A program made the translations under genes and the position numbers. A stretch of DNA of 64,000 nt, taken from the NCBI GenBank assembly GCA_019638775.1, contig JAHBTD010000002.1:248001-312000 (forward strand), in the 5' to 3' direction. This stretch comes from Fimbriimonadaceae bacterium (lineage in GTDB: Bacteria; Armatimonadota; Fimbriimonadia; Fimbriimonadales; Fimbriimonadaceae). How positions within the stretch are numbered: position 1 is the stretch's first letter; each line of letters opens with the position of its first letter. The notes below the pieces were generated by a model. The model had not been told where the DNA came from, did not search any database, and was given only the letters and a program-made list of their open reading frames with translations. Shown here piece by piece: positions 1 to 64,000 of the stretch.

Positions 1-864
1 GACCACCGACTCGCGCATCTGTTGGCTCCACTCAACCACATGAAAAAGGCCGTGAATGGCGCTGCGCCGCGCAATCCGTGATGGCGCATTCAAACAGTCG
101 ATCAGCAACGGCCCGCCGATGGTTCCAGGCAAATGCCCCCCCACTACAACCCCCGCCTTATAGATCGTCCTCGCATAGTCGTCTTCGGCATCCCAAATGA
201 GACTCCGTATCGCCGCCACGGCGGAATCGATCTCCTCTTGAGTCTTGCAGAAGCTGCTCATATCCTCAAACAAGTCGAGTACACACCATTGCGCAGATCG
301 CCTGTTCGGGTGCTTGCGTCCGTTCAAAACAATGAGCAAAGCCGGAAGGAAGATATGATCGCTGCCATGAAGCTCGATAACGGTGCGGGCTTCATTTGCC
401 ACGTCGCGGTCCGTGCAGTACAGCAGCTTCATCAGCGAAAGCGGGTCGAGCTCGCTGATATGCCCCTTAAATCTCGTGCTCATTCCGAGCGACTCTGCGA
501 TAGCAAATTGACGGTCGAAGTAAGGTTTGCTGGTTTCTATCAGGTTTTGTGTCGCCTGTTCAAGGGTCTCGCCGCGTTCTTCGTGCCAAATATCGTCACA
601 TCGCACAAACACCCCATGCGGCGTGCGCGCCACTTGCAGATCAAACTCCTCACCGTACATCTTTACGGTTGACGTCCCGCTCCAATCACTTCGCAAAACG
701 TGATACTTGTAGCTGATCGGATGGGGAGGCCAATGAAAGGGCACCCGGTGTCCGGGTTTTACCGAGGTTGTGGAGCCGCCGTGGGCATCGACATACGCGT
801 CGATGTATGCCTGCAAGTCTTTGGCGAGCTGTTCCGCCAGTTCAGCCGAGGGCGCATTGGGCAT
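1..864 (-). CDS. HEAT-like helical-repeat protein (C-terminus off the window)
   Basis: An open frame runs on the minus strand from an ATG at 864 (MPNAPSAELAEQ...) to the window edge without a stop, giving 288 visible residues. The first ~110 residues look like a small alpha/beta region. From about residue 130 on, paired amphipathic helices recur (for example SLMKLLYCTDRDVANEART and FLPALLIVLNGRKHPNRRSA), as in HEAT/armadillo proteins, which usually act as protein-binding scaffolds. No catalytic motif is seen. A CATAAT box lies six bases before the ATG and there is no Shine-Dalgarno, so the mRNA may be leaderless. The function is unknown. The HEAT assignment is by eye and moderate. Confidence 0.7.
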   Translation of the reverse strand, partial: MPNAPSAELAEQLAKDLQAYIDAYVDAHGGSTTSVKPGHRVPFHWPPHPISYKYHVLRSDWSGTSTVKMYGEEFDLQVARTPHGVFVRCDDIWHEERGETLEQATQNLIETSKPYFDRQFAIAESLGMSTRFKGHISELDPLSLMKLLYCTDRDVANEARTVIELHGSDHIFLPALLIVLNGRKHPNRRSAQWCVLDLFEDMSSFCKTQEEIDSAVAAIRSLIWDAEDDYARTIYKAGVVVGGHLPGTIGGPLLIDCLNAPSRIARRSAIHGLFHVVEWSQQMRESVV

Positions 865-870
865 AGCTCT

Positions 871-876
871 ATTATG
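871..876 (-). promoter_or_regulatory. -10 box of a probably leaderless promoter
   Basis: CATAAT read on the minus strand, 6 nt before the ATG at 864. Transcription would start at or next to the start codon. Confidence 0.5.
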
Positions 877-914
877 CCGTTACGGAACCTGTGGGTGTCG
901 AGTTGCACCTTCGA

Positions 915-954
915 TAGCTGTGGAGTCGGGACTGCTCCCCCGGCCCCACAGCTA
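915..954 (-). terminator. Possible hairpin terminator downstream of the metalloprotease gene
   Basis: A perfect 9-bp inverted repeat (TAGCTGTGG / CCACAGCTA) encloses a GC-rich 22-nt loop just after the stop of the metalloprotease gene. There is no clear T-run, so an intrinsic terminator is only possible. Confidence 0.3.
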
Positions 955-963
955 CGTCCAGCT

Positions 964-3708
964 CTACCGACCGATCACCTGCGTCCGGTTCAAGAAACGG
1001 TCGATGGTCTCCTTCGTATCGCGTAGGTAGATGACGGTCATCGAGTCAAGCCCTTTGGGAGATTTCATCTGCGTTCCGTATCGAATCGAGAGCCGCCGAA
1101 GGCTGTCCGAAGCCAATATCCGAACGTCCTCGTTCACAGCTCCCTGCCCAGCCGATGCTTGAATGATAAGCCCATTGATGGCAAACCTCTGAAGATCACG
1201 GCGTACCGGAGCGATACTCTTGTTTTGCCCAACTTCCGAGAACACCGCCCCCAGCAGAGTCGCGAAGTGCTCCTCCAGAGTGTAGGCACCCTTTTGGCCC
1301 TTCGTCTTGTAAGCGTTCTCCGCGATCATATTCAACTTCTGAGCGCTCATCAGCGAAGCGTAAAGCAGGCTCTGCTGCTGCCCAATAATCTGCCGAACCG
1401 GCGCTGTCCAAGTGTTGTCCTCATAAGGTTTGTCCTCTTGTCGCAAGTTCAAAAGAACGCTTTCTGGAAGGTCAAGCGCAGTCGACGAGAAACAGTATCG
1501 AGCAATCATCTGAACTGCTTGCCGTTGGTCAGCGCTAGGTACGGGAGGCAGGGTCGCCGTCTGGCCTCGATCTCCCGCGAAGTTTCGATTGCCCGCAATG
1601 CCGCCGACGAATCGAGCGGCATATCGCCCCTCTCGGAATGTCCGAGCGATAGTGCCAAGAATGATCTCTGTGCGTTCGCCGTAGCTTTCACCCGGTCTCG
1701 GGAGCTGGGTGATCGCCCACTTGCGAACCTTGTCGGCAAGTTGTAGGTTCTTCGTGCTGAAGTTCAGCGGGTCCTTGGCGTCGTCAAACCGGACGGCGTA
1801 AGGATCGAAAGTATCCGCGTCCTCATCGGTCATAAACTTCAGGCCCGGCATCCCCGATTGCGACGCGATACGCGAAAGGAAGTATCGCTCACCTTCGGGC
1901 ATTGTCACGTTCGGGCCATCGACATAGCCGTACTTGATCGCCCACTTATCGTAAACACCGATGGTCGGAGAGAAGAAGTTGCCACGACCCTTCAGAACCG
2001 CCAAAGTATTCGTCGGCGTGTAGTCCATGATCGAGGCGGTTGTCCCAACTCTTGACGTCAGGTCGTCGTCGTCAAGCTGGCTCGTCGTCAAAAAGGTCGA
2101 GGACGCGAAGCTGTGCCGTAGCCCGAGCGCATGCCCAACCTCGTGGCCCACAATCTCTTTGAAGAATTGCAGGGCAAAGTCCTTGGGGCTCACCTTCGAA
2201 CCGACAGCCTCCAACCCCTTCAAAGCCTCCGCTGCATAGCCAGAAGCCTCTCGGGCGTAGCTGCAATCGAACGAGCGCCAGCCCAGAGCCGCAAGCTTGC
2301 GGCTTGTGTCTTGAACGTGCTGGGGAAGGTCGCCATGTTCGATGTATCGATCCGCCGGACCGTATTTGTCCCGATGCTCGTCGTGCGTAAAAACGTCGGT
2401 AGCCCGCTTGAGCCGCGCCAAAGACGGGGCGATAGAGCGAGCGTGCTCTTGCAGCGTAAACGACAGCATGTTCGCGTCGCAGATCACCGACGCGTTCAGA
2501 ACTTCGCCGGTGAACGGATCAATCCTCGGCTGGGCGATGGCGTACGACTGATTCTCGCTGATGCTCCAACTGATCGTGTTGTAGCGCGCATCGCCCAAAG
2601 AATATTCCTTGTCGCTCTCGTCAACGATCTTCACGACCAAGGCATTCTTGTATCCAATCTCTTCAAACGCCTTGTTCCACATCAAAACGGCGTCTCGACA
2701 AGCCTCTCTGTATTCGTGCGGCACGCTCGGGTCGATATGCCAAACGATCGGCTTGACGGGCTCAGAGAGCTTTGCTGTGGGATCCTTCTTCTTCAGGTTG
2801 TATCGGAAGATGAAGCGCTGCTTGCGGTCGTTCTCAAAGAACCGGTCGATACTGAAAAACTCTTGGTGGAAGAACCCAACTCTCGGATCATATAGCCGCG
2901 GGCTGTAGTCGCTCTCTCGCCGAAACCAAACGTTATAGGTGACGGTCAGAGGGGCGCTGCGATCATCCTCAAGATGGTTTTGGGCAAGCCCGAGCAGTGC
3001 GGCGAGTGGATTGCCGCCAGCCTGTCCTCCACGTTGTGAAAAGTAATGCAGTTTCATCCTGACGAGCGTGTTGTCAGGAAATGCCCTGATCTCGTCAGTT
3101 GACGATTTCTCGCGGTCGAGCATGTACGGTCCGCCCAAAATCGCGGGTACAGCTTCATTGAGTCTCAAAAGTTCGCCCATGAAGATCGGGGTTACGTTCA
3201 CAAGAAGGAGCTTCTTCTCGGGGTGGGTGGCCTCGATCCGATAGGATGCGAGAATCGCCTCTGGGAAGTTCCTCTCCGCAGCCGTCTTAAGTGGGTTGTC
3301 TTGGCTCCAGCGGTGGTTTATCGGAGGGCGCACGAGCCAAAGGTTGTTCTCATTGCGCTGAAGGCGGAACACGTCAAGAGCCAAATCACCGATAGGAAAG
3401 CCGGGTGCGATCGTGTCGGGCAAGAATCCAGTGTTGAACTGTCCTTGCACAAACATCAATTCGCCGATTCGAGATTCCGGAAGCTCGGCAAGAATCTCAT
3501 TCTTTCTCTTGTAAAGCGTGATCGCCCCTTCAAAGCGGGGAAGGTCCTTGATCGCCTTCTCGAACTCTTCAACCTTGGTGTCTTTCTTTGGCGTCTCCTG
3601 CTTTGTTTTTTCGGCGGGTGGTGGTTCTTGGGCGAGGACAAAGCCGCTAACACAAAAAGAGGCCGCAAGGGCCATAGCGAGAAAAGGGATGCGCAAATGC
3701 ATGGTCAA
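964..3708 (-). CDS. Secreted zinc-dependent metalloprotease (DUF5117/DUF5118 type)
   Basis: A 914-residue protein with an N-terminal signal peptide (LAMALAASFCVSGFVLAQ) and a metzincin-type zinc site HEVGHALGLRH, with ligands near His522, His526 and His532. An SIMDYTP segment some 45 residues later supplies the Met-turn. The long N-terminal region (FQRNENNLWLVRPP, YDPRVGFFHQEFF) matches the DUF5117/DUF5118 proteases common in Bacteroidota, Planctomycetota and Armatimonadota, which are 800-900 residues long. It probably degrades proteins outside the cytoplasm. A TTG at 3708 has a GGAGA about five bases upstream and is preferred; an ATG at 3702 is the alternative. The gene stands alone between convergent or unrelated neighbours. 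Substrate unknown. Confidence 0.9.
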   Translation of the reverse strand: MTMHLRIPFLAMALAASFCVSGFVLAQEPPPAEKTKQETPKKDTKVEEFEKAIKDLPRFEGAITLYKRKNEILAELPESRIGELMFVQGQFNTGFLPDTIAPGFPIGDLALDVFRLQRNENNLWLVRPPINHRWSQDNPLKTAAERNFPEAILASYRIEATHPEKKLLLVNVTPIFMGELLRLNEAVPAILGGPYMLDREKSSTDEIRAFPDNTLVRMKLHYFSQRGGQAGGNPLAALLGLAQNHLEDDRSAPLTVTYNVWFRRESDYSPRLYDPRVGFFHQEFFSIDRFFENDRKQRFIFRYNLKKKDPTAKLSEPVKPIVWHIDPSVPHEYREACRDAVLMWNKAFEEIGYKNALVVKIVDESDKEYSLGDARYNTISWSISENQSYAIAQPRIDPFTGEVLNASVICDANMLSFTLQEHARSIAPSLARLKRATDVFTHDEHRDKYGPADRYIEHGDLPQHVQDTSRKLAALGWRSFDCSYAREASGYAAEALKGLEAVGSKVSPKDFALQFFKEIVGHEVGHALGLRHSFASSTFLTTSQLDDDDLTSRVGTTASIMDYTPTNTLAVLKGRGNFFSPTIGVYDKWAIKYGYVDGPNVTMPEGERYFLSRIASQSGMPGLKFMTDEDADTFDPYAVRFDDAKDPLNFSTKNLQLADKVRKWAITQLPRPGESYGERTEIILGTIARTFREGRYAARFVGGIAGNRNFAGDRGQTATLPPVPSADQRQAVQMIARYCFSSTALDLPESVLLNLRQEDKPYEDNTWTAPVRQIIGQQQSLLYASLMSAQKLNMIAENAYKTKGQKGAYTLEEHFATLLGAVFSEVGQNKSIAPVRRDLQRFAINGLIIQASAGQGAVNEDVRILASDSLRRLSIRYGTQMKSPKGLDSMTVIYLRDTKETIDRFLNRTQVIGR

Positions 3709-3767
3709 TCAAGTCTCCGTCGAGAACTTTACAACAAAACCTTGGGGTTGCGTTCCCGGGCGATGCG

Positions 3768-5093
3768 CTACGGGGTCCTTATGCTAAGGCTTTCTTTCCG
3801 ATCGGCTATCGATTGAGCCACATCCGTGCCTAGCGTGATGGTGATCTCAGGACCGGTGTAGTCCGGCGTGACCGTGCCTTTTCGAACCACAGCGATGCCA
3901 AGCAAGGCTTGTATTGCCTTAGCCTGGGCCTCGTTGGCAGCCCGATAATAGATCACTTCAGTCAGTGGTTGAGAAATGGGATCGTTCCCGTCGCTCCACG
4001 CTCGATAGCCGTCCTGAGTAAGGATGTCGGCTGCCGTTTTTGCGGCACCTTTCACGTCCGTGCTGTTCTTGATCGCGATACGCACGAGACTCTTGGCTGC
4101 AAACTCGTCACCCTTGATGAGCCAATCGACGGTTGCCTTGGATCGCTCTTCGTCGAGGACGTAATAGTAGGCGTCGCCCGACATATCGTCGGTTCCCGGC
4201 AAGGTCGCTCCTCCCATCGTCTCGCCGCTTGTGCCCTTAAAGATCGTGGCGAGGGCAAGCACCTGCATCTTGGTTAGGCTTGTCTCAATCTGCTCAAAGC
4301 CCGTATTGATGATTCTGTCAGCCTGCCAAAGATTGCTGGCTTTGTTCGCCTCATTCATCAACGCTCGAATGAACTGCTGCTGTCGTGCTACGCGCCGCAG
4401 GTCGCCCTCTTCCTTTGAGCCTTTGACACCGCGTAACGGAATCATTCTCCCTCGCTCATCCAACCGGTAGCGATTGACTTCTCTAAAGCGCACAAAGCCG
4501 ACAGCCTCTTTGCCATTGATCCGCTGCTTTCCTTCGGGCAGATGGATATGGAGGTCAGCCCAATTGTCGTCGTAGTTCATCTCGTCGATAGTTTCGACTT
4601 CGATGCCTCCCAGAGAATCGACGATCTTAGGAACGGCATCGGGCTTGATGATGACGTGGTGGTCGATGGTGATGTCAAACATCGCCTCTAAGGTTCGCTC
4701 AAGCAAATCGACGCCACCACGAGCATAAACGCCGTTGATCTTTCCACTCTTGCCGTCTTCGGCTGTCACTTTGGAGTCGCGTGGGATAGATACCGCAGAA
4801 ATCTTTTTGCTCTTCAAGTCAACCGACATCAGCATGATCGTGTCGGCCCGGGTGTTCTTGGAATACTGATTGCCCTTGTTGTCGTGATTGTAGTCTTGCC
4901 CAATCAGGAGCAGGGTCATTTTATCGACGTCAGGGAACTGACCACGAGGATTCGCCAACCCATTCCAAACGTCCACGATTCCGGCATTCTCTCCCGCGAA
5001 CGACTTGGACACCCGGTAAACCCAGTTCCCAGCAATGCCGAGAACCATGAGCGGAACAAGTATCAAAACAAGGCGCAAGACCTTCTTCGCCAT
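3768..5093 (-). CDS. LytR-CpsA-Psr (LCP) family protein with LytR_C domain
   Basis: 441 residues. One N-terminal membrane anchor (VLRLVLILVPLMVLGIAGNW) is followed by an LCP domain at about residues 55-270, with the family signatures LLLIGQDYN, NTRADTIMLMS and AVSIPRDSKV. The arginine/aspartate pair in the last motif binds the polyprenyl pyrophosphate. A LytR_C domain (VRIAIKNSTDVKGAAKTAAD) occupies roughly 330-400. LCP enzymes transfer polymers from undecaprenyl carriers onto peptidoglycan or other envelope acceptors. No polysaccharide genes are adjacent, so the polymer is not known. The ATG at 5093 has no Shine-Dalgarno but sits 7 nt after a perfect TATAAT, which supports this start and a leaderless mRNA. 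Confidence 0.9.
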   Translation of the reverse strand: MAKKVLRLVLILVPLMVLGIAGNWVYRVSKSFAGENAGIVDVWNGLANPRGQFPDVDKMTLLLIGQDYNHDNKGNQYSKNTRADTIMLMSVDLKSKKISAVSIPRDSKVTAEDGKSGKINGVYARGGVDLLERTLEAMFDITIDHHVIIKPDAVPKIVDSLGGIEVETIDEMNYDDNWADLHIHLPEGKQRINGKEAVGFVRFREVNRYRLDERGRMIPLRGVKGSKEEGDLRRVARQQQFIRALMNEANKASNLWQADRIINTGFEQIETSLTKMQVLALATIFKGTSGETMGGATLPGTDDMSGDAYYYVLDEERSKATVDWLIKGDEFAAKSLVRIAIKNSTDVKGAAKTAADILTQDGYRAWSDGNDPISQPLTEVIYYRAANEAQAKAIQALLGIAVVRKGTVTPDYTGPEITITLGTDVAQSIADRKESLSIRTP

Positions 5094-5100
5094 CGAGGGA

Positions 5101-5106
5101 ATTATA
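5101..5106 (-). promoter_or_regulatory. Extended -10 of a probably leaderless promoter (LCP gene)
   Basis: GTATAAT on the minus strand, with 7 nt between the box and the ATG at 5093. This is the best-conserved example of the arrangement seen at a dozen genes here. Confidence 0.65.
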
Positions 5107-5216
5107 CGGTTTGTGGCGACCTTGAGTGTAGGCGTTTGGCCTGTGTTGTTCCTCCAAGGTTGACCCAGTAGCCGCAGGCTTTAGGCAGTGCTTCCGAAAA
5201 CCATGTAACTTTGAAT

Positions 5217-5300
5217 CCTCTCCCTTAAGGGAAAGCTGTGAGTAAAGCGAACAGGGTGAAGGGTGATCCCCTCGTTTTCGAATATCAAACTCACCCTGCA
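5217..5300. repeat. Intergenic inverted-repeat element
   Basis: The 212-nt gap between the LCP gene and the aminotransferase contains a CCCTTAAGGG palindrome and, further on, CAGGGTGA (5252-5259) repeated in inverted form as TCACCCTG (5291-5298). The text CCTCTCCCTTAAGGGA plus AGGGTGA resembles short dispersed intergenic repeats of many bacterial genomes. The long hairpin may also end transcription of the aminotransferase gene. The rest of the gap shows no gene. Confidence 0.35.
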
Positions 5301-5305
5301 ATCTT

Positions 5306-6535
5306 CTACCGCGACATCGCCTCATCCAAGATCTCGATCAACTGGTCAAGCTCCTCGACCGTGTTGTAGTGGACCATGCTCACTCGCACAACCCCCTCAT
5401 CCACGTTCAGACCGAGCTTTTCGCAAAGATGATAGGCGTACATGTGCCCGTATCGAATGCCGAAGTTGCGACGATTTACGTAAGCCGCAATCTCCGAAGA
5501 TTTTTTGGTCTTGTGGACGAAGCCAAATGTGGGATGGCGCGGTTCGTCGCGATGAGACGGGCCGAAAAGACGGATGTCGGATCGACTGTTCAGATAATCC
5601 AAAAATCGGTTCTGTACGGGCAGCTCCAAAGCATGCATGACGTCGAAGCCTTTGATGATTGTCTCGCGTGTGCAGGAGGAGTCACCCGTGAGAAAGCACA
5701 GATAATCTTGCAGGGCTAAGATTCCAGCCAGCCCTTCATAGGACAAGCATCCTAGCTCAAATTTCTTGGCTTTGACGTTGGGCAAGAAGAAGTGATTCGG
5801 GCCATCAAGCTCCGCCCATGCCTCTTTCTTGCCGTAAAGTCCAGCCATGTGAGGCCCATAGATTTTGTAATGGCTCGCCACCATAAAATCGACATCCCAC
5901 GCGTCGGCATCGAGCCAGCGGTGGCTGGCAAAAGCCACCGAATCGACCACAACACGCGCACCCGCTTCATGAGCGATTTTCGCCACCGCCGCAACATCCA
6001 CGACATCGCCGAGTAGGTTGCTCGTGTGGGTGACGCAAACGACTTTGGTGCGGTCGGTGATCACGCTTCGCAACGACTCCAGATCGCTCATGCCCGTCTC
6101 AGGATCGACGGTCCACCATTTCAGTTTCACCCCAGACCGTTCGAGCCGCTTCCAAGGGTTGGCGTTAGCCTCGTGAGCGCTCTCGTGGAGGACGATCTCA
6201 TCACCGGGCTGCAGCTTCTCGCCGAAGCAGTTTGCAAGCATATAAAGCAGTGCGCTGGAGCTCGGCCCAATCGCCATATAGCCGCTTCTCTCGCCGCCAT
6301 ACATCCTCAGCAGGAATTCATGGGCTTGGCTTTCGACTTCGGTGGCACGATCAGCTGCGGGATAGCCCGCGCCAACCTGCACGTAGGAGTCCTTCATGAA
6401 CCCCGACATCGCATCGATCACACATTTTGGGACCTGGGAGCCCCCCGCATTCTCAAAGAACCCGAAGCCGGATTCGAGGGCAGGGAATTGGGATCGTACG
6501 GCCTGAGGAGAGGGGATCGGAGCAAGTGCGGACAT
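5306..6535 (-). CDS. Class V aminotransferase, cysteine desulfurase-like (VC1184 subfamily)
   Basis: 409 residues from the ATG at 6535 (MSALAPIPSPQAVRSQFPAL). PLP-dependent fold type I; the opening GFGFFENAGGSQVPKCVIDAM is typical of the VC1184-like branch of cysteine desulfurase relatives. The PLP lysine is expected in ASHYKIYGPH at about Lys224. The cofactor aspartate is in VVVDSVAFASH. It may act on cysteine or a related amino acid, but no iron-sulfur cluster genes are nearby, so the substrate is open. The frame stays open upstream through the heptanucleotide repeat, but translation there is only repeat-derived (PNAQRPT), so the downstream ATG is used. That ATG has no Shine-Dalgarno and a TATCCT box 7 nt upstream. 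Confidence 0.88.
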   Translation of the reverse strand: MSALAPIPSPQAVRSQFPALESGFGFFENAGGSQVPKCVIDAMSGFMKDSYVQVGAGYPAADRATEVESQAHEFLLRMYGGERSGYMAIGPSSSALLYMLANCFGEKLQPGDEIVLHESAHEANANPWKRLERSGVKLKWWTVDPETGMSDLESLRSVITDRTKVVCVTHTSNLLGDVVDVAAVAKIAHEAGARVVVDSVAFASHRWLDADAWDVDFMVASHYKIYGPHMAGLYGKKEAWAELDGPNHFFLPNVKAKKFELGCLSYEGLAGILALQDYLCFLTGDSSCTRETIIKGFDVMHALELPVQNRFLDYLNSRSDIRLFGPSHRDEPRHPTFGFVHKTKKSSEIAAYVNRRNFGIRYGHMYAYHLCEKLGLNVDEGVVRVSMVHYNTVEELDQLIEILDEAMSR

Positions 6536-6542
6536 GGATGAT

Positions 6543-6548
6543 AGGATA
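6543..6548 (-). promoter_or_regulatory. -10 box of a probably leaderless promoter next to a repeat array
   Basis: GTATCCT on the minus strand, 7 nt before the ATG at 6535. The position expected for the -35 hexamer falls inside the heptanucleotide array that begins at 6557. Confidence 0.45.
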
Positions 6549-6556
6549 CTTTTTTT

Positions 6557-6672
6557 GGGCGTTGGGCGTTGGGCGTTGGGCGTTGGGCGTTGGGCGTTGG
6601 GCGTTGGGCGTTGGGCGTTGGGCGTTGGGCGTTGGGCTTTGGGCTTTGGGCTTTGGGCGTTGGGCGTTGGGC
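6557..6672. repeat. G-rich heptanucleotide tandem repeat, about 16 copies
   Basis: GGGCGTT is repeated head to tail about 16 times on the plus strand, with three neighbouring GGGCTTT variants near the right end. Each unit puts a GGG run four bases from the next, a pattern able to form G-quadruplexes. Because 7 is not a multiple of 3, several long but meaningless frames pass through it on both strands. It fills most of the gap between the subtilase stop and the aminotransferase start. Confidence 0.95.
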
Positions 6673-6731
6673 ACGCACCTATCCGCTCCTTACAACCCTT
6701 ACTCCTTACAATCCTTACTTCCCAACGCCCC

Positions 6732-8651
6732 TCACTCCACAATCAACAGCCGCAATACATCAATCTGCAGCTCGCTTCCCGAAGGTTGCCCGTTATCCGA
6801 CTCCACCTGGAAGTAGATCGTCCCTTCCTCGTCCATGTAGTTTTGAACGTTGCTCAACGGGACTGTAAAGGTTTGCCAACCGCTCACGATGGGCGCATCG
6901 CGGAGTGTAACGTAGCTGCCATAAGGGTAGGACCCCGTCGACCAATCATAAATCTTGATCCGCTCGTTGCCGGTGGCTGCGCCTGTGATTCGACGCTTGA
7001 AAGTGAGCGTGAGGTTGGTGCGGTCGATCATCCGAAACGTGCTGTAATAGCGGATCACCCCGTCCGACCGACGTGTGCATCGCACATAAACGCCATCGTC
7101 CATGAGCGCGTCCCAAAAACCGCCAAAAACGCTCGCGCCTGGGCTGGCCCCCTCAATCATCGGGAAACAGAACGGGACATTGGTTGTATCCACATCAAGC
7201 GTTCCCCCCGGATAGCTTGCGTGGAACGAGTTCATGAGTGACACCGGTCCAGCAATGTCTGTATAGTCTCGGCTGGGGCCGGTAGGATCAAACTCAAAAC
7301 CACCACCATTCATGCTGAACGTGCCATAACCTCGCCCGATCCTCCTCCCATAGACTCGCATGTAAGCCTTGTTGGGCACCGATCTCTTGCCAAACGGCGA
7401 TATCCAGCGCACAACGCCGTCCCGAGCTGGCTCCGTGCCGGACATCAACAGTTGCAAAGCTAGCTGGGCATTCACGATCCCGTAATTGCAGTACTCACCG
7501 AAAGGTGCCTGGCTGACCTGGGTTGCGGAGTCCTCAATCGCGTGTCGAACGCTCACATTCGTTGCTCCCGGCACCGCACCAAAAAGCAAAGCCGCGATGC
7601 CCGCGACCTGGGGCGTGGACCCGCTCGTCCCACCAAATCCACTCGTGTATCCACCACTCGCGGTCGTCGTCCTCAACGAAACCCCGGGAGCAGCCACATC
7701 GACCCACGAACCGAAGTTCGAGAATCCGGCTTTGTTGAGGTTCGTGTCGATGGCAGCAATGGCCAGCGAGGCCTCGTAAGCCGCTGGATAGTAGCTGTAA
7801 ACGTTCGACGCGTTGCCCGCCGCAACGACAGGAAGAACTCCCATATCGGCGATGTGATAAATCACCTTCTTTTCGAGTCCGGACACCCGGTCGGAGAAGA
7901 AGCTGCAAGAGATCACCTTCGCGCCCATCGTCAGAGCATAGATATAGGCATCAGCGTCGTTGGTGTCGTAAAAGTATCCCGAATCGGTCGAGGACTTCAG
8001 GCACATGATCTTTGCCCGTGGCGCAATGCCACAAACCCCAGCATTGTTATCCATCACAGCCGCTGCCAGCCCCGCGCAGGCGGTCCCGTGACCATTGACG
8101 TCGTTTGGATCGTTGTCGTTATAGTTGAAATCCCAGCCCACGATATCGTCGATGTAGCCGTTGCCGTCGTCGTCGATCCCATTGCCCGGAATCTCACCGG
8201 GGTTCTTCCAGATATTGCCGGCAAGGTCCGGGTGATTCACGTTCACGCCCGTGTCAATAATCGCGACAATCGTGTTATCGCTCCCAAAGCTTGTGTCCCA
8301 GGCGAGATCGGCCTTGATCGCCTTGGCGTGCCACATATCGGGCCATAGCGTGTCGTTGGGTTCGTAGGCCGGGCGGCCTGCGCCATCGTATTCGACGTAC
8401 TTCTCGCCGAACGAATCGGCTAGCTTCCGTCGGGTGCTCGCCAACTGCTTTGTCGGCACGTCAAGAACGATAAACCCAACCTGCGGGTATCGCTTGACGA
8501 CCTTGGCATTCTTTCCCGCAATTCTCAGCGCCCGCTTCTCTTCGGTTGTCTCAATGACGATATGCCTGGGATGGCACAGTTGCCCCTCAACCAGAATCGG
8601 TTCAAGGGTGACAATCGGGATAACGAACGTTGAAAGCAGGGCGGCAAGCAT
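6732..8651 (-). CDS. Secreted subtilisin-like serine protease (S8)
   Basis: 639 residues from the ATG at 8651, preceded by GAGG six bases upstream. Signal peptide MLAALLSTFVIPIVTLEP; an inhibitor-like prodomain follows (GFIVLDVPTKQLASTRRKLA). The S8 triad is complete: Asp133 in AIIDTGVNVNHPDL, His188 in NGHGTACAG and Ser343 in GGTSGSTPQ. The usual GTSMATP is GTSGSTP here. The ~200-residue C-terminal region (from VRWISPFGKRS) is a beta-rich, probably carbohydrate- or protein-binding module with no recognised catalytic motif. The enzyme probably acts outside the cell or in the periplasm. A longer reading from a TTG at 8684 is unlikely because that codon overlaps the -10 box. Confidence 0.92.
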   Translation of the reverse strand: MLAALLSTFVIPIVTLEPILVEGQLCHPRHIVIETTEEKRALRIAGKNAKVVKRYPQVGFIVLDVPTKQLASTRRKLADSFGEKYVEYDGAGRPAYEPNDTLWPDMWHAKAIKADLAWDTSFGSDNTIVAIIDTGVNVNHPDLAGNIWKNPGEIPGNGIDDDGNGYIDDIVGWDFNYNDNDPNDVNGHGTACAGLAAAVMDNNAGVCGIAPRAKIMCLKSSTDSGYFYDTNDADAYIYALTMGAKVISCSFFSDRVSGLEKKVIYHIADMGVLPVVAAGNASNVYSYYPAAYEASLAIAAIDTNLNKAGFSNFGSWVDVAAPGVSLRTTTASGGYTSGFGGTSGSTPQVAGIAALLFGAVPGATNVSVRHAIEDSATQVSQAPFGEYCNYGIVNAQLALQLLMSGTEPARDGVVRWISPFGKRSVPNKAYMRVYGRRIGRGYGTFSMNGGGFEFDPTGPSRDYTDIAGPVSLMNSFHASYPGGTLDVDTTNVPFCFPMIEGASPGASVFGGFWDALMDDGVYVRCTRRSDGVIRYYSTFRMIDRTNLTLTFKRRITGAATGNERIKIYDWSTGSYPYGSYVTLRDAPIVSGWQTFTVPLSNVQNYMDEEGTIYFQVESDNGQPSGSELQIDVLRLLIVE

Positions 8652-8683
8652 AGCAATCCTCAATGAGGCGTCTCCCCGCTTCA

Positions 8684-8689
8684 ATTATA
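8684..8689 (-). promoter_or_regulatory. -10 box of the subtilase promoter
   Basis: Perfect TATAAT on the minus strand, giving a start site near 8677 and a leader of about 26 nt that carries the Shine-Dalgarno of the subtilase gene. No convincing -35 box. Confidence 0.55.
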
Positions 8690-8827
8690 GCGGAGCATAC
8701 GCCTCAGGGGAAGCTGGTGATTTGGCGGGGGAAGAGGCGTTCAGAGTTATGGTGAAAGAGCGGGAGCATAGGTCTTATAAGTCCTATATGTCCTATCACA
8801 CCGTAGCTCCCCAACACCACCTCGCCC

Positions 8828-10093
8828 TTAGTCTAACGCCTGCGTGTAAACCGCCCGCAAGACCTCATCTGGCGTCGTCCAGCCCATCATAACCTTGTGC
8901 TTACCGTCCTCAAGCATCGTTCGATAGCCTTGAGCGCGCGCCGCTTCCTGAATGCGTCGGAAGTCCGCGCCCTGCGATACAGCGTGACGGAATTCAGCGG
9001 TGCCAAGGATGAGCTCGAAGAGACCAATTCGACCCTTGTACCCCGTGCCTCGACATTCGGAACAGCCCTTGCCCTTCACAAACGTGGCCCGCTCCATCTC
9101 CTCAGGCGTATAGGCCAGCATCTTCACTTCATCCTGGTCCAGCTTATAGGGTTCGCGGCACTTGCTGCAGTTCAACCTCACTAGCCTCTGAGCGAGGATT
9201 CCAACAACCGTACCGGCGATCAAGTAAGGCTCCGCGTGCATATCCACCATACGACCGATAGTTTCGACGGCATTGTTCGTGTGAAGCGTTGTCAAAACAA
9301 GGTGGCCTGTAAGACCCGCCTGAATGCCAATCCCAAGCGATTCGGGGTCGCGCATCTCTCCGACGAGCATGATGTCGGGGTCTTGGCGCAGGAACGAGCG
9401 CATGACGCGTGGGAAGGTCATCTTTTCCGTGACCTGAACCTGAGCGATATTCGTCTCGAATTCGTACTCAATCGGGTCCTCGACTGTCACGATGTTCTTC
9501 GTCTTGTGGTCAAGCTGGTTGATCGAAGCATAAAGCGTGGAGGTCTTTCCCGAACCCGTCGGCCCGGTCACGATGATCATGCCGTATGGGACCTGAACAG
9601 CGCGCTGCCAGTCCTTGAGCATCTCCTCCGGCATCCCGAGCTTGGTCAGATCGACCTTCATCGCCTGAGGGTCGAGAATACGCATAACGTACTTCTCACC
9701 GTTCAAGCACGGCACACACGAGGCACGAGCGGAGAGCCGCCGCCCCATGTACTCCATGTCGATACGCCCGTCTTGGGGTTCGCGCGTTTCGTCGATGCGC
9801 ATGCCCGCGGCGAGCTTCAAGCGCGCCAAAACGTTCTGTGCCTGTTCGGGCGGCAAGAATCCTGTGGAGTGGAGAATTCCATCCTGTCGGTAGCGGATAC
9901 GAAGCTGATCGCGCTCCGGCTGAAGGTGGATGTCGCTCGTTCCCGTTTCGAGCGCGTTCATAAAGATGTTGTCGACGATACCGACGGCCAGAGATTGCTC
10001 TTCGCCGCCCATTTCGCGCTGAACGCCCGCTTCACGAAGAATCAATCGAAAGCGCTTTGCCGCGCCGAAGTTGCCCTGAGACATGTCCTGCAT
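8828..10093 (-). CDS. Type II secretion / type IV pilus assembly ATPase, short form (GspE/PilB family)
   Basis: 421 residues. Walker A GPTGSGKT (Lys183), the Asp box ITVEDPIEYE region, Walker B (DPDIMLVGEMRD) and the His box (LVLTTLHTNNAVE) are all present. The C-terminal four-cysteine zinc site (CSKC ... CSEC) followed by GTGYKGRIGLFE is specific to the GspE/PilB branch rather than PilT. GspE/PilB proteins are usually 550-570 residues, so the N-terminal GspE_N domain that docks to the inner-membrane ring is largely missing. No other pilus or secretion genes are adjacent. Two ATGs (10093 and 10084) could start translation; neither has a well-spaced Shine-Dalgarno. Confidence 0.9.
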   Translation of the reverse strand: MQDMSQGNFGAAKRFRLILREAGVQREMGGEEQSLAVGIVDNIFMNALETGTSDIHLQPERDQLRIRYRQDGILHSTGFLPPEQAQNVLARLKLAAGMRIDETREPQDGRIDMEYMGRRLSARASCVPCLNGEKYVMRILDPQAMKVDLTKLGMPEEMLKDWQRAVQVPYGMIIVTGPTGSGKTSTLYASINQLDHKTKNIVTVEDPIEYEFETNIAQVQVTEKMTFPRVMRSFLRQDPDIMLVGEMRDPESLGIGIQAGLTGHLVLTTLHTNNAVETIGRMVDMHAEPYLIAGTVVGILAQRLVRLNCSKCREPYKLDQDEVKMLAYTPEEMERATFVKGKGCSECRGTGYKGRIGLFELILGTAEFRHAVSQGADFRRIQEAARAQGYRTMLEDGKHKVMMGWTTPDEVLRAVYTQALD

Positions 10094-10205
10094 GGTTTCA
10101 CTAATCCGTTCGGCTCATCTTACACGCAGCAGCCCCTGACAAGCCATGCGCACCGAACACACCCCACAAATTTTTTGAGGCCCAGCCCTCGACGAAGGCG
10201 TCATT

Positions 10206-10211
10206 CATACT
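10206..10211 (+). promoter_or_regulatory. -10 box of a probably leaderless promoter (DMT transporter)
   Basis: CATACT, 6 nt before the GTG at 10218. Confidence 0.4.
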
Positions 10212-10217
10212 CGTAAT

Positions 10218-11153
10218 GTGAGCGCTCATCCTCCTGCCAGAATCTGCTGGCCCATGGTCATGACCGTGGTGTTCTGGGGATACAACTTCGTCGCCCTCAA
10301 GCTGGTCAACAATCAGATGACGCCGATGGCCCTCGGCTTGGTTCGGTGGGTTCTCGGAATGGCGGGCATGGTCATCCTATGTTTGATCATTCGAGTGCCC
10401 CTCAAGGTAGAAAAGAAAGACTTTCCCCTGGCCTTTGTTCAGGGATTGTTCTCGATGGGCCTCTATATGATCGTCTTCTTGCAAGGCGCGTCCATGACAA
10501 GCCCCGCCGAAGCTGCGATCATCTTGGCTACTGCCCCGATCTTCACCGCGTTGTGTGCCGCTGCATTCCGACAGGAGAAGCTCAATCCATTGCTTTTGGG
10601 CTGGGCGGTCGTTGCCTTTGCCGGTGTTGCCCTTGTTGTGATAGGTGGGGCGGCTGGATTCGGCGAGAAGGGCCAAAGCCACCTTGCTGGAAACCTGCTC
10701 TTGCTTCTGTCTTCGGCTCTGTGGGCCGTCAGCGCCACCTTGAGCCGCCCTCTGGTTATCAAGTACTCCCCCTTCACCACTCTCACGGTCTCCATGTGGG
10801 GCGCTTTGCCGGTATGGCTAGTTTTTGGAATCGGACCCTCCTTAGCGACGGAGTTCGGAGCGTTCACGAGCGTCACGTGGGTTCATCTGTTCTTCATCGT
10901 TGTGTTTGCGGGGATTTTGGGATTTGTCGGCTTCTATGCTGGCGTGAGCCGAATCGGCGCTCCCGGCGCGATGCTCTATCAGTATTGCGTTCCGCCGGTG
11001 GCGGCAATCTTCTCATTCTTGGTCTTGCGCACGGGGCTTGCCCCGCTTCAGTTCCTCGGCTTCGCGCTGATTCTGTTTGGGGTTGTGATGGCAAACCGCG
11101 CACGAGCTCGCGGCGCGGCTAAGCTTGTCGAACCTGTAACCTCAACGACGTAG
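10218..11153 (+). CDS. EamA/DMT-family transporter
   Basis: 311 residues with about ten hydrophobic segments in two homologous EamA halves, ending in a basic tail (NRARARGAAK). The first helix motif VFWGYNFVALKL and the GLVRW turn after helix 2 are typical of drug/metabolite transporters (RhaT/YdcZ relatives), which export or import amino acids, nucleobases or other small molecules. The substrate cannot be read from sequence. The GTG at 10218 is chosen because an overlapping ATG at 10216 runs straight into a stop and because a -10-like CATACT lies 6 nt upstream. Confidence 0.9.
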   Translation: MSAHPPARICWPMVMTVVFWGYNFVALKLVNNQMTPMALGLVRWVLGMAGMVILCLIIRVPLKVEKKDFPLAFVQGLFSMGLYMIVFLQGASMTSPAEAAIILATAPIFTALCAAAFRQEKLNPLLLGWAVVAFAGVALVVIGGAAGFGEKGQSHLAGNLLLLLSSALWAVSATLSRPLVIKYSPFTTLTVSMWGALPVWLVFGIGPSLATEFGAFTSVTWVHLFFIVVFAGILGFVGFYAGVSRIGAPGAMLYQYCVPPVAAIFSFLVLRTGLAPLQFLGFALILFGVVMANRARARGAAKLVEPVTSTT

Positions 11154-11183
11154 CCCATCAGATTGTTGTTGAGGCGTCTCAAG

Positions 11184-11189
11184 TAAACT
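11184..11189 (+). promoter_or_regulatory. Extended -10 of a probably leaderless promoter (hydrolase)
   Basis: GTAAACT, 6 nt before the ATG at 11196. Confidence 0.5.
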
Positions 11190-11195
11190 CAGCGC

Positions 11196-12521
11196 ATGCT
11201 AACGGCACTCGTGGCCCTAACCCTCTTCCAGACTCCAGCTAACATGGATGCAGCGCGCTACGAGCTTGGCGAGCGGTTGAAGGTTCTCGACGTGCGCTGG
11301 ATGGAGACGACGGACAAAGCTCGCCGTTCTGCAGCCGTCCCCCAGATTACGAGGGCTGTGACCGCGTTTTTTTCTCAAAGGCCGACAGAGGCCGCGCAAG
11401 CGCTGGATATGGCCGCTGCCGTCCTGCAAGGGAGGGAAGCCCTACCCGAAGCTGGGATCAGCGTCCGGTTCATCCCCGCCATCTGCGAGCCCGGCAAAGA
11501 GGCCACCCTGCGAATTTGGTGGACTTACCAAAGGGCCGACGCCAAGCCCGTCACCATCCGTGTCGCGGGTCGATCTGTCGTCTGTGCACCTGGGCGGACG
11601 CTCACAATTTCGATCAACCCCCAAAAGATAGACCGTGAACTGGCGATGATGACCGAAGGGGGAACGATCATCGCGATTCAAGTGGGAAGTCTTCAACGCA
11701 CCGCCTATCTCAACGTTGTCAAGAACGCACGGAAACGGATTCAAGACCTCGCTGAAGCGAAGAATCCCACTGCCATTGGGCTCCGTGATCTGATTGTTGA
11801 CGCGGTCGAGAAGCCGGAAACGATGGAGATGGATATCCCCATCGCCGAGCAGCTCCTTCTCGCCGAGCGGCTAGAAGAAGGCACGATGAAGCTTTGGCAA
11901 ATGCGCGATCTGTGGCGGATTGAGCACGGCAAAACATTCTTCAGGGCAGCTTTTCCAAACACGTCGCGTGTTGACCCATCGCAGTCCAAGCCCGTGAACG
12001 TTGTGATCGCCTATCACGGCGCGGGGGGATCGGAGAACCTGTTTTTTGAAGGGTACGGTAGGGGGCTTGCCGTCGAAGAAGCGATACACCGGGGCTGGAT
12101 TTTCGTCGCGCCCAGAGTCGGAACAACGGCACACAAGGATGTCATCGACTGGCTCACAAACGTGCGAAAGCTCAAGATTGGCAAGGTCTTTGTGATGGGT
12201 CACAGCATGGGCGGGGCCTACGCAGCTGCAAACATCGGCACGATCAATCCTTCTGCGGTGGCTCTTTTTGCACCTTCCAGCGCACTTCGCCGCGATGACG
12301 TCAAGTGTCCGGTCTTTCTCGGAGTTGGGAAGCAAGAACTGCCGTTCCTGGTTGGGACGATCTCACGAATGGCGCGTGATCTTGGTGGACTGCCCGGCTT
12401 CACGTACGAGCAATACGATCCGTGTGAACACATGATGATTGTCGCCGAAGGGGCGAAGGCAGCCTATGGCGTCTTCGATTCGACCCTCGCCGAAGGCGTA
12501 GGACCGAACCCGCTGTATTGA
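11196..12521 (+). CDS. Secreted alpha/beta-hydrolase-fold protein
   Basis: 441 residues. A short hydrophobic leader (MLTALVALTLFQTPA) suggests export. The first ~250 residues are unrecognised, with a possible beta-sandwich around 85-170. A hydrolase domain starts near residue 265 with the oxyanion-type segment VIAYHGAGGSE. The nucleophile elbow GHSMGG places Ser at about 336, and a late histidine (CEHMMIV, about 411) fits the triad. This resembles the poly(3-hydroxybutyrate) depolymerase/feruloyl esterase-like group, but the substrate is not known. It lies just upstream of grpE with a 78-nt gap and probably has its own promoter. Confidence 0.8.
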   Translation: MLTALVALTLFQTPANMDAARYELGERLKVLDVRWMETTDKARRSAAVPQITRAVTAFFSQRPTEAAQALDMAAAVLQGREALPEAGISVRFIPAICEPGKEATLRIWWTYQRADAKPVTIRVAGRSVVCAPGRTLTISINPQKIDRELAMMTEGGTIIAIQVGSLQRTAYLNVVKNARKRIQDLAEAKNPTAIGLRDLIVDAVEKPETMEMDIPIAEQLLLAERLEEGTMKLWQMRDLWRIEHGKTFFRAAFPNTSRVDPSQSKPVNVVIAYHGAGGSENLFFEGYGRGLAVEEAIHRGWIFVAPRVGTTAHKDVIDWLTNVRKLKIGKVFVMGHSMGGAYAAANIGTINPSAVALFAPSSALRRDDVKCPVFLGVGKQELPFLVGTISRMARDLGGLPGFTYEQYDPCEHMMIVAEGAKAAYGVFDSTLAEGVGPNPLY

Positions 12522-12599
12522 CCCCGCGTAGGTACAATTTGAGCACAGAAACGGGCCGCTACCTATCTGATTTGGCCTGAAACGGAGACTCTCTCACTT

Positions 12600-13151
12600 A
12601 TGTCTGAGGAAACAGTTCCTATCGAAGAAACCCAGCCCGAAGAGCAGCAAACCGCCCCGGATTCGACGCCCGAGAGCGAAACGATTGCCGCGTTGCTCAA
12701 ACAGATTGAAGACCTTACCAAAGAGCGCGATGACATGAAGGATCAGCTCTTGCGGGGAATGGCCGACCACCAAAACTTTCGACGGCGGATCATGCAGGAG
12801 CGAGAGAAGGATCGTGTGCTTGCCACACAGGATCTGATTCGCGACCTCCTTCCGGTGCTTGACAACTTTGAAAGGACGCTTGCCGCTCTCGCAGCAGGGG
12901 CTAGCGTCGAATCGATCACCGAAGGGGTCTTGAACGTGGATCGCCAGCTAAGAAACGTGCTCGAAGGCAGACAGCTTGTGCGAATCAAAGCGATGGGTCA
13001 ACCTTTCGACCCGAACAAGCACGAAGCGATTGCCGTCGAGGAGTCGGAAGACCATCCCGATAACACCGTTTTGCAGGAGCTTGAAGCGGGGTACACGATG
13101 TCGGACACGGTAATACGTCCGGCACGCGTCAAGGTGACGAAAAGGCCGTGA
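12600..13151 (+). CDS. grpE: Nucleotide exchange factor GrpE
   Basis: 183 residues. An acidic N-terminus (EETVPIEETQPEEQQT) precedes a long coiled coil (IEDLTKERDDMKDQLLRGMADHQNF, shown in part), followed by the beta-wing signature EGRQLVRIKAMGQPFDPNKHEA. GrpE releases ADP from DnaK during chaperone cycling. No dnaK or dnaJ is adjacent, unlike the common hrcA-grpE-dnaK order. No CIRCE element is seen upstream. An extended GTACAAT box at 12532-12538 is a candidate -10. The stop overlaps the GTG start of glmM by 4 nt, so the two are translationally coupled. Confidence 0.96.
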   Translation: MSEETVPIEETQPEEQQTAPDSTPESETIAALLKQIEDLTKERDDMKDQLLRGMADHQNFRRRIMQEREKDRVLATQDLIRDLLPVLDNFERTLAALAAGASVESITEGVLNVDRQLRNVLEGRQLVRIKAMGQPFDPNKHEAIAVEESEDHPDNTVLQELEAGYTMSDTVIRPARVKVTKRP

Positions 13152-14530
13152 GCAAGAAGCATTTCGGCACGGACGGCATCCGTGGTGTTGCCAATGTCAA
13201 GCTCACTCCCGAGCTCGCCTTCGACCTGGGTCAAGCCGCCGGGCGCTATCTCATCTCCAAAAAGCTGAGCCGGAACATCGTCGTGGGCAGAGACACACGC
13301 CAAAGCGGTCCTATGCTTGGCGCCGCGATGGGCGCTGGCTTTTGTTCGGTGGGTGTGAACGTCACGGCCGTTGGCGTGGTGCCAACCCCCACCATCTCAT
13401 ACATCGTCCGCAACGAAGATTATGGGATGGGCGTGGTGATCTCAGCGAGTCACAACCCCGCCCCCGACAACGGCATCAAGCTCTTTGGACATGACGGGAA
13501 AAAGCTCCCCGACGAAGTCGAAATCGAGATTGAGTCTTTGATGGAGAGCCGGATCGAGAATCGTCCCGTGGGCGATAAAGTCGGCTATCTCAAGTCGAGC
13601 CGGGCCAGTGTGGAGGCTTATCTCTCCTTCTTGGTTGGTCTCGTGCCCGAAAAGCTGACTGGGATGAAAGTCGCTGTGGATGCAGCGCATGGCGCAGCCT
13701 ATGAGCTTGCTCCCGAAGTGTTGATCCGACTCGGCGCGGAGGTCTTCCTCACTGGAGCCGAGCCCGACGGGATGAACATCAACGAAGAGGGCGGAGCCAC
13801 CAAGCCTTCGACGATCCAAGTATTCACCCAAGAGGTCGGAGCCGATGTTGGCGTGGCTTTCGATGGCGATGCCGACCGCGCGATCTTTAGCGACGAGAAA
13901 GGCGCATTGATCAATGGCGACCGAACCCTCGGACTATGGAGCGCCCATTGGCGCAAGTTCGGCGGTCTAGAGCCAGCCGTTGTCATTGGCACCGTCATGA
14001 GCAATGGCGGCTTCGCCAAATACATGGCAGACCAAGAGATTGAACTGATCCGTGCTGCTGTCGGAGACAAGTATGTGGCCCAAAAGATCGCCGAGACTGG
14101 AGCCAAGATCGGTGGAGAGCAGAGCGGGCACATCATCTTCCCAGAGTGTGGCCCCACCGGCGACGGCTTGGTGACCCTCCTTCAAGTGCTCCGTGTTCTC
14201 AAGCGTGAGAACCGCCCCGCGTCGGCATTCTCTGCCGACTACGAGCCTTGGCCTCAGCTTTTGGTCAACGTCAGCGTGGCGGACAAGGACACTTGGAAAG
14301 AGCCAGCGGCAGTCCAGCAGGCCCTGCAAGACGGCGAAAAGGCATTGGGAGAGCGGGGAAGACTTGTCGTTAGGGCAAGCGGCACCCAGCCGATGGTTCG
14401 CGTGATGGTCGAGGCGGATGAATACCCCTTGCGTGACCAAGTCACCGATGCGATTGTCAACGCTTTAATGGAGCATTCCGGCGGTTCGATCTATAGCCGG
14501 GTAGATTTGACGCATGCTCTTGGCGATTAG
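13148..14530 (+). CDS. glmM: Phosphoglucosamine mutase
   Basis: 460 residues. Interconverts glucosamine-6-phosphate and glucosamine-1-phosphate for UDP-GlcNAc, peptidoglycan and LPS synthesis. The opening KKHFGTDGIRGVAN is diagnostic for GlmM. The phosphoserine is in ISASHNP at Ser101, the metal-binding loop is DGDADRAIF, and the substrate loop is VGEQSGH-like (GGEQSGHII). A C-terminal RASGTQPMVRVMVE binds phosphate. The GTG start overlaps the grpE stop, and the end overlaps coaX by 17 nt, showing a three-gene operon. Confidence 0.96.
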   Translation: MSKKHFGTDGIRGVANVKLTPELAFDLGQAAGRYLISKKLSRNIVVGRDTRQSGPMLGAAMGAGFCSVGVNVTAVGVVPTPTISYIVRNEDYGMGVVISASHNPAPDNGIKLFGHDGKKLPDEVEIEIESLMESRIENRPVGDKVGYLKSSRASVEAYLSFLVGLVPEKLTGMKVAVDAAHGAAYELAPEVLIRLGAEVFLTGAEPDGMNINEEGGATKPSTIQVFTQEVGADVGVAFDGDADRAIFSDEKGALINGDRTLGLWSAHWRKFGGLEPAVVIGTVMSNGGFAKYMADQEIELIRAAVGDKYVAQKIAETGAKIGGEQSGHIIFPECGPTGDGLVTLLQVLRVLKRENRPASAFSADYEPWPQLLVNVSVADKDTWKEPAAVQQALQDGEKALGERGRLVVRASGTQPMVRVMVEADEYPLRDQVTDAIVNALMEHSGGSIYSRVDLTHALGD

Positions 14531-15284
14531 CGCCGGAAATACAAATCTCAAAATGGCGGCCCATTATGGGGCGCGGTGGCATGGTCCGTGGGCTCTTCCA
14601 ACCTACGCTACAAATGACATCAAAATACTATCAAAGTGGTATCATAATAATGTCATTTGTAGCCTGCCTTCGGCGCCCGAAAAGGCAGCCTTTCTTTCGG
14701 TTGTTCCATCGGTCACTCCAATCGTCGAACAATTCCTCAATGACGAAGGAATCCCCTGTTGCCAACTGACTAGCGATGTCTACAACTCGCTCGGATTGGG
14801 CAACTCTATCCCCGAAACCACCGGCGCAGACCGCATCGCCAACGTCCTCGCCGCAAAGGATCGATTTGGCTCGCCAGCCATTGCGGTGGACTTTGGCACC
14901 GCAACAACCATCACGGCGATCAATGCTCAAGGAGAGTTCGCAGGGGGCGCGATCTTGCCGGGAGTCGACTTACAAATCCGCTCGCTGAACCAAGGAACGG
15001 CGCAGTTGCCGGAAGTGCCGGTGGAGATTCAGGACTCGGTTTTGGGGAGGGTCACGGTGTCGGCGATCCAGTCGGGGGTTGTCAAAGGACATCTAAAAGC
15101 GGTTCAGGGGCTGTTGCTGGAAGTTTGTGCTGAGTTAGGAGTCAAACCTGGGCAGGAGCCACCCATCGTCTGTACGGGCGGCAGAGCGGCTTTTTATGCG
15201 GAACACAGTCCGTTGTTGAAGAGTTTCGATCCGTTCTTGACGTTTGAGGGGCTGCGATTGGCCTCTGCAATCCAGGTCAGATAG
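14514..15284 (+). CDS. coaX: Type III pantothenate kinase
   Basis: 256 residues, the usual length. First step of coenzyme A synthesis: pantothenate phosphorylation with ATP. Motifs: SAGNTNLK (normally D-x-GNT; the first position is Ser here), the pantothenate/dimer motif TTGADRIAN and AVDFGTATT, then GGAILPGVDLQ. The GaiPG-type motif identifies the Baf/CoaX superfamily. It overlaps the 3' end of glmM by 17 nt in a different frame and so is likely coupled to it. The replacement of the N-terminal Asp by Ser should be checked, because that Asp normally contacts the phosphate and metal. Confidence 0.93.
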   Translation: MLLAISAGNTNLKMAAHYGARWHGPWALPTYATNDIKILSKWYHNNVICSLPSAPEKAAFLSVVPSVTPIVEQFLNDEGIPCCQLTSDVYNSLGLGNSIPETTGADRIANVLAAKDRFGSPAIAVDFGTATTITAINAQGEFAGGAILPGVDLQIRSLNQGTAQLPEVPVEIQDSVLGRVTVSAIQSGVVKGHLKAVQGLLLEVCAELGVKPGQEPPIVCTGGRAAFYAEHSPLLKSFDPFLTFEGLRLASAIQVR

Positions 15285-15340
15285 GCTTGTGGTCCTCGAT
15301 TCACTTGCTGTAGAGATCTTGTACTCTACTGACTTTGAGA

Positions 15341-15365
15341 CCCTCCACCGCAAGCGGATGGAGGG
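15341..15365. terminator. Hairpin between coaX and the convergent membrane-protein gene
   Basis: CCCTCC-A-CCGC paired with GCGG-AT-GGAGGG around a two-base loop. There is no T-run on either side. It may stop transcription from either direction. Confidence 0.4.
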
Positions 15366-15375
15366 ATGAAAGTGC

Positions 15376-16005
15376 TTAGATTGGTTTTGACTCTGAAGTC
15401 CACGTACTCTCCCAACTGCGTCTCCAACGAAACCATAGGTCCAGGCAAAGGAACACAGCTCCACCGAAAGGAGCTAAACACATCCACAAAGCCAACGGTA
15501 CATTACCAATACTCATCCCAAGTATCAGACTAACGATGATCACCGAAAGGCCGAGGATCAGCATTCCATAGGACAGAGCGAAGGCTTTTGAAACACCAAA
15601 CAACTTGGATCTGCCGTTCGGTTTTCGGACTGCGCGGCGATGCGACCACTCAGTTTCCCAATTGAGACCTTCCAAATGAGGCTCAAGCCTTGTGCGAATG
15701 TAGTTGCCCAAGTGGTCGATGGATTGAGTTAAGCCTGATGTCATCAAGAGTGCAATGATGATAATCAGGTAGGCAAAAAACAACGCTGAGCAAGAGATAG
15801 TGAGTTGAGCTTGGAGGTGTTGAGCACTCTCGGCAGGCTTTGATTGGACAATGGCTATTGCGCCCGTTGTGCCAACTGCGCCAAGTGTAAAGCCCAAGAT
15901 TGCGAGGCGACTTTGTTGATGCCCTTGAAGTTCTGAGCGAAGAACTTTGAATTCTTCAAGCATCTCCGCACGTGTATCCTTGTCCGGTTTTTGTTGTATC
16001 CCCAC
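15376..16005 (-). CDS. Unrecognised four-helix membrane protein
   Basis: 209 residues, not recognised. A polar N-terminus (KDTRAEMLEEFKVLRSELQ) is followed by four hydrophobic segments, at about 36-53, 67-89, 143-164 and 169-188. The pairs are separated by a basic cytoplasmic-looking loop (WSHRRAVRKPNGRSKLFG). Base composition is visibly lower in GC than the flanking genes, as is that of the next gene. The frame begins with a GTG at 16005, 6 nt after an extended GTACAAT box and without a Shine-Dalgarno, so the mRNA may be leaderless. An internal ATG at 15963 is the alternative start. Confidence 0.65.
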   Translation of the reverse strand: MGIQQKPDKDTRAEMLEEFKVLRSELQGHQQSRLAILGFTLGAVGTTGAIAIVQSKPAESAQHLQAQLTISCSALFFAYLIIIIALLMTSGLTQSIDHLGNYIRTRLEPHLEGLNWETEWSHRRAVRKPNGRSKLFGVSKAFALSYGMLILGLSVIIVSLILGMSIGNVPLALWMCLAPFGGAVFLCLDLWFRWRRSWESTWTSESKPI

Positions 16006-16011
16006 ATCGAA

Positions 16012-16017
16012 ATTGTA
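16012..16017 (-). promoter_or_regulatory. Extended -10 of a probably leaderless promoter (membrane protein)
   Basis: GTACAAT on the minus strand, 6 nt before the GTG at 16005. Confidence 0.5.
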
Positions 16018-16061
16018 CGCGGCATCAGGCTTTTCGGTTGCGAATGAGCAGAGTCCTGCTC

Positions 16062-16928
16062 TTACTTCCCGCTCGGTTTAACTGTCTCGGGATGCCTCCT
16101 CACAAAGTCTAACTCCTCTGCTAGTCTTTCCTGAACGAACGTGTATGGCTCAGCAATTTCGTGAAGAAACCCTTCAGTTTTATCGAGCAGGTGGCTCTTC
16201 GCTCCAATTGATCGGACACAGTTCATTGCCGCATCTCTCGAATTCACCCACTCCTTGTGTCGTGAGATCATCATGAGGTAGTCGCTGTCTGACAACAGGC
16301 TTAAGCAGCCAGCAGCGATGTCATTGCGATCAGGCTTGTGCCCCTTTTCGGTGGATAGAGTAAGCAAATTCTTGGCATCTAACTCAGCCAGAATCCTTGT
16401 CGCTCTGACGGCAGACCTGTATGTATCGGTCCTCGCAATGCGCCACACTTTCTCTCCCGAGTATTCAAGTTTGTATTCTCGAATGAGTTCGCAGATGACT
16501 GTCCGAACAAACTCATCAGGATCATCTAGGAAGTTATCGACGTCGGTTTTTGTCAGGAGAGATAGATGACCACAAGTCTCAAGGGCGATCGCTCTCGTGA
16601 CGGGATCGGGATCGGATAGAAATCCTCGAACAGTGTCTGAGCTGTTGTCCCTAAAGTAAGTCCTTGTTTCATCGCGTTTGAATCCGGTAATCCGCGCCAA
16701 GGCATCAAGACGAATGTTCTTGCTCCGCAAGTTCAGGCATTGCATCGTAAATGTTGCGTCGGCTTGCGTGTCTTTGATCTCACTTAGCTTTTGTGCAAGC
16801 CGGTCATCGGAGCTAAACCGAACTTCGAGGGAGGGCCATGCCACGACTATTCCAAGAGCCAGAAAGGCGAGGGTAGCAAAGATTCCGATTGCGAGCTTTG
16901 TGCCGGTGCGCATGATTGGGACAATCAT
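16062..16928 (-). CDS. Membrane-anchored HEAT-like repeat protein
   Basis: 288 residues from the ATG at 16928, which has GGAG seven bases upstream. One N-terminal membrane segment (LAIGIFATLAFLALGIVVAW) is followed by an extracytoplasmic region of helical repeats: DPDPVTRAIALETCGHLS and DDPDEFVRTVICELIREY are typical HEAT units in which a DPD-x-VR turn separates two helices. No catalytic motif. It probably binds other proteins at the membrane. It has the same low-GC look as the preceding membrane gene and may have been acquired with it. An upstream ATG at 16979 would add an unlikely N-terminus. Confidence 0.65.
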   Translation of the reverse strand: MIVPIMRTGTKLAIGIFATLAFLALGIVVAWPSLEVRFSSDDRLAQKLSEIKDTQADATFTMQCLNLRSKNIRLDALARITGFKRDETRTYFRDNSSDTVRGFLSDPDPVTRAIALETCGHLSLLTKTDVDNFLDDPDEFVRTVICELIREYKLEYSGEKVWRIARTDTYRSAVRATRILAELDAKNLLTLSTEKGHKPDRNDIAAGCLSLLSDSDYLMMISRHKEWVNSRDAAMNCVRSIGAKSHLLDKTEGFLHEIAEPYTFVQERLAEELDFVRRHPETVKPSGK

Positions 16929-17020
16929 GCATACGCTCCGAAGCTTGATAAGGATGCGAGACAGAAAGAAACCCTCCATAGCCACAGCTATGGAAGGTTT
17001 GATTTACGCTTTTTCAAAAG

Positions 17021-18388
17021 TTAGAACTGGGCGTCCGAACTCATTAGCGTCAGGTACGGCAGGGTTGGCGTTTGTGGGGAACCGCCACCGCCCCGTGCCG
17101 ACGTTCCACCGCCCTTCATCCGGTAGAACACCTGCCAACCGAACTCCGAGATCGGAATGCGGTTCGAACGGAAATCGCCAAGGACGTGGGTGATCGAGTC
17201 GGCATAGATGCCGATCTCCTGACCGTTGCGAACGTAAGAGAAGACATTCTCTCCGGGCATGGTCGCTTGACCCTGCGCAACCGATCCGAAGGTCGGAACT
17301 TCCATTCCGAAGTATCGCCCACCGTTGATTGGACGATTGGCTTCAAAAAACGCGAAAATACGTGCGCCCTTGAGGAGGAAGAATCGATAGATATCGGACT
17401 TTGCCACCATCGACGAAGTGTCGGTGCTCAGTTCGGTATCGACACCGGCAAGAAAGTCTTTGCCCTCGATGTTCGTGCCTGCACCTGCAAAGTAGATGAA
17501 GATCGTTGCGCCGTCTGGGATGCGGCTTGCCAACGCCTCTGCGCTGGTCTTAATCTGTGCAGCAGTGGCGTTTAGAACGACGTCAACGTTTGCCTCTGCA
17601 TAACCGCCGTTGGTGGTGAGCGCAAGTCGGATCGCCTGGGCATTTGCGGATGCAAACGGTACGGAATTGCCAGCCAGTTTGGACTCGGAGTTGCCGATCA
17701 CGAGCGCATACTTGTTTGCCAGTGGGGCGACCTTCATGCCGAGGCCGGGATTCGAGACCGTTCCGCCACCCGTGTTTGCACCACCGGTGTTTCCTGTTCC
17801 TCCTGTGTTTCCAGCCCCGCCGGTATTTGCCGGTTGTTGGGGAGGAGCTTGGCCTTTCATCCTGCCGATCTCGCCCATCTCTTCAGGGGCGACGACTTCG
17901 GTATCGACCTTCCAGCTCATTTTGCTTTGGACTTCGCCAAACTTGGTGTCCAATTGCTCCTGCTTTTGGCGCTCGCCGGTAGAGCCGTAGATCACGTTGA
18001 GGAAGTAGAAGGTTTCGTAGCTGTGCTGACCCTTTGTGATCAGAATTTCAAACTCTGCAGCAACCTTTTGATAAAGGTCTGTTCTCTCGGGACCGGGGTT
18101 CATTCCAGCAGCCTGACGATAGCCCGAATAAGCGCCTAAGAAGTTCGGCGAGTAGGATGCACCCTCACGCCATTGACGGCGCTCGGTTGCAGGGCCTGGC
18201 AAAAAGGTCGGACCGGATACATCGTCGGGCCTGTAAGCGGCGGCTTGCTTGAACGCCGTGCGCGCAGATGCCCAATTTCCGGCTCTTGCCTCACTCAACC
18301 CTTTTTCATAGGCATTGCTCCACGACTGCGACATCGCAGAAGCGGCAACCCCAAACAAAACTGCAGCAAAAATCAAACGACGCATCAT
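17021..18388 (-). CDS. Secreted caspase-fold (C14-like) protein lacking the catalytic His and Cys
   Basis: 455 residues with a signal peptide (LIFAAVLFGVAASAMSQS). Residues ~25-150 form a TPR-like helical region (KGLSEARAGNWASARTAFKQ). A Gly/Asn/Thr-rich linker (NTGGAGNTGGTGNTGG) leads into a p20-like caspase domain beginning at KYALVIGNSES. The strand that normally ends in GHG reads FIYFAGAG, with Ala303 in place of the catalytic histidine. The DACR-type strand reads FFEANRP, with Asn351 in place of the catalytic cysteine. It is therefore probably a pseudopeptidase. It is the last gene of a tight operon (3-nt gap) behind a PorV-like barrel and an Ig-like protein, suggesting an envelope or surface role. 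Confidence 0.82.
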   Translation of the reverse strand: MMRRLIFAAVLFGVAASAMSQSWSNAYEKGLSEARAGNWASARTAFKQAAAYRPDDVSGPTFLPGPATERRQWREGASYSPNFLGAYSGYRQAAGMNPGPERTDLYQKVAAEFEILITKGQHSYETFYFLNVIYGSTGERQKQEQLDTKFGEVQSKMSWKVDTEVVAPEEMGEIGRMKGQAPPQQPANTGGAGNTGGTGNTGGANTGGGTVSNPGLGMKVAPLANKYALVIGNSESKLAGNSVPFASANAQAIRLALTTNGGYAEANVDVVLNATAAQIKTSAEALASRIPDGATIFIYFAGAGTNIEGKDFLAGVDTELSTDTSSMVAKSDIYRFFLLKGARIFAFFEANRPINGGRYFGMEVPTFGSVAQGQATMPGENVFSYVRNGQEIGIYADSITHVLGDFRSNRIPISEFGWQVFYRMKGGGTSARGGGGSPQTPTLPYLTLMSSDAQF

Positions 18389-18391
18389 TCG

Positions 18392-19510
18392 TTATTTCCC
18401 CACCCGGTACTGAAAATAGAGCGAAGTATCTGTGCCGCCACCGGTTGGCTTGGCAAAGTTCAGCTCGATTGACCAAGGTTGGTTGTTCGGACGGTATCCA
18501 AAGCCGTAGGTGAAAGTATTGCGGTCGTCAAAACCGTTCCCTCCAGCTGGCACCCCTCGGAACCCGACTCGGATGGGGATCGTTCCCCCGCCGATGCCGT
18601 AGTTGTATTCCAACCCAGCCCCGATCGCGGTGAAGTCGCTTCGCATCAGTCGGTCAGTCCCTTTGCCTTCAAAGAAGTAGTCCACTTGTGCCCCAAGAAT
18701 CATGTAGTCGCTTCTTCGGCCCACCGAATCTTGTCGGATGGCCACACCGGCGGAGATCAGTCCGGGGATTTGGCTATACAGCGAGTTTGAATCTCCCCCT
18801 GTCAGCTTGATCGGCGTACGGGCGCTGATGCCGAACGTAAGGTTCGACTGATTCGAAGGAGTGAACATCAACCCCGCCACAGCGCCGATGCCCGTGCCGG
18901 TGCCCTCAGATTCTGCCTCTTGCGGTGGAATCTGGTTATCGTTGAAGGTGATGAGTTGGTGATTGCGAATAGCGTTCGATGCGCCAACCACGCCAACGCC
19001 CCAAGCCGTCTGTCCGTCGGCAGAGGCTCGGCCATAGCTTAGCGTGATGAAGCTTGTTCGTACACGGGTGAAATCGAAGTACGTCGCAATTCCGCCGCCG
19101 AGGTTGTTACCGCGCTCGGTGTCGTTGAACCATCCCCCAAGCTGGTAGGAGATTCCAAAAGCTCCGCCGCCTTGCGGTGTGGCATAGCCCAAGTGGGAAA
19201 GACTGTAATCGCCCTTGTCCGCCGTAGTGTCCAGACGCTTGTCGGCAAGCGAGCCGGTGACCACGGTTTTGCTTGTTGGCAGTGTCCTCGACGCCAAACC
19301 AAACGTAGGCTGTCGGATATATCCAAGCCCAGCCGGGTTATGAAGAATGGACATCGTGTCCGAGCCGGTGGCGTTCATCGAGCTGCCCGCGCCCATCGCA
19401 CGGCCTCCCGCATCGAACGCGTTCAACATATCGGGCACTTGTGCCAATGCGGCGGCCGGAACCAGAGTTCCGGCCATCAAGCCAAACGAGAGCTTCCTTG
19501 CGACTGTCAT
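18392..19510 (-). CDS. PorV/FadL-like outer-membrane beta-barrel protein
   Basis: 372 residues from the ATG at 19510, which follows GTAGGAGACCT (strong Shine-Dalgarno). Signal peptide LSFGLMAGTLVPAAALAQ. The mature start (AFDAGGRAMGAGSS followed by SDTMSILHNPAGL) is the hallmark of the PorV/PorQ and OmpP1/FadL-type barrels, in which alternating hydrophobic strands such as GGAFGISYQLGGWF and SNLTFGISARTPIKL follow. In Bacteroidota PorV carries type IX secretion clients; here only the family resemblance is seen. The neighbours in the operon are an Ig-like secreted protein (7 nt upstream) and a caspase-fold protein (3 nt downstream). Confidence 0.82.
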   Translation of the reverse strand: MTVARKLSFGLMAGTLVPAAALAQVPDMLNAFDAGGRAMGAGSSMNATGSDTMSILHNPAGLGYIRQPTFGLASRTLPTSKTVVTGSLADKRLDTTADKGDYSLSHLGYATPQGGGAFGISYQLGGWFNDTERGNNLGGGIATYFDFTRVRTSFITLSYGRASADGQTAWGVGVVGASNAIRNHQLITFNDNQIPPQEAESEGTGTGIGAVAGLMFTPSNQSNLTFGISARTPIKLTGGDSNSLYSQIPGLISAGVAIRQDSVGRRSDYMILGAQVDYFFEGKGTDRLMRSDFTAIGAGLEYNYGIGGGTIPIRVGFRGVPAGGNGFDDRNTFTYGFGYRPNNQPWSIELNFAKPTGGGTDTSLYFQYRVGK

Positions 19511-19517
19511 AGGTCTC

Positions 19518-20507
19518 CTACTTATACGTAACGACGACTTCCTGGGTCGTACTGGCATTGCCAGCACGATCCACGACGTTCACGACTATTTTGAACTGTT
19601 TTCCGTATCCTCTGTTGAATCTGAGCTTTCCGGACCAGCGGAAGTTGTTTCCACCGGTGTTTTTGAACGACGACCGTGGCACACGGGCCAAGAACGTACC
19701 GTCCAGTTTTCGGACGACAACGTCAACGCCAGTGACGTCAATCGAGTTTGCTGAGCCATCCTGCATGTCGATTGCAACCGACACGCTTGAGTTCATCGAA
19801 AGCTTGATATTGGAGAGGGGCTGCACGATACCGACGACGGGAGCGACTCGGTCAAGGGTGACCGTGATCGTCTTCGTCTCTTCGTTGTTTGCCTCGTCTC
19901 TCAGTCGGATAGACACCGTTTGGCTTCCGTCGAACTGGATGCCTGTCGTATCCCAAAGCACGGTAAAGCTGTCGTTTACGAGCGACGTGCCGGTGTTGTT
20001 GGGAATGTCTGACCCATTGATCTGTACGCGATAGTCCTTAAAATTGGGCTCCAATACCTTGACGGTGATCGGTACGATTCCTTTGACAAAGCTGTTGTTA
20101 AGCGGGTTGAACTGCAAGAATTTGGGCTTGTTCACGTCGACCGTTACGTTGATCGAGACGTTGCCAAAAACTCCGTTATCGCTCTTTCTCTTGGCGACCA
20201 CGTCGATCGTGTAGGCTCCTTCGGGAGCGCCTTGGTTAAAGTTGATCGGAAGCTGGTCGTTGATCTTTCCGTCCGCATCGGGCGTGAAATCGTTTTCTGA
20301 GGTGAACTGAACTCCGCCAGGGCCCGTGATCGTGGCCTTAATATTCACCTGGGTCGAGGCCCCAGTTACGTTAAACTTGAGCTGGTTGCTGAGACCAAGA
20401 AAGTCTCCGTTGTTCGGTGAGGTTACCGTCAATGTCTGGGCATACCCGGCCAATGCCGCGATAATAAGGCCGCAGACCGCTGCTGTTCGTAGAACGATCC
20501 TTTTCAT
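19518..20507 (-). CDS. Secreted protein of Ig-like domains
   Basis: 329 residues from the ATG at 20507, preceded by GAGGTG eight bases upstream. Signal peptide IVLRTAAVCGLIIAALAGYAQ (one residue trimmed in use) is followed by three beta-sandwich repeats: LTVTSPNNGDFLG..., FLQFNPLNNSFVKGIVPITVKV and VGIVQPLSNIKLSMNSSVS. Each starts with a proline/asparagine turn and carries a D-A/E-AGN-type end (LRDEANNEETKTITVT; VVDRAGNASTTQEVVV) typical of bacterial Ig-like (Big) modules. There is no enzyme motif, sorting signal or lipobox. It is the first gene of the operon with the PorV-like barrel and caspase-fold protein and lies 40 nt downstream of the HAD gene. A surface or periplasmic adhesive or structural role is inferred. 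Confidence 0.8.
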   Translation of the reverse strand: MKRIVLRTAAVCGLIIAALAGYAQTLTVTSPNNGDFLGLSNQLKFNVTGASTQVNIKATITGPGGVQFTSENDFTPDADGKINDQLPINFNQGAPEGAYTIDVVAKRKSDNGVFGNVSINVTVDVNKPKFLQFNPLNNSFVKGIVPITVKVLEPNFKDYRVQINGSDIPNNTGTSLVNDSFTVLWDTTGIQFDGSQTVSIRLRDEANNEETKTITVTLDRVAPVVGIVQPLSNIKLSMNSSVSVAIDMQDGSANSIDVTGVDVVVRKLDGTFLARVPRSSFKNTGGNNFRWSGKLRFNRGYGKQFKIVVNVVDRAGNASTTQEVVVTYK

Positions 20508-20547
20508 AATATTCACCTCAAGTACTCCATAGACGAGCACAACGCCT

Positions 20548-21357
20548 CTATTTTCGCTCATTTAGCAAAAAGGCGTCAATGAAGCAGGCTACCCCACCTT
20601 CGACGCTTGATGGAACCACCAAGTTCGCTGCAGCCTGAACTTCGAGGGGTGCAGTCTGCATTGCGGCGCTGAATCCCGCGTACTGGAGCATCTCCAAGTC
20701 GTTGTAATAATCGCCAATAGCAGCAATTTCCTCAGGTTTTAAGCCGAAGTATTCGACAACTTGAGACAGCCCAAGCCCTTTGTTGATTCCTCCCGGCAAT
20801 ATCTCCAGGTAATCCGCTTCGGATCGAACGATGCTTACTTCCTGGCCTTTGAGCAGAGTTTGAATGCTTCCCACATGTCCTTCAATGACATTAGCGTCGT
20901 CGGCAAAAAGCATCTTCGTGACTTCGATTCCCGCTGTTGATTGTTGCTCCATCATCTTGGGGACGACATGGCGTACCCGTTCTGTATAGATATCGCTCCA
21001 CCGATTTCGATGGGGGAAGAAGACGTCGTGCCGTGCATAGATGCTGAGGTGAAGGTTATTGCCCAGGGCGTATGCCATTAGCTGGCTTGCCGTATTTTGC
21101 GAAAGGCTGGTGTGGGCGATTTCGTGAGTCGGGCTGGATAGGACATGAGCGCCGTTTGAGCAGACCATCGGCCCTTCGATCTCAAGCTCCTTTGCAAAGG
21201 CTTCAATGCTGGCGACGTTGCGTCCACTTGCAAGGGCGATGACGATGCCCGCATCCCTTGCTCGACGTACGGCGTCGATGTGTACCTGGGTGAGTTTCCT
21301 TTCGGGGTCAAGCAGGGTGCCGTCGAGGTCGAGCGCGAGGAGTCTGATTTGGGGCAT
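20548..21357 (-). CDS. Cof-type HAD-IIB phosphatase
   Basis: 269 residues. HAD motif I LALDLDGTLLD, motif II ALASGRN, motif III Lys in GGINKGLGL and motif IV GDYYNDLEML make a complete Cof/YidA-like active site. These enzymes dephosphorylate small phosphorylated metabolites such as sugar phosphates, FMN and pyridoxal phosphate; the substrate is not predictable. The gene precedes the Ig-like/PorV-like operon by 40 nt and could be co-transcribed with it. The ATG at 21357 has no clear Shine-Dalgarno. Confidence 0.92.
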   Translation of the reverse strand: MPQIRLLALDLDGTLLDPERKLTQVHIDAVRRARDAGIVIALASGRNVASIEAFAKELEIEGPMVCSNGAHVLSSPTHEIAHTSLSQNTASQLMAYALGNNLHLSIYARHDVFFPHRNRWSDIYTERVRHVVPKMMEQQSTAGIEVTKMLFADDANVIEGHVGSIQTLLKGQEVSIVRSEADYLEILPGGINKGLGLSQVVEYFGLKPEEIAAIGDYYNDLEMLQYAGFSAAMQTAPLEVQAAANLVVPSSVEGGVACFIDAFLLNERK

Positions 21358-21495
21358 GGGGAGGTGGGGTCAGTGTACTTGGGTGGTGGGTTGGGACATT
21401 GGGGCGTTCGGGCTTTCGGGCGCTGAGTTGCTTATACCCCCTCCCAACCCTCCCCAATCACCCCGACTTCGTCGTGGAGACGAGGGAGGGCTTTC
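21358..21495. repeat. G-rich intergenic stretch with degenerate repeats
   Basis: This gap holds imperfect repeats of the same flavour as the heptanucleotide arrays (GGGGCGTTCGGGCTTTCGGG). Next to the DUF1501 stop it has a GACGAGGGAGGGCTTTC element (21479-21495) that recurs almost exactly at 53709-53725. No gene is seen. Confidence 0.45.
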
Positions 21496-22974
21496 TTAGG
21501 AAAGCAGCTTTTGCTGGACCACGCCAAACACATCCGTCAGCCGGAAGTTGCGTCCTTGCGATTTGTAGGTGAGACGTGTGTGGTCGATGCCCATTTGGTG
21601 CAGGAGTGTTGCGTGGAGGTCGTGGATGCTCATCGGGTCTTGAACGATGTTGTAGCCCAGTTCGTCGGTCATGCCCAGCGCGAGCCCGGGCTTGATGCCG
21701 CCGCCTGCCATCCACATCGTGAAGGCTCGGGGATGGTGGTCGCGTCCGGGATAAGGCGATCCGCCTCGGGCCTCGTTCATGGGTGTTCGTCCAAACTCGC
21801 CGCCCCAGATAACGATCGTTTCGTCCAACAGCCCGCGCTGTTTGAGGTCTTTCACTAGTGCGGCGGCAGCTTGATCGACCTGACGGCACATGTCGGGGAG
21901 CCCGTGCTTGATGTCGTTGCTCATCGCGTCGCCGTGGTGATCCCAGCCTCGGTGGTAGAGCTGGACAAAGCGAACACCGCGCTCGACGAGTCTTCGGGCG
22001 AGGAGGCAGTTGTTGGCAAAGCTCTTCTTGCCGGGTTCGGTGCCGTACATTTCATGGATGGTTTTGGGCTCATTTGAGATGTCCATGAGTTCGGGCACGC
22101 TCGTTTGCATCCGGTACGCGAGTTCGTATTGGGCGATCCGCGTCTCGATTTCGGGGTCGAGGGTTTGCTTGCCGTGGATCGCGTTCAGGTCGCGGAGAGC
22201 ATCCAGGGTATCGCGGCGAATCTCTCTGGTTACTCCATCGGGATCGGAGACGAATAGAACGGCATCGCCTTGAGAGCGGAACTCCACGCCCTGATAAACG
22301 CTGGGGAGGAAGCCGGTTCCCCAGCACGATTTCCCGCCATCGGGGTTGCTAATGCCAGAAAGCAGCACAACGAAGCCGGGCAGATCGGCGCTCTCCGTCC
22401 CCAGGCCGTAGGTTAGCCATGAGCCCATGCTGGGGCGTCCGGGAAGTTGGAACCCGGTGTTCATGAAGAGTTGGGCGGGGGCGTGGTTGAATTGGTCGGT
22501 CTTCATCGACCGCACGATAGCCACATCATCGACGATCTCTTTGAAGTGAGGAAGGAGCTCGCTCACCATCTGCCCGCTCTGCCCGCACTTCTCAAACTTA
22601 TAGGGTGAGCCGAGCATTTTGGGAACGCCTCGGATGAACGCGAACCGCTCGCCTTCGAGGTACTCCTCGGGGCAGGGCTCGCCGTCGTGCTTATTGAGCA
22701 TTGGCTTAGGATCGAAGAGATCGACCTGCGATGGCGCACCCGCCATGAAGAGGTAGATGATGCTCTTTGCCTTTGCTTTATGGTGCGGCTGTTTGGGGGA
22801 TAGCGGATCCTTCCGGTCCTGGCGTCCGGCTTGCTGGATCATCTCTGCTGCGTAACCATTGTTCAGAAGTAGACTGGAGAGCGCAAGGCCGCCGACCCCA
22901 TAACCGACCTCCTTAAAGAAGGTCCGGCGGGTAATTTGCTTTAGAATCTCTTTTTCGAGCTCTCGGTCTTGCAT
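21496..22974 (-). CDS. DUF1501 protein (sulfatase-like, Tat-exported)
   Basis: 492 residues. N-terminal twin-arginine signal ([20 protein letters not shown]). Family signatures: [50 protein letters not shown] and the alkaline-phosphatase-superfamily C-terminal segment [11 protein letters not shown] with [20 protein letters not shown]1501 proteins are almost always paired with DUF1549/DUF1553 cytochrome proteins in Planctomycetota, Verrucomicrobiota and relatives, as here: the start lies 2 nt after the stop of the upstream gene. They may hydrolyse sulfate or phosphate esters of polysaccharides; this is not proven. Confidence 0.93.
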
Positions 22975-22976
22975 GT

Positions 22977-25900
22977 CTATCCTTTGGTGATGGTTTCGTC
23001 GAGGTTGAGGAGGATGTTTCCGATCATGGTTAGGGCCGCCATCTCGGGCGACCCCCCGAGTTTCTTTGCTTCCTCGGGGCTCTTTTTGTAGCGGTCATGC
23101 AGCTGGTTGTAGGCTGCAATGAGTCGATTCATTTCGGCGGCTTGGGCATGTCTTCCCGTGCACAGTCGGAAGCCAAAGTTGAGCTTTTTCTTGATCTCGG
23201 GGTCCGCTTTGTCCATCCGATTTGCCAGCGCGGTTGCTGCCTCAAGATAAGCCTTGTCGTTGAGGAGGGCAAGAGCTTGGAGAGGTGTGTTGGTGCGGAT
23301 TCTGCGAACCGTACATGACTCCCGACTGGTGGCGTCGAAGGCCATGAAGCTGGGGTAGGGCGATGTGCGCTTCCAGAAGGTGTAGAGTCCGCGGCGGTAT
23401 TGGTTTTCGCCTGCTGCCTTTTGCCAACGCTCGCCGCTATAGGGGCTGTCCCAGATGCCAGCCGGTTGCTCGGGCATGACGCTCGGACCGCCGATTTCCA
23501 GACTGATGAGGCCGCTGGCGGTCAGGGCGGTGTCTCGGATCATCTCAGCCTCCATACGGAAACGTGGACCCCTGGCGTAGAGCTTGTTTTGGGGGTCGCG
23601 GCTGAGGAGATAGGGTGTGGAAGATGAAGACTGTCGGTAGGTGTTCGACGTTACAATCAGACGGTGCATCTTCTTCATGTCCCAGCCGTTTGCCATGAAC
23701 TCGGTTGCCAGCCAGTCGAGAAGTTCTGGGTGAGTTGGCGGGGAGCTTTGCGTGCCAAAGTCCTCGCTTGTTTCGACCAGGCCATGCCCGAAGTACTGTT
23801 CCCACATCCGGTTCACTTGCACCCGGGCCGTGAGGGGATTAGATTTGTTCACGAGCCATTTGGCGAGGGCGAGCCGGTCGGCACGGACATTCGGTGGGAG
23901 GGGCGGCAGGATTGTCGGCGTCCCCGCTGTGACCTCCTCTTCTTTGCTCAGGAACTCGCCTCGATGGTGGACAAACGCTTTGAGGGGGCCTTGGGATGGC
24001 TTATCGCGCATGACCATGGCCACGGGGATGTTCTGTTTGATCGTTTGCAGTTCGGCCTTTGCGGCAGCAAGTCGATCCCTCGTCGGCTTGAGGAGGGGGG
24101 TCAGCTCTCTAAATGCTTTGAGAAACTCCTCACGTTCCCTGCCAGAACGAGTGGGGTTTGCTATACGAACGAATAGATTTGGAGGGGCGTTTAAGACCAT
24201 GGGATCGGTTGCGTCGATCACACGGATCTTCATTCTGCCGATGATGTGCATGGGCCAGCTTGGCGAACTATGATCGAGTCTTAACTCGGAGGTTTGGCCT
24301 GCTGGGACCGGCTGGCTTAGGATAAGCATGAGCTCGTGCTGTTTTCCTGCCTGTGGATAGATAGCCCATCCAGTGTCGCCATTGTCGTCAAATAATCCAT
24401 CGACAGAGTAGCCGTCCTGGATGAAGTCAACGGTTGCCTTTTCGATCTTAACGGGTTGACCGTTGACGACGAATTCAACCTTCGACAGGATAAAGTTGCC
24501 GCCGCTGGAAAGCCCGGGGCCGCCTTTGGGGAGCGAGTCGTCGGGTATGGCGTAGATGCGAATAGCGGTGATCGGCTTTTGACTGCTTGAGAGTCGCAAA
24601 GTGATGGGTTGCTTTGCCGTTTCCGTCGCCACGACCGTATCGCCGTCGAGGAGCGTCGCACCGGCTGAAGCTGCCTGTAAGTTGTCGGGCTTTTGCCAAC
24701 CAGAAGACACTGAGAGCGCTGAAGCCCACTTCTGGTAGGCCTCAGCCAGTTCTGGCGTCATCGTCTGCAAAACCGACTCCAGTTTTCCTATCTCCTCCTC
24801 AAGCTTGGCGATCTTTGCTTTTGTTTCTGGACCGGGGACCTGGATCGTTGGCTCGTAGTATTTCTTCGAGCCAACGTTGTAATCGCCGCCTTGCGTGTAC
24901 TCGTTGTTGCCGAAGAAGGCGTACATGCGATAGAAGTCTTTTTGGCTAAACGGGTCGTACTTGTGATCGTGACACCTTGCACACGCCATCGTCGTGCCCA
25001 GCCAGACGGTTGACGTTGTTCCAACGCGGTCGATGACGGTTTCGTACATCGCCTCATCGGGATGGACTCCGCCCTCACTGTTGAACATCGTGTTGCGATT
25101 GAAACCGGTTGCGACAAGTTGATCGACAGTTGCGTTCGGCAAGAGGTCGCCCGCGATCTGTTCAATCGTGAACTGGTCGTAGGGGATGTTCTTGTTGAAA
25201 GCGTCTATCACCCAATCGCGGTATTTGTAGGCGGTGCGGATGAAATCGGCCTCGTAACCATTGGTGTCGGCGTATCGGGCTAGATCAAGCCAAATCCGTG
25301 CTTGTCGTTCGCCATAGTGAGGTGAGGCGAGGAGCCTATCGACAACACGCTCGTACGCGTCGGGCCGCTTATCGGCGAGGAATGCGTCGATCTCGCTCAG
25401 GGTTGGGGGTAGCCCAGTGAGGTCAAGAGTGACGCGGCGGATCAGCGTTTCTTTTGAGGCTTCGGGCGAGGGAGAGATTGCTCCCTTCTGCAATCGCGAC
25501 AAGACGAAGTTATCAATCGGGTTCTTCACCCAAGCCGGGTCCTTTACAGGCGGAACGGCAGGTCGCACGGGTTTTTGGTAAGCCCAATGCTTGGCAGGGT
25601 CGGCGGCTTCAGAAGTGACCCCACCTTCGTTTATCCACCGGACGATCAGATCGGTCTGTGCCTTGGTTAGCGGGGCAAAGCCCATCGGCATTCGCGGTTT
25701 GCCGCCCTTGCCTTCTATGCGTTCGATAAGCAGGGACTGAGCGCCCTTTCCGGCGGTGAAGAGCTTTCCGCTGACGCCCCCTTTGGCGATGCCAGCAGCC
25801 GTATCGAGTCGGAGCGAACCGCTTTGCTGGGTGCTGCTGTGGCATGAAGTGCAGTGAGCCTTAAAGATTGGGGCGATCTCTCGGGCAAAGTCCACCTTAG

Positions 25901-25988
25901 CCCTTGGAGTCGTCGTTTGGCCTCCCACGACGATGGCGTAGGGAATGACGGCTAGCAGGCCGATGAAGAGGCGCTTTCGATTCGGCAC
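22977..25988 (-). CDS. Planctomycete-type cytochrome c protein (PSCyt1-PSCyt2-PSD1; DUF1549/DUF1553)
   Basis: About 1003 residues. A short signal anchor ([18 protein letters not shown]) precedes a c-type heme motif CTSCH at residues 46-50 (PSCyt1). The DUF1549 domain contains [19 protein letters not shown] and a second heme-like segment [13 protein letters not shown] galactose-binding-like region follows, then DUF1553 ([50 protein letters not shown]). Co-occurrence with DUF1501 suggests a periplasmic redox or hydrolytic system for complex organic matter. The open frame extends to 26132, but the signal peptide begins right after a GTG at 25988, which is the preferred though not certain start. 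Confidence 0.9.
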
Positions 25989-26084
25989 GTCCTCATTCTG
26001 CCCCACTCCAGAGCGATGTACAACCCGATTTGCTCCAACTTTAGAAGGGCGACCGTGTGAGATTTGACCAAAACTCCGCATTTT

Positions 26085-26113
26085 TTGCCCACAAGGTGGG
26101 ACACCCATAAGAT
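26085..26113 (+). promoter_or_regulatory. Candidate sigma-70 promoter of the cheW operon
   Basis: TTGCCC - 17 nt - TAAGAT in the gap between the divergent PSD1 gene and cheW, about 55 nt before the cheW start. No flagellar sigma-28 motif was found here. The rest of the 180-nt gap (25989-26168) shows nothing else. Confidence 0.45.
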
Positions 26114-26168
26114 TGCTGGCCTCATGTACCAAGGATTTTTACGGGGAACTTCTAAGGGAGATTTTTGA

Positions 26169-26612
26169 ATGTCAGCAAGCAGCGTTTTATCTCAAGAAGA
26201 GCAGATGGTCGTTTTTCAACTCGACACCGAACTCTTCAGTATCGACATTTTCCGAGTTAACGAAATCATTCGTTTGCGTGAGATCACGCCCATCCCAGGG
26301 ACAGATGCACACATCCGCGGCCTTGTGAACCTTCGAGGGAAGACAATCCCCGTGGTTGATCTCCGAGTACGGTTCGGGATGCCCGAATTTGAAGAGAAGA
26401 ACAGCACTCGCATCATCGTTGTCGAGATGGAGTCTGGCAATGTCGGCATCATCGTCGATGCCGTTCGTGAAGTCTTTACTGTTCAGCCCGAACAGGTGGA
26501 AAACACTCCGGCCCTTATCTCAACAGTGGATATGGAGTTTGTACGTGGCGTTGCCAAGCACAGCGATCACCTCGTAACCCTCCTCAACCTTGACCAAGCG
26601 CTTGCAGCCTAG
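26169..26612 (+). CDS. cheW: Chemotaxis coupling protein CheW
   Basis: 147 residues, one CheW/SH3-like domain: QMVVFQLDTELFSIDIFRVNEI, then IPGTDAHIRGLVNLRGKTIPVVDL (only part needed) and the late LLNLDQAL. CheW links chemoreceptors to CheA. An AAGGGAG Shine-Dalgarno about eight bases upstream fixes the ATG at 26169. It is the first gene of a run cheW-cheA-HDOD-fliD, with a 51-nt gap to cheA. No receptor, cheY, cheB or cheR is in the window. Confidence 0.95.
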   Translation: MSASSVLSQEEQMVVFQLDTELFSIDIFRVNEIIRLREITPIPGTDAHIRGLVNLRGKTIPVVDLRVRFGMPEFEEKNSTRIIVVEMESGNVGIIVDAVREVFTVQPEQVENTPALISTVDMEFVRGVAKHSDHLVTLLNLDQALAA

Positions 26613-26663
26613 CGGCAAGCCTTCAACTGAATACCGACCTCTTACGACAGCGAGCACACTCTT

Positions 26664-28799
26664 ATGAGCACCGAACTGGATATGTCCCAATATCGTGATC
26701 TCTTTCTGCAAGAAGCAGATGAGATGCTGGAAGTCCTTGAGCAGGAAACTCTCAAACTTGAGACCGACCCTGCTCTTGAGCGCCTCCAGTCGATTTTCCG
26801 AGCGGCACACACCCTGAAGGGTTCGAGCCGTGCGATGGGATTCGATTCCTTTGCCCAGCTCACGCATGAAATGGAGAACCTTCTGGACCGGCTTCGTGCT
26901 GGACAACAGGAAGTCACCACCGACGTTACCGACGTCCTGCTTGGATGTTTGGACCGTTTGGGTCAGATGAAGGATGCGATTGCCGAGGGTGGCAGCGACA
27001 AGCTCGAATGCAATGACCTTGTCGAGCGATTGCAGGTGCTGATCGCAGAGGGAGGAGCAGAGGCTCCCACCCCGAAAGCAAAGAAGTCCAAAGCGAAGGA
27101 AGAGGCAGCGGCTCCGGCTGAGAGTGAGAAATCCAACGATTACGACGCAAGGTTTACGGAAAAGCTAGACGACAGCGTGCTTGATGCGCTGAAGCAGGCA
27201 CAGACTCAAGCTCCGGTGTATATTGCGCGGTTTGTCCTTTCCGAAGAGTGCGTGATGAAGTACGTGCGATCGTTCATGGCGATCAGCGTGGTTCAGGAGA
27301 GCGGGGAACTGCTCGCCACACTTCCAGATCAGGAAAAGCTCGAAGAGGAGAAGTTCGACAACGAATTCGAACTATTCTTCCAATCAACAGAGTCCCCCGA
27401 ACTCATCAAGTCGAAGTTTGCCGGGATTGGGGAGGTCGTATGGTACGACGTCCGGCCTTGGCTCTCGGAGTCCGGTGCAGAAGTAGAAGCTACGGCTACT
27501 GCCGACGCATCCACACCGACAGTGGAAGAGGAGAAGCCGGAGGCTGCGGAAACCAAGACACCCGAGCCCGCTAAACCGGCTGGTCCGGCTCAGAAGAAGT
27601 ACGACACGGGCCAGACCGTGCGTGTGGACGTTGCGCGCCTCGACGAGTTGATGAATCTTGTCGGCGAGTTGGTTATCGACAGAACGCGTGTTGCCCAGAT
27701 TGGAGCGGTGCTTGCGGCAAAGTATGACTTCGACGAGAACATCGAAGCTCTCGCCGAGACGGTTGGGCATGTGGCTCGCATTACCAGCGACCTTCAAGAC
27801 CAGATCATGAAGGCGCGAATGCTTCCGATTGAGACGGTCTTCAACCGATTCCCACGAATGGTGCGCGACCTTGCCCACAAGATCGGTAAGGACATCAAGC
27901 TGGAGCTCGAAGGCGGTGAGACCGAGCTTGACCGAAGTGTCATCGAAGTTATTGGCGACCCGCTGATGCACATTTTGCGAAACAGCGTCGATCACGGTGT
28001 TGAGATGCCCGAGGATCGAACGAAGGCAGGAAAGCCAGCTCAGGGCAAAGTCGTGGTCTCGGCGCGACACCAAGAGAACCATATCGTTATTGAGATCACC
28101 GACGACGGAAAGGGCATTGACGTCGAGCGAGTTAAGGCCAAGGCGCTTCAGACCGGCGTGATTACCAAAGACCAATCCGACCGAATGTCGGAGAAAGAGG
28201 CGCTTCAACTTATCTTTGCAAGCGGGTTGAGCACGGCTGAGAAGGTTACGGATGTGAGCGGCCGCGGCGTTGGCATGGACGTCGTGCGATCGAACATTCA
28301 GAAGCTTGGCGGAATTATCGACCTTGAGACGACGATGGGTGAGGGCTCCAAATTCAGCCTTCGACTTCCGCTGACTCTGGCGATTATTCGCGGACTGCTC
28401 GTTCGGGTTTCTGGAGTCGTTTATGTGCTTCCGCTTGGCAGCGTCATCGAGACGATGCTGATGGACAAAGCAGATATTCAGAGCGTGGCTAAGAGGGAGG
28501 TTGTTGTCATTCGTGGCATGACCACTCCGCTCGTAAGATTAAGAAAAGTTTTTTCTTCCCGTAACTATACGGCTGAGGAGAAAAAAGACCAAGAATTTGT
28601 AGTGATTGTCGGCCTTGCTGAGCAACGTGTTGGCTTAGTTGTTGACAGTTTGGTTGGGGAGCAAGAGGTCGTCATCAAATCACTCAATAGGTTCTGCGGA
28701 GATGTCCGTGGCGTTAGCGGTGCGACGATCCTTGGGGATGGAAATGTTGCGCTGATCACCGATGTAAACGGGATTATCGCGAAGGAGAACAGTAGTTAA
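26664..28799 (+). CDS. cheA: Chemotaxis histidine kinase CheA
   Basis: 711 residues in the classical order. P1 Hpt with the phosphorylated histidine in AAHTLKGSSR (His49). A lysine/alanine-rich linker (KAKKSKAKEEAAAPAES). A P2-like region (~165-270) that should dock response regulators. A second low-complexity linker. P3 dimerisation (MNLVGELVIDRTRV). P4 ATPase with the N box ILRNSVDHGVE, G1 DDGKGID and G2 GRGVGMDVV. P5 CheW-like regulatory domain (IRGLLVRVSGVVYVLPLG). It phosphorylates CheY-like regulators when coupled to receptors through CheW. All kinase boxes are intact. Confidence 0.95.
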   Translation: MSTELDMSQYRDLFLQEADEMLEVLEQETLKLETDPALERLQSIFRAAHTLKGSSRAMGFDSFAQLTHEMENLLDRLRAGQQEVTTDVTDVLLGCLDRLGQMKDAIAEGGSDKLECNDLVERLQVLIAEGGAEAPTPKAKKSKAKEEAAAPAESEKSNDYDARFTEKLDDSVLDALKQAQTQAPVYIARFVLSEECVMKYVRSFMAISVVQESGELLATLPDQEKLEEEKFDNEFELFFQSTESPELIKSKFAGIGEVVWYDVRPWLSESGAEVEATATADASTPTVEEEKPEAAETKTPEPAKPAGPAQKKYDTGQTVRVDVARLDELMNLVGELVIDRTRVAQIGAVLAAKYDFDENIEALAETVGHVARITSDLQDQIMKARMLPIETVFNRFPRMVRDLAHKIGKDIKLELEGGETELDRSVIEVIGDPLMHILRNSVDHGVEMPEDRTKAGKPAQGKVVVSARHQENHIVIEITDDGKGIDVERVKAKALQTGVITKDQSDRMSEKEALQLIFASGLSTAEKVTDVSGRGVGMDVVRSNIQKLGGIIDLETTMGEGSKFSLRLPLTLAIIRGLLVRVSGVVYVLPLGSVIETMLMDKADIQSVAKREVVVIRGMTTPLVRLRKVFSSRNYTAEEKKDQEFVVIVGLAEQRVGLVVDSLVGEQEVVIKSLNRFCGDVRGVSGATILGDGNVALITDVNGIIAKENSS

Positions 28800-28802
28800 A
28801 TT

Positions 28803-29675
28803 ATGGATTCGCAATCGTTAAGGGCCCAAGCCGTCAAACGTTACATCATGCAGGCTGTGCAGGACTTGCCGCCTCTGCCTGCGATGATCACAAAGATTCT
28901 CGAGGAGACTCAGAAAGAGGACGTTTCTGCGTCTACTCTGGAGAAGTTGTTGTCGTCTGACCAGGCGCTCGCAGTGAAGACTCTGCGTGTTGTCAACTCG
29001 GCATATTACGGACTTGAGGGACAGGTTTCAAGCCTGAGCCAAGCCGTCGTCATTCTCGGCATCCAGCAGCTTCGTAATCTTGTACTTAGCGTAAGCGCGA
29101 TTGGAATGTTGAATGCGAAGAATCCTCGACAACAGCAGTTGCAGCGCGAGTTCTGGCTGCATTCGATTGCGACGGCATCGACTGCACAAGTGATCGCGCA
29201 GAAGAAACGCTTTAGCGCGGCAACGTCGGAATTGATCTTCGTCGGTGGTCTTCTTCACGACCTTGGCCGGCTTTTCCTCTACACAAATTTTACGGACCAG
29301 TATCAGAACGCAGAGAAGGAAGCTCAGAAGACAGGTCTTTCACTGATCGCTCAGGAAGAGGCTTCGCTTGGGGTGACGCACACCGATATCGGTTTGGCCT
29401 TGGGATCGCTTTGGAAGTTTCCGAAGGAGCTCGTCATGTATATGTCGGAGCACGAGGGACCGTTTGATGCCAACAGTGACTCGGGGGTTATGGCAGTACA
29501 CGTGAGCGACAAGCTGGCGCAGCGCGTGATGAAGGGCGGAGCAATCAATGCCGAGATCGACGGTTATGTCGACAACTGGCTCGGATTTGATGAGGCGGAG
29601 ATTCAAGCGATCGAAGAGACGATCGGACAACGAATGTCGAATTTCCAAGAGATGTATCAGATGATGGCGGCCTAA
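28803..29675 (+). CDS. HDOD-domain protein
   Basis: 290 residues. The HDOD core is visible: QDLPPLPAMITKILE, VKTLRVVNSAYYG, VVILGIQQLRNLVLS, FVGGLLHDLGRLFLYTNF and EEASLGVTHTDIGLALGSLW. HDOD proteins are HD-related but usually lack hydrolase activity and act as regulatory scaffolds in motility, signalling and DNA uptake. The segment LLHDLGRL retains an HD pair. Starting 3 nt after the cheA stop, it belongs to the same operon, which points to a role in chemotaxis or flagellar control. The ATG at 28803 has no obvious Shine-Dalgarno and may depend on coupling. Confidence 0.92.
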   Translation: MDSQSLRAQAVKRYIMQAVQDLPPLPAMITKILEETQKEDVSASTLEKLLSSDQALAVKTLRVVNSAYYGLEGQVSSLSQAVVILGIQQLRNLVLSVSAIGMLNAKNPRQQQLQREFWLHSIATASTAQVIAQKKRFSAATSELIFVGGLLHDLGRLFLYTNFTDQYQNAEKEAQKTGLSLIAQEEASLGVTHTDIGLALGSLWKFPKELVMYMSEHEGPFDANSDSGVMAVHVSDKLAQRVMKGGAINAEIDGYVDNWLGFDEAEIQAIEETIGQRMSNFQEMYQMMAA

Positions 29676-29762
29676 TCGGCTCGCTTGGGCAGGGTCGCAG
29701 TGAATTTTTACGCGTCCCTGCCAATAACATTACTAGGCCCCACGGGTTCTAGGGAAAGCAAA

Positions 29763-32018
29763 TTGAGTATCGGCAACAGCTTATCGGGCATTACATTTGC
29801 AGGATTGAGCAGCGGCATCGACACAGATTCGATTATCAGCCGACTGCTTCAGCTTGAGGTCGCCCCGATCCAGCGGCTGCAGGCACAGCAGAATCAAATT
29901 AGTACCCGGATTGATGCTCTCGGCCAACTCAAGGGTCGGCTGACTTCGCTTTCCTCAATCGCGGGAGCTCTCAATACTGCTTCCGCATTCAATCAGGTTT
30001 CTGTGACTTCGTCTGCGCCTGAGGTCGCCAGCGTATCGATTTCGGGAGAAGCCCTGCCGAGTCTCTTTAATTTGACGGTATCCAAACTCGCGCAGGCCCA
30101 CAAGATCGGCTCTACTGCTCAGGCGAGCGTGAGTGAAGCGTTGAACTTGGCGGGAACGTTCGTGGTGAACGGGAAATCTGTGACGGTTTCCAGCACTGAC
30201 ACGCTCACCTCGGTAGCCCAGAAGATTAACGGTACGAATTCCGGTGTCACAGCGAGCGTGCTTAATGGTGGTGCTGGCAACTCCTACATCAGCATCAGCG
30301 CGAACGGAACCGGCGCTCAGAGCAAGATTCAGTTAGCTGATCTGACAGGCAGCATCGTCCAAACCCTCGGATTGGTAACGGGCGCCGCGACACCTCGCGA
30401 GTCGATTACCAACGGATACACAAGCGCTGGCTTTAAGAGTTCGACCGAGAAGCTGAGTACGGTTTGGGCAGTTTCCGGCTTAGGAACAAAGAATTTTGAG
30501 ATCAACGGCGTTGCCGTTTCCATCGATCCAGATAACCAAAACCTTCAGGAGATTGCCAACGCGATCAATGCGGCTGGTACTGGGGCGAATGCAACTGTTC
30601 GGACGGTCACGGAGAATAACGTCACCTCGTACCGACTTGACCTGACGGGAGCGACGACCTTTACTGACACCGATGGGATTCTTACGGCGATGGGCGTTCT
30701 GCAACGCGATTACGGAAGTCAGCTTGTTGCGGCTCAGGACTCGGCCTACACGCTCGATGGTATCTCAATGACGAGCAAGTCGAACACGGTGACGACGGCT
30801 ATTCCTGGTGTGACATTTACACTTTTGAAAGCCAACGAGACCACTCCCGAAAAGTCGACGATCACCGTTAAGGGTGACAAGGAAGCCGTCAAATCTAAGA
30901 TCAAACAGTTTGGCGATGCAGTGAATGCGGTGAACGACTTCATCAAGTCAGCGAGCGCGTTCGACAAAGACACCTTTGCAACAGGCCCGCTCTTTGGTGA
31001 CAACGTGGCGCGGCAGATCGAGGGACAGATCGGGACGATGCTGTTCAACAACGTGCCTGGGCTTACGGGAAACTACACCAACCTCGCCGCGCTCGGCTTC
31101 TCCTACAATACCGATGGGAAGATGGTCGTTGATGACGCTCAGCTAAGCAAGGCGCTTGATGAGGACCCCTCTGCGGTCAATAAGATCTTCCGAGCGATGG
31201 GCTCGACCTCATCGGATCAACTCTCCTTCATTTCGAGCACGGACAAGACGATAGGCTCAGGTGGCGGGGTTTACCAAGTCAACATCACTCAGCTTGCCGC
31301 GCAGTCGGCTTACAAGTCGGAGATGGTGCAGACCCAGGTCAGCACAGGCACCGAGAAGCTGACGTTCTCGGGTGCGCTCTTCGGAAATACGAATTACGAC
31401 GTTATTGTCGCGATCGGCAACAACGTCGATGCGACGATCAGTCAGCTCAATAACGACGCCAAACTCAAGGACCTGATCGTGGCGAGCAAGGATGTGGACG
31501 GTTCGCTCGTCATCACGACGAAGAAGTACGGATCGAATACGAACTTTACGGTTGTGAGCGATAAAGCCGCCGCCACCGATAACAGCGGCATTGGCACCTC
31601 ATCGGCGGGCACCTATACGACGGGAGTTGACGTCGCGGGGACGATTAATGGTGAGCTCGCGACGGGGGCTGGGCAGTTCTTGACAGGAAAGTCCGGCAAT
31701 GCCAACACCGACGGCCTTCAAGTTCGATACACCGGAAACACGTTGGGCTTGATTGGCAACGTTACTCTGACGAGGGGTATCGGTGCGCAGATGCAAAGCC
31801 TTATCGGAACGTATACCGACATTACGAGCGGCCTGATGTCGACGAACGATAAGGAGCTTCAAGCTCAGATTGATTCGATAGAGGAGCGCATTAAGCGCAT
31901 CCAAGATTCGGCGAACTCGCACGCTACCGAACTTCGGACGAAGTTTGCCGCCATGGAGCAAGCCATCTCAAGCATGCAGCAGCAGCAGTCTCAGCTTGCT
32001 GCTATGATGCGGCGCTAA
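29763..32018 (+). CDS. fliD: Flagellar hook-associated protein 2 (filament cap)
   Basis: 751 residues from a TTG at 29763 that has AGGGA seven bases upstream. The FliD N-terminal signature follows at once (FAGLSSGIDTDSIISRLLQLE, then a coiled coil IQRLQAQQNQISTRIDALG). The C-terminal FliD_C region ends with the coiled-coil repeat (QAQIDSIEERIKRIQDSAN) and a Met/Gln-rich tail. The variable middle is larger than in most FliD proteins (usually 450-650). FliD caps the growing flagellar filament and helps flagellin fold. It is the only flagellar structural gene here. The frame extends upstream to 29685, but that stretch does not resemble the family. The stop overlaps the convergent ABC permease by 4 nt. 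Confidence 0.9.
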   Translation: MSIGNSLSGITFAGLSSGIDTDSIISRLLQLEVAPIQRLQAQQNQISTRIDALGQLKGRLTSLSSIAGALNTASAFNQVSVTSSAPEVASVSISGEALPSLFNLTVSKLAQAHKIGSTAQASVSEALNLAGTFVVNGKSVTVSSTDTLTSVAQKINGTNSGVTASVLNGGAGNSYISISANGTGAQSKIQLADLTGSIVQTLGLVTGAATPRESITNGYTSAGFKSSTEKLSTVWAVSGLGTKNFEINGVAVSIDPDNQNLQEIANAINAAGTGANATVRTVTENNVTSYRLDLTGATTFTDTDGILTAMGVLQRDYGSQLVAAQDSAYTLDGISMTSKSNTVTTAIPGVTFTLLKANETTPEKSTITVKGDKEAVKSKIKQFGDAVNAVNDFIKSASAFDKDTFATGPLFGDNVARQIEGQIGTMLFNNVPGLTGNYTNLAALGFSYNTDGKMVVDDAQLSKALDEDPSAVNKIFRAMGSTSSDQLSFISSTDKTIGSGGGVYQVNITQLAAQSAYKSEMVQTQVSTGTEKLTFSGALFGNTNYDVIVAIGNNVDATISQLNNDAKLKDLIVASKDVDGSLVITTKKYGSNTNFTVVSDKAAATDNSGIGTSSAGTYTTGVDVAGTINGELATGAGQFLTGKSGNANTDGLQVRYTGNTLGLIGNVTLTRGIGAQMQSLIGTYTDITSGLMSTNDKELQAQIDSIEERIKRIQDSANSHATELRTKFAAMEQAISSMQQQQSQLAAMMRR

Positions 32019-33205
32019 ATCTTCGCGAGGACCTCTTCGCGCTTGAAGAGCCTTACCGACCAAGACATCGACGCCCATGCCAACACCAGGCTGATGGCGA
32101 CGGTGATGGCGATTGCGGTCCAATCAACCTTGTTCAGCAACGCGGCTTTTAGCGTTGTCGCTGAGTTGAGGATCGGAACGAAGTTCACCCACCTTGCCTG
32201 AGCGTAAGATGTCAGTCCGATAAACTGGCTGAAGACGGCGGGCATCAAGATCACGAAGCTCACGAGCGAGAGTTGGGTTTGGCAATCTCGCGTGTTGCGG
32301 GCTCGTGTACTGACGGCCAGCAGGATACCGGCGAGCATCGCGGCAAGCGGGATCATGACAAGCACGCTGCTGACTGCCGAGGCAAATGTGATCGTGAGGC
32401 CGTCGGGGAACATCTCCTGCGTCCCCTTCACTTTCAGCACGCCAACCAAAACGATGCCAGCGAACGCGCTGAGCATGCTGACGATACTGAGCAGCATCAG
32501 GCTGTAAAACTTGCCGAGCGCGATCTGGCTGCGCTCCACTGGAGAGATGAGAAGCGTTTCCAGTGTGTTCTTTTCCTTCTCTCCGGCAACCATCTCGGAT
32601 GCGCTGCCGAATGCTCCGTAGAACGCCCACAGGACGATGATATAGGGGAGGAATCCTGCGATGAATCCACCGAGGCCCTTTTGTCGCTCGATCGGTTTGC
32701 GTTCAAGCTTGACCGGCTCAGCCATCTGTTCGGGAACACCCTTCGAGGCCAGCAGTTGCTTAACCGCTTTGTCGTTCTGCTCCTGAATGCCCCTTTGCAG
32801 TTGACTTAGGATCACTCCGCTACGCTCGCGGTCGGGATCGAAGTAAGCATTGATTATCTGTTGGTGGTAAGGGGTGAGTTCGGTTGTGCTGAGGGGAACG
32901 ATCTCAAGCACGACATCGGCTTTACCATCCTCTACCAGCTTCTGTGCGGTTTCTACATCGGGCACACGGATGATCTCTGGCCCTTTTTCACCGTCGGGCG
33001 ATTGGATGTAGGCAGGCAGTTCGCCTTCGTAGATGACGTGAACCTTACTGGGTACATCTTTTTTCACCGTCTCCATCACGAAGCCAAGGGCAAAGACCAT
33101 GAGGACGATGATGAAGAGGGGACCGAATACGGCGTTGTAGACGACGCGCTTGTCGCGCAGCATCTCCAAGACCTCTTTCTTAAGGATGAGGATGGCCGGC
33201 TTCAT
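32015..33205 (-). CDS. ABC-2 type transporter permease (NatB-like)
   Basis: 396 residues. An N-terminal helix (VYNAVFGPLFIIVLMVFALGF) is followed by an ~170-residue extracytoplasmic domain and five or six helices from residue ~180. The conserved EKEKNTLETLLISPV motif marks ABC-2 exporters of the NatB/CcmB-like type, which pump Na+, drugs or lipids. The ATPase partner is directly upstream, with a 4-nt overlap (ATGA-type coupling). The substrate is unknown. Confidence 0.92.
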   Translation of the reverse strand: MKPAILILKKEVLEMLRDKRVVYNAVFGPLFIIVLMVFALGFVMETVKKDVPSKVHVIYEGELPAYIQSPDGEKGPEIIRVPDVETAQKLVEDGKADVVLEIVPLSTTELTPYHQQIINAYFDPDRERSGVILSQLQRGIQEQNDKAVKQLLASKGVPEQMAEPVKLERKPIERQKGLGGFIAGFLPYIIVLWAFYGAFGSASEMVAGEKEKNTLETLLISPVERSQIALGKFYSLMLLSIVSMLSAFAGIVLVGVLKVKGTQEMFPDGLTITFASAVSSVLVMIPLAAMLAGILLAVSTRARNTRDCQTQLSLVSFVILMPAVFSQFIGLTSYAQARWVNFVPILNSATTLKAALLNKVDWTAIAITVAISLVLAWASMSWSVRLFKREEVLAKI

Positions 33206-33960
33206 GCGGGCACCTCTTCATTCTTGCGATCAGCGCCAACCAGCTTTAGGAACGCCTTTTCAAGCGTCTGTTCGCCTGCGCTTTCCAAAATCTGTCCGAC
33301 TGTGCCCTCGCCGCAGATTACGCCGTCGTGGATGATCGAGATTTGATCGCATATGCGCTCGGCCTCGCTCATGATGTGGGTGCTGAAAACTATGGTCTTG
33401 TTCAGCGTTCGCTGCTCTTCGATGAACTCCATGACGGTTTGACTGGTGACGACATCGAGCCCGGCGGTGGGTTCGTCGAAGAAGAGGACAGGAGGGTCGT
33501 GAAGGATCGTTCGTGATACGGAGATGCGCTGCTTTTGTCCGGTTGACATCTTGTCGCAGAGCCGCCCGATGAAACTGTCGAGTTTGAACTTGTCGGTTAC
33601 GTAGTCGATTCTGGTCTTGAGTTGAGAATTCGAAAGTCCGTAGAGCCCGCCAAAGTACTCCAGCAGTTCTTTTCCGGTAAGGCGACCGTAGAGCGCAGTC
33701 GAGGTGGACATGAAGCCGATGCTTGCTCTAACCTTGCCGGGGTCCTTCTGGACGCTGAAACCGGCGACTTCTGCCGTGCCTGCGGTGGGTTCGAGGACCG
33801 TGGAAAGCATTCGCAGCAGGGTTGTCTTGCCTGCGCCGTTGACACCCAAGAGTCCGAAAACTTTGCCGGGTTCGGCTTGGATGGAGACTGATTTGACGGC
33901 TTCGACGCGATTTCCTTTGGTTCCTGAGAAGGTCTTGCTGATGGAGTCGGTGCGGACCAT
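33202..33960 (-). CDS. ABC transporter ATP-binding protein (NatA-like)
   Basis: 252 residues. Walker A GVNGAGKTT, signature MSTGQKQRISVSR, Walker B PVLFFDEPTAGLD and the H-loop VFSTHIM are complete, so it is an active ATPase. The C-terminal sequence (SIIHDGVICGEGTVGQIL) is typical of NatA/DrrA exporters. It is coupled to the permease by a 4-nt overlap. The ATG at 33960 follows a TATACT box by 8 nt and has no Shine-Dalgarno, so a leaderless or nearly leaderless mRNA is likely. Confidence 0.94.
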   Translation of the reverse strand: MVRTDSISKTFSGTKGNRVEAVKSVSIQAEPGKVFGLLGVNGAGKTTLLRMLSTVLEPTAGTAEVAGFSVQKDPGKVRASIGFMSTSTALYGRLTGKELLEYFGGLYGLSNSQLKTRIDYVTDKFKLDSFIGRLCDKMSTGQKQRISVSRTILHDPPVLFFDEPTAGLDVVTSQTVMEFIEEQRTLNKTIVFSTHIMSEAERICDQISIIHDGVICGEGTVGQILESAGEQTLEKAFLKLVGADRKNEEVPA

Positions 33961-33968
33961 TGCATCGG

Positions 33969-33974
33969 AGTATA
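33969..33974 (-). promoter_or_regulatory. -10 box of a near-leaderless promoter (ABC exporter)
   Basis: TATACT on the minus strand, 8 nt before the ATG at 33960. Confidence 0.45.
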
Positions 33975-34024
33975 GGACATCTATTCGAAATGACCGTACG
34001 CTTCCTAGGGCTTTGGATGAGGAT

Positions 34025-34062
34025 AACGCCTGTCCTTGAGAAGGCTATCTTGGACAGGCGTT
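34025..34062 (-). terminator. Hairpin after the BlaR1-like gene
   Basis: A perfect 11-bp stem (AACGCCTGTCC / GGACAGGCGTT) with a 16-nt loop, just after the stop of the M56 gene. It lacks a T-run, so termination may need a factor. Confidence 0.5.
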
Positions 34063-34074
34063 GTGCCGTTGCGG

Positions 34075-36198
34075 CTACTTTCCGCTGCGGATTTTAAGGT
34101 CAATCACTTTGCCGTCGGGGCCTTTTACGGTGATAACGCCATTACTGGTAAGCGTCACCGACGATCCTTCTGGCACTTTGTACTCCTTCACGTTTCCTTG
34201 TGGATCGCATACAACGAGGGTCCCTTTGGTCAACGAGACCGACCAGTTGCCCTTGCCAGATCCAAGCGGATTACCTTGGTGGATGTAGTAGTAATCTGGC
34301 TTAATCTTAGTGGATTCAGCCACCGTAGTGGCATAACGACTACCGCTTGAGGGCGCAACCACGCCTTTGACATAGGTCTGAGGACTGGCAACCGTTGGTA
34401 CGGTTGCCGACGACACGCCAGCAACGGCGGTTGGAGCCTTGGGGGACACCGCTGTTACGTACTCCGTTTTGGCGGCAACAGCCGGGCCGGTTGCAACAGT
34501 TGCTTTGCTGTTAGGATTCGTTGTCACTGGGGCTACACCAGAAAAGACGGTGGCTCCTGATTTGGAAGTCGTCGCGATGCTCGGGGCAGCGTTTGCGCTT
34601 TTCGGAAGCTTGGCAACCCCTTGAACATAGGTGGTTGCTACATTTGGACTCGGTGTCGTCTCGACGGCGGTTTGCCGGATGTAGGCCTGCTTCGCAGGAT
34701 CCCACTTGTATGTGCGCGTCATGGAGGGCAATCCGGTCGATGTCCTTGACGGTCGGCGTGCTCTCAGCGCAAAGACTTGACCATTCAAGCTGATTGAGAA
34801 GCTGAAATCCATATTCTCTGGCAGTTTGCCAAGCATCGCCTTCTGATCCTTGGTGAGGTCCTCTGGCAAAAGGTAGCCACGGCTTTCGATGATCTCCCTC
34901 TGCACTGGTGTCACCGACTTAGGAAGGTTGTTGAAGTCTATGCTCTGGTCGCTCGCCCACTCTGTGGGAAGTTCGACTGTGGCGATCGCGTGCTCTTCCA
35001 CTGGAAGCTCTTGTGTGTAGTCGCGAATCTTCGATAGCCGGGGCAGCTCATCGACTGTCGGTGCGACGGCTAAAACCGGCGCTATGTCTTCCACGACTTC
35101 GCCAGGCATTGGCGCCAGCGGTGCAGATTGGGCCACGACCACATCCGGCTTCATGGTCGTGAAGCGCATGGCTCCAATCATTGCTGCGCTGCTGCACATT
35201 GCGGCGCAAAGGGAGAGAAGTCCGAGCGAGGAGAATCCGCGCTTTCGGGAACGCAGAATGTTCTGCACCCGCCTTTCGAGTTGATCTTTTTGCATGAATG
35301 TCACTCCTTGGGGGCGGACTAAACCCCTCTGTAGCTGTATGTTTCGGGCGATGGCGATCAGTGACGCGGCGTAGTCCGTCGCCTCGATCCCAGACCTCAC
35401 CGCCCTCTCGTCCGCCGCAAGTTCAGAGTCGTCCCTTAGGGCCCGTGACGTAAACCAAACGAACGGATGACACCAATAGACTGCGCGTACAGCGCTGGCA
35501 AGCCATTGCCATGCACAGTCAAAACGTTGAATGTGTGCGGCCTCGTGCAGCAGGACCGCATTCCGGTCTGCGTCGGGCCAAGTGTGAAAATCTCTGGGCA
35601 GCAGGATGGTGTGTCGGACAACCCCGAAGGTCATCGGCGACCGCACATCGGCGATTCGGCAATCCACCGCTGATCGAACGCGTAAGCGCTGAAGAGCCGC
35701 TTCACACTCCTCTTGAACGGGTGTTATGCAAGCCTGGGAACTGCGTCTCAACCTTGCGGCCTGCCAAAGCCGGATTCCGGTTGTGGAAAGTAGCAACGCA
35801 GAAACGCAGAGCCAGAGCCAGATAGCCGCGACTTTCCAATTCAGAGCTTGATTGGGGAGGTTGGAAGCGCTGGACGCAGGGGAGGCTTCTGAGTTGTTGA
35901 ACGTCCCAGCAAACGTGTTCTGCATCGTTGAGGGGTTGGGGGTTGGCGTTGTGTAGTCAAGAAGCTCCACCGCGACGTTGGCGCTTGTCGGCAGTGTTTG
36001 GCTCTCGGGGGCAAGAATGGGGATGGATACGCTCGGCAGCAGGATCATCGCGAGCGGCAACACGGCCAGACTTGCGATGCAAGTTCGCAATATCGTGACG
36101 CGTCGTTCTGCCGATGAGCGTCCGATCAGCCAGCGCAGACAGATTCCGAGGGCCAGCAAAGCCGTGACGCGCAAAGCCAGCTCAAGCACCCAGTTCAT
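34075..36198 (-). CDS. BlaR1/MecR1-like M56 membrane metalloprotease
   Basis: 707 residues. Four N-terminal helices surround an M56 zinc site: VLLHEAAHIQRFDCAW (His218, Glu219, His222) and the distal glutamate in DDSELAADERAV. The family senses an outside signal and cleaves the cognate BlaI-type repressor. After one more helix (about residue 315-335) there is no penicillin-binding sensor domain. Instead there is a ~370-residue region rich in Ala, Thr, Val and Pro, with TYVQGVAKL/TYVKGVVAP repeats, ending in a small beta-rich tail (VVCDPQGNVKEYKVPEG). The signal is therefore not obviously a beta-lactam. It overlaps the upstream repressor gene by 4 nt. Confidence 0.88.
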   Translation of the reverse strand: MNWVLELALRVTALLALGICLRWLIGRSSAERRVTILRTCIASLAVLPLAMILLPSVSIPILAPESQTLPTSANVAVELLDYTTPTPNPSTMQNTFAGTFNNSEASPASSASNLPNQALNWKVAAIWLWLCVSALLLSTTGIRLWQAARLRRSSQACITPVQEECEAALQRLRVRSAVDCRIADVRSPMTFGVVRHTILLPRDFHTWPDADRNAVLLHEAAHIQRFDCAWQWLASAVRAVYWCHPFVWFTSRALRDDSELAADERAVRSGIEATDYAASLIAIARNIQLQRGLVRPQGVTFMQKDQLERRVQNILRSRKRGFSSLGLLSLCAAMCSSAAMIGAMRFTTMKPDVVVAQSAPLAPMPGEVVEDIAPVLAVAPTVDELPRLSKIRDYTQELPVEEHAIATVELPTEWASDQSIDFNNLPKSVTPVQREIIESRGYLLPEDLTKDQKAMLGKLPENMDFSFSISLNGQVFALRARRPSRTSTGLPSMTRTYKWDPAKQAYIRQTAVETTPSPNVATTYVQGVAKLPKSANAAPSIATTSKSGATVFSGVAPVTTNPNSKATVATGPAVAAKTEYVTAVSPKAPTAVAGVSSATVPTVASPQTYVKGVVAPSSGSRYATTVAESTKIKPDYYYIHQGNPLGSGKGNWSVSLTKGTLVVCDPQGNVKEYKVPEGSSVTLTSNGVITVKGPDGKVIDLKIRSGK

Positions 36199-36590
36199 TT
36201 GCGCTCCTGTTTTGCCTGTTCGATAAGCGCGGACAGACGGTCAAGGGTTGCGTCGGAAAGGTCGTTCTCGTGTTCGCTTAAGAGCGTCACTACAACCTGT
36301 TCCACCGAATTCCCAAAGAAGGTGTCGAGGACATTTCGCAGCTCGGACTTGGCGGCCTCGTCACGAGGCACGACTGGCGAGTAGACATAGCGAACGCCGT
36401 CGGCTTCATGCACGGCGAGACCCTTCTCGCTAAGCACTCGGAGCATCCCGCGGACTGCCGAGTACGTCATCTTCGGCATCTCTTCGTGAACGTCGTTTGC
36501 CGTTGCCTTCCCCCGTCGGTAGAGGATTTCAAGGATTTGGCGTTCTCTTTTGCTGAGCCCTGAAATGGACATGCAGATATTTTTGCACAC
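36195..36590 (-). CDS. BlaI/MecI/CopY-family repressor
   Basis: 131 residues. The winged-helix N-terminus (LSKRERQILEILYRRGKATANDV, in part) and MTYSAVRGMLRVLSEKGL recognition helix are standard for BlaI. The C-terminal dimerisation part includes VPRDEAAKSELRNVLDTFFGNS. It should repress its own operon with the M56 protease and be released by proteolysis. The GTG at 36590 lies 6 nt after a TATAGA box with no good Shine-Dalgarno; the internal ATG at 36572 (MSISGLSK) is also possible. A large inverted repeat spans the start. Confidence 0.9.
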   Translation of the reverse strand: MCKNICMSISGLSKRERQILEILYRRGKATANDVHEEMPKMTYSAVRGMLRVLSEKGLAVHEADGVRYVYSPVVPRDEAAKSELRNVLDTFFGNSVEQVVVTLLSEHENDLSDATLDRLSALIEQAKQERK

Positions 36591-36618
36591 TTTCTCTCTA
36601 TATGCAAGAAAATCTGCA
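36572..36618. promoter_or_regulatory. Candidate BlaI-type operator over the repressor promoter
   Basis: Two 16-bp elements, each beginning and ending in TGCA, face each other (36572-36587 and 36603-36618, 13 of 16 positions matching when one is inverted) around a 15-nt spacer. They cover the -10 box and start of the repressor gene, as expected for autorepression. Confidence 0.5.
36597..36602 (-). promoter_or_regulatory. -10-like box of a probably leaderless promoter (repressor)
   Basis: TATAGA on the minus strand, 6 nt before the GTG at 36590, between the two operator arms. Confidence 0.35.
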
Positions 36619-36644
36619 CTAGTTCCTGACAGCGACCTAAAACT

Positions 36645-37355
36645 TCAGGCCCTCTTCCGTGGCACTGCGGCTTTGATTCCGGCAAGCAGCGCCTTTGCCA
36701 TTTGCTGCTGCCCGGCCTTTGACGACATGAATCTATCGTCGCTGTCGTTCGACAGGACCGCCATCTCAACCAGGATCACCGGAACTTTGGAGAAGATCGA
36801 CCCGGTGAGGGCTCCCTGCTTTGCACCGACTGCGGTATGCAGATCCGTCTTGAGCCCGCGATCCTTCAGCTTGCCTTTCAACACCTTGATGGCAGCGGGA
36901 TGGAACATCTTGGCGGCTTCGCCACTTTTCTTAATGACGTCCTTGGACGGTCCGGTTTTGCCTTTGGCGGTGCCTTGTTTGGAGGGGTAGTAGCTCGCAA
37001 ATCCTGAGGTGGGCGCGGCGTCGCAGTGCAGGCGAAGTAAGAGGTCGGCTTTGGCGTTGTTGGCGATTTCGGCTCGGCGCTGGTTGCGAACGAATTCATC
37101 CTCTGACTTCTTCGTCAGCACCACCTTGTAGCCTTCCTTTTCGAGCAGTTTTTGCAACTCGACGGCAACGAGCCAAACCGCTTTGATCTCTGTGATGCGC
37201 TTTCCCGAAGCTCCTCTTCCGACTTCGGAGGGGTGGCCAGGGTCGATGCAGATTGTTTGGGCGTGGCTGGGCAAGCAGCCGAAACCACAAACGACCGACA
37301 ACACAGCAAGGAGGGCGAATAAGCGACGCATAGAGAGTCTAAGAGGGTACTGCAT
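36645..37355 (-). CDS. N-acetylmuramoyl-L-alanine amidase (Amidase_3), secreted
   Basis: 236 residues from the ATG at 37355 (AAGG upstream); an ATG at 37331 is the alternative. Signal peptide LFALLAVLSVVCGFGCLPSHAQ. The Amidase_3 zinc ligands are visible in CIDPGHPSE (His), the Glu of KRITEIKAV and LLLRLHCDA (His). The catalytic glutamate is in PVILVEMAVLSN. The enzyme cleaves the amide between MurNAc and the stem peptide, for cell separation or turnover. It ends in a short basic tail with no SH3 or LysM binding domain. Confidence 0.93.
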   Translation of the reverse strand: MQYPLRLSMRRLFALLAVLSVVCGFGCLPSHAQTICIDPGHPSEVGRGASGKRITEIKAVWLVAVELQKLLEKEGYKVVLTKKSEDEFVRNQRRAEIANNAKADLLLRLHCDAAPTSGFASYYPSKQGTAKGKTGPSKDVIKKSGEAAKMFHPAAIKVLKGKLKDRGLKTDLHTAVGAKQGALTGSIFSKVPVILVEMAVLSNDSDDRFMSSKAGQQQMAKALLAGIKAAVPRKRA

Positions 37356-37395
37356 CCTGCCTTGAGGGGCCGCGACACAAGGCTCAGAGCCCGAT

Positions 37396-37761
37396 TCAGG
37401 CGCTGGAGAAGAGCTCGACCAGATTTCCGACTCCGTCCTCAACAAGCACCTGAGTTCCTCCTGGTCCGCTTATCGGATCGCTCCTTAGGGCCACGCCAGC
37501 ACCTCTGAGCTTTGCGATTAGGGCATCGAGATCGTCGGTCTCAATCACCAACCGATTCCAACCGCCGGGTTCTGGCTGAGCTCCATCGGCGAGAGGGCGA
37601 GCCGCCGATGTGCCGGGGCCGCTAATCCAAACGGTCACACCATCCCGTTCGATCATCGCGAACGGTGGTCCCCAACGTTCGACAAGTTGAAAGCCGAGTA
37701 GATCGACATAGAACTTAAGCGCGTCGTCAACGTCCGTCACCAAACATCGGAAGGCAGTCAT
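37396..37761 (-). CDS. VOC/glyoxalase-fold protein
   Basis: 121 residues from the ATG at 37761. A single glyoxalase/bleomycin-resistance fold with two beta-alpha-beta-beta-beta halves: TAFRCLVTDVDDALKFYVDLLGF and RLVIETDDLDALIAKLRGAGV. Such proteins bind a divalent metal and act as isomerases, dioxygenases or resistance proteins; the reaction cannot be assigned. It is divergent from the AlkZ-like gene, the starts being only 85 bp apart. The open frame extends to 37848, but that part overlaps the divergent promoter and is not family-like. Confidence 0.82.
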   Translation of the reverse strand: MTAFRCLVTDVDDALKFYVDLLGFQLVERWGPPFAMIERDGVTVWISGPGTSAARPLADGAQPEPGGWNRLVIETDDLDALIAKLRGAGVALRSDPISGPGGTQVLVEDGVGNLVELFSSA

Positions 37762-37833
37762 GCTCAGGTGTATACCCACAGATCGGCGCTCAGAAAGCGC
37801 AACTTTCGAGAAGCGATGCTCGGCGGATTCAAG

Positions 37834-37839
37834 TATCGT
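37834..37839 (+). promoter_or_regulatory. -10-like box of a probably leaderless promoter (AlkZ-like gene)
   Basis: GTATCGT, 7 nt before the ATG at 37847. Confidence 0.35.
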
Positions 37840-37846
37840 TGAGAGC

Positions 37847-39040
37847 ATGGATTGGGCAAGATTGCAAGCCTGGTGGGCGCATCGTCAAGGTCTCGATGGC
37901 TCGGTGGTTGGGATGAGCGCGAGCGAAGCGCTTGCGAAGGTTGGGTGGGCACGCTCCGTCGGTGGGGCGAACCCCTACATTACGCTGTTTGCCCGAACCG
38001 GAATCGGCAAGGAAGAGGCGGAAAGGGCGGTCGCAGAAGTACAGATTCATGAACTCCCGTCAGCACGTGGCTGTACCCACTTTTTGCCTCACGATCACTA
38101 TGCTCTTGGGCTCAAAGTAGGGCAGGGGTTTAGTGAAGAGGCGGCGATGCAGACGGCTCGGAAGTTTTTGGGAGTTACCGATGCGGAGATTGATCGGTTG
38201 GGCGATAAGGTGTTGGAAGCTCTTCAAAAGGGCGAATTGGATCCTGCTGAGCTGAAAAAGGCGGTGGGCGATGCCGTACGGAACCTGGGGGATGAGGGGA
38301 AGAAGCGAGGGCAGACGACGACCCTTCCACTGTCGCTAGGGTTCTTGCAAGCGCGTGGGCAGATTAGAAGGCTTCCGATAGGGGGTCGGCTTGACTCTCA
38401 ACGCTATAAGTACGCGCTTTGGTCGCCATCGCCGCTTGACGGCTTTAAGATGAGCGCTGAGGAGGCCCGAGCCGAGTTGGCTCGCCTGTACTTCGGGTGG
38501 ATTGGCCCTGCGAAACGAGAGCACTTTCAGTGGTTTAGTGGGCTGGGAGTGAGGGCATCACAGGATGCGATCTCTTCGTTGAAGCTTGTGGACATCGGTG
38601 AAGGTTATCTGCTGCCAGATGAGCTGAAAGCGGAGTTCGATGACTTTGCCGCGCCAAAGGACGAAAGGATCGCACTCGTTGCGAGCCTCGACAGTGTTCT
38701 GCTGCTTCGGCGGGAGGTTGGGTGTCTGTTGGGGCCGGAGGATAGGGACCGCGAGACTTTCACCGATAAGTCGGTCGTTCCGATTACGGGCCTGCAGGAC
38801 ATTTACTGCAACGCAATTGTAGATCGCGGGCGTTTGGTGGGGCTGTGGGAGTTTGACAGTGAGGCTCAGGAACTGGTTTGGCATACTTTCCAGCCTGCAA
38901 CGCAAGCAATCAAGGATGCCGTTGCAAGGACTGAGAAGTTTGCTCAAGAACAGCTTGGCGATGTTCGATCATTCAGTCTTGATAGCCCAAAAAGCCGTTT
39001 GCCGAAGCTGGAAGCGTTGCGGAAGATGGCAACGGCTTAA
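37847..39040 (+). CDS. Winged-helix DNA-binding protein, AlkZ/YcaQ-like glycosylase family
   Basis: 397 residues. N-terminal ARLQAWWAHRQGLDGS matches the start of the HTH_42 / AlkZ-YcaQ superfamily. The three-winged-helix core follows, with GCTHFLPHDHYALGL and TTLPLSLGFLQARGQIRRLP. The late motif LVASLDSVLLLRREVG corresponds to the family's FDSLL-type segment. AlkZ relatives unhook interstrand DNA crosslinks as DNA glycosylases, but many members are uncharacterised and the catalytic QxQ motif is not recognisable here, so enzymatic activity is uncertain. A bidirectional terminator lies directly behind it. Confidence 0.8.
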   Translation: MDWARLQAWWAHRQGLDGSVVGMSASEALAKVGWARSVGGANPYITLFARTGIGKEEAERAVAEVQIHELPSARGCTHFLPHDHYALGLKVGQGFSEEAAMQTARKFLGVTDAEIDRLGDKVLEALQKGELDPAELKKAVGDAVRNLGDEGKKRGQTTTLPLSLGFLQARGQIRRLPIGGRLDSQRYKYALWSPSPLDGFKMSAEEARAELARLYFGWIGPAKREHFQWFSGLGVRASQDAISSLKLVDIGEGYLLPDELKAEFDDFAAPKDERIALVASLDSVLLLRREVGCLLGPEDRDRETFTDKSVVPITGLQDIYCNAIVDRGRLVGLWEFDSEAQELVWHTFQPATQAIKDAVARTEKFAQEQLGDVRSFSLDSPKSRLPKLEALRKMATA

Positions 39041-39046
39041 GTAAAC

Positions 39047-39077
39047 GAGCCGGACGCGTCTCCAAGGCGTCCGGCTC
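39047..39077. terminator. Bidirectional intrinsic-type terminator
   Basis: Perfect 11-bp stem GAGCCGGACGC / GCGTCCGGCTC with a 9-nt loop, flanked by T-rich sequence on the plus-strand 3' side. It separates two convergent genes. Confidence 0.75.
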
Positions 39078-39099
39078 TTGAGTTTAAGCTTGGATGGTG

Positions 39100-39600
39100 T
39101 TACTTTACGCTAAACCAGAGTTCGCCCTGGCTGCTGTCTCCTTTTCCTTTGGCGTGAATGATCTTGCCTCTTGAACCCTTGAGGTCACCCGAGATGGTTC
39201 CTCGGCTGATATTGTAGACAAGGTCGAGGTCCTTCTTCTTGTCCTTCGGGTTGATGTCGACAAAGTCGTCCTGCTCTTCAAGACCACCATCATCGTCGCA
39301 TAGTTTGATTCTTATCTTGGTGGTGTTGCTGGTTACAGGAACCGTGAAGCGCCAGTCCTTCGGTCTTCCGTCGTCGGTTGAGAAATTTTTGCTGACCCAG
39401 CGCTTTCCGTCGATCCAAATCTTGACGTAAAAGTCGGCACGGTCTTTGGTGATGCCAAACGTTGGCTTATCGAGGTCGTCATCTTGTTTGACCCGGTGGA
39501 TCGTCACCGTAACGGGTGTCGATTTAGGTGTTGGCTTTGCTGCTGAAACGCAGATCGTGGCAGCAAGCAATCCTGCGAATGCGATCTTTAAAGGTTTCAT
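39100..39600 (-). CDS. Secreted protein of unknown function, C2-like beta domain
   Basis: 166 residues; not recognised as a named family. Signal peptide KIAFAGLLAATICVSAAKP. The mature part is a single beta-rich domain (VTVTIHRVKQDDDLD, ADFYVKIWIDGKRWVSKNF, TKIRIKLCDDDGGLEEQDDF). The pattern of alternating strands with an acidic DDD loop recalls C2-type calcium/lipid-binding domains. The tail is Lys/Gly-rich and ends in GELWFSVK. A GAGGTG four bases before the ATG at 39600 supports the start. It stands alone. Confidence 0.65.
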   Translation of the reverse strand: MKPLKIAFAGLLAATICVSAAKPTPKSTPVTVTIHRVKQDDDLDKPTFGITKDRADFYVKIWIDGKRWVSKNFSTDDGRPKDWRFTVPVTSNTTKIRIKLCDDDGGLEEQDDFVDINPKDKKKDLDLVYNISRGTISGDLKGSRGKIIHAKGKGDSSQGELWFSVK

Positions 39601-39680
39601 AACACCTCGTTAGACGACACTGCGCAAAACCGAGGGTGAGCCTGCGGTAGACAGGGTCCTAGATCGAACCGGAAGCGGTC

Positions 39681-40820
39681 CTACCCGCCTTCGTAGTTGA
39701 TGAGATAGACCATAAGGCCGTACATACCGAGCTGCACCATGTGAAAAACACCCCACAGCGGTGATCCGGCAAAGAGCTCGATCATCATGAACAGGGTGCA
39801 TCGCAGTAGGTTCAAATAGCAGAAAATCTTCGCGATGAACATCAGCGATTCTGTTCGGCACAGCAGGCCAATACCAACGCCCAAATTTACGACTCCAATA
39901 GTAACAGCAAAGGCTTTGAAGCCTTCAACTTGAATTTGAAATCCAAGAATAATGTTCAGTATCGACAGCAAACACCAGATCACAGAAAGGATCATGTAGG
40001 TGACTTCCTGCCATGTGGTCGAAGGCGTAGAGGCTTTGATGCCGGCAAATGATCCGTACTGCCGGTTCTGGAAGTTGCAGTAAGGGCAGATCGCGGCGTA
40101 ATCCATGATCATCTGCTTGCAGTTTGGGCACGGTATCTGCTGGATCACGGGCGCTGGCTTGGCAGCTTGAGGAGGCTGTGCAGTGACGTGCTGCTGCATC
40201 GCGGCTTGTTGAAGGGCCGTTTTGAACTCCGCATTCTGCTCCATTTTCTCAATAGCGGCTTTGATTCCCGACTCTGCCTTCTGGTTGTCCGTTAAGCCTT
40301 TCACAAGTTGGATAGCCTTACCCTTCTGCCCCATGAACAAGTAGAGCTCAAGGAGTTGGGCGATCACATGCGGGTTTTTGTGGTCGAGCTTATGAGCCCT
40401 ATCGAACGCTTTTTCAGCGTCGTAGGGGTCGTCGCTCAAAGCCTTCATGCCGACTTGCACGAGGGAGTAGATCAGCGCCTGTTTTGCGTTGGCGTTGTTC
40501 GGCTGGAGATGCAGGGCCGCGTCAAGCTCACGGATAGCCTCGTTATAGCGGCCTGCCGCACCGAGGGCGTAACCATAGGTATAACGCGCCTCCGCGTTTC
40601 CTGGTTGAAGCTCCGATGCTTTTCTGCCAGCTTCAATCGCTTCGTCAAATTGCTTAAGTGCAATAAAGCTAAGCCCTAGAGATTTCCATGCAGTCGCGTT
40701 AGCGGGGTTCTTTTCCGCAGCTTGACGATAGGCTTCGACCGCAGCTGCATAGTCGCCTTGCGAATAGCACTGATCACCCATCATATGTGGGTTGTCGGTG
40801 GGGGGAGCCTGAGTATCCAT
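39681..40820 (-). CDS. TPR protein with zinc ribbon and C-terminal membrane domain
   Basis: 379 residues. About four TPRs occupy residues 10-180 (for example AVEAYRQAAEKNPANATAWK and AIRELDAALHLQPNNANAKQ). A four-cysteine zinc ribbon follows (IPCPNCKQ ... AICPYCNFQ), then three or four hydrophobic helices from ~270 onward. TPRs bind partner proteins, and the zinc ribbon and membrane part suggest a membrane-tethered scaffold. The order zinc ribbon then membrane helices is shared with the next gene. An AGG six bases before the ATG and a TATAAT 17 nt upstream support start and promoter. Confidence 0.8.
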   Translation of the reverse strand: MDTQAPPTDNPHMMGDQCYSQGDYAAAVEAYRQAAEKNPANATAWKSLGLSFIALKQFDEAIEAGRKASELQPGNAEARYTYGYALGAAGRYNEAIRELDAALHLQPNNANAKQALIYSLVQVGMKALSDDPYDAEKAFDRAHKLDHKNPHVIAQLLELYLFMGQKGKAIQLVKGLTDNQKAESGIKAAIEKMEQNAEFKTALQQAAMQQHVTAQPPQAAKPAPVIQQIPCPNCKQMIMDYAAICPYCNFQNRQYGSFAGIKASTPSTTWQEVTYMILSVIWCLLSILNIILGFQIQVEGFKAFAVTIGVVNLGVGIGLLCRTESLMFIAKIFCYLNLLRCTLFMMIELFAGSPLWGVFHMVQLGMYGLMVYLINYEGG

Positions 40821-40837
40821 TTGTAACCTGATGGTCG

Positions 40838-40843
40838 ATTATA
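40838..40843 (-). promoter_or_regulatory. -10 box of the TPR gene promoter
   Basis: TATAAT on the minus strand, 17 nt before the ATG at 40820. The 226-nt gap upstream is AT-rich and contains a TGTTCAA/TTGAACA inverted repeat (40925-40944) of unknown meaning. Confidence 0.45.
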
Positions 40844-41046
40844 AGATAAATCGACAATACAACTACGAAAATGTGCAAGCAGGGATGCAGTATTTCAAGG
40901 ATTATTGTCAGGTTATGGTGTTGATGTTCAAATTAGATTGAACATTTAGAGAATGATTAGCGCGTTAGTCGTAAATTAAAAGCGCTACTCGAAAGTCAAG
41001 CGCATGATTTGGACTCTCAGCCCAACAGAATGCACGAAGCGTGGGG

Positions 41047-41538
41047 TCACTCTTCGTTGTAATAGATCATGCAACCGAGGATCAGTGAAGCAACCATCAG
41101 AACACCCCCGATCACTGCTGCCCAGGGAGACTGGGGTCCGTGCGCGAGACTATCGTAGATTAGAAATCCGCCTCTAACGGCCGTGACGCCGCAAACAAAC
41201 TTGGTCATTCCGCTTGCCCAATCCATGCGTCCAACGATGGGCACGAACATCAGCGCGCTCAGCCCAGTAACGACGTAGCCAAGATAAGCCGTGCCGTTGA
41301 GTACGAACAAGCCGCCTGCTTGGAGAAGGACCCAAAATGCCGCCATGTAGGGCAATCCCACATCCCGCCAATCGGCATGGGTAGCTTGCACGACTGCGAA
41401 CCTCGGGGAATGACGCAAAACCTCACCGCAACTCGGGCAAATAGCCTCCTTTGCTGCCACAAAGGTTGCACATGCCGGGCAGGGGTAAGGTTCGGTGTGC
41501 TCTTGCTGTATGGGAGTGGCTTCTTTGGTCTGCGCCAT
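41047..41538 (-). CDS. Small zinc-ribbon membrane protein
   Basis: 163 residues, not a named family. A four-cysteine ribbon near the N-terminus (PYPCPACATFV ... AICPSCGEVL) precedes four hydrophobic segments (for example LPYMAAFWVLLQAGGLFVL and WAAVIGGVLMVASLILGCMI). The layout resembles the C-terminal half of the neighbouring TPR protein, so the two may work together or share origin. The ATG at 41538 lies 6 nt after a TATGAT box with no Shine-Dalgarno. Confidence 0.72.
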   Translation of the reverse strand: MAQTKEATPIQQEHTEPYPCPACATFVAAKEAICPSCGEVLRHSPRFAVVQATHADWRDVGLPYMAAFWVLLQAGGLFVLNGTAYLGYVVTGLSALMFVPIVGRMDWASGMTKFVCGVTAVRGGFLIYDSLAHGPQSPWAAVIGGVLMVASLILGCMIYYNEE

Positions 41539-41544
41539 GCATCT

Positions 41545-41550
41545 ATCATA
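41545..41550 (-). promoter_or_regulatory. -10 box of a probably leaderless promoter (zinc-ribbon protein)
   Basis: TATGAT on the minus strand, 6 nt before the ATG at 41538. It lies within the 3' end of the upstream hydrolase gene. Confidence 0.4.
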
Positions 41551-42688
41551 ACACTGAAATTTGCAAATGAGGCTTCATGGATTCAAAAATGAGGGCATAG
41601 AGCGGCTCTTGTGCGCTTGGAAAAGCGAGCAACGTCTGCCGTGTTTCGGGCAGATATAGCTTAGCGATCGAGTCGCAGAATTCGCGAATCTTGGTGCCTA
41701 ACCCGTTCCGAAGAACGATCACCGTGATGCCATTTTCAAGATAGCGACAAATCATCGCGGTAAAGCCGGGGGTTGTGCCGGTGTGGTGAACGTTCTTGAG
41801 CCCATTGCGATTCGATAGCATCCAGCCCATCCCATAGCTCGTGGAAGTCCCGTCGTTGAGTTTGCCGGCTGTCCACCAGGGATCCTTGATGGACTGTTTG
41901 ATAAGCGTGCCCGACCTCAACGCCGCATCCCACTTTGCAAGGTCCTCGACGCAAGACATCACGCCCCCGCTGCCCGAGTAGATCATGGGGCGCTTTGTAA
42001 CGCCAAGCTCAAACTTGCCCTCCTCGTACTCGTAGCCCACGGCAAAGGGCTTCAAGGAAAGTTCGGGTTGATAGTAATAGGTGTTCGTCATGCCCAGTGG
42101 CTCGAAGATCCTCTGCTTGACGAACTCCCATAGCGGCTTCCCGCTTACGCGATGAACAAGAATTCCCAGCGTCGAGTAGCCAAAGTTGCTGTAGGCGTAT
42201 TTCTCGCCAGGTTTCGATTCCAGCGTAAGCCCTTTAAACAGCTCAAAAAACTCTGCTTCCGTATAGTCTTTGGTGATATCCCACTTCGTTCGAGAAACGT
42301 CGGGAATGCCGCTGATGTGGTTGAGGCAATGCCGAACGGTAATACCTGCCCACTCTGTTGGGACGTCTGAAACATAGGTCTTAACAGGCTCATCGAGCCT
42401 GACCTTCCCCTCGTCAGCCAGCATCAGAACTGCGGCGGATGTGAAAGCTTTCGAGAGACTTGCGATGCGAAAGACGGTCTGGCTGCCAACGGGTACGCAG
42501 GTCTCACGGTTTGCCAGCCCGTAGTTGCGCCGCTCGATCAGCTTCCCGTCCTTGACGATGCCAATCGCGATCCCGGAGATGTGTTCGGTCTGCATCTCCG
42601 CGCTGACAAGATCATCCAGTGCATCGGCACGAACGAATGTCGCGATGAGGACGAGAGCTGAAACTAAGGCATAGCGCAAAACCCGCAT
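41546..42688 (-). CDS. Serine hydrolase, class C beta-lactamase/DD-peptidase-like
   Basis: 380 residues with a signal peptide (VLRYALVSALVLIATFVRA). Catalytic motifs of the beta-lactamase-like family are complete: SLSK (Ser77, Lys80), YSN in KYAYSNFGYS, and HTG at His302 (HHTGTTPGFT). Members act as DD-peptidases, esterases or aminohydrolases in the periplasm. The EstB/AmpC-like layout does not reveal the substrate. The BlaR1/BlaI-like pair is 5 kb away and transcribed separately. The ATG at 42688 is 7 nt after a TAAACT box and lacks a Shine-Dalgarno. Confidence 0.9.
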   Translation of the reverse strand: MRVLRYALVSALVLIATFVRADALDDLVSAEMQTEHISGIAIGIVKDGKLIERRNYGLANRETCVPVGSQTVFRIASLSKAFTSAAVLMLADEGKVRLDEPVKTYVSDVPTEWAGITVRHCLNHISGIPDVSRTKWDITKDYTEAEFFELFKGLTLESKPGEKYAYSNFGYSTLGILVHRVSGKPLWEFVKQRIFEPLGMTNTYYYQPELSLKPFAVGYEYEEGKFELGVTKRPMIYSGSGGVMSCVEDLAKWDAALRSGTLIKQSIKDPWWTAGKLNDGTSTSYGMGWMLSNRNGLKNVHHTGTTPGFTAMICRYLENGITVIVLRNGLGTKIREFCDSIAKLYLPETRQTLLAFPSAQEPLYALIFESMKPHLQISVL

Positions 42689-42695
42689 GCCAGAC

Positions 42696-42701
42696 AGTTT
42701 A
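42696..42701 (-). promoter_or_regulatory. -10 box of a probably leaderless promoter (serine hydrolase)
   Basis: TAAACT on the minus strand, 7 nt before the ATG at 42688. Confidence 0.45.
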
Positions 42702-42872
42702 GCTGGTGGGAACAGGGCGCGATCTGGCTATATACGCTGACGCGTGAGTGAGGGGCAGAGCGCCGAGTCCTGTAAGAGTTGCCAGGATCGGGCAGGTCGA
42801 GCACGGTTGAAACTCTCGTGCCGAGTTACAATGGGGAAAAGTATCGGCTTCGCCCGATTCTCCTCAAACGTC

Positions 42873-43640
42873 ATGACTCCAAGCATGGCTCCACGCCGCG
42901 ATCCCAATGAAAAGGCGCTGGCGACTCTGTCGTCGGTGGGTGTCATTGCGCCTCCTCCCATCCAGGTCGAGTCTCCAAAGTTTTCAGGATCGCTGGCGGC
43001 GCTGTTTGTTTGTGTCCGCGACCGAAAGGTCGATCTTCTGGACATCCCCCTCTTTCCAATCTGCTCTGCATATTTCCTTTACCTTGCAGAATCCGAGCAG
43101 ATCAGTCTGGATGAGGCTGCTGCCGCTCTCACCGCGCTTGCGTACTTGCTTGAGCGTAAGGCTTGGGCGCTCTTGCCAGTCGCCGAACCCGAACCTGAGT
43201 TTGACGATCCGATGGAGCTCATGGAGCCTTATGTCCATGAGTTTGCGCTTGCCATTGAGCAATTGCGCACCCTTCATGAAGAGCGCACTCATCAGTTCTT
43301 CCGACCCCAGGACGCTGGGCCAGATCCTTACGAACTGCCATATACATTGGAAGAGATCGAGCCCGCTGATTTGGCCCGTGCGCTGGCTCGGTTGCTTTCG
43401 CGAGCGACACCGGAGAAGCCCGAAGTTTTGGGCGGCCCGCGCCGATCTCTCACCGAGCAGATGAAGCTTGTGCTTGCCGCACTGACTACGGATTGGGCGA
43501 GCCTGGATAGTTTGGTGAAAGAGCCCTTCACTCGGCAAGAAGCGGTGTGGTGGTTCTTGGCTTTGCTTGAACTGATTCGGCTTGGGCAGGTGAATGTACA
43601 GGTCAGTGAAGAGGACGTGCAGTTCCGTCGCAAGGTTTGA
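42873..43640 (+). CDS. scpA: Segregation and condensation protein A
   Basis: About 255 residues from the ATG at 42873; other in-frame starts (42744, 42885) exist and none has a good Shine-Dalgarno. ScpA signatures: VDLLDIPLFPICSAYFLYLA (the kleisin N-terminal helix region), LDEAAAALTALAYLLERKAWALLP, and a winged-helix C-terminus (VWWFLALLELIRLGQVNVQ). It bridges SMC heads together with ScpB. scpB follows 86 nt downstream, as usual. A TACAAT at 42828-42833 is a possible -10. Confidence 0.88.
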   Translation: MTPSMAPRRDPNEKALATLSSVGVIAPPPIQVESPKFSGSLAALFVCVRDRKVDLLDIPLFPICSAYFLYLAESEQISLDEAAAALTALAYLLERKAWALLPVAEPEPEFDDPMELMEPYVHEFALAIEQLRTLHEERTHQFFRPQDAGPDPYELPYTLEEIEPADLARALARLLSRATPEKPEVLGGPRRSLTEQMKLVLAALTTDWASLDSLVKEPFTRQEAVWWFLALLELIRLGQVNVQVSEEDVQFRRKV

Positions 43641-43726
43641 TGCTCTGCAGATGCCTTTGAAGATTTCGACCCTTGCAAGCAATCGTGTGTCCTCTTTGGG
43701 CACAATCTCTGAACGCTTTTGAAGCT

Positions 43727-44299
43727 ATGGCAGCGAATTCCGATCCCAAGGCGAACATAGTCGACAGTCTTGAGGCCATCTTGTTTGTGGCCGATTCGCC
43801 CGTCGCTCTGGAAGTGCTGGCGCGAGAGTTGGGCGTGACTCAGGGCCAGGTTAGCCAAGCGCTTGAAATCCTTGCCGAGCGACTTCATGCAAATGGCTCA
43901 ATCCAGCTTGTCGAACTTGCGGGAGGATTTCAGCTATCGACCAAGCCGGAGTTTGCCGAGCTTATCGGCAGCTTCCTGAGCCCTCAGCGGCAGAAGTTAA
44001 GCCGGTCGCTGATGGAGGTGCTTGCCATCGTTGCTTATAAGCAACCGGTGACCATGGGCGATGTGGAGAAGGTTCGGGGCGTGCAGAGCGACTACTCTAT
44101 CCGGGCATTGCTGGAGAGGCGACTTATTCGAGAGGTAGGCAGGAAGATCGCTCCTGGACGTCCTGTCCTTTATGGCACGACCCAGCAGTTTCTGCATCAA
44201 TTCAATCTGAAGGCGCTGGATCAATTGCCGCCTTTGGACAGCGTAACCGAAGAAGCGGCGAACATCATCCGCCACGAGGGACCATCGCTGTTTGACTAG
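43727..44299 (+). CDS. scpB: Segregation and condensation protein B
   Basis: 190 residues from the ATG at 43727. Two winged-helix domains: VDSLEAILFVADSPVALEVLAREL and the highly conserved LSRSLMEVLAIVAYKQPVTMGDVEKVRGVQ (quoted in part), followed by RALLERRLIREVGRK and PGRPVLYGTTQQFLHQF. It forms the kleisin complex with ScpA and SMC for chromosome compaction. The frame opens upstream at 43673 but lacks family similarity there. Confidence 0.94.
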   Translation: MAANSDPKANIVDSLEAILFVADSPVALEVLARELGVTQGQVSQALEILAERLHANGSIQLVELAGGFQLSTKPEFAELIGSFLSPQRQKLSRSLMEVLAIVAYKQPVTMGDVEKVRGVQSDYSIRALLERRLIREVGRKIAPGRPVLYGTTQQFLHQFNLKALDQLPPLDSVTEEAANIIRHEGPSLFD

Positions 44300-44363
44300 G
44301 TCGATGACGGGGCGGTTGATAGGACTGTTGGGAGGTCCGAAACAAACGAGCTGCGCTCGGCGT

Positions 44364-44369
44364 TAGAAT
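44364..44369 (+). promoter_or_regulatory. -10 box upstream of the riboswitch
   Basis: TAGAAT, placing the start site near 44376, about a dozen bases before the riboswitch aptamer. Confidence 0.4.
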
Positions 44370-44387
44370 AGACAGAGAAACAAATCA

Positions 44388-44463
44388 ACCCAGAAGGGGA
44401 GTAGCGCCCTGGGCAACCAGGGGGAGATCATCGTCAAGACGCTGAAAAGCCGGTGATCCCAAA
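44388..44463 (+). ncRNA. yybP-ykoY (manganese) riboswitch aptamer
   Basis: Contains the family hallmark GGGGAGTAGC (44397-44406), a stable P2 hairpin (CCCTGG-GCAA-CCAGGG), the second conserved loop CATCGTCAAGAC and GCTGAAAAGC. GATCATCG also pairs with CGGTGATC. The class binds Mn2+ and usually controls Mn exporters of the TerC or MntP type. A TerC gene is the third gene downstream. An intrinsic terminator follows 5 nt later, so control is probably by transcription termination, read-through being favoured with Mn2+. Confidence 0.85.
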
Positions 44464-44468
44464 ATCGC

Positions 44469-44508
44469 AAGACCTTCATCGCATTTCGTTGCGATGAAGG
44501 TCTTTTTT
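44469..44508 (+). terminator. Riboswitch-associated intrinsic terminator
   Basis: A perfect 15-bp stem (AAGACCTTCATCGCA and its complement) with a 6-nt loop and a T-tract, ending 22 nt before the htpX start. It is the expression platform of the riboswitch. Confidence 0.9.
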
Positions 44509-44530
44509 GTTACTCCTGGTGAGAATGATC

Positions 44531-45370
44531 ATGATGAACACAGTCAAAGTTGGAATCCTGTTAGTCGCCCTAACCGCGATCCTTGTCCTGATTGGACGAG
44601 CGCTCGGCGGGGCAACCGGGGCCATCATCGCCCTTGGGCTCGCGATCGTGCTCAACCTCGGGAGTTTCTGGTTTAGCGACAAGCTCGTCGTGAAGATGAC
44701 GAAGGCCCGTCCGGTCTCCCCGGAACAGGCTCCCGAGCTTCATGCCATGGTGGAGCGGCTATCGGCACGAGCGGGTATTCCCAAACCCGGACTCTACGTC
44801 GTCGATGACCCGACGCCTAACGCCTTCGCCACCGGGCGCAGTCCAGAACGCGGCATCGTCGCCGTAAATACGGGTCTGCTACAGATTCTGGATCAGCCCG
44901 AGGTTGAGGGGGTTATCGCCCACGAACTCGCTCACATCCGCCACCGCGACACACTCACGATGGCAGTGGTTGCGACGGTTGCAGGCGCAGTCATGCTTCT
45001 TGCCGACTTCATGCGCATCTTCGCCATTTTTGGCGGGGGCGACGAGGACGGTATGAACCCGCTCGCGCTTATTGTGATGAGCATCGTTGCGCCGTTCGCG
45101 GCGATCATCATTCAGTTGGCGATCTCGCGAGCACGGGAGTATGAAGCCGATCGGCTTGGAGCTGAGATTGCCGGATCGCCCCATGGGCTGGCGAACGCTT
45201 TGCGCAAGCTTGAATCGACGGCAGGAAAGCTGCCGACGAGGGCGAGCGCTACCACGGCTCACCTTTATATCATCAATCCGTTCGGAATGAGGGGTGGGAT
45301 ATCCAGCCTATTCCGAACCCACCCCACGACCGAGGATCGCATTTCACGACTCATGGCATTGAGCCGCTGA
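44531..45370 (+). CDS. htpX: Membrane zinc metalloprotease HtpX (M48B)
   Basis: 279 residues from the ATG at 44531, seven bases after GGTGAG; neighbouring ATGs at 44525 and 44534 are possible. Two N-terminal helices, then the cytosolic zinc site VIAHELAHIRHRD, two further helices and the third ligand in EYEADRLGAEI. NAFATGRSPERG and GMRGGISSLFRTHPTTEDRI are HtpX signatures. HtpX degrades damaged membrane proteins. It directly follows the Mn riboswitch and terminator, so its expression should respond to manganese. The zf-TFIIB and TerC genes follow in the same direction. Confidence 0.95.
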   Translation: MMNTVKVGILLVALTAILVLIGRALGGATGAIIALGLAIVLNLGSFWFSDKLVVKMTKARPVSPEQAPELHAMVERLSARAGIPKPGLYVVDDPTPNAFATGRSPERGIVAVNTGLLQILDQPEVEGVIAHELAHIRHRDTLTMAVVATVAGAVMLLADFMRIFAIFGGGDEDGMNPLALIVMSIVAPFAAIIIQLAISRAREYEADRLGAEIAGSPHGLANALRKLESTAGKLPTRASATTAHLYIINPFGMRGGISSLFRTHPTTEDRISRLMALSR

Positions 45371-45468
45371 GTTGGAAATGCAGATTCGGAATGCCCCGTC
45401 GTTACTGCCAAGAACCGAAGGCACATTCGGTTCTTGGCCTTGAATAGAACCTAGGAACCCACTGAAAA

Positions 45469-45708
45469 ATGACCTGTCCAACATGCAACACAGACCTTCT
45501 CCTTTCTGAGCGCAAAGGGATTGAGATTGACTACTGCCCCAAATGTCGGGGCGTATGGCTTGACCGTGGTGAGCTTGACAAGATCATCGAACGTTCTTTG
45601 GAAGACCAAAGCGCCCCGGGGAAGAATCGCAGCGATCGATTCGATGACGACGATGACAAGCGTGAACGAAAGCGGGGCGGTTTCTTGGGAGACCTGTTCG
45701 ACTTTTAG
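45469..45708 (+). CDS. zf-TFIIB-type zinc-ribbon protein
   Basis: 79 residues. One zf-TFIIB domain: MTCPTCNTDLLLSERKG followed by IDYCPKCRGVWLDRGELDKI, with four cysteines in CxxC pairs. The rest is acidic/basic (DRFDDDDDKRERKRGG). Such small proteins are widespread and poorly characterised. It lies between htpX (98-nt gap) and the TerC gene (115-nt gap) and may share the riboswitch-controlled transcript. Confidence 0.85.
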   Translation: MTCPTCNTDLLLSERKGIEIDYCPKCRGVWLDRGELDKIIERSLEDQSAPGKNRSDRFDDDDDKRERKRGGFLGDLFDF

Positions 45709-45823
45709 GCAGCCGAAATCCCACACGTCAACCGGGTGTGCACGCGCGCCCTCACAACATGCGAATCCGCTGAAGCGTGATGCGCAGCGGCTATGAACCG
45801 CCCCATAAAAGGGAAGATCAAAG

Positions 45824-46849
45824 ATGGAACTTGCAGGTATTTCAATATGGGTTTGGGGCGGCTTTCTTGCCTTTGTCCTCTCGATGCTGGCCTTAGATCT
45901 CGGCGTCTTTCATCGAAAGTCGCACGAGGTAAAGATGAAAGAGGCGCTGACTTGGAGCGCCGTTTGGATTGGGATTGCCCTTCTGTTTAACCTGGGCATT
46001 TACCTCTTTTGGGACAGCGTTAGTCACGCGGCGGTCTCTGCCGATGGAACCATCTACTCGAACAAGGATGCGGCGATGGCGTTCTTGGCGGGCTACCTCA
46101 TCGAGAAGGCGCTGAGTATAGACAACATCTTTGTCTTTATCATGGTGTTTGCCTTCTTCAATGTGCCCCCGAAGTATCAGCATCGTGTGCTGTTTTTCGG
46201 GATTCTGGGCGCGCTCATCTTTCGAGCGGCATTCATCGCGGCTGGAGCGGCGATGTTGGAGAGGTTCTTTTGGACGATGCTTATCTTCGGCGGGCTGTTG
46301 ATCTTCAGCGGCATTAAGATGATTACCCTTAAGGACAAGCATCTCGACCCAGAGGGCATCCCTTTCGTGAGATGGTTCAAGCGACTCATGCCCGTGACCC
46401 CCGGCTATCACGGGCAAAGCTTCTTTACAAGGATAGACGGGAAGCTGTGGGCGACCCCCTTGTTCATCTCCCTGATCGTTATTGAATTCACGGATATCAT
46501 CTTTGCCGTCGATTCTATCCCTGCGATTTTCGCCATCACTCAGAATCCGTTTATTGTCTTCACTTCGAACGTCTTTGCGATTCTCGGTCTCCGAGCCCTA
46601 TTTTTCGCAATCTCCGGGTTGGTCAAGCTGTTCCATTATCTGAGCTATGGCCTGGCGATCATTCTCGTCTTTGTCGGTGGCAAGATGCTCTTCAATTACG
46701 CCGTTAAAGTGGATTGGCTGACCGTAGGTGATTATGAGAAGTTTCCCATCGGTTTGTCGCTTGGAATCATTGTTGCGATCCTGAGCACTTCGATCTTGCT
46801 GTCTGTGCTGCGTCCACCGGCGAAGGCAACCGATGAGGGACCTGAGTAA
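45824..46849 (+). CDS. TerC/Alx-family membrane transporter
   Basis: 341 residues and about nine helices. TerC signatures: ALDLGVFHRKSHEV, LAGYLIEKALSIDNIFVFIMVF, PVTPGYHGQSFFTRIDGK and VIEFTDIIFAVDSIPAIFAIT. The acidic residues in the SIDN and AVDSIPA helices are thought to bind metal. TerC/Alx proteins export Mn2+ and metallate secreted enzymes, and are classic targets of yybP-ykoY riboswitches such as the one 1.4 kb upstream. The ~115-nt gap before it has two short inverted repeats (around 45721-45740 and 45768-45792) but no second copy of the riboswitch motif. Confidence 0.94.
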   Translation: MELAGISIWVWGGFLAFVLSMLALDLGVFHRKSHEVKMKEALTWSAVWIGIALLFNLGIYLFWDSVSHAAVSADGTIYSNKDAAMAFLAGYLIEKALSIDNIFVFIMVFAFFNVPPKYQHRVLFFGILGALIFRAAFIAAGAAMLERFFWTMLIFGGLLIFSGIKMITLKDKHLDPEGIPFVRWFKRLMPVTPGYHGQSFFTRIDGKLWATPLFISLIVIEFTDIIFAVDSIPAIFAITQNPFIVFTSNVFAILGLRALFFAISGLVKLFHYLSYGLAIILVFVGGKMLFNYAVKVDWLTVGDYEKFPIGLSLGIIVAILSTSILLSVLRPPAKATDEGPE

Positions 46850-46899
46850 CCGATAGCGCCCTTCGTATGAGAGCTGAAGCAGAGGCTGGATCGTGCGAC

Positions 46900-46929
46900 C
46901 TGACGCCGATTGAGTCCGACAGGTAAAAT
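46900..46929 (+). promoter_or_regulatory. Candidate promoter of tig
   Basis: CTGACG - 18 nt - TAAAAT, with the -10 extended by a G (GGTAAAAT), about 40 nt before tig. Confidence 0.4.
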
Positions 46930-46968
46930 CTCTGCGCTACGCCAACCCTCGAGGAAACTCTTTTTAAT

Positions 46969-48306
46969 ATGCAAGTCACACGTGAAGATCTGAATCCCTG
47001 CACCATCAAGCTGACCGTCGTTTGCGGGGAAGACCAGGTTCGAGAAGGTTTCGATAAGGCCTACAAACAGTTCGCAAAGCGAATTAAGGTTCCCGGATTC
47101 CGACCCGGCCATGCTCCCAAGCACATGGTTGCCCAGTCGATTCCGAAGGATGACCTTTATGATTCGGCAGCGGACAACATTGTGCGGGCAGCCTTCCGCG
47201 ATGCTCTCAAAGAGCAGGAGTTGGAGCCAGCCAGCCAGCCCTCGGTCGAACTTACTTTGATCAACGAGGAGGAAGCCAAGTGCGAATTCTCGGTCAAGGT
47301 GCCGTTGGCCCCGGTCGTCGAACTTGGCGAGTATAAGGGTCTAGCCGCAGGCGTTCCTCCGGTCGATGTCACCGACGAGGACATTGATCACCAGATTGAG
47401 GAGCTGCGCAAGCGCAAATCCACTCGCGAGGCCATCACCGATCGTGGCGTTCAGGATGGCGATGTCACCGTCGTGAATATCAAGATCGACGGCGAAGCGG
47501 GCGAAGGCCGAACCTTCATGACCATTGCCGGACAAACCTTCCCGCAGCTTGACAAGGCGCTTAGCGGAATGAAGGCAGAAGAGGTCAAGGTTGTTGAGCT
47601 GACTTTCCCCGACAACTTCCAAGAAGCCGACTGGAAGGGCAAGAAAGAAAAGTGCCACGTCACGGTGAGGTCGCTTAGCTCGGTGAAACTTCCCGAGGTT
47701 GACGACGAGTTTGCTCAAACCCTGCAAGCGGACAGTGTGGATGCTCTTCGTGCACGGATGCGAGAGCTTCTTTCTGGCGCAAAAGAGCAGATGGCGATTG
47801 AATTTCTCAATGAGCAGTTGCTTGAGGCCTTGCTTGGATCAAGCACGATTCACGTTCCTGACACGATGTGGGAGCAGGTTGCGAGTCGACGACTTTATGA
47901 GCTTGCGGTTGAGCAGCAAGACAAGGGTAAGTCGATGGAAGCCTATGCCACAGAGCAAGGTATGACAGTTGCTGAGCTCGAAGAATCTTGGCGTAATGAA
48001 GCAAAAATGCACGTTACGCGAGCAGTTGCGATCCAAGAAATCTTCAAACGGGAGAAGATGGAGCTCACAAATGCCGATCTAAATATGCAGTTGGTCTCAA
48101 TGGCATCGGAATACGAGGTGAAGCCGGAAGAGATGCTGGAGATTTTGAAGAAGAACAAAGCGTTGGACGAACTTCAATTCCGGGCTGTCTTCCACAAGGT
48201 CGCGAACTTCCTTCGGGACAACGCGGTCCTATCGGAAATGAGCCTCGAAGGGGACCAACGCAGTGCGGCTCCCAAAAAGAGCCGTAGTAAGAAGAAATCG
48301 GACTAA
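46969..48306 (+). CDS. tig: Trigger factor
   Basis: 445 residues, the usual size. The ribosome-binding N-terminal domain has the family signature [17 protein letters not shown]. The PPIase (FKBP) domain spans about 150-245, ending in [27 protein letters not shown] (quoted in part). The long helical chaperone domain follows. It binds nascent chains at the ribosome exit. A Lys/Ser-rich tail ([12 protein letters not shown]) closes the protein. clpP starts 10 nt later and clpX follows, the common tig-clpP-clpX operon. Confidence 0.96.
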
Positions 48307-48316
48307 CTTAGGATTT

Positions 48317-48922
48317 ATGGATATGGAAATCAAAGGAATGGGTGTCCCTTATGTCATCGAACAGACTTCGCGTGGCGAACGCAGCTACGACATCTGGTCG
48401 AGATTGCTCAAGGATCGGATCATCTTCCTCGGTACTGAGGTGGACGATTATGTTGCGAATCTGCTGATCGCACAGTTTCTCTTCTTGGAGAAAGAGGACC
48501 CCGACAAGGACATTGACTTCTACATCCACAGTCCGGGAGGATCGGTTACGGCGGGGCTTGCGATTTATGACGCGATGCAGCTCATCAAATGCGACGTTGC
48601 CACGACATGTGTCGGTATGGCGGCGAGCATGGGTGCGGTCCTATTGGCTGGAGGCGCAAAGGGCAAACGATACTGCCTTCCGAATGCCCGAGTCATGATC
48701 CACCAGGTTAGCGCTGGCTTCCGAGGAACGGCAGCAGATATCCGTGTTCAGGTTCGAGAAACCGAGCATTACATGGACACGCTGATGAAGATTCTTGCCG
48801 ACCACAGCGGCCAGCCCGAAGACAAAGTGCGTCAGGATGTGGATCGGGATTACTGGTTATCTGCCGAAGATGCCATGAATTACGGGATTGTCGATAAAGT
48901 TATCAGTCCCACCGCACGATAA
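48317..48922 (+). CDS. clpP: ATP-dependent Clp protease proteolytic subunit
   Basis: 201 residues from the ATG at 48317, preceded by TTAGGA. Catalytic triad: Ser103 in [10 protein letters not shown], His128 in ARVMIHQ and the Asp of DVDRDYW. The hydrophobic docking and oligomerisation segments ([20 protein letters not shown]) are intact. It forms the tetradecameric barrel that works with ClpX. A longer reading from 48263 overlaps the end of tig and lacks conservation. clpX starts 16 nt downstream. Confidence 0.97.
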
Positions 48923-48938
48923 TAGGATTGAGGAAACG

Positions 48939-50234
48939 ATGGCGAGGACTTTGGAAAGGCGCGACCAGTGTTGCTTGTGCGGCAAAAGTAAAGAGCAGGT
49001 TAAGAAGCTCATTGTGGGACTCCACGGAGCGGTGTGTTCAGACTGTATTGACCTGTGCAACGACATTCTCAGCAATGAGATCGACAGAACGACTTTGGGC
49101 ACAACCGCCGCTTCGGTTGCTTCGGCTGCACGGCACGCAGGCATCAAGGCCAGCGAAGAGACGCCGAAGCCCAAGAACATAGTTGAATTCTTGGATGGAT
49201 ACGTTATCGGCCAGGAGAGTGCAAAGCGTGCTCTCTCGGTTGCCGTATACAACCACTACAAGAGAATTACCGACGAAAGCGACGACGTGGAGCTTCAGAA
49301 GAGCAACATCTTGATGCTCGGACCGACGGGATGCGGAAAGACCCTTCTTGCCCAGTCTTTGGCTCGGATGCTCAACGTCCCGTTCGCGATCACCGATGCG
49401 ACCGCGCTCACGGAAGCCGGATACGTCGGCGAAGACGTCGAGAACATCATCCTTCGACTTTATCAGGCCGCTGAGAACATCGACCCGAACAACGCCAAGG
49501 CGCTTTGTGAGAGGGGCATCATCTATGTAGACGAGATCGACAAGATCTCTCGCAAGAGCGATAACCCATCGATTACACGAGACGTCAGCGGCGAAGGCGT
49601 TCAGCAGGCTCTTCTTAAGATTCTTGAAGGCACGGTTGCCAACGTTCCCCCGCAGGGTGGTCGCAAGCACCCTCAGCAGGAGTATCTGCAGATCGACACC
49701 AAGAACATCCTCTTCATTTGTGGAGGCGCGTTCGATGGCATGGAAGAGCAGATTCGCCGCCGCATGAAGGAGAACGTGATGGGCTTCCGGGCAAACCCCG
49801 AGAGCAACAAAGAGCGCGATCCGAACGTGCTGCGACAGGTTCAGCCTGAGGACCTCTTGAAGTATGGGTTGATCCCCGAGTTCATCGGACGTCTTCCCGT
49901 GCTGGCTACGCTTGATCCGCTTGATGAGGAGACTTTGGTTCGAATCCTTACCGAGCCGAGAAACGCCATCGTCAAGCAGTACAAGAAGTTCTTCTCGATG
50001 GACGAAGTGGAACTCATCGTGGAAGATGGAGCCGTGCGCGAGATCGCTAATGAAGCGATCAAGCGTGGGACGGGCGCTCGTGCACTCCGTGCCATCGTTG
50101 AGAACATCATGCTCGATGCGATGTATGAAGTTCCCAGCAGCGACATCAAGCGTGTGATCATTCCCGATGGTGTCCTTTCTGAGCAGACGCCGCCAATCCT
50201 GTTGACGGCAGAGCAGATTAAGCAAGCCTCGTAA
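48939..50234 (+). CDS. clpX: ATP-dependent Clp protease ATP-binding subunit ClpX
   Basis: 431 residues from the ATG at 48939, with GAGGAAACG directly upstream. N-terminal C4 zinc domain ([15 protein letters not shown] ... CSDCIDLC), AAA+ Walker [13 protein letters not shown], Walker [10 protein letters not shown], pore loop GYVGEDVE, sensor/arginine regions EFIGRLPV and [10 protein letters not shown]. It unfolds tagged substrates and feeds ClpP. An intrinsic terminator 21 nt after the stop ends the tig-clpP-clpX operon. Confidence 0.97.
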
Positions 50235-50255
50235 GCGACTAAGGCAGAATTGGAG

Positions 50256-50294
50256 TCGGGTCCAGACCTAACGTCTGGGCCCGATTTTCTTTTT
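50256..50294 (+). terminator. Intrinsic terminator of the tig-clpP-clpX operon
   Basis: A 12-bp stem (TCGGGTCCAGAC / GTCTGGGCCCGA, one G-T pair), 5-nt loop and a TTTTCTTTTT tail. Confidence 0.92.
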
Positions 50295-50359
50295 GCTCGA
50301 AGGCCTGCATCTTGATGGCCTAAGCAGCCTGCAACCGGTCAGACTGGAGAGGGAAGTTC

Positions 50360-50365
50360 TATACT
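50360..50365 (+). promoter_or_regulatory. -10 box of a probably leaderless promoter (YyaL-like gene)
   Basis: TATACT, 5 nt before the ATG at 50371. Confidence 0.4.
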
Positions 50366-50370
50366 CGGCT

Positions 50371-52620
50371 ATGCCGAATCGCCTTTCCGGCTCAACGTCG
50401 CCCTATCTCCTTCAGCATCAGAACAACCCGGTGGATTGGTATCCCTGGGGGCCGGAGGCTTTTGAGAAAGCCAAGGCAGAGAACAAGCCGATTTTTCTTA
50501 GCGTTGGTTACTCTTCGTGCCACTGGTGCCACGTCATGGAGCACGAGAGCTTTGAGGATGCTGAGGTTGCGGAGAGGCTGAACGCCGACTTCGTTTGCAT
50601 CAAGGTGGATCGAGAAGAGCGCCCCGACATCGATGAAGCGTATATGGTGGCGGTTCAGCTGCAATCTGGGCGTGGGGGCTGGCCGATGAGCGTCTTTATG
50701 ACGCCCGATCGACAGCCGTTTTTTGGTGCGACCTATTTTCCCAAGCAAGACCGCGGCGAGATTCCCGGGTTTTTGTCGGTCATGGCGAGCGTTGTGCAGC
50801 TTTGGAAGACGCGTGAAAAGGATGTGGTCGAAGCGGCGGCAGAGATGGGAAGGCAAATCCAGATCGCCCTGTCTCGGCAGGCACCACAGACTTTTGCTCA
50901 GCTCGACATGAACGCCGTAGTTGGCGTTATCGACTCCCTTGGGGCTGAGTTCGATCCTGAACTCGGTGGATTTGGCGAAGCTCCCAAGTTTCCGCCCCAC
51001 AGCGCCATCGAATTGCTTCTTTGGCTGGTCGAATCACCACACACCGATGCGACAAAGCGCCAGAAAGCCGCTCAGATGGCCTTCCTGACGCTCGAAGCGA
51101 TGGCCCTGGGCGGATTGAGGGATCACGTCGGCGGGGGCTTCCACCGCTATTCTACGGACCGTTATTGGCTTCTCCCCCATTTCGAGAAGATGCTCTACGA
51201 CAATGCCTTGCTGCTTGGCAACTATGTGCGTGGGGCACGAATAGCAAAGATGATCGAGAGCCCACTGCTTACCACGTTCACGAGCGCAGCGAATGGCATC
51301 GTGAGATGGCTTGAGGACGAGATGATGTCTTCTGAGGGTCTTTTCTATTCCGCCCTTGATGCCGACAGCGAGGGCGAAGAAGGGAAGTTTTACTTCTGGT
51401 CGTCCGATGAAGTGAGGGTCGTTCTTGGCGAAAAGGCAGACCACTTCCTCACGGTCTTCAACTTTGAAGATTCAGGAAACTTTGCCGACGAGGCCACTGG
51501 GCAGAAATTGGGCGTCAATATCCCGTATCGCACAACCACTACCGACGAGACATTTGACGAAGAGCTTGAGGCGTTGCGGTTGGCACGTGAGAAGCGAGTG
51601 CGTCCTGGGCTCGACGATAAGGCGCTCGTTGGATGGAACGGGCTCGCGATTGTCGGACTGGTTGAAGCTGGTCGAGTGGACCTTGCCGAGAAAGCAGTGA
51701 AGGCGATCTTGAGCTATGAAACGAAGCTGGGTGAACTGCCCCACCAGATTGCTCAAAACACACCAGTCGGCCCGGCGTTTCTTGAGGACTATGCCTGCTT
51801 TGGCTACGGCGTATTGCGGCTGGCTATCGCCCTGCAAAACCGTGAATATGCCGAACAAGCCAAACGAATTGCGACGGAGATGGTTGCTCGATTTTACGAC
51901 ACAAAGCAGGGCGGGTTCTTCTCGACTGGGGAAGGGTACGAGGAGCTATTCGGACGCACAAAGCCGTTTTTCGACCAGCCCATACCAAGCGCAAACTCGA
52001 TGGCCGTGCGTTTGCTGCTGGGTATTGGGCAAGTTGAGGAGTGCATGCGAAGCCTGCAGTCGCTTTACGGGTGGATGGAGAAGGCTCCCCATGCATCCGA
52101 AGGCTTGTATCTTGCTGCTGGAGAGTTCTTGGAGGCGCTGGAGATCGCCGGAGCGATGGAGCAAGCCACGGAGGCGGGTCCGTCAATCGATAGCGCGGAG
52201 GGTGTAAATGGTGTTGCCGATCCGGCCTCGGTCGTCGCTGAATCGGTTCCCCCAGCGCCGCCGGCGGTCACGATCGAGAGAGTGACCGTCAAGATGCCGG
52301 TTCGTGAGCTGTCTGCGGGTGCGGATGGCTGGGCAGCGGGCACCGTTCAAATCACGATTCCCAGCGAGTGGCATATCAATTCCAACGATCCTCCCATGCG
52401 CTGGCTCATTCCGACCCAGATTTCGATAGAGCCGTTGCCCTTTGAGGTCGATTATCCGGCCGCTGACGAGATTGGCTATGAAGGAAGCGTGTCGGTTCCT
52501 TTCCGGGTGCGAGCGGAGGGTAAGGAAAAGGAGTTTGAGCTGAAGCTGACCTATCAGGCTTGCACAGAAAGCGAGTGTCAGGAGCCTGTGGAAGTACGGT
52601 TTGACTGTGTTGTGGTGTAG
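50371..52620 (+). CDS. YyaL/SSP411-like thioredoxin-domain protein with C-terminal DsbD-alpha-like domain
   Basis: 749 residues from the ATG at 50371. The N-terminal DUF255 thioredoxin-like domain starts with [20 protein letters not shown] and has the CHWC pair (Cys50, Cys53). An (alpha/alpha)6-barrel follows ([21 protein letters not shown], quoted in part; [15 protein letters not shown]). YyaL-type proteins normally end near residue 600-680. Here a Val/Pro/Ala-rich linker leads to an extra ~105-residue beta domain (WHINSNDPP..., [17 protein letters not shown]) resembling the N-terminal DsbD-alpha domain, including a cysteine pair at 731 and 736. This suggests a thiol-disulfide role for the fused protein. 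No signal peptide is seen, which is odd for a DsbD-alpha partner. Confidence 0.85.
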
Positions 52621-52624
52621 TCCG

Positions 52625-53632
52625 TTATCTGCCTAAGTCGGCCTTTGCCCGATTCCACAATTCGTCCCACTCATCCGGGCTGAGTTCGTTTAGGGGTTTG
52701 GGGGAGACACGCTCCATCTCCATGAATCGTGCCGTGAAACGATTCAGCATCTTGCGAAGGGCCTCTTCTGGCTCGATCTTCGCCCACCGGGCGATATTTA
52801 CGGCTGTGAACAGCAGGTCGCCGATCTCCGATTCGATCCTCTCTGCGTCTTTAGATGACAGCGCTTCATGTAGCTCACGCTCTTCCTCGTGCAGCTTGTC
52901 GAAGACGGCTTCTATGTCGGGCCATTCAAATCCAACCCGCGCGGCGCGCTTGCTGATTTCGTGGGCACGGAGCAGGGAAGCCATTCCGACCGGTACTCCG
53001 GCAAGGATCGACTTGGGCTCGCCAGCCTTTTCCTTTTGCTTGATGCGGTCCCAGTTGCGGAGGACTTCGTCGGCGTCGTTTACGCTTGTGTCCCCGAAAA
53101 CGTGTGGATGCCTACGGATGAGCTTTTCGGTGATCCCATTGGCAACATCGGCGATGTCGAAATGGCCGTCCCGTCGCTCCATTTGGGCGTGGAAGATCGG
53201 TTGGAGGAGAAGGTCGCCGAGCTCTTCTTTTAACTTGTCTCGGTCGCCAGAATCGATCGCATCCAGGACCTCATAAGCCTCTTCAAGAAGATACTTTTTA
53301 AGCGACTCGTGGGTCTGCTCCTGATCCCACGGGCACCCTCCGGGTCCAAGCAGGCGGTCCATCGTTTGCACCAACCGATCCAACGCTTCTGCGCGTTTGG
53401 CACGCTCGTTCTGGCTGCTTTCTTCAAGTAGAGCTGGGATGACGAGTACTGAACCCTCCGGGGCACCCTCCGGTCCGATGGCTTGACACGGGAGGCCCAT
53501 GTCGGCGAGCCACCGGAACGAGTCGTGCCAGGGCATGGCGTGGATGCGCATGTTGGCGCCCTTGAGCTGTTGGATGGCTTGGGGAGGGCAGGATTCGGGG
53601 CCTGCCGGACCGACTCCGACGATGGTGACCAT
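52625..53632 (-). CDS. mazG: MazG-family nucleotide pyrophosphohydrolase with a shortened methylase-like head
   Basis: 335 residues from the ATG at 53632. Two MazG modules are present: the first has GGCPWDQEQTHESLKKYLLEE and KEELGDLLLQ, the second EERELHEALSSKDAERIE and IGDLLFTAVN. It hydrolyses NTPs to NMP and pyrophosphate, cleaning damaged nucleotides. The first ~75 residues (MVTIVGVGPAGPESCP) look like the start of a tetrapyrrole-methylase domain as in YabN, but far shorter than the ~220 residues of an intact one. Further upstream the open frame runs through heptamer repeats and a terminator and is not coding. Confidence 0.9.
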   Translation of the reverse strand: MVTIVGVGPAGPESCPPQAIQQLKGANMRIHAMPWHDSFRWLADMGLPCQAIGPEGAPEGSVLVIPALLEESSQNERAKRAEALDRLVQTMDRLLGPGGCPWDQEQTHESLKKYLLEEAYEVLDAIDSGDRDKLKEELGDLLLQPIFHAQMERRDGHFDIADVANGITEKLIRRHPHVFGDTSVNDADEVLRNWDRIKQKEKAGEPKSILAGVPVGMASLLRAHEISKRAARVGFEWPDIEAVFDKLHEEERELHEALSSKDAERIESEIGDLLFTAVNIARWAKIEPEEALRKMLNRFTARFMEMERVSPKPLNELSPDEWDELWNRAKADLGR

Positions 53633-53653
53633 GGGGTGGAATGAAGATACCTT

Positions 53654-53681
53654 GAGTCGGGAGTCGGGAGTCGGGTGTTGG
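53654..53681. repeat. Short heptanucleotide repeat upstream of mazG
   Basis: GAGTCGG three times plus GTGTTGG. Same period and same GGG spacing as the long array at 6557-6672, so probably one repeat family. Confidence 0.75.
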
Positions 53682-53708
53682 GTGGAGCCACCATCAATCC
53701 TTCGGCTT

Positions 53709-53725
53709 GACAAGGGAGGGCTTTC
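53709..53725. repeat. Second copy of a short intergenic element
   Basis: GACAAGGGAGGGCTTTC matches 16 of 17 bases of 21479-21495, next to the DUF1501 stop. Confidence 0.5.
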
Positions 53726-53749
53726 CAGACAACTACCTACAACCCCATG

Positions 53750-53784
53750 AAAACAAAAAAGCGGCTCCATTTGGAGCCGCTTTA
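53750..53784 (-). terminator. Intrinsic terminator of the infC-rpmI-rplT operon
   Basis: Read on the minus strand: AAAGCGGCTCC - 4-nt loop - GGAGCCGCTTT followed by a T-tract, 22 nt after the rplT stop. Confidence 0.93.
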
Positions 53785-53805
53785 TCAGAAATTTGCTGAA
53801 TCAGA

Positions 53806-54159
53806 TTAGCTCTTGACAACAACCTTTTCAACCAGCTTCTTGAACGAATCCATATCGTGGATCGCCATTTCGCTGAGCATCTTTCGGTTGACGGCAACGC
53901 CGTTCTGGTGAAGACCAAAGATGAAATCCTTGTACTTCACGTCGCACTGGTTGCATGCTGCGGAAAGACGGACGATCCAAAGTCGTCGAAAATCACGCTT
54001 CTTTTGTCGGCGGTCGCGGAACGCATACTGTCCCGACTTCATCACCTGCTCGTGAGCACGGCGAAATACGTTCTTTTTACGGCCCCAGTAGCCTGAGGCT
54101 TTCTCCACAATCTTCTTGTGGCGCTTGTGGCGCATAATGCCACGTTTAATTCTTGCCAT
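53806..54159 (-). CDS. rplT: 50S ribosomal protein L20
   Basis: 117 residues, full length. Basic N-terminal extension (ARIKRGIMRHKRHKKIVEKA) and conserved GYWGRKKNVFRRAHEQVMKS, RDRRQKKRDFRRLWI and NRKMLSEMAIHD. L20 is essential for early 50S assembly. Last gene of infC-rpmI-rplT, 83 nt after rpmI. An intrinsic terminator follows. Confidence 0.98.
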   Translation of the reverse strand: MARIKRGIMRHKRHKKIVEKASGYWGRKKNVFRRAHEQVMKSGQYAFRDRRQKKRDFRRLWIVRLSAACNQCDVKYKDFIFGLHQNGVAVNRKMLSEMAIHDMDSFKKLVEKVVVKS

Positions 54160-54242
54160 TGTTTACTCCTCGTTTGTCGTTCTGACCGGGTCCCAGCCTT
54201 TCGGCGGTAGCGGTAGGGGATGTACAGATTTATGCGGCGAGG

Positions 54243-54437
54243 CTACATTGCCAACAGGCGCTTTACGCGCTTGTTCTCACCCTTAAACAGGGTCGGTTCC
54301 TTCTCCAGTCGGCGCTTTCTCGAGCTCGACTTGTGCAGGAACTGGTGGCTGTTGTACGCTTTCCGGCGGGTTATCTTTCCCGACCCGGTTATCTTGAACC
54401 TCTTTGCCGCCGTCTTGTTTGTCTTCAGCTTTGGCAT
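54243..54437 (-). CDS. rpmI: 50S ribosomal protein L35
   Basis: 64 residues, full length: [20 protein letters not shown], then [20 protein letters not shown] and a C-terminal [14 protein letters not shown] lies about seven bases before the ATG at 54437. The first 155 nt of this gene are also read, in another frame, as the C-terminal extension of IF-3, so the region carries two proteins. Confidence 0.97.
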
Positions 54438-54996
54438 CTTTTTTCTTTCCTACTTGCGGTTTCGGTGACAAAACCATGATCATTAGCTTTCCGTCCAGTG
54501 TCGGTTGTCTTTCAACAACTCCGAGTTCGGACAACTTCTCTGCCATCGCATCGAGCTTTCTTTTCCCGAGTTCGGGATGCGCAACTTCGCGGGCTCTAAA
54601 CTGACAGGTGATCTTGACCTTGTGCCCCTCTTCCAAGAAACGCAGGGCGTTCTTCAGCAAATGGCCGATGTCGTGTTCAGCAATTCGCGGGCTTATCTTT
54701 ATACCTTTTACTTCCTGCGGTTTGCGCTTTTGGTCCTTCTTCTGCTTGCCCTGCTCGTACTTGAATTTGCCGTAATCGACGATTCGGCACACGGGCGGTT
54801 GAGCAGTGGCGGCGACGACAACCAGGTCAAGGCCTTCGTCTTCAGCCCTATTGAGGGCCTCTCGGCTACTTACGACTCCTACGGGGGAGCCATCAGCGGC
54901 GACCAATCGAACTTCTGGAAAGCGCAGGATGCGCCGGTTGATGAGGGGACCATGGTCTCGACCACGGTCACGGAAATCTCTCCTAAATCTTGCTAT
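54283..54996 (-). CDS. infC: Translation initiation factor IF-3, apparent AUA start, extended C-terminus
   Basis: 237 residues if started at ATA 54996, which has AGGAG six bases upstream; no ATG, GTG or TTG in frame is suitably placed. infC is known for rare start codons that IF-3 itself discriminates against, giving autoregulation. The IF-3 domains are clear: [21 protein letters not shown], then [24 protein letters not shown] (quoted in part) and [28 protein letters not shown]. After the core (~residue 180) there is a ~55-residue Lys/Asp/Pro-rich tail ([18 protein letters not shown]) overlapping rpmI by 155 nt. IF-3 prevents subunit joining and checks initiator tRNA pairing. Confidence 0.93.
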
Positions 54997-55002
54997 AGTG
55001 TT

Positions 55003-55007
55003 CTCCT
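55003..55007 (-). promoter_or_regulatory. Shine-Dalgarno of infC deciding an ATA start
   Basis: AGGAG on the minus strand, exactly 6 nt before the ATA at 54996. A small TGCGC/GCGCA hairpin lies just upstream in the leader. Confidence 0.7.
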
Positions 55008-55045
55008 GTGATGCGCAATAACGCGCACGATACAATCTTCGGTCT

Positions 55046-55075
55046 AGTATATCTGTGGGCTCTTCGGTCTGTCAA
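55046..55075 (-). promoter_or_regulatory. Sigma-70 promoter of infC-rpmI-rplT
   Basis: TTGACA - 18 nt - TATACT, the strongest consensus promoter in the window. Start site near 55039, giving a leader of about 43 nt before the ATA. Confidence 0.8.
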
Positions 55076-55339
55076 ACATAGGGCCCGGTCCTTAATTCCT
55101 CATTAGACGCACCGTTCCTCCTTTGTGTTGCCGTTCCTGGCAGGTATCTTTACGGTCGAGCTTCCGATATTCGGAGGTTCGTTTCGTCTCAGCGCCCCGC
55201 AGATCAGGATTCGATTTAAATGTAGCCGAAGGGCTTTTAGCCTGAAATCCGGTCTGCCGTCATGTACTGGCAGTCTAAAAGACTGCATCTTGCATGGAGA
55301 CGAGCAACTAGAGCGTGCGCGCATGCTCGCAGGATAAAC
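55076..55339. other. Intergenic region with a structured leader before the fatty-acid oxidation gene
   Basis: No convincing gene (a 70-codon frame at 55125 has no family features). Near the downstream gene are two hairpins: GCAGTCT-AAA-AGACTGC (55270-55286) and an imperfect GAGCGTGC/GCATGCTC (55311-55328). They would lie in the 5' leader of the gene starting at 55340. No clear promoter could be read for that gene. Confidence 0.5.
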
Positions 55340-57532
55340 ATGGCATCGCAAGACTATTCTCATTGGCCTTCAGCGAAGAAGGTTGTCGTGATTGGAGCGG
55401 GCACCATGGGCAGCGGAATCGCCGCCCATCTGGCGAACATCGGTTTTGATGTTTCGCTCCTCGATCTCACGCAGGACAGCGTGGACGCCGCCTTCGAGCG
55501 GGCAAGATCGGCTAAGCCGCCCCACTTTTATGTGCCGGGGACGGCGAGCAAGGTCCGCCTGGGGAGCATTCAGGAGAACCTCGATTGGGTGAGTGATGCC
55601 GATTGGGTGTGTGAAGCGATCATCGAAAAGATGGACGCGAAGAAGGCCCTCTTTGAAAAGCTGGATTCTCTGATCTCCCCGAGCGCGATGATCAGCACCA
55701 ACACGAGCGGGCTGCAGATCGGTCTGCTTGCTGAGGGGCGGTCTGCGTCGTTCCGCGAGCGATTCCTGGGTACCCACTTCTTTAACCCCCCGCGCTACCT
55801 GAAGCTATTGGAGCTCATCCCGACGGACGAAACTGCGCCCGAGGCCGTCGAATGGATGACTCGGTTCTTGGAAGAACGGGCTGCGCGTCGGGTTGTCGTT
55901 GCCAAGGACACGCCCGGCTTCATCGCCAACCGCTACGGCATGTGGGCGATGTTCCACGCCGTTCATGTGGCAGAGAAGCTGCAACTCAGCGTTGAGCAGG
56001 TCGATGCGATTACAGGCCCATTCTTGGGGCGTCCACGTTCGGGAAGTTTCCGGCTGAACGACGTTGTCGGGCTTGACATCATGGAAGACATCGCCCGCAA
56101 TTTGCGGGAACGATGCCCAGAGGATCCTCAGATTGGAGTGCTCACACCGCCCGACTCGCTCAGCTACCTCCTTGAGAAGGGGTGGATCGGTCAGAAGGCC
56201 GGGCAAGGCTATTACCGACGTGAGGGCAAAGAGTTTCTTGCTCTCGACCTGAACACTCAGGCCTATCGGCAGATTCAGGAAGTCCAGTTCGGCAGCCTTA
56301 CTGAGTTTGCCAAATTGCCCTTGGGAGAGCGGATCAGGAAGGCGCTGGAGCGCACGGATGAAGTTGCCGACTTCCTGCGCGAGTACCTCGTGCTTGCGTT
56401 GCAGTATGCGAACCAGCTCAAGGAGGAGATCAGCCACAGCGTTCAGGACTTCGACCGTGTCATGAAGTGGGGCTTTGCTTGGGAGATGGGGCCTTTTGAG
56501 ATGATGGACTCAATCGGAGCTTCGTCGCTTGGCATCGACGTACCGCGATTCTATGACGGTATCTCGATGCGCGACTTCGACGGTGGCTTCAACATCATCA
56601 AGCCAGAACCCGAGTACGCAACGGTTTCGGACTTTGCGATCAAGAATACATACGAAGGGTTCCAAACTCGTGACCTTGGCGATGGCGTGACCGCTGTGTG
56701 TCTGACCTCAAAGATGGGAACCGTCAATCCGCAAATCGTGCGTGAGATGACGCAGTTGATCGAGGGCGGGACACTGGATCGAATCGTCCTGACGAGCGAG
56801 GCCAAGTGCTACTCGGCTGGATACGATCTGAAGTTCTTCCAAGCGTCCATCGACAACTCTGATTGGGATGCGATCGAGCGCTCGATCATCGAGCTTCAGC
56901 AGCTTGGCGTGCAACTCTCGAAGATCTCCAGCGTGGCTGCGGTTTTTGGCTATACCTTTGGTGGTGGCTTTGAGCTTGCTATGGGATGTTCGCAGATTGC
57001 CGCGCATCCTGAGAGCCAGATCGGATTGCCTGAGGCGAGGGTTGGACTGCTCCCAGGTGGGGCGGGGACGCCAAGACTCCGTGTGAATACACAAGCGGGC
57101 GGGTTGAAGAGCGTTGCTGAGGCGGCCCTTCGGCTGAGTCAAGGCTATACGTCTGCCAATGCCGACGAAGCGCGGGCGAAGGGTTATTTGAGGCCCACGG
57201 ATGTCACGGTTTACCATCCTGACCGATTGCTAACCGAAGCCAAAAAGCTTGCGACTACTGTCAAGCCGATTGGGTCGCCCGAATGGCTTACGCTGAGCGG
57301 TCCCTTGGTCGGCATGATTGACCAGCTGCAGAACGAAGCAAAAGCGAAGGGCGAGATGAGCGATCACGACGAGGTGATTGGCGACAAGATGAAGGCCGTC
57401 TTTGCGAAGGCGACTTCTTTTGAGGATGCGCTTGCCGTTGAGAGGGCAGGATTTGTCGATCTTTGCAAGCAGGGGCTGAGCCAAGCGAGGATCAAACACA
57501 TGATCGAGATTGGGAAGCCGTTGAGGAACTAG
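55340..57532 (+). CDS. 3-hydroxyacyl-CoA dehydrogenase / enoyl-CoA hydratase fusion (FadN-type order)
   Basis: 730 residues from the ATG at 55340 (AGGA five bases upstream). The N-terminal Rossmann domain starts with KKVVVIGAGTMGSGIAAHLA. The dehydrogenase signature GTHFFNPPRYLKLLE follows, then the helical 3HCDH C-domain (residues ~195-420). An enoyl-CoA hydratase/isomerase domain occupies ~450-700, with VLTSEAKCYSAGYDLKFF and FGYTFGGGFELAMGC forming the oxyanion hole, and GLPEARVGLLPGGAG. The order dehydrogenase-hydratase is that of Bacillus FadN, opposite to FadB/FadJ. It carries out two steps of beta-oxidation; etfB-etfA, which accept electrons in the pathway, lie 2.2 kb downstream. No thiolase is in the window. 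Confidence 0.93.
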   Translation: MASQDYSHWPSAKKVVVIGAGTMGSGIAAHLANIGFDVSLLDLTQDSVDAAFERARSAKPPHFYVPGTASKVRLGSIQENLDWVSDADWVCEAIIEKMDAKKALFEKLDSLISPSAMISTNTSGLQIGLLAEGRSASFRERFLGTHFFNPPRYLKLLELIPTDETAPEAVEWMTRFLEERAARRVVVAKDTPGFIANRYGMWAMFHAVHVAEKLQLSVEQVDAITGPFLGRPRSGSFRLNDVVGLDIMEDIARNLRERCPEDPQIGVLTPPDSLSYLLEKGWIGQKAGQGYYRREGKEFLALDLNTQAYRQIQEVQFGSLTEFAKLPLGERIRKALERTDEVADFLREYLVLALQYANQLKEEISHSVQDFDRVMKWGFAWEMGPFEMMDSIGASSLGIDVPRFYDGISMRDFDGGFNIIKPEPEYATVSDFAIKNTYEGFQTRDLGDGVTAVCLTSKMGTVNPQIVREMTQLIEGGTLDRIVLTSEAKCYSAGYDLKFFQASIDNSDWDAIERSIIELQQLGVQLSKISSVAAVFGYTFGGGFELAMGCSQIAAHPESQIGLPEARVGLLPGGAGTPRLRVNTQAGGLKSVAEAALRLSQGYTSANADEARAKGYLRPTDVTVYHPDRLLTEAKKLATTVKPIGSPEWLTLSGPLVGMIDQLQNEAKAKGEMSDHDEVIGDKMKAVFAKATSFEDALAVERAGFVDLCKQGLSQARIKHMIEIGKPLRN

Positions 57533-57540
57533 CTAGGTGC

Positions 57541-57661
57541 GTCGGCAGGTGGTCGGCAGGTGGTCGGCAGGTGGTTGGCAAGTGGTCGGCAGGTTGTTGG
57601 CAAGTGGTCGGCAGGTTGTTGGCAAGTGGTCGGCAGGTAGTCGGCAGGTGGTTGGCACGTG
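57541..57661. repeat. 11-bp minisatellite, 11 copies
   Basis: Eleven head-to-tail copies of GTCGGCAGGTG with orderly variants (GTTGGCAAGTG, GTCGGCAGGTT). It fills the gap between the beta-oxidation gene and the TlpA-like gene, ending 53 nt before the latter. It is not a CRISPR: units are contiguous without spacers. Confidence 0.95.
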
Positions 57662-57699
57662 CATCACGATTGATCGACAACATGATCCTGCTTTCCGCG

Positions 57700-57705
57700 T
57701 ATCAT
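57700..57705 (+). promoter_or_regulatory. Extended -10 of the TlpA-like gene
   Basis: GTATCAT, 9 nt before the ATG at 57715. The 9-nt gap also contains AAGGGA, so a very short leader is likely. Confidence 0.4.
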
Positions 57706-57714
57706 AAAGGGACC

Positions 57715-58275
57715 ATGAGAAAAGGAACTGGATACATCGCGGCGATTGTCGCCGGTTTAATCGTCGTTGCATTACCCGTAATCGCGCAGCCCAAAGACGA
57801 CGGCTACCCTGCGATCGTGACCGAGAAGACGCTCTACGCCAAGAACGACTTTCGAGGCAAGAAAGCACCCAAGCTTGAGGTTGAGGAATGGCTCACCGGC
57901 AAAGCTCCGGCGATGAAGGGCAAGGTGATCTTCATTGATTTCTGGGCGACATGGTGCGGTCCGTGCAAAGCTCTCATCCCTGAGATGAACGAGTGGGCTG
58001 AGAAGTTCAAAGACGACATGGTGATGATCGGCATCAGCGACGAAAAGTCTGAAGTCGTCTCCAAGTTTATGGAGGGCACGAAGATGAAGTATCACGTGGC
58101 TATCGATACCCAGAAGCGAACGAGCAAAGAGCTTGGCGTTCAGGGCATCCCGCACGTGATGATCATCACACCGGACGGCATCGTTCGATGGCAGGGCTTC
58201 CCAGGCGAGAAGGCCGACAAGCTCACCGAGGAAAAGCTGAAGCAGATTATTGATACGGCGAAAGCTTCGAAGTAA
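57715..58275 (+). CDS. TlpA/ResA-like thioredoxin-fold protein, exported
   Basis: 186 residues from the ATG at 57715 (AAAGGG upstream). Signal anchor GYIAAIVAGLIVVALPVIAQ. Thioredoxin fold with the active site FWATWCGPCKALIPEM (Cys81, Cys84) and cis-proline in VQGIPHVMIITPDG. TlpA/ResA proteins reduce disulfides in cytochrome c maturation or other periplasmic targets. The frame continues upstream through the 11-bp repeat array (GRWSAGGRQVVG...), which is not protein-coding. Confidence 0.92.
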   Translation: MRKGTGYIAAIVAGLIVVALPVIAQPKDDGYPAIVTEKTLYAKNDFRGKKAPKLEVEEWLTGKAPAMKGKVIFIDFWATWCGPCKALIPEMNEWAEKFKDDMVMIGISDEKSEVVSKFMEGTKMKYHVAIDTQKRTSKELGVQGIPHVMIITPDGIVRWQGFPGEKADKLTEEKLKQIIDTAKASK

Positions 58276-58288
58276 TCAATGAGAATTG

Positions 58289-58323
58289 AATAGCCGCTGC
58301 GACACCGCGGCGGCTATTTTTTT
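58289..58323 (+). terminator. Intrinsic terminator of the TlpA-like gene
   Basis: AATAGCCGC / GCGGCTATT, 9-bp stem, 12-nt loop and a run of T. Confidence 0.9.
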
Positions 58324-58337
58324 GTGTCCGGTGGCAT

Positions 58338-58353
58338 TTGGCACGACTCTTGC
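58338..58353 (+). promoter_or_regulatory. Sigma-54 (RpoN) promoter
   Basis: TTGGCACGACTCTTGC: the invariant GG (58340-58341) and GC (58352-58353) are exactly 10 nt apart, and TGGCACG-N4-TTGC matches the -24/-12 consensus. Start site expected near 58365. No protein gene lies downstream on this strand before a terminator. Confidence 0.75.
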
Positions 58354-58364
58354 GAACAAGAGAT

Positions 58365-58475
58365 GGCATAAGGGAAACAAGCTGAACGTCCTCCCATCCT
58401 TCGTTCAAGCCCTTTACAGTTACCACCCCTAACTGGATATAGAAAAGGCCGGATCCTCCCCCGGCCTTTCTTTTT
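58365..58475 (+). ncRNA. Candidate sigma-54-dependent small RNA (~110 nt)
   Basis: Bounded by the -24/-12 promoter at 58338-58353 and an intrinsic terminator at 58444-58475. Only a two-codon frame is present (ATG GCA then stop at 58363), so it is probably non-coding. The function is unknown; known RpoN-driven sRNAs often act in stress or nitrogen control. Confidence 0.5.
58444..58475. terminator. Intrinsic terminator, probably used from both sides
   Basis: AAAGGCCGG / CCGGCCTTT with an 8-nt loop and TTTCTTTTT on the plus strand. On the minus strand a short T-run follows, so it may also end the AraC-DUF899 transcript. Confidence 0.88.
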
Positions 58476-58483
58476 GCCTTAAC

Positions 58484-59521
58484 CTAAGAGTAATCGTATT
58501 TTGGCTCCCAGCCCTTCGTTCCGCCATCAAGCAGATCCAGAAGGCTCCAGATCGCACAATACTCGTCTCCTGGCCAGAAGATCGCTCGCCCGACTCGCGA
58601 AACCTTGCCCGTCGCGTCCTTCTTAAACGTCGACACAGCCGGCCAAAATCCATCTTCCTTTTCGAACCCGAGATCTTTGAAGAACGAGGTGCTGTGAGAG
58701 GAGACCATTCTGAATCTCCATCCGCGCTTTTCAGCAAACTTCTTCTGGATTTCTGGCTTGTCGTTCGACACCAAAACGAACGTCGCGCGGCTATTGAGGT
58801 GGTCCGTGAATCCGTTAAATCCATCTGCCCAGAGTGTGCAATCGGGGCAGCTCGTGCCCATATTGTGGACAAGGATCATATCGTCACGGCCCTGGAACAA
58901 CTCAGCGAGCGTGATGCTATTCCCGTCCCAATCTTCGAAGAGATACTCCGGCATATCTTCGCTGGGGCGACGGCGCTGAGCTTCCGACAACTTCTTCTTG
59001 AGTACTTCAATCTCTTCAACGATGGCGTCGACTTCGTGGTCGACTGTCAATGTATTCATAGCTATATTTCTTTCCTCCGGATTCTGAATGGATATCGCAG
59101 TCGATAGCTTCGCGAGCGACGTGACTTCGCCCATCAACCATGCCAACGGGTCCGCGTTGGAACGGTGATACGCGCAAAGACTTGCTTGAGTGCGAAACTC
59201 ACTTGGCGACCGTTCGTAAACGCTCCTGAAGGCGCGCGTAAATGCCTCGTGCGTCCTGTAGCCTGCTGAGTTCGCAACTTCAGCAACCGCCAAGTCGGTA
59301 TCTACGAGTTGGAGCGCCGCCCGCTCAATCCGTTTCTGTCGCACGTGGTCCATAACGGATTCGCCGGTGACAGACGCGAAGATGCGCTGGAAGTGTTGAG
59401 GAGAAAAGCAGGCGATGGCTGCCAAGCTTCTCACCGTCAGCGGCCGGTCACTGCAGCGCTGAATGTGTTCCATTGCCTTGCGGACGGCCTGTTTATGGAT
59501 GCTTTGCTGATCTCCTATCAT
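58484..59521 (-). CDS. AraC-type regulator fused to a DUF899 thioredoxin-like domain
   Basis: 345 residues from the ATG at 59521 (CAGGAA four bases upstream). Residues ~10-115 are an AraC DNA-binding domain with both helix-turn-helix units (LTVRSLAAIACFSPQHFQRIF and VAEVANSAGYRTHEAFTRAFR). After a short linker, DUF899 begins at Met155 (MNTLTVDHEVDAIVEEIEVL). It contains the thioredoxin-like segment NMGTSCPDCTLWADGFNGF, with Cys225-x-x-Cys228, and GWRFRMVSSHSTSFFKDLGF. DUF899 proteins are normally separate. The CPDC pair suggests redox sensing or a linked enzyme. A GGAGG lies 14 nt before Met155, so a separate DUF899 protein could also be made. Confidence 0.85.
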   Translation of the reverse strand: MIGDQQSIHKQAVRKAMEHIQRCSDRPLTVRSLAAIACFSPQHFQRIFASVTGESVMDHVRQKRIERAALQLVDTDLAVAEVANSAGYRTHEAFTRAFRSVYERSPSEFRTQASLCAYHRSNADPLAWLMGEVTSLAKLSTAISIQNPEERNIAMNTLTVDHEVDAIVEEIEVLKKKLSEAQRRRPSEDMPEYLFEDWDGNSITLAELFQGRDDMILVHNMGTSCPDCTLWADGFNGFTDHLNSRATFVLVSNDKPEIQKKFAEKRGWRFRMVSSHSTSFFKDLGFEKEDGFWPAVSTFKKDATGKVSRVGRAIFWPGDEYCAIWSLLDLLDGGTKGWEPKYDYS

Positions 59522-59731
59522 CGATTCCTGCCCCAATGATACAAGCGCTTTCGTGATTTGTGATTGATCGAAACGCTCATGTTCAATGATGCCCTCAGTT
59601 CTGCAAAGGCCGTTCGGGCCAGTCAGGTGTCGCTGTCTCAAGTAAAATCACCCGGAATGTAGGGCCTCCGAATTCGGAGTTTGTGTTCCCACATTTTCTG
59701 AGTACTCCGTTCCCGACGAAGTGAGCCAAGA

Positions 59732-60472
59732 ATGAAGATTTTAGTTCCCGTGAAGAGGGTCATTGACCCGTATGCCAAGGTCCGCGCGTTGCCCGACGGG
59801 TCCGGAATAGATACCGGCAGTGTCAAGTTTGAAATCAACCCGTTCGATGAGATCGCGCTTGAAGAGGCGGTTCGCATTCGAGAGAAAGACCCTTCGACTG
59901 AGATTGTCGCCGTCAGCGTGGGCGGGCCGGAGTGTGAGGATCAACTTCGCAAAGCATTGGCGATCGGGGCGGATAAGGCCATTCTTGTTGAAACGACTTC
60001 TCTGTTGGATTCTCCCGGAGTAGCCAAGGAGTTGGAGACCATCGCCCGCGAGCTTCAGCCGGACATCATCCTTATGGGCAAGCAGGCCACCGATGACGAC
60101 TGCAATCAGGCGGGGCAGATGCTTGCGGCAAGGCTTGGTTGGCCCCAAGCGACCTTTGCTTGCAAGGTTGAGCCAGGTGAGGGTTCGGTCAAGGTGGGAC
60201 GGGAGACCGACACCGGAACGGAGACGCTGGAGATGCCGACTCCGTGTGTGATCACCACTGATCTTCGCCTTAACGAGCCGCGTTATGTGGCGCTTCCCGG
60301 CATTATCAAGGCCCGTAGCAAGCCGCTCGAAAAGCGTCCGGCCGCCCACAACGCCACGCCGTTGACAAGAGTTTTGAAGGTGGAGGCGCCTCCTGCCAGG
60401 ACGGCAGGGAAGAAGGTCGGCTCGGTTGACGAACTGATCGGTGAATTGAAATCGAAGGGGGTGTTGGCATGA
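59732..60472 (+). CDS. etfB: Electron transfer flavoprotein beta subunit
   Basis: 246 residues. Family signatures: MKILVPVKRVIDPYAKVRAL, VKFEINPFDEIALEEAVRIRE, ILMGKQATDDDCNQAGQMLA and the AMP/adenine-binding segment. With EtfA it passes electrons from acyl-CoA dehydrogenases to the respiratory chain. It overlaps etfA by 4 nt. The 210-nt gap before it has a TAAAAT (59643-59648) but no clear full promoter. Confidence 0.97.
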   Translation: MKILVPVKRVIDPYAKVRALPDGSGIDTGSVKFEINPFDEIALEEAVRIREKDPSTEIVAVSVGGPECEDQLRKALAIGADKAILVETTSLLDSPGVAKELETIARELQPDIILMGKQATDDDCNQAGQMLAARLGWPQATFACKVEPGEGSVKVGRETDTGTETLEMPTPCVITTDLRLNEPRYVALPGIIKARSKPLEKRPAAHNATPLTRVLKVEAPPARTAGKKVGSVDELIGELKSKGVLA

Positions 60473-61362
60473 GCAGACTTCTGATGATCGCAAACGATCC
60501 GGCTGAGGCGATGCAGGGCGCAGGCTTTGCCCAAAAACTTGGCCTGCCGTGGGATTTGCTTTTGCTGACCGGTTCCAGCGCTGCCGATCTTGGTGCTGAG
60601 AAGGTTTTAAATGCAGGCTTCAGCGACGTGCCCGCAGCCGACGCTTTGGCCTCTGGCCTGAAAGGTCAGGCGGGCGGATACACACACATCGCCTCAGTGT
60701 CGTCGATGGCATCGAAGGATGTTTTGGCCCGGCTTGCTGGCTTGCTCGAAGCTTCGATGGTGACTGACGTCATTGCTCTCGAATCACCGACCGTCTTCAA
60801 ACGACCCATCGTTGCGGGTTCGCTCATCCAAACGGTTGAGGTCTTGCACACGCCAGTGGTTCTGACTGTGCGTCCGGCAGGCTTTCCGGCCTCAGCGGGC
60901 GCGGGAAGCTCCGCCAGCGAATCGGTGAGCTTGAACGGTACAGGCAGCACCCAAAGAATTGAACGCAGCGCGAAGGCGGGAGGCCGCCCAGACCTGACGC
61001 AGGCCAAGGTCGTTGTGAGCGGTGGACGGCCCCTCAAGGACGCGGAAACGTACGAGAAGCTGATTGGCGGGCTTGCCGATATCCTCGGTGGCGCGGCTGG
61101 TGCGACAAGAGCGGCTGTCGATAGCGGTATTGCCGCAAACGAGCTTCAAGTTGGGCAGACCGGAAAGGTCGTCGCCCCGGACTTGTACATTGCTGCCGGG
61201 ATCTCCGGGTCGACGCAGCACATGGCCGGTATTAAAGACTCCAAGATCATCGTCGCGATCAACAAAGACCCCGACGCTCCGATCTTCGAGTTTGCCGATC
61301 TGGGCATTGTGGCGGACCTTTACGACGCGGTTCCTGAGCTGATGCAGAAGCTGAGATCGTGA
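60469..61362 (+). CDS. etfA: Electron transfer flavoprotein alpha subunit
   Basis: 297 residues. The C-terminal FAD-binding signature is complete: [41 protein letters not shown] and [19 protein letters not shown]. The VVSGGRPL segment marks the start of the FAD domain. The ATG overlaps the etfB stop by 4 nt. It forms the heterodimer that serves the beta-oxidation enzyme encoded 2.9 kb upstream. Confidence 0.97.
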
Positions 61363-61448
61363 CTTTTCCCCCTTTTGGCGGCGGAGAGAAACACTTTGGC
61401 GATGACTGAACGTTATTACTTGGGGTTGTCCCCACAGGGAGAGTTGAT

Positions 61449-62402
61449 TTGAGAGTGAAAGCGATCGCAATTGCAACGGGCATGCTGTTTTCCGTTATGG
61501 CAACAGCGCAGACGGTTGACCTGAACCAGGTCGTCGTCACGGTGAACGGCGAGAAAGTTCTTGCGAATGAATATTTCCGGCGCATGGAGTACCTCCAAGT
61601 GAACCAAAGCCTGGGCGACATGGCGGTTCGGTTTACTCCCGGATTTCTCACGATCGAACAGCTTGTGACTGAGCGACTCACTATGCAGCTCGCCAAGCAA
61701 AAAGGCTGCTTCCCGAGCGATGCGGAGCTTCAGACCGAATACAAAGACGCCACAACGTCGAATCCCGATCTGGAGAAAAACTGGCTGCGAACGGGGCGGA
61801 CGAAGGAAGAGCTCATGGCGCAGATGCGCTACGAGATGAGCCAGTTCAAGCTTCAAACATTTGGTATCAACATCACCGACCAAGAGGTCGAGGACTTCTA
61901 CAAAAAGAACCCGACGATGTTCACGATCCCTAAGCGTGCGCGCCTTCGAATGATCGTTTGTTCCGATATCAACCTTCGCGCTAAGATCGATTCTGAGCTT
62001 AAAGCAGGGAAGAAGTTTGAGGATTTGGCGACGCAGTACAGCGAAGACGTCACCAAGAGCGTTGGCGGCGATATTGGCTGGCAGGCTTTTGGGGCGCTGT
62101 CGGGCCCTGTACGTGCTGAGCTTGAAGCGATTAAGGCAGGTCAGGCCACAAACTGGATTGCTGGGAAGTCGTCTTCTGTGAAATTCTTCCTCGTTGAAGT
62201 CAAGCAACAGGAGCTTCAAGCTTACGATGCCGACACCAAGAGGCTGCTTCGCCGAAGGATCATGCTTGATCGTGGAATCAACAAGAATAACCTCGCTGAG
62301 GAGATGAAGGCTTTCCGTGCAAAGGCGAAGATCGAGATCACGAACCCCGTCTTTGCCGAGCAGTACAAGGGTCTGCTTGACAGCATGATGAGCGGTGGAT
62401 AA
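61449..62402 (+). CDS. Exported parvulin-type peptidyl-prolyl isomerase (PpiC/SurA/PrsA-like)
   Basis: 317 residues. A TTG at 61449 with GGGAGAG five bases upstream is the likely start (GTG at 61455 possible). Signal peptide AIAIATGMLFSVMATAQ. The N-terminal SurA_N-like helices include EYFRRMEYLQVNQSLGDMAV. A parvulin domain at about 165-260 has KFEDLATQYSEDVTKSVGGDIGW (in part). The architecture helix-parvulin-helix is that of SurA/PrsA foldases, which assist folding of exported proteins. The gap to etfA is 86 nt, so it may have its own control. Confidence 0.9.
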   Translation: MRVKAIAIATGMLFSVMATAQTVDLNQVVVTVNGEKVLANEYFRRMEYLQVNQSLGDMAVRFTPGFLTIEQLVTERLTMQLAKQKGCFPSDAELQTEYKDATTSNPDLEKNWLRTGRTKEELMAQMRYEMSQFKLQTFGINITDQEVEDFYKKNPTMFTIPKRARLRMIVCSDINLRAKIDSELKAGKKFEDLATQYSEDVTKSVGGDIGWQAFGALSGPVRAELEAIKAGQATNWIAGKSSSVKFFLVEVKQQELQAYDADTKRLLRRRIMLDRGINKNNLAEEMKAFRAKAKIEITNPVFAEQYKGLLDSMMSGG

Positions 62403-62410
62403 GCTCTTAG

Positions 62411-63799
62411 CTACTGCTTGCTGGCTTGCTTTGCCTGGACCAGCTTTTCGTGAACGTAGCGATTCTCGCTCATCGTACGTACTTGGTCGGCGGTGCCTTT
62501 CATCGGCCCGAGTTTGCCATTGATCATCTCGTCGATCTTTACTAGCCGGTCGTAAGCCGAGTTCTTGTCGTTTGAATAGAAGTCCAGCAGGGCTTCACGC
62601 CATTCTTTTGCAGCCTTGCCTGGTTTGGGTTCTACGCCTGCCTCTTTTAAGAACTCTTTGGCAACCTCAATCGGGATCGCGTAGTTTTGTTCGGGTGCGT
62701 CCTCCTTTCCTGCGACGTTGAGCCCGATGAGCTTTCCCTTGTCGTTGAGTACTGGACCGCCACTATCTCCGTGGTGAATGCCTGCCGTCATATGGATTAG
62801 GTTCCAGTTACCTTCCATTGGCATGATCTGCCCGACACGTCCATCGTGAATGACGCACAGGTAAGTTGCACGCAGACGCATTCCCGTATCAACTGCGGCT
62901 CCGGGAAAGCCGAAACAGTAAACGTTTGCCCCGGCGCTCACCTGACTCGAATCGCCCAGTTCTATGGCGATCAGGTTCTTGGCCTCGCACTTCAAAACGG
63001 CGACATCTTTTCCGGGATAGATCGTCCCGCTTGCCAAGACCTTGGCTTCGGAAGTGTTTTGGATAATCGACTCTTCGTGGCTCGGGAAGAATTCAGCCAA
63101 AGAGGAGGTTGTAACTTCTTCACGCTCAGGGAGATCTTCGAGGGGGCGTTTCTTGGGAAAAAGCACTCGGACTGATCTGAACTTCACGGTGGCCTTGATT
63201 TGTGGGCTAAGCCATTGAGCGACCGCGTAGATCGCGTTTTGCCTGGTTGCTGAGCTTGGTTTTAGATAATATCGATCCTCCAGGTCCTTAATGACGACTT
63301 GGGCTACGGCAAGGACGATGGAATCGGCCGGAATCTGCCCATCGGCAACAACATGCTTATTCGTGAGGATGACACCACTGGGATCGACAACAACGCCACT
63401 CCCTTCCGAGTAGGGTCGATTTTTCATCTCGAATTCATCGGACTGAAGCGTCGGTTCAAGGAAGTCATCTGGGCTTTTTGTGAGTACTCGGAATGCGTAC
63501 TCGGAGTCGACCATTCCATCTGGAACAAGACCTTTTGAGCGGTCTTCGCTAACCCGATTATCGAGAATTGTTCTTTGAGTGGTGTAGAAGGTGTAAGAGT
63601 TGAATGACGTGGATGTTCTTAGCTTGACGTCATAGGGGCCAGTCAACGTGATGTCGCCATAGGAGTAAATCTTTACGGTGGCGGCCTGCCCCAGCGCTGT
63701 GATCATCTCGTGATCTAAGCGTTCAGGTTCGGTGCGTCCACCACATCCCAATATTAGCAAGCAGGTCAGCAAGCTCAAAGACATGCCAAGTTTCTTCAT
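62411..63799 (-). CDS. Trypsin-like serine protease lipoprotein
   Basis: 462 residues. Lipoprotein signal with lipobox LILGC (MKKLGMSLSLLTCLLILGC). The protease domain has His149 in VILTNKHVV, the Asp in KDVAVLKCEA and Ser346 in HHGDSGGPVLND. The chymotrypsin fold of the DegP type is followed by only a short helical tail (~400-462), not a PDZ domain. The region ~165-260, between the His and the Asp, carries a ~75-residue insertion of the type QIKATVKFRSVRVLFPKKR. GAGGAAGGG upstream of the ATG at 63799 supports the start. It probably works in envelope quality control. Confidence 0.88.
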   Translation of the reverse strand: MKKLGMSLSLLTCLLILGCGGRTEPERLDHEMITALGQAATVKIYSYGDITLTGPYDVKLRTSTSFNSYTFYTTQRTILDNRVSEDRSKGLVPDGMVDSEYAFRVLTKSPDDFLEPTLQSDEFEMKNRPYSEGSGVVVDPSGVILTNKHVVADGQIPADSIVLAVAQVVIKDLEDRYYLKPSSATRQNAIYAVAQWLSPQIKATVKFRSVRVLFPKKRPLEDLPEREEVTTSSLAEFFPSHEESIIQNTSEAKVLASGTIYPGKDVAVLKCEAKNLIAIELGDSSQVSAGANVYCFGFPGAAVDTGMRLRATYLCVIHDGRVGQIMPMEGNWNLIHMTAGIHHGDSGGPVLNDKGKLIGLNVAGKEDAPEQNYAIPIEVAKEFLKEAGVEPKPGKAAKEWREALLDFYSNDKNSAYDRLVKIDEMINGKLGPMKGTADQVRTMSENRYVHEKLVQAKQASKQ

Positions 63800-63900
63800 G
63801 GCCCTTCCTCACCCTGATGGAGATACTCAAGGAGTTCTTTAAGAATAACAAACCTGGCGGCTTTGCGAGACGCTAATCTGCACTCATAGGCTTGGGTGAA

Positions 63901-64000
63901 TTACAGCCCGTGCTTCTCGATAGCCGGAAGCAACTTCGTTGAAAACTCTTTGATGTCGCACGCCCAAAGATCGAGACCCTGGCGGCAGTATCGCTCTGGG
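63901..64000 (-). CDS. C-terminal fragment of an unidentified protein (cut by the right edge)
   Basis: The last 32 codons of a minus-strand gene entering from the right, ending ...LLPAIEKHGL and a TAA at 63903-63901. Composition and codon choice fit coding sequence. It is too short to identify. Confidence 0.5.
   Translation of the reverse strand, partial: PERYCRQGLDLWACDIKEFSTKLLPAIEKHGL

Follow-up and report, generated by a model that had tools for sequence, protein, structure and literature searches.

An exported pseudo-caspase encoded beside a FadL-superfamily barrel and an Ig-like protein in Fimbriimonadia

The stretch of DNA analysed here (64,000 nucleotides, positions 248001-312000 of its contig, referred to as the window) carries three consecutive genes on its minus strand, from 20507 to 17021, which encode an Ig-like protein, a barrel of the FadL superfamily and a caspase-fold protein in which both catalytic residues are replaced. 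The loss of the catalytic dyad is common to the whole protein family, and the three genes are present or absent together in most genomes of the class Fimbriimonadia. We propose that they specify a module of the outer membrane, with the pseudo-caspase as a non-catalytic binding partner, a reading whose chances we consider evenly balanced. The host genome is a 4.3-Mb draft from this class, which belongs to the phylum Armatimonadota, and it was compared with genomes of Fimbriimonadaceae and other Fimbriimonadales, for the most part MAGs. Fimbriimonadia are little-studied bacteria of soil and water, and the envelope of the phylum has barely been studied. Our literature searches found no description of the operon.

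The three genes are separated by gaps of 7 and 3 nt, exactly as the earlier note on this DNA had given them. The features of the locus are as follows.

20548..21357, minus strand: HAD (Cof-type) phosphatase, upstream neighbour, 40 nt from gene 1
19518..20507, minus strand: gene 1, exported Ig-like protein, 329 aa (CDS and family-wide matches to bacterial Ig-like domains)
18392..19510, minus strand: gene 2, 14-stranded outer-membrane barrel of the FadL/PorV superfamily, 372 aa (model and profile matches)
17021..18388, minus strand: gene 3, exported pseudo-caspase, 455 aa (Pfam, model and dead dyad)
17480..17482, minus strand: codon of Ala303, which replaces the catalytic His (GAG instead of GHG), counted from the CDS start at 18388
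17336..17338, minus strand: codon of Asn351, which replaces the catalytic Cys (EANR instead of DACR), counted from the same start
16969..17000, minus strand: terminator-like hairpin, 14 pairs followed by a T-rich tail (folding energy)

The hairpin starts 20 nt past the stop codon of gene 3 (MFE -21.2 kcal/mol, z -5.4), and judging by this layout the three genes are probably co-transcribed as one operon with a terminator at its end. All three proteins begin with a signal-peptide-like segment, as read by eye; that of the Ig-like protein is MKRIVLRTAAVCGLIIAALAGYAQ. The HAD phosphatase is often seen as the upstream neighbour, yet it lies outside the block that is retained or lost as a unit. Past the operon there are two small minus-strand genes and then plus-strand genes, which we take to be homologues of grpE, glmM and coaX. 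An Rfam search of the region from 11 to 27 kb of the window gave no match, and no homologues were found in a phage search.

The product of gene 3 consists of a TPR-like domain (residues 22-178), a Gly/Asn-rich linker (about 179-220) and a C14-type caspase fold (222-455). The fold, which the earlier note had read from the sequence, is confirmed by profile and model alike. The Pfam family Peptidase_C14 matches residues 226-327 of the window protein with 23.8 bits (cut-off 21.4) and is also matched by 33 of 44 homologues (best 1e-11), and the structure predicted by AlphaFold2 with the 44 homologues as input is confident (mean pLDDT 88, with the linker disordered at 189-216) and caspase-like. Structurally it comes closest to the paracaspase MALT1 (Z 22.8, with 210 residues aligned at 2.9 A), followed by plant metacaspase 4 (Z 20.4) and human caspases (Z about 19-20), and all structural matches listed for the caspase domain are C14 folds, i.e. 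paracaspase, metacaspase or caspase. No C25/gingipain or PorU fold is found among these listed matches, and a C25 likeness may still exist beyond them. As regards the p10 domain, which pseudo-orthocaspases lack, the alignment of the model with MALT1 spans the whole caspase domain through residue 455, whereas the Pfam match is confined to residues 226-327, the p20-like portion. The N-terminal domain resembles TPR at a score under the Pfam cut-off, and a search of solved structures by sequence gave no match.

In a profile alignment with paralogues of about 1000 aa from the same class, the His of their [SA]GHG motif is matched by Ala303 and the Cys of their DACR motif by Asn351, so the two substitutions proposed in the earlier note are real; two caspase paralogues in the host genome itself retain GHG together with DSC or DTC. 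Neither catalytic residue is retained in any of the 44 homologues: position 303 is Ala in 16, Val in 10, Pro in 4, Ser in 4, Thr in 3 and other residues in the rest (10 kinds altogether), and position 351 is Asn in 20, Ser in 8, Asp in 5, His in 4 and other residues in the remainder (7 kinds). A second, overlapping set of homologues agrees (His at 303 in 0/40, Cys at 351 in 0/41), and the description of the protein as conserved in its dead form thus holds. Position 349, the Asp of DxC in active paralogues, is Gln in 35 and Glu in 9 homologues, while G302, D311 and R352 are invariant. These counts show that the dyad was lost in the family as a whole and that the old catalytic positions drift within a surrounding frame that is held; no new invariant His or Cys is found in the family alignment. 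Roughly half of the strictly invariant columns fall in the TPR-like N-terminal domain, which is probably the likeliest docking surface of the protein. Its invariant motif comprises W73, G76, Y79, S80, N82 and F83. The dN/dS ratios of five close genome pairs (unsaturated dS only) are 0.014-0.064 for each of the three genes, i.e. all three are under strong purifying selection and therefore encode functional proteins.

The barrel model (pLDDT 86.5, pTM 0.83) is closest to FadL (Z 33.5 over 323 residues, about 16% identity), followed by the toluene channels TodX and TbuX and by BamG from three Bacteroidota BAM complexes (Z about 28-29 in each case), and then by PorV from T9SS translocons (Z about 26, with a larger rmsd of 5-6 A). 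Model and alignment agree on the features of the FadL family, that is, 14 strands, an N-terminal hatch and the NPA motif of the hatch near the N-terminus, in which N58 and P59 are invariant and A60 almost so. The mature protein is predicted (by eye) to start at Q24, and since D27 of the model aligns with residue 1 of FadL, this leaves about 3 extra residues. Among the profiles, PorV_fam (NF033709, NCBIfam) is matched by 38 of 39 barrel homologues (best E 4e-13), the window barrel itself reaching 24 bits against a cut-off of 90, and Toluene_X by 7 of 39; the PorV_fam search of the host genome gave no match at E 0.001. Of the earlier PorV/FadL-like label, the FadL half is well supported, whereas the likeness to PorV/PorQ is weak though family-wide. 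On the strength of the model we assign the barrel to the FadL superfamily, and calling it a PorV would go beyond the data.

The Ig-like label of the first protein holds at the level of the family, as 36 of 39 homologues match Big_13, while the window protein itself scores under the Pfam cut-offs. The protein is longer and has more repeats in families f3 and f4.

The order of the three genes is conserved in relatives. Family-level searches in 113 Fimbriimonadia genomes found the pseudo-caspase in 81, the barrel in 77 and the Ig-like protein in 75; 74 genomes have all three and 31 have none. The co-occurrence of barrel and caspase is pronounced (Fisher test, 2e-21, with the kinship of the genomes ignored), and covariation past the housekeeping level in mirror-tree or distance-matrix comparisons is weak and not decisive. 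Of 48 named loci, 41 show the Ig-barrel-caspase order and most of the others are contig-edge cases; the order also persists where the block is separated from the genes that usually flank it or stands in another orientation. In two genomes (G021 and G035) the block is cut by contig ends, and one genome that is 77% complete (G080) has no caspase gene. An apparent barrel-caspase fusion in G006 (an 858-aa frame) was rejected, as the two parts are joined by nothing but a string of N in the assembled sequence.

The block is missing in a scattered fashion, in several genera and in family f2. Its presence in the outlying families f3-f5 makes loss as a unit likelier than gain on several occasions, as far as the distribution of the genes can tell. 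At the empty sites of G076, G078 and G027 the phosphatase and coaX ends overlap or nearly do so and the block is wholly gone, and in G075 the two genes are about 100 bp apart with no remnant between them; G062, a genome in a single contig, is without all three genes. In three to five genomes (G019, G030, G090 and the fragmentary genomes G040 and G069) the pseudo-caspase is accompanied by neither barrel nor Ig gene, and the lone proteins that were read are still dead. The pseudo-caspase therefore has some independent value and is not solely a partner of the barrel, and it is chiefly these genomes that speak against a strict machine of three parts. Among the genomes searched, only those of Fimbriimonadia have the full family, and those outside the class gave isolated caspase-domain or TPR matches only. 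Candidate relatives of the N-terminal domain in other Armatimonadota classes (G245, G149) turned out to be generic TPR proteins with no caspase, barrel or Ig neighbours.

A non-catalytic role in the envelope is the likeliest reading of the pseudo-caspase, because the protein is dead family-wide, is under purifying selection and has a firm genetic link to the genes of the barrel and the Ig-like protein. To this extent the earlier idea of a binding or scaffolding role is supported, while its specific analogy to type IX secretion is not. None of the three outcomes that the earlier note had named as refuting was observed, be it a retained His and Cys in homologues, a fold unlike that of caspases or a lack of the gene order in relatives. 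In the module that we propose, the FadL/PorV-type barrel would be placed in the outer membrane, and the Ig-like protein and the product of gene 3 would cross the inner membrane and act with the barrel. Docking on the barrel is the likeliest arrangement, for which the conserved TPR-like N-terminus would be the probable surface. The ancestor of the pseudo-caspase would have been an active C14 peptidase that lost both catalytic residues and the Asp of DxC, and the fold may now act as a rigid, non-catalytic part that binds proteins or peptides. The soluble parts are likelier to lie on the periplasmic side, because no route for their export to the surface was found. A bolder version may be put forward as speculation, and we doubt that it holds: the dead caspase, docked by its TPR-like domain to the FadL/PorV-type barrel, would use its former substrate groove to hold exported polypeptides and to place them at the outer membrane. 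It would amount to an independently evolved attachment logic of the T9SS kind, built on a C14 pseudo-protease, and to a previously undescribed machine of Fimbriimonadia.

Other explanations have to be weighed against the proposed module. The barrel could be no more than a FadL-type channel through which a hydrophobic compound passes, with the Ig-like protein and the pseudo-caspase as periplasmic accessory or delivery proteins. Its nearest solved folds (FadL, TodX and TbuX, Z 28-33), the retained NPA hatch and a mature N-terminus close to that of FadL in length all point this way, but the similarity to PorV/PorQ is broader in the family than that to Toluene_X and there is no evident reason why a transporter should need a pseudo-caspase; we regard this explanation as unlikely, though worth keeping in mind. 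An attachment or display complex like that of type IX secretion, in which the barrel carries exported Ig-containing proteins in the manner of PorV and the pseudo-caspase takes the place of PorU, seems improbable to us. It has a precedent, as PorV shuttles substrates and forms a surface complex with PorU (PMC5562754), in which a protein of caspase-like fold is held by a FadL-like barrel, and both the breadth of the PorV_fam matches and the Ig-like protein encoded next to the barrel are in line with it. However, the sortase work of PorU requires a catalytic Cys, the dyad is absent in all homologues of the pseudo-caspase, and the caspase domain is C14-like in all structural matches listed. Searches of the genome for C25 and GldM gave no match, and SprA reached 36.5 bits over 100 residues against a cut-off of 200 bits, so that no full SprA was found; no control genome matched either, which makes these searches poorly controlled. 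A T9SS cargo set was also looked for and rejected, as there are merely two weak sorting-tail matches in the genome, one of them on a large repeat protein. The PorV/PorU analogy of the earlier note is thus not sustained, as the barrel fits FadL (Z 33) and BamG (29) before PorV (26) and its partner is C14-type and dead.

BamG-like function, with the barrel sitting on BamA and soluble partners aiding the assembly of outer-membrane proteins, appears very improbable. BamG does match the barrel model and binds its partner BamH via extracellular loops (PMC12578637), but the roughly 10-12 residues by which its N-terminus exceeds that of FadL (PMC12578637) are missing here, no obvious lipoproteins are encoded in the operon, and the absence of the whole block from many genomes disfavours an essential assembly role. 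We give the least credence to an unrecognised catalytic activity of the caspase-fold protein through other residues. Strong purifying selection over the whole protein and the invariance of D311 and R352 would suit such an activity; the free variation of the former catalytic positions and the lack of a new invariant His or Cys speak against it. A part in anti-phage defence was rejected, the sole PADLOC match being a generic 'caspase' model (24.8 bits). To our knowledge, an exported dead protein fits no known caspase defence system.

It is useful to compare the locus with systems that are already described. Pseudo-orthocaspases of Cyanobacteria and Alphaproteobacteria, such as SyOC, resemble gene 3 in that they have a C14-type fold, have both catalytic residues replaced and are kept as clades (PMC6426788, PMC7889975), and their defining feature, p20 homology without the His-Cys dyad, is present in the window protein. 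Pseudo-caspases make up 8.6% of bacterial orthocaspases and 90% of them are found in Alphaproteobacteria and Cyanobacteria; the text of this survey makes no mention of Armatimonadota (PMC6426788). The differences are nevertheless substantial: the Fimbriimonadia family is exported, has a TPR-like N-terminal domain and is linked to a barrel in an operon, and its replacements are varied (Ala, Val, Pro, Ser and Thr at 303; Asn, Ser, Asp and His at 351), whereas pseudo-orthocaspases mostly have Tyr and Ser for His and Cys (PMC6426788). MALT1 and plant metacaspases, also of C14, superpose over the whole caspase domain of about 200 residues (Z 19-23, 15-18% identity), but the Fimbriimonadia protein is without their His/Cys dyad and has Gln or Glu for the Asp of DxC. 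With FadL channels the barrel shares the 14 strands, the hatch and the NPA motif, while it is only about 16% identical and shares its operon with a pseudo-protease. The PorV/PorU complex likewise combines a FadL-homologous barrel, a partner of caspase-like fold and Ig-fold cargo domains (PMC5562754), but PorU differs in being an active sortase of the C25 type, and a T9SS core was not found in searches in which the control genomes were silent too. BamG is again a FadL-family barrel that works with other proteins and not as a transporter (PMC12611786, PMC12578637); here the N-terminal extension is lacking and the partners appear unrelated to BamH-K.

Bacterial pseudo-caspases as such are already described, and the new element is one that is exported, linked to a barrel and found class-wide; none like it was found in the literature searched. 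Their function is mostly open, one example being that the deletion of a pseudo-caspase in Synechocystis raised the tolerance to oxidative stress (PMC7889975), and the defined genetic partners of the present protein give a concrete handle on the role of a dead caspase. The locus also hints at a possible pairing of caspase-fold proteins with FadL-superfamily barrels outside Bacteroidota.

The catalytic dyad is likewise missing in two pseudo-caspases that stand without the barrel and Ig-like genes:

L138:4702-6048, solitary pseudo-caspase
L069:3176-4624, solitary pseudo-caspase

In L069 the gene lies directly downstream of the HAD phosphatase, a layout that looks as if the two middle genes, Ig and barrel, had been excised. 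The genome G062 lacks all three operon genes (locus L161, G062:C1:4775000-4788000), and there may be a cultured relative without the operon that could be used for comparison. Judged by its sequences, a second caspase family of the class is probably active, as both [SA]GHG and DACR are intact:

L131, L132, L133, L134 and L135, caspases of about 1000 aa

The Ig-like protein is about twice as long in the outlying families f3 and f4, with several Ig-like repeats:

L062:13230-15680 and L148:2316-4469, longer Ig protein

Two genes lie downstream of the operon in the window, the nearer separated from it by a terminator hairpin:

16062-16985, minus strand, HEAT-repeat-like protein, 307 aa
15376-16005, minus strand, protein of 209 aa that appears to contain transmembrane stretches, no Pfam match

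Elsewhere in the host genome there is another protein without a Pfam match:

G000:C3:168372-168668 (L140:1-2331), minus strand, a large protein that is exported and outer-membrane-like

The SprA profile (TIGR04189, cut-off 200 bits) scores 36.5 bits against it at positions 588-687, and the motif DGVxQxxGxDYxIxYExGTI recurs in it.

Follow-up and report, generated by a model that had tools for sequence, protein, structure and literature searches.

A predicted manganese riboswitch in front of htpX in Fimbriimonadaceae, with a putative ECF-type promoter

Organization of the locus

The window is the whole stretch of DNA that was analysed, 64,000 nucleotides from a Fimbriimonadaceae bacterium whose genome amounts to 4.3 Mb in 126 contigs. 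The order on the + strand is scpB, leader, htpX, zf-TFIIB, TerC/Alx, trigger factor, clpP and clpX, with the last two labelled from a reading of the open reading frames and not from a family search. The features of the leader and of the three genes behind it are as follows.

44339–44364, + strand: ECF-like promoter signature GAAAC-N17-CGTT (−35 at about 44339–44343, −10 at about 44361–44364)
44390–44479, + strand: predicted yybP-ykoY-type manganese riboswitch aptamer, compact form (covariance model, covariation)
44393–44397, + strand: P1 switch helix, 5′ strand GAAGG, pairing with CCTTC at 44473–44477
44396–44405, + strand: L1 motif GGGGAGTAGC, invariant in 27/27 aligned aptamers (partly through their selection, see below)
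44432–44440, + strand: L3 motif CGTCAAGAC, with CGTCA invariant in 27/27 (again partly through selection) and the same context in E. coli alx
44469–44510, + strand: intrinsic terminator, a perfect 15-bp stem (44469–44504) and then a T run, with the P1 3′ strand included in its 5′ arm
44534–45370 (approximate), + strand: htpX, M48 membrane metalloprotease (HELAH); PF01435, 136.6 bits
45407–45438, + strand: 13-bp intercistronic hairpin without a U tract, in the htpX-zf gap
45469–45708 (approximate), + strand: small Zn_ribbon_TFIIB protein; PF13453, 68.8 bits
45824–46849 (approximate), + strand: TerC/Alx family membrane protein; PF03741 and TIGR03718

The initial annotation read the three genes as HtpX, then a zf-TFIIB protein, then TerC, and the domain matches agree with this order. 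The window HtpX has the Peptidase_M48 domain with HEXXH (HELAH) that characterizes M48B, and the NCBIfam HtpX models match it below their cut-offs (338 vs 369 for the best). Its closest named relatives are Fimbriimonadaceae records (Armatimonadota). TIGR03718 gives 400.8 bits for the window TerC against a cut-off of 246.4, which places the protein in the TerC/Alx family.

The region 44534–50234 of the window is a proteostasis cluster, with htpX (and zf, TerC) followed by trigger factor, clpP and clpX. A further example is found at locus L170. At L161 the leader and htpX abut tig-clpP-clpX directly, and zf-TerC is located elsewhere with a leader of its own.

The aptamer and the P1/terminator switch

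The yybP-ykoY manganese riboswitch (RF00080) is exemplified by the leaders of E. coli mntP and alx and of L. lactis yybP, and manganese riboswitches are known for exporters. The hallmarks of this class noticed in the initial annotation, GGGGAGTAGC at 44396–44405 and CATCGTCAAGAC at 44429–44440, are present in the window, corresponding to L1 GGGGAGUAG and L3 CGUCA in the RNA. The exact pattern of GGGGAGTAGC, 15–45 nt and TCGTCAA has 15 matches in 13 of 61 related genomes, and the reversed pattern has one. An alignment of 27 leaders was assembled from 28 candidates; a pattern match that lacks the structure (L080, at G029:C33) was excluded from it. A leave-one-out covariance model (R2), trained on the leaders of 26 relatives with the window sequence left out, scores the window leader at 82.5 bits (E 1.4e-18), its sole match in the 64 kb. 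The model trained with the window leader included (R1) scores it at 86.6 bits. A second alignment misaligned foreign leaders, and no model was built from it.

The proposed structure pairs 86.7% of the cells in the alignment, and changes on both sides of a pair number 85 compared to 28.8 in shuffles. With the partners shifted by one column, pairing falls to 48–49%. P1, P2, P3 and the distal helices covary, as in other yybP-ykoY members, with P2 paired in only 65% of the cells on this alignment; at one P1 pair, six sequences have G-C in place of A-U. Among the invariant columns are GGGGAGTAGC, CGTCA, CCGG and, in the 3′ strand, AGA. This invariance is partly circular for the selection anchors (GGGGAGTAG and CGTCA) and for the AGA at which the 3′ ends were cut, but not for CCGG. 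The folded 136-nt leader of the window has a z score of −7.38. Judged by its motifs and covariation, the segment at 44390–44479 is a yybP-ykoY (manganese) riboswitch aptamer, and Mn2+ would be its ligand.

Rfam does not recognize this aptamer at its own threshold. RF00080 has no match in the 64-kb window at the gathering score of 45, and over the 61 related genomes it has none above the cut-off and six at E ≤ 1. The 261 nt that include the leader reach 15.8 bits (E 0.015). The same model (Rfam 15) gives 41.6 bits for the E. coli K-12 mntP leader (L365:2962–3058), also below the gathering score, and does not list the K-12 alx leader (L364:1876–1996) at E ≤ 1. The threshold is therefore uninformative here, and the notion that a missing RF00080 match means a missing riboswitch was dropped. 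The initial annotation had offered this search as a check on its proposal; the leader falls short (15.8 of 45 bits), but as the two controls fail too the proposal is not refuted. In 11 kb of E. coli DNA, the two best R1 matches are the alx leader (13.2 bits) and the mntP leader (12.5 bits), both of them weak. The L1 motif is also found in the mntP leader and the L3 motif in the alx leader, where the L3 region, ATCGTCATTACG ... CATCCGGTC, nearly equals the consensus of the Fimbriimonadia leaders. Like RF00080 members, the window leader has GGGGAGUAGC, CGUCA with CCGG, and GCGAGACC in the 3′ strand. It differs from them in its compact form of about 90 nt, below the gathering score, in having htpX as the first gene, and in the ECF-like promoter upstream.

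A search with R1 through 100 Fimbriimonadia genomes, each at least 80% complete, finds 59 sites in 48 genomes, and 32 of these sites are new relative to the 27 leaders used for the model. All five P1 pairs form at 55 of the 59 sites, a count partly favored by the model that found them. At 49 of the 59, a downstream arm followed by T's can also pair with the 3′ strand of P1 (at least 8 of 9 positions). In the window, GCAAGACCTTC runs into the 15-bp terminator at 44469–44504. The initial annotation was right about a strong 15-bp terminator, which it placed 5 nt after the hallmarks, but the terminator is not separate from the aptamer, as the P1 3′ strand lies within its 5′ arm. Since this one strand can pair with either partner, P1 and the terminator are alternatives, and a P1 strand is shared with the expression platform as in the yybP-ykoY class. 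The proposed transcription switch is supported by sequence and structure.

The competition between P1 and a terminator resembles that in the L. lactis yybP switch. There, Mn2+ stabilizes P1.1 and termination is prevented (PMC11087558). By analogy, we infer the same ON direction for the window switch.

Genes behind the leader

As judged by tblastn, the 59 sites divide by first gene into 19 with htpX, 20 with zf-TFIIB, 8 with TerC, 2 with a P-type ATPase and 10 where it is another gene or too distant. Among these ten are two sites with TerC at 448 nt, two with zf-TFIIB at about 302–322 nt and one at a contig edge, and the rest include genes for universal stress protein, carbonic anhydrase and TolC-like proteins (TolC-like by reading). 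R1 leaders in front of universal stress protein, carbonic anhydrase and TolC-like/ABC/HlyD-like genes are found at L146, L174, L175, L176 and L180; some of these, without a clear terminator, may be other elements. Within 2.6 kb downstream, TerC is found at 38 sites, zf-TFIIB at 31, HtpX at 19 and a P-type ATPase at 5, the last being nearest to the PMR1 type, yet below the cut-off of that model. The small zf-TFIIB protein is a regular member of the riboswitch regulon beside TerC, which is also present at 28 of its 31 sites. Its charged tail ends in FDF(D), and it is perhaps a metal or membrane-protein adaptor.

The 19 sites with htpX as the first gene span 11 genera. TerC follows, through zf-TFIIB, at nine of them and a PMR1-like P-type ATPase at two, with neither within 2.6 kb at the other eight. 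The position of the riboswitch in front of htpX, as initially annotated, is therefore a recurrent one. In the 61-genome set, the leader is directly upstream of htpX in 11 of the 16 genomes of the window's family that have the high-scoring HtpX type (matches of at least 240 bits), and in none of the 21 such genomes from other families of the order, both counts having been made by reading. Four genomes (G012, G014, G020 and G090) have separate leaders, one at htpX and one at zf-TerC. These indicate that htpX is itself a target, and they are the strongest argument for this and against htpX as a passenger. Taken together, the gene neighborhoods support htpX as a genuine, recurrent riboswitch target.

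Similar leaders are also found outside the class. R1 has six matches at E ≤ 1 on a sample of 67 named HtpX loci, two of them from Fimbriimonadia members. Three others have 19.8 to 30 bits, with P1 and a terminator readable in each. Their gene orders are leader, htpX and TerC in a locus labelled Acidobacteria (L301), leader and htpX in one labelled Bacillota (L330, with htpX frame-broken in the contig), and leader, a VTT/DedA-type protein and htpX in one labelled Syntrophomonas (L304). The sixth match (L310, 14.2 bits) is regarded as chance. A Fimbriimonadaceae-type htpX operon is found in L298 (JADZEW010000008.1), titled Methanoregulaceae archaeon SJ84, and the title of this record looks wrong.

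The gaps in the window operon are 98 nt (htpX-zf) and 115 nt (zf-TerC). The htpX-zf gaps in the other eight homologous operons are 5–58 nt, and some of these have hairpins without U tracts. Strong intercistronic hairpins of this kind, as in the window, are found at L153, L158, L133 and L140, and they are perhaps elements of mRNA processing or stability. No promoter-like site was called on the + strand of the zf-TerC gap (45709–45823). This absence, together with the shorter gaps in several relatives, favors an operon, and htpX, zf-TFIIB and TerC are likely to be co-transcribed in the window genome.

Three other readings of this region have to be considered. The riboswitch might serve TerC, with htpX merely a passenger between leader and transporter. 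TerC is indeed near 38 sites compared to 19 for HtpX, and the order has leaders in other families too, while the leader-htpX arrangement is confined to the window's family. This reading is nonetheless quite improbable, as it does not account for the eight htpX leaders that lack TerC and P-type ATPase within 2.6 kb, for the four genomes with an htpX leader and a separate zf-TerC leader, or for the leader-htpX pairs in three MAGs assigned by label to other taxa. Somewhat more room is left for a Mn-switched htpX with zf-TFIIB and TerC transcribed separately, the hairpin at 45407–45438 ending or trimming the htpX message. The 13 bp of this hairpin, the gaps of 98 and 115 nt and a promoter-like match inside zf (45560–45587) would fit such an arrangement. 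However, the hairpin is not followed by a U tract, the zf-TerC gap has no promoter-like site on the + strand, and several of the nine operons have short htpX-zf gaps, so that separate transcripts are unlikely. A ligand other than Mn2+ is the least probable of the three, and very improbable by itself. The low RF00080 score of the compact form would fit such a ligand, but the L1 and L3 motifs are retained and TerC/Alx and PMR1-like pumps are encoded downstream.

Promoter signature and a model for the switch

The 75 nt upstream of the leader contain the signature G[AGC]AAC-N16–18-CGTT at 24 of the 59 sites. Two hundred shuffles with the same spacers give a mean of 0.175 and a maximum of 2, and the signature is absent from all 151 of the other ORF upstreams compared, which probably lie mostly within operons. 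A scan of spacers from 10 to 24 finds 17 nt at 23 sites and any other spacer at 0–1. The 17-nt form is concentrated at htpX, with 16 of 19 sites (10 of 11 genera) compared to 7 of the 40 others. A TATAAT-like box, on the other hand, is found at 16 of 40 non-htpX sites vs 3 of 19 htpX sites. The ECF pattern of the sigma-H/sigma-R type, a GGAAC −35 and a GTT −10 at fixed spacing, is thus seen in these leaders, with GAAAC in the window. The sigma-H promoters of M. tuberculosis, which combine GGAAYA (−34 to −29) with GTT (−11 to −9), agree in element sequence and spacing (PMC6411747). Unlike these promoters, the Fimbriimonadia signature is coupled to a riboswitch, and it is a putative ECF promoter by consensus.

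The window genome has 32 matches to the ECF model, 27 of them above the cut-off. An autoregulated gene for the cognate sigma factor was sought in 30 sigma loci of this genome, with no convincing candidate. Among htpX genes without the riboswitch, a similar element is near the start in 6 of 20 (by reading). Several riboswitch-less htpX genes from another family (f2; L282, L283 and L286–L292) have GGAAC about 17 nt before GGTATAAT, possibly a hybrid promoter. The strict form GRAACTTT-N14-CGTTG is found before hsp20 in the window genome (G000:C1:1281992–1282018, L215) and before a ClpB-like gene (G048:C260, L212). It is present in 2 of 30 HSP20 upstreams (reversed control 1) and 0 of 30 GroES upstreams, which does not support the motif as a general heat-shock promoter.

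An ordinary sigma-70 promoter, with the GAAAC-N17-CGTT match having no role, would be consistent with the TAGAAT that overlaps CGTT in the window, with the TATAAT-like box at 19 of the 59 sites, and with a cognate sigma factor not being found among the ECF loci inspected. The fixed spacer and the rarity of the signature in shuffled sequence are difficult to reconcile with it, and we consider this explanation doubtful. Transcription probably starts through an ECF-type stress sigma factor that acts at GAAAC-N17-CGTT.

We therefore describe the window leader, with good confidence in the reading as a whole, as a Mn-sensing transcriptional ON switch over htpX, probably ECF-initiated and with likely read-through to zf-TFIIB and TerC. 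The ECF stress sigma factor would start transcription. At low Mn2+, AAGACCTTCATCGCA would pair into the terminator and transcription would halt ahead of htpX. Mn2+ binding between L1 and L3 would keep the shared strand in P1 (GAAGG/CCTTC) and so block the terminator, and RNA polymerase would continue into htpX and then, by read-through, into zf-TFIIB and TerC. The genes would thus be expressed where high Mn2+ coincides with stress to membranes or thiols, and the membrane protease HtpX would be supplied together with TerC, a Mn2+ transporter or metalation factor. Put more generally, a sigma-H/sigma-R-like stress promoter would initiate and the Mn2+ riboswitch would gate elongation, with HtpX and TerC or the PMR1-like ATPase made only under membrane/thiol stress and high Mn2+, and with HtpX a general member of the Mn regulon, also outside Armatimonadota. 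This generalization is tentative, and we give it somewhat less than an even chance.

The combination of TerC and HtpX is similar to that of MeeF/MeeY and their secretosome partners in B. subtilis. MeeF, a TerC protein of B. subtilis, co-purifies with SecDF, FtsH and HtpX, and the TerC proteins help to metalate exported enzymes (PMC10550928). That is a physical association, whereas here the two would be linked by shared riboswitch control and an operon. The initial annotation of TerC as a Mn exporter is correct as to the family, but TerC may be more than an exporter, given that B. subtilis TerC proteins act in exoenzyme metalation (PMC10550928). A shared Mn2+ switch fits a common job of HtpX and TerC at the translocon. 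A membrane protease would then be available at times of abundant Mn2+, when proteins of the envelope are possibly mismetalated. No paper that puts htpX under a Mn riboswitch was found in the literature searched; Dambach 2015 and Price 2015, the likeliest to treat gene context, lay outside the coverage of this search.

The leaders described here are an entire lineage of putative Mn switches that is overlooked by an Rfam scan at the gathering score. Through their recurrent htpX target, membrane proteostasis would be tied directly to the sensing of Mn2+. This would also lend support at the level of regulation, from another phylum, to the finding that TerC proteins cooperate with quality-control proteases at the translocon. 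The arrangement of stress promoter and riboswitch would be a natural, testable two-input gate. It suggests that membrane housekeeping is tuned together with manganese handling in Fimbriimonadaceae cells.
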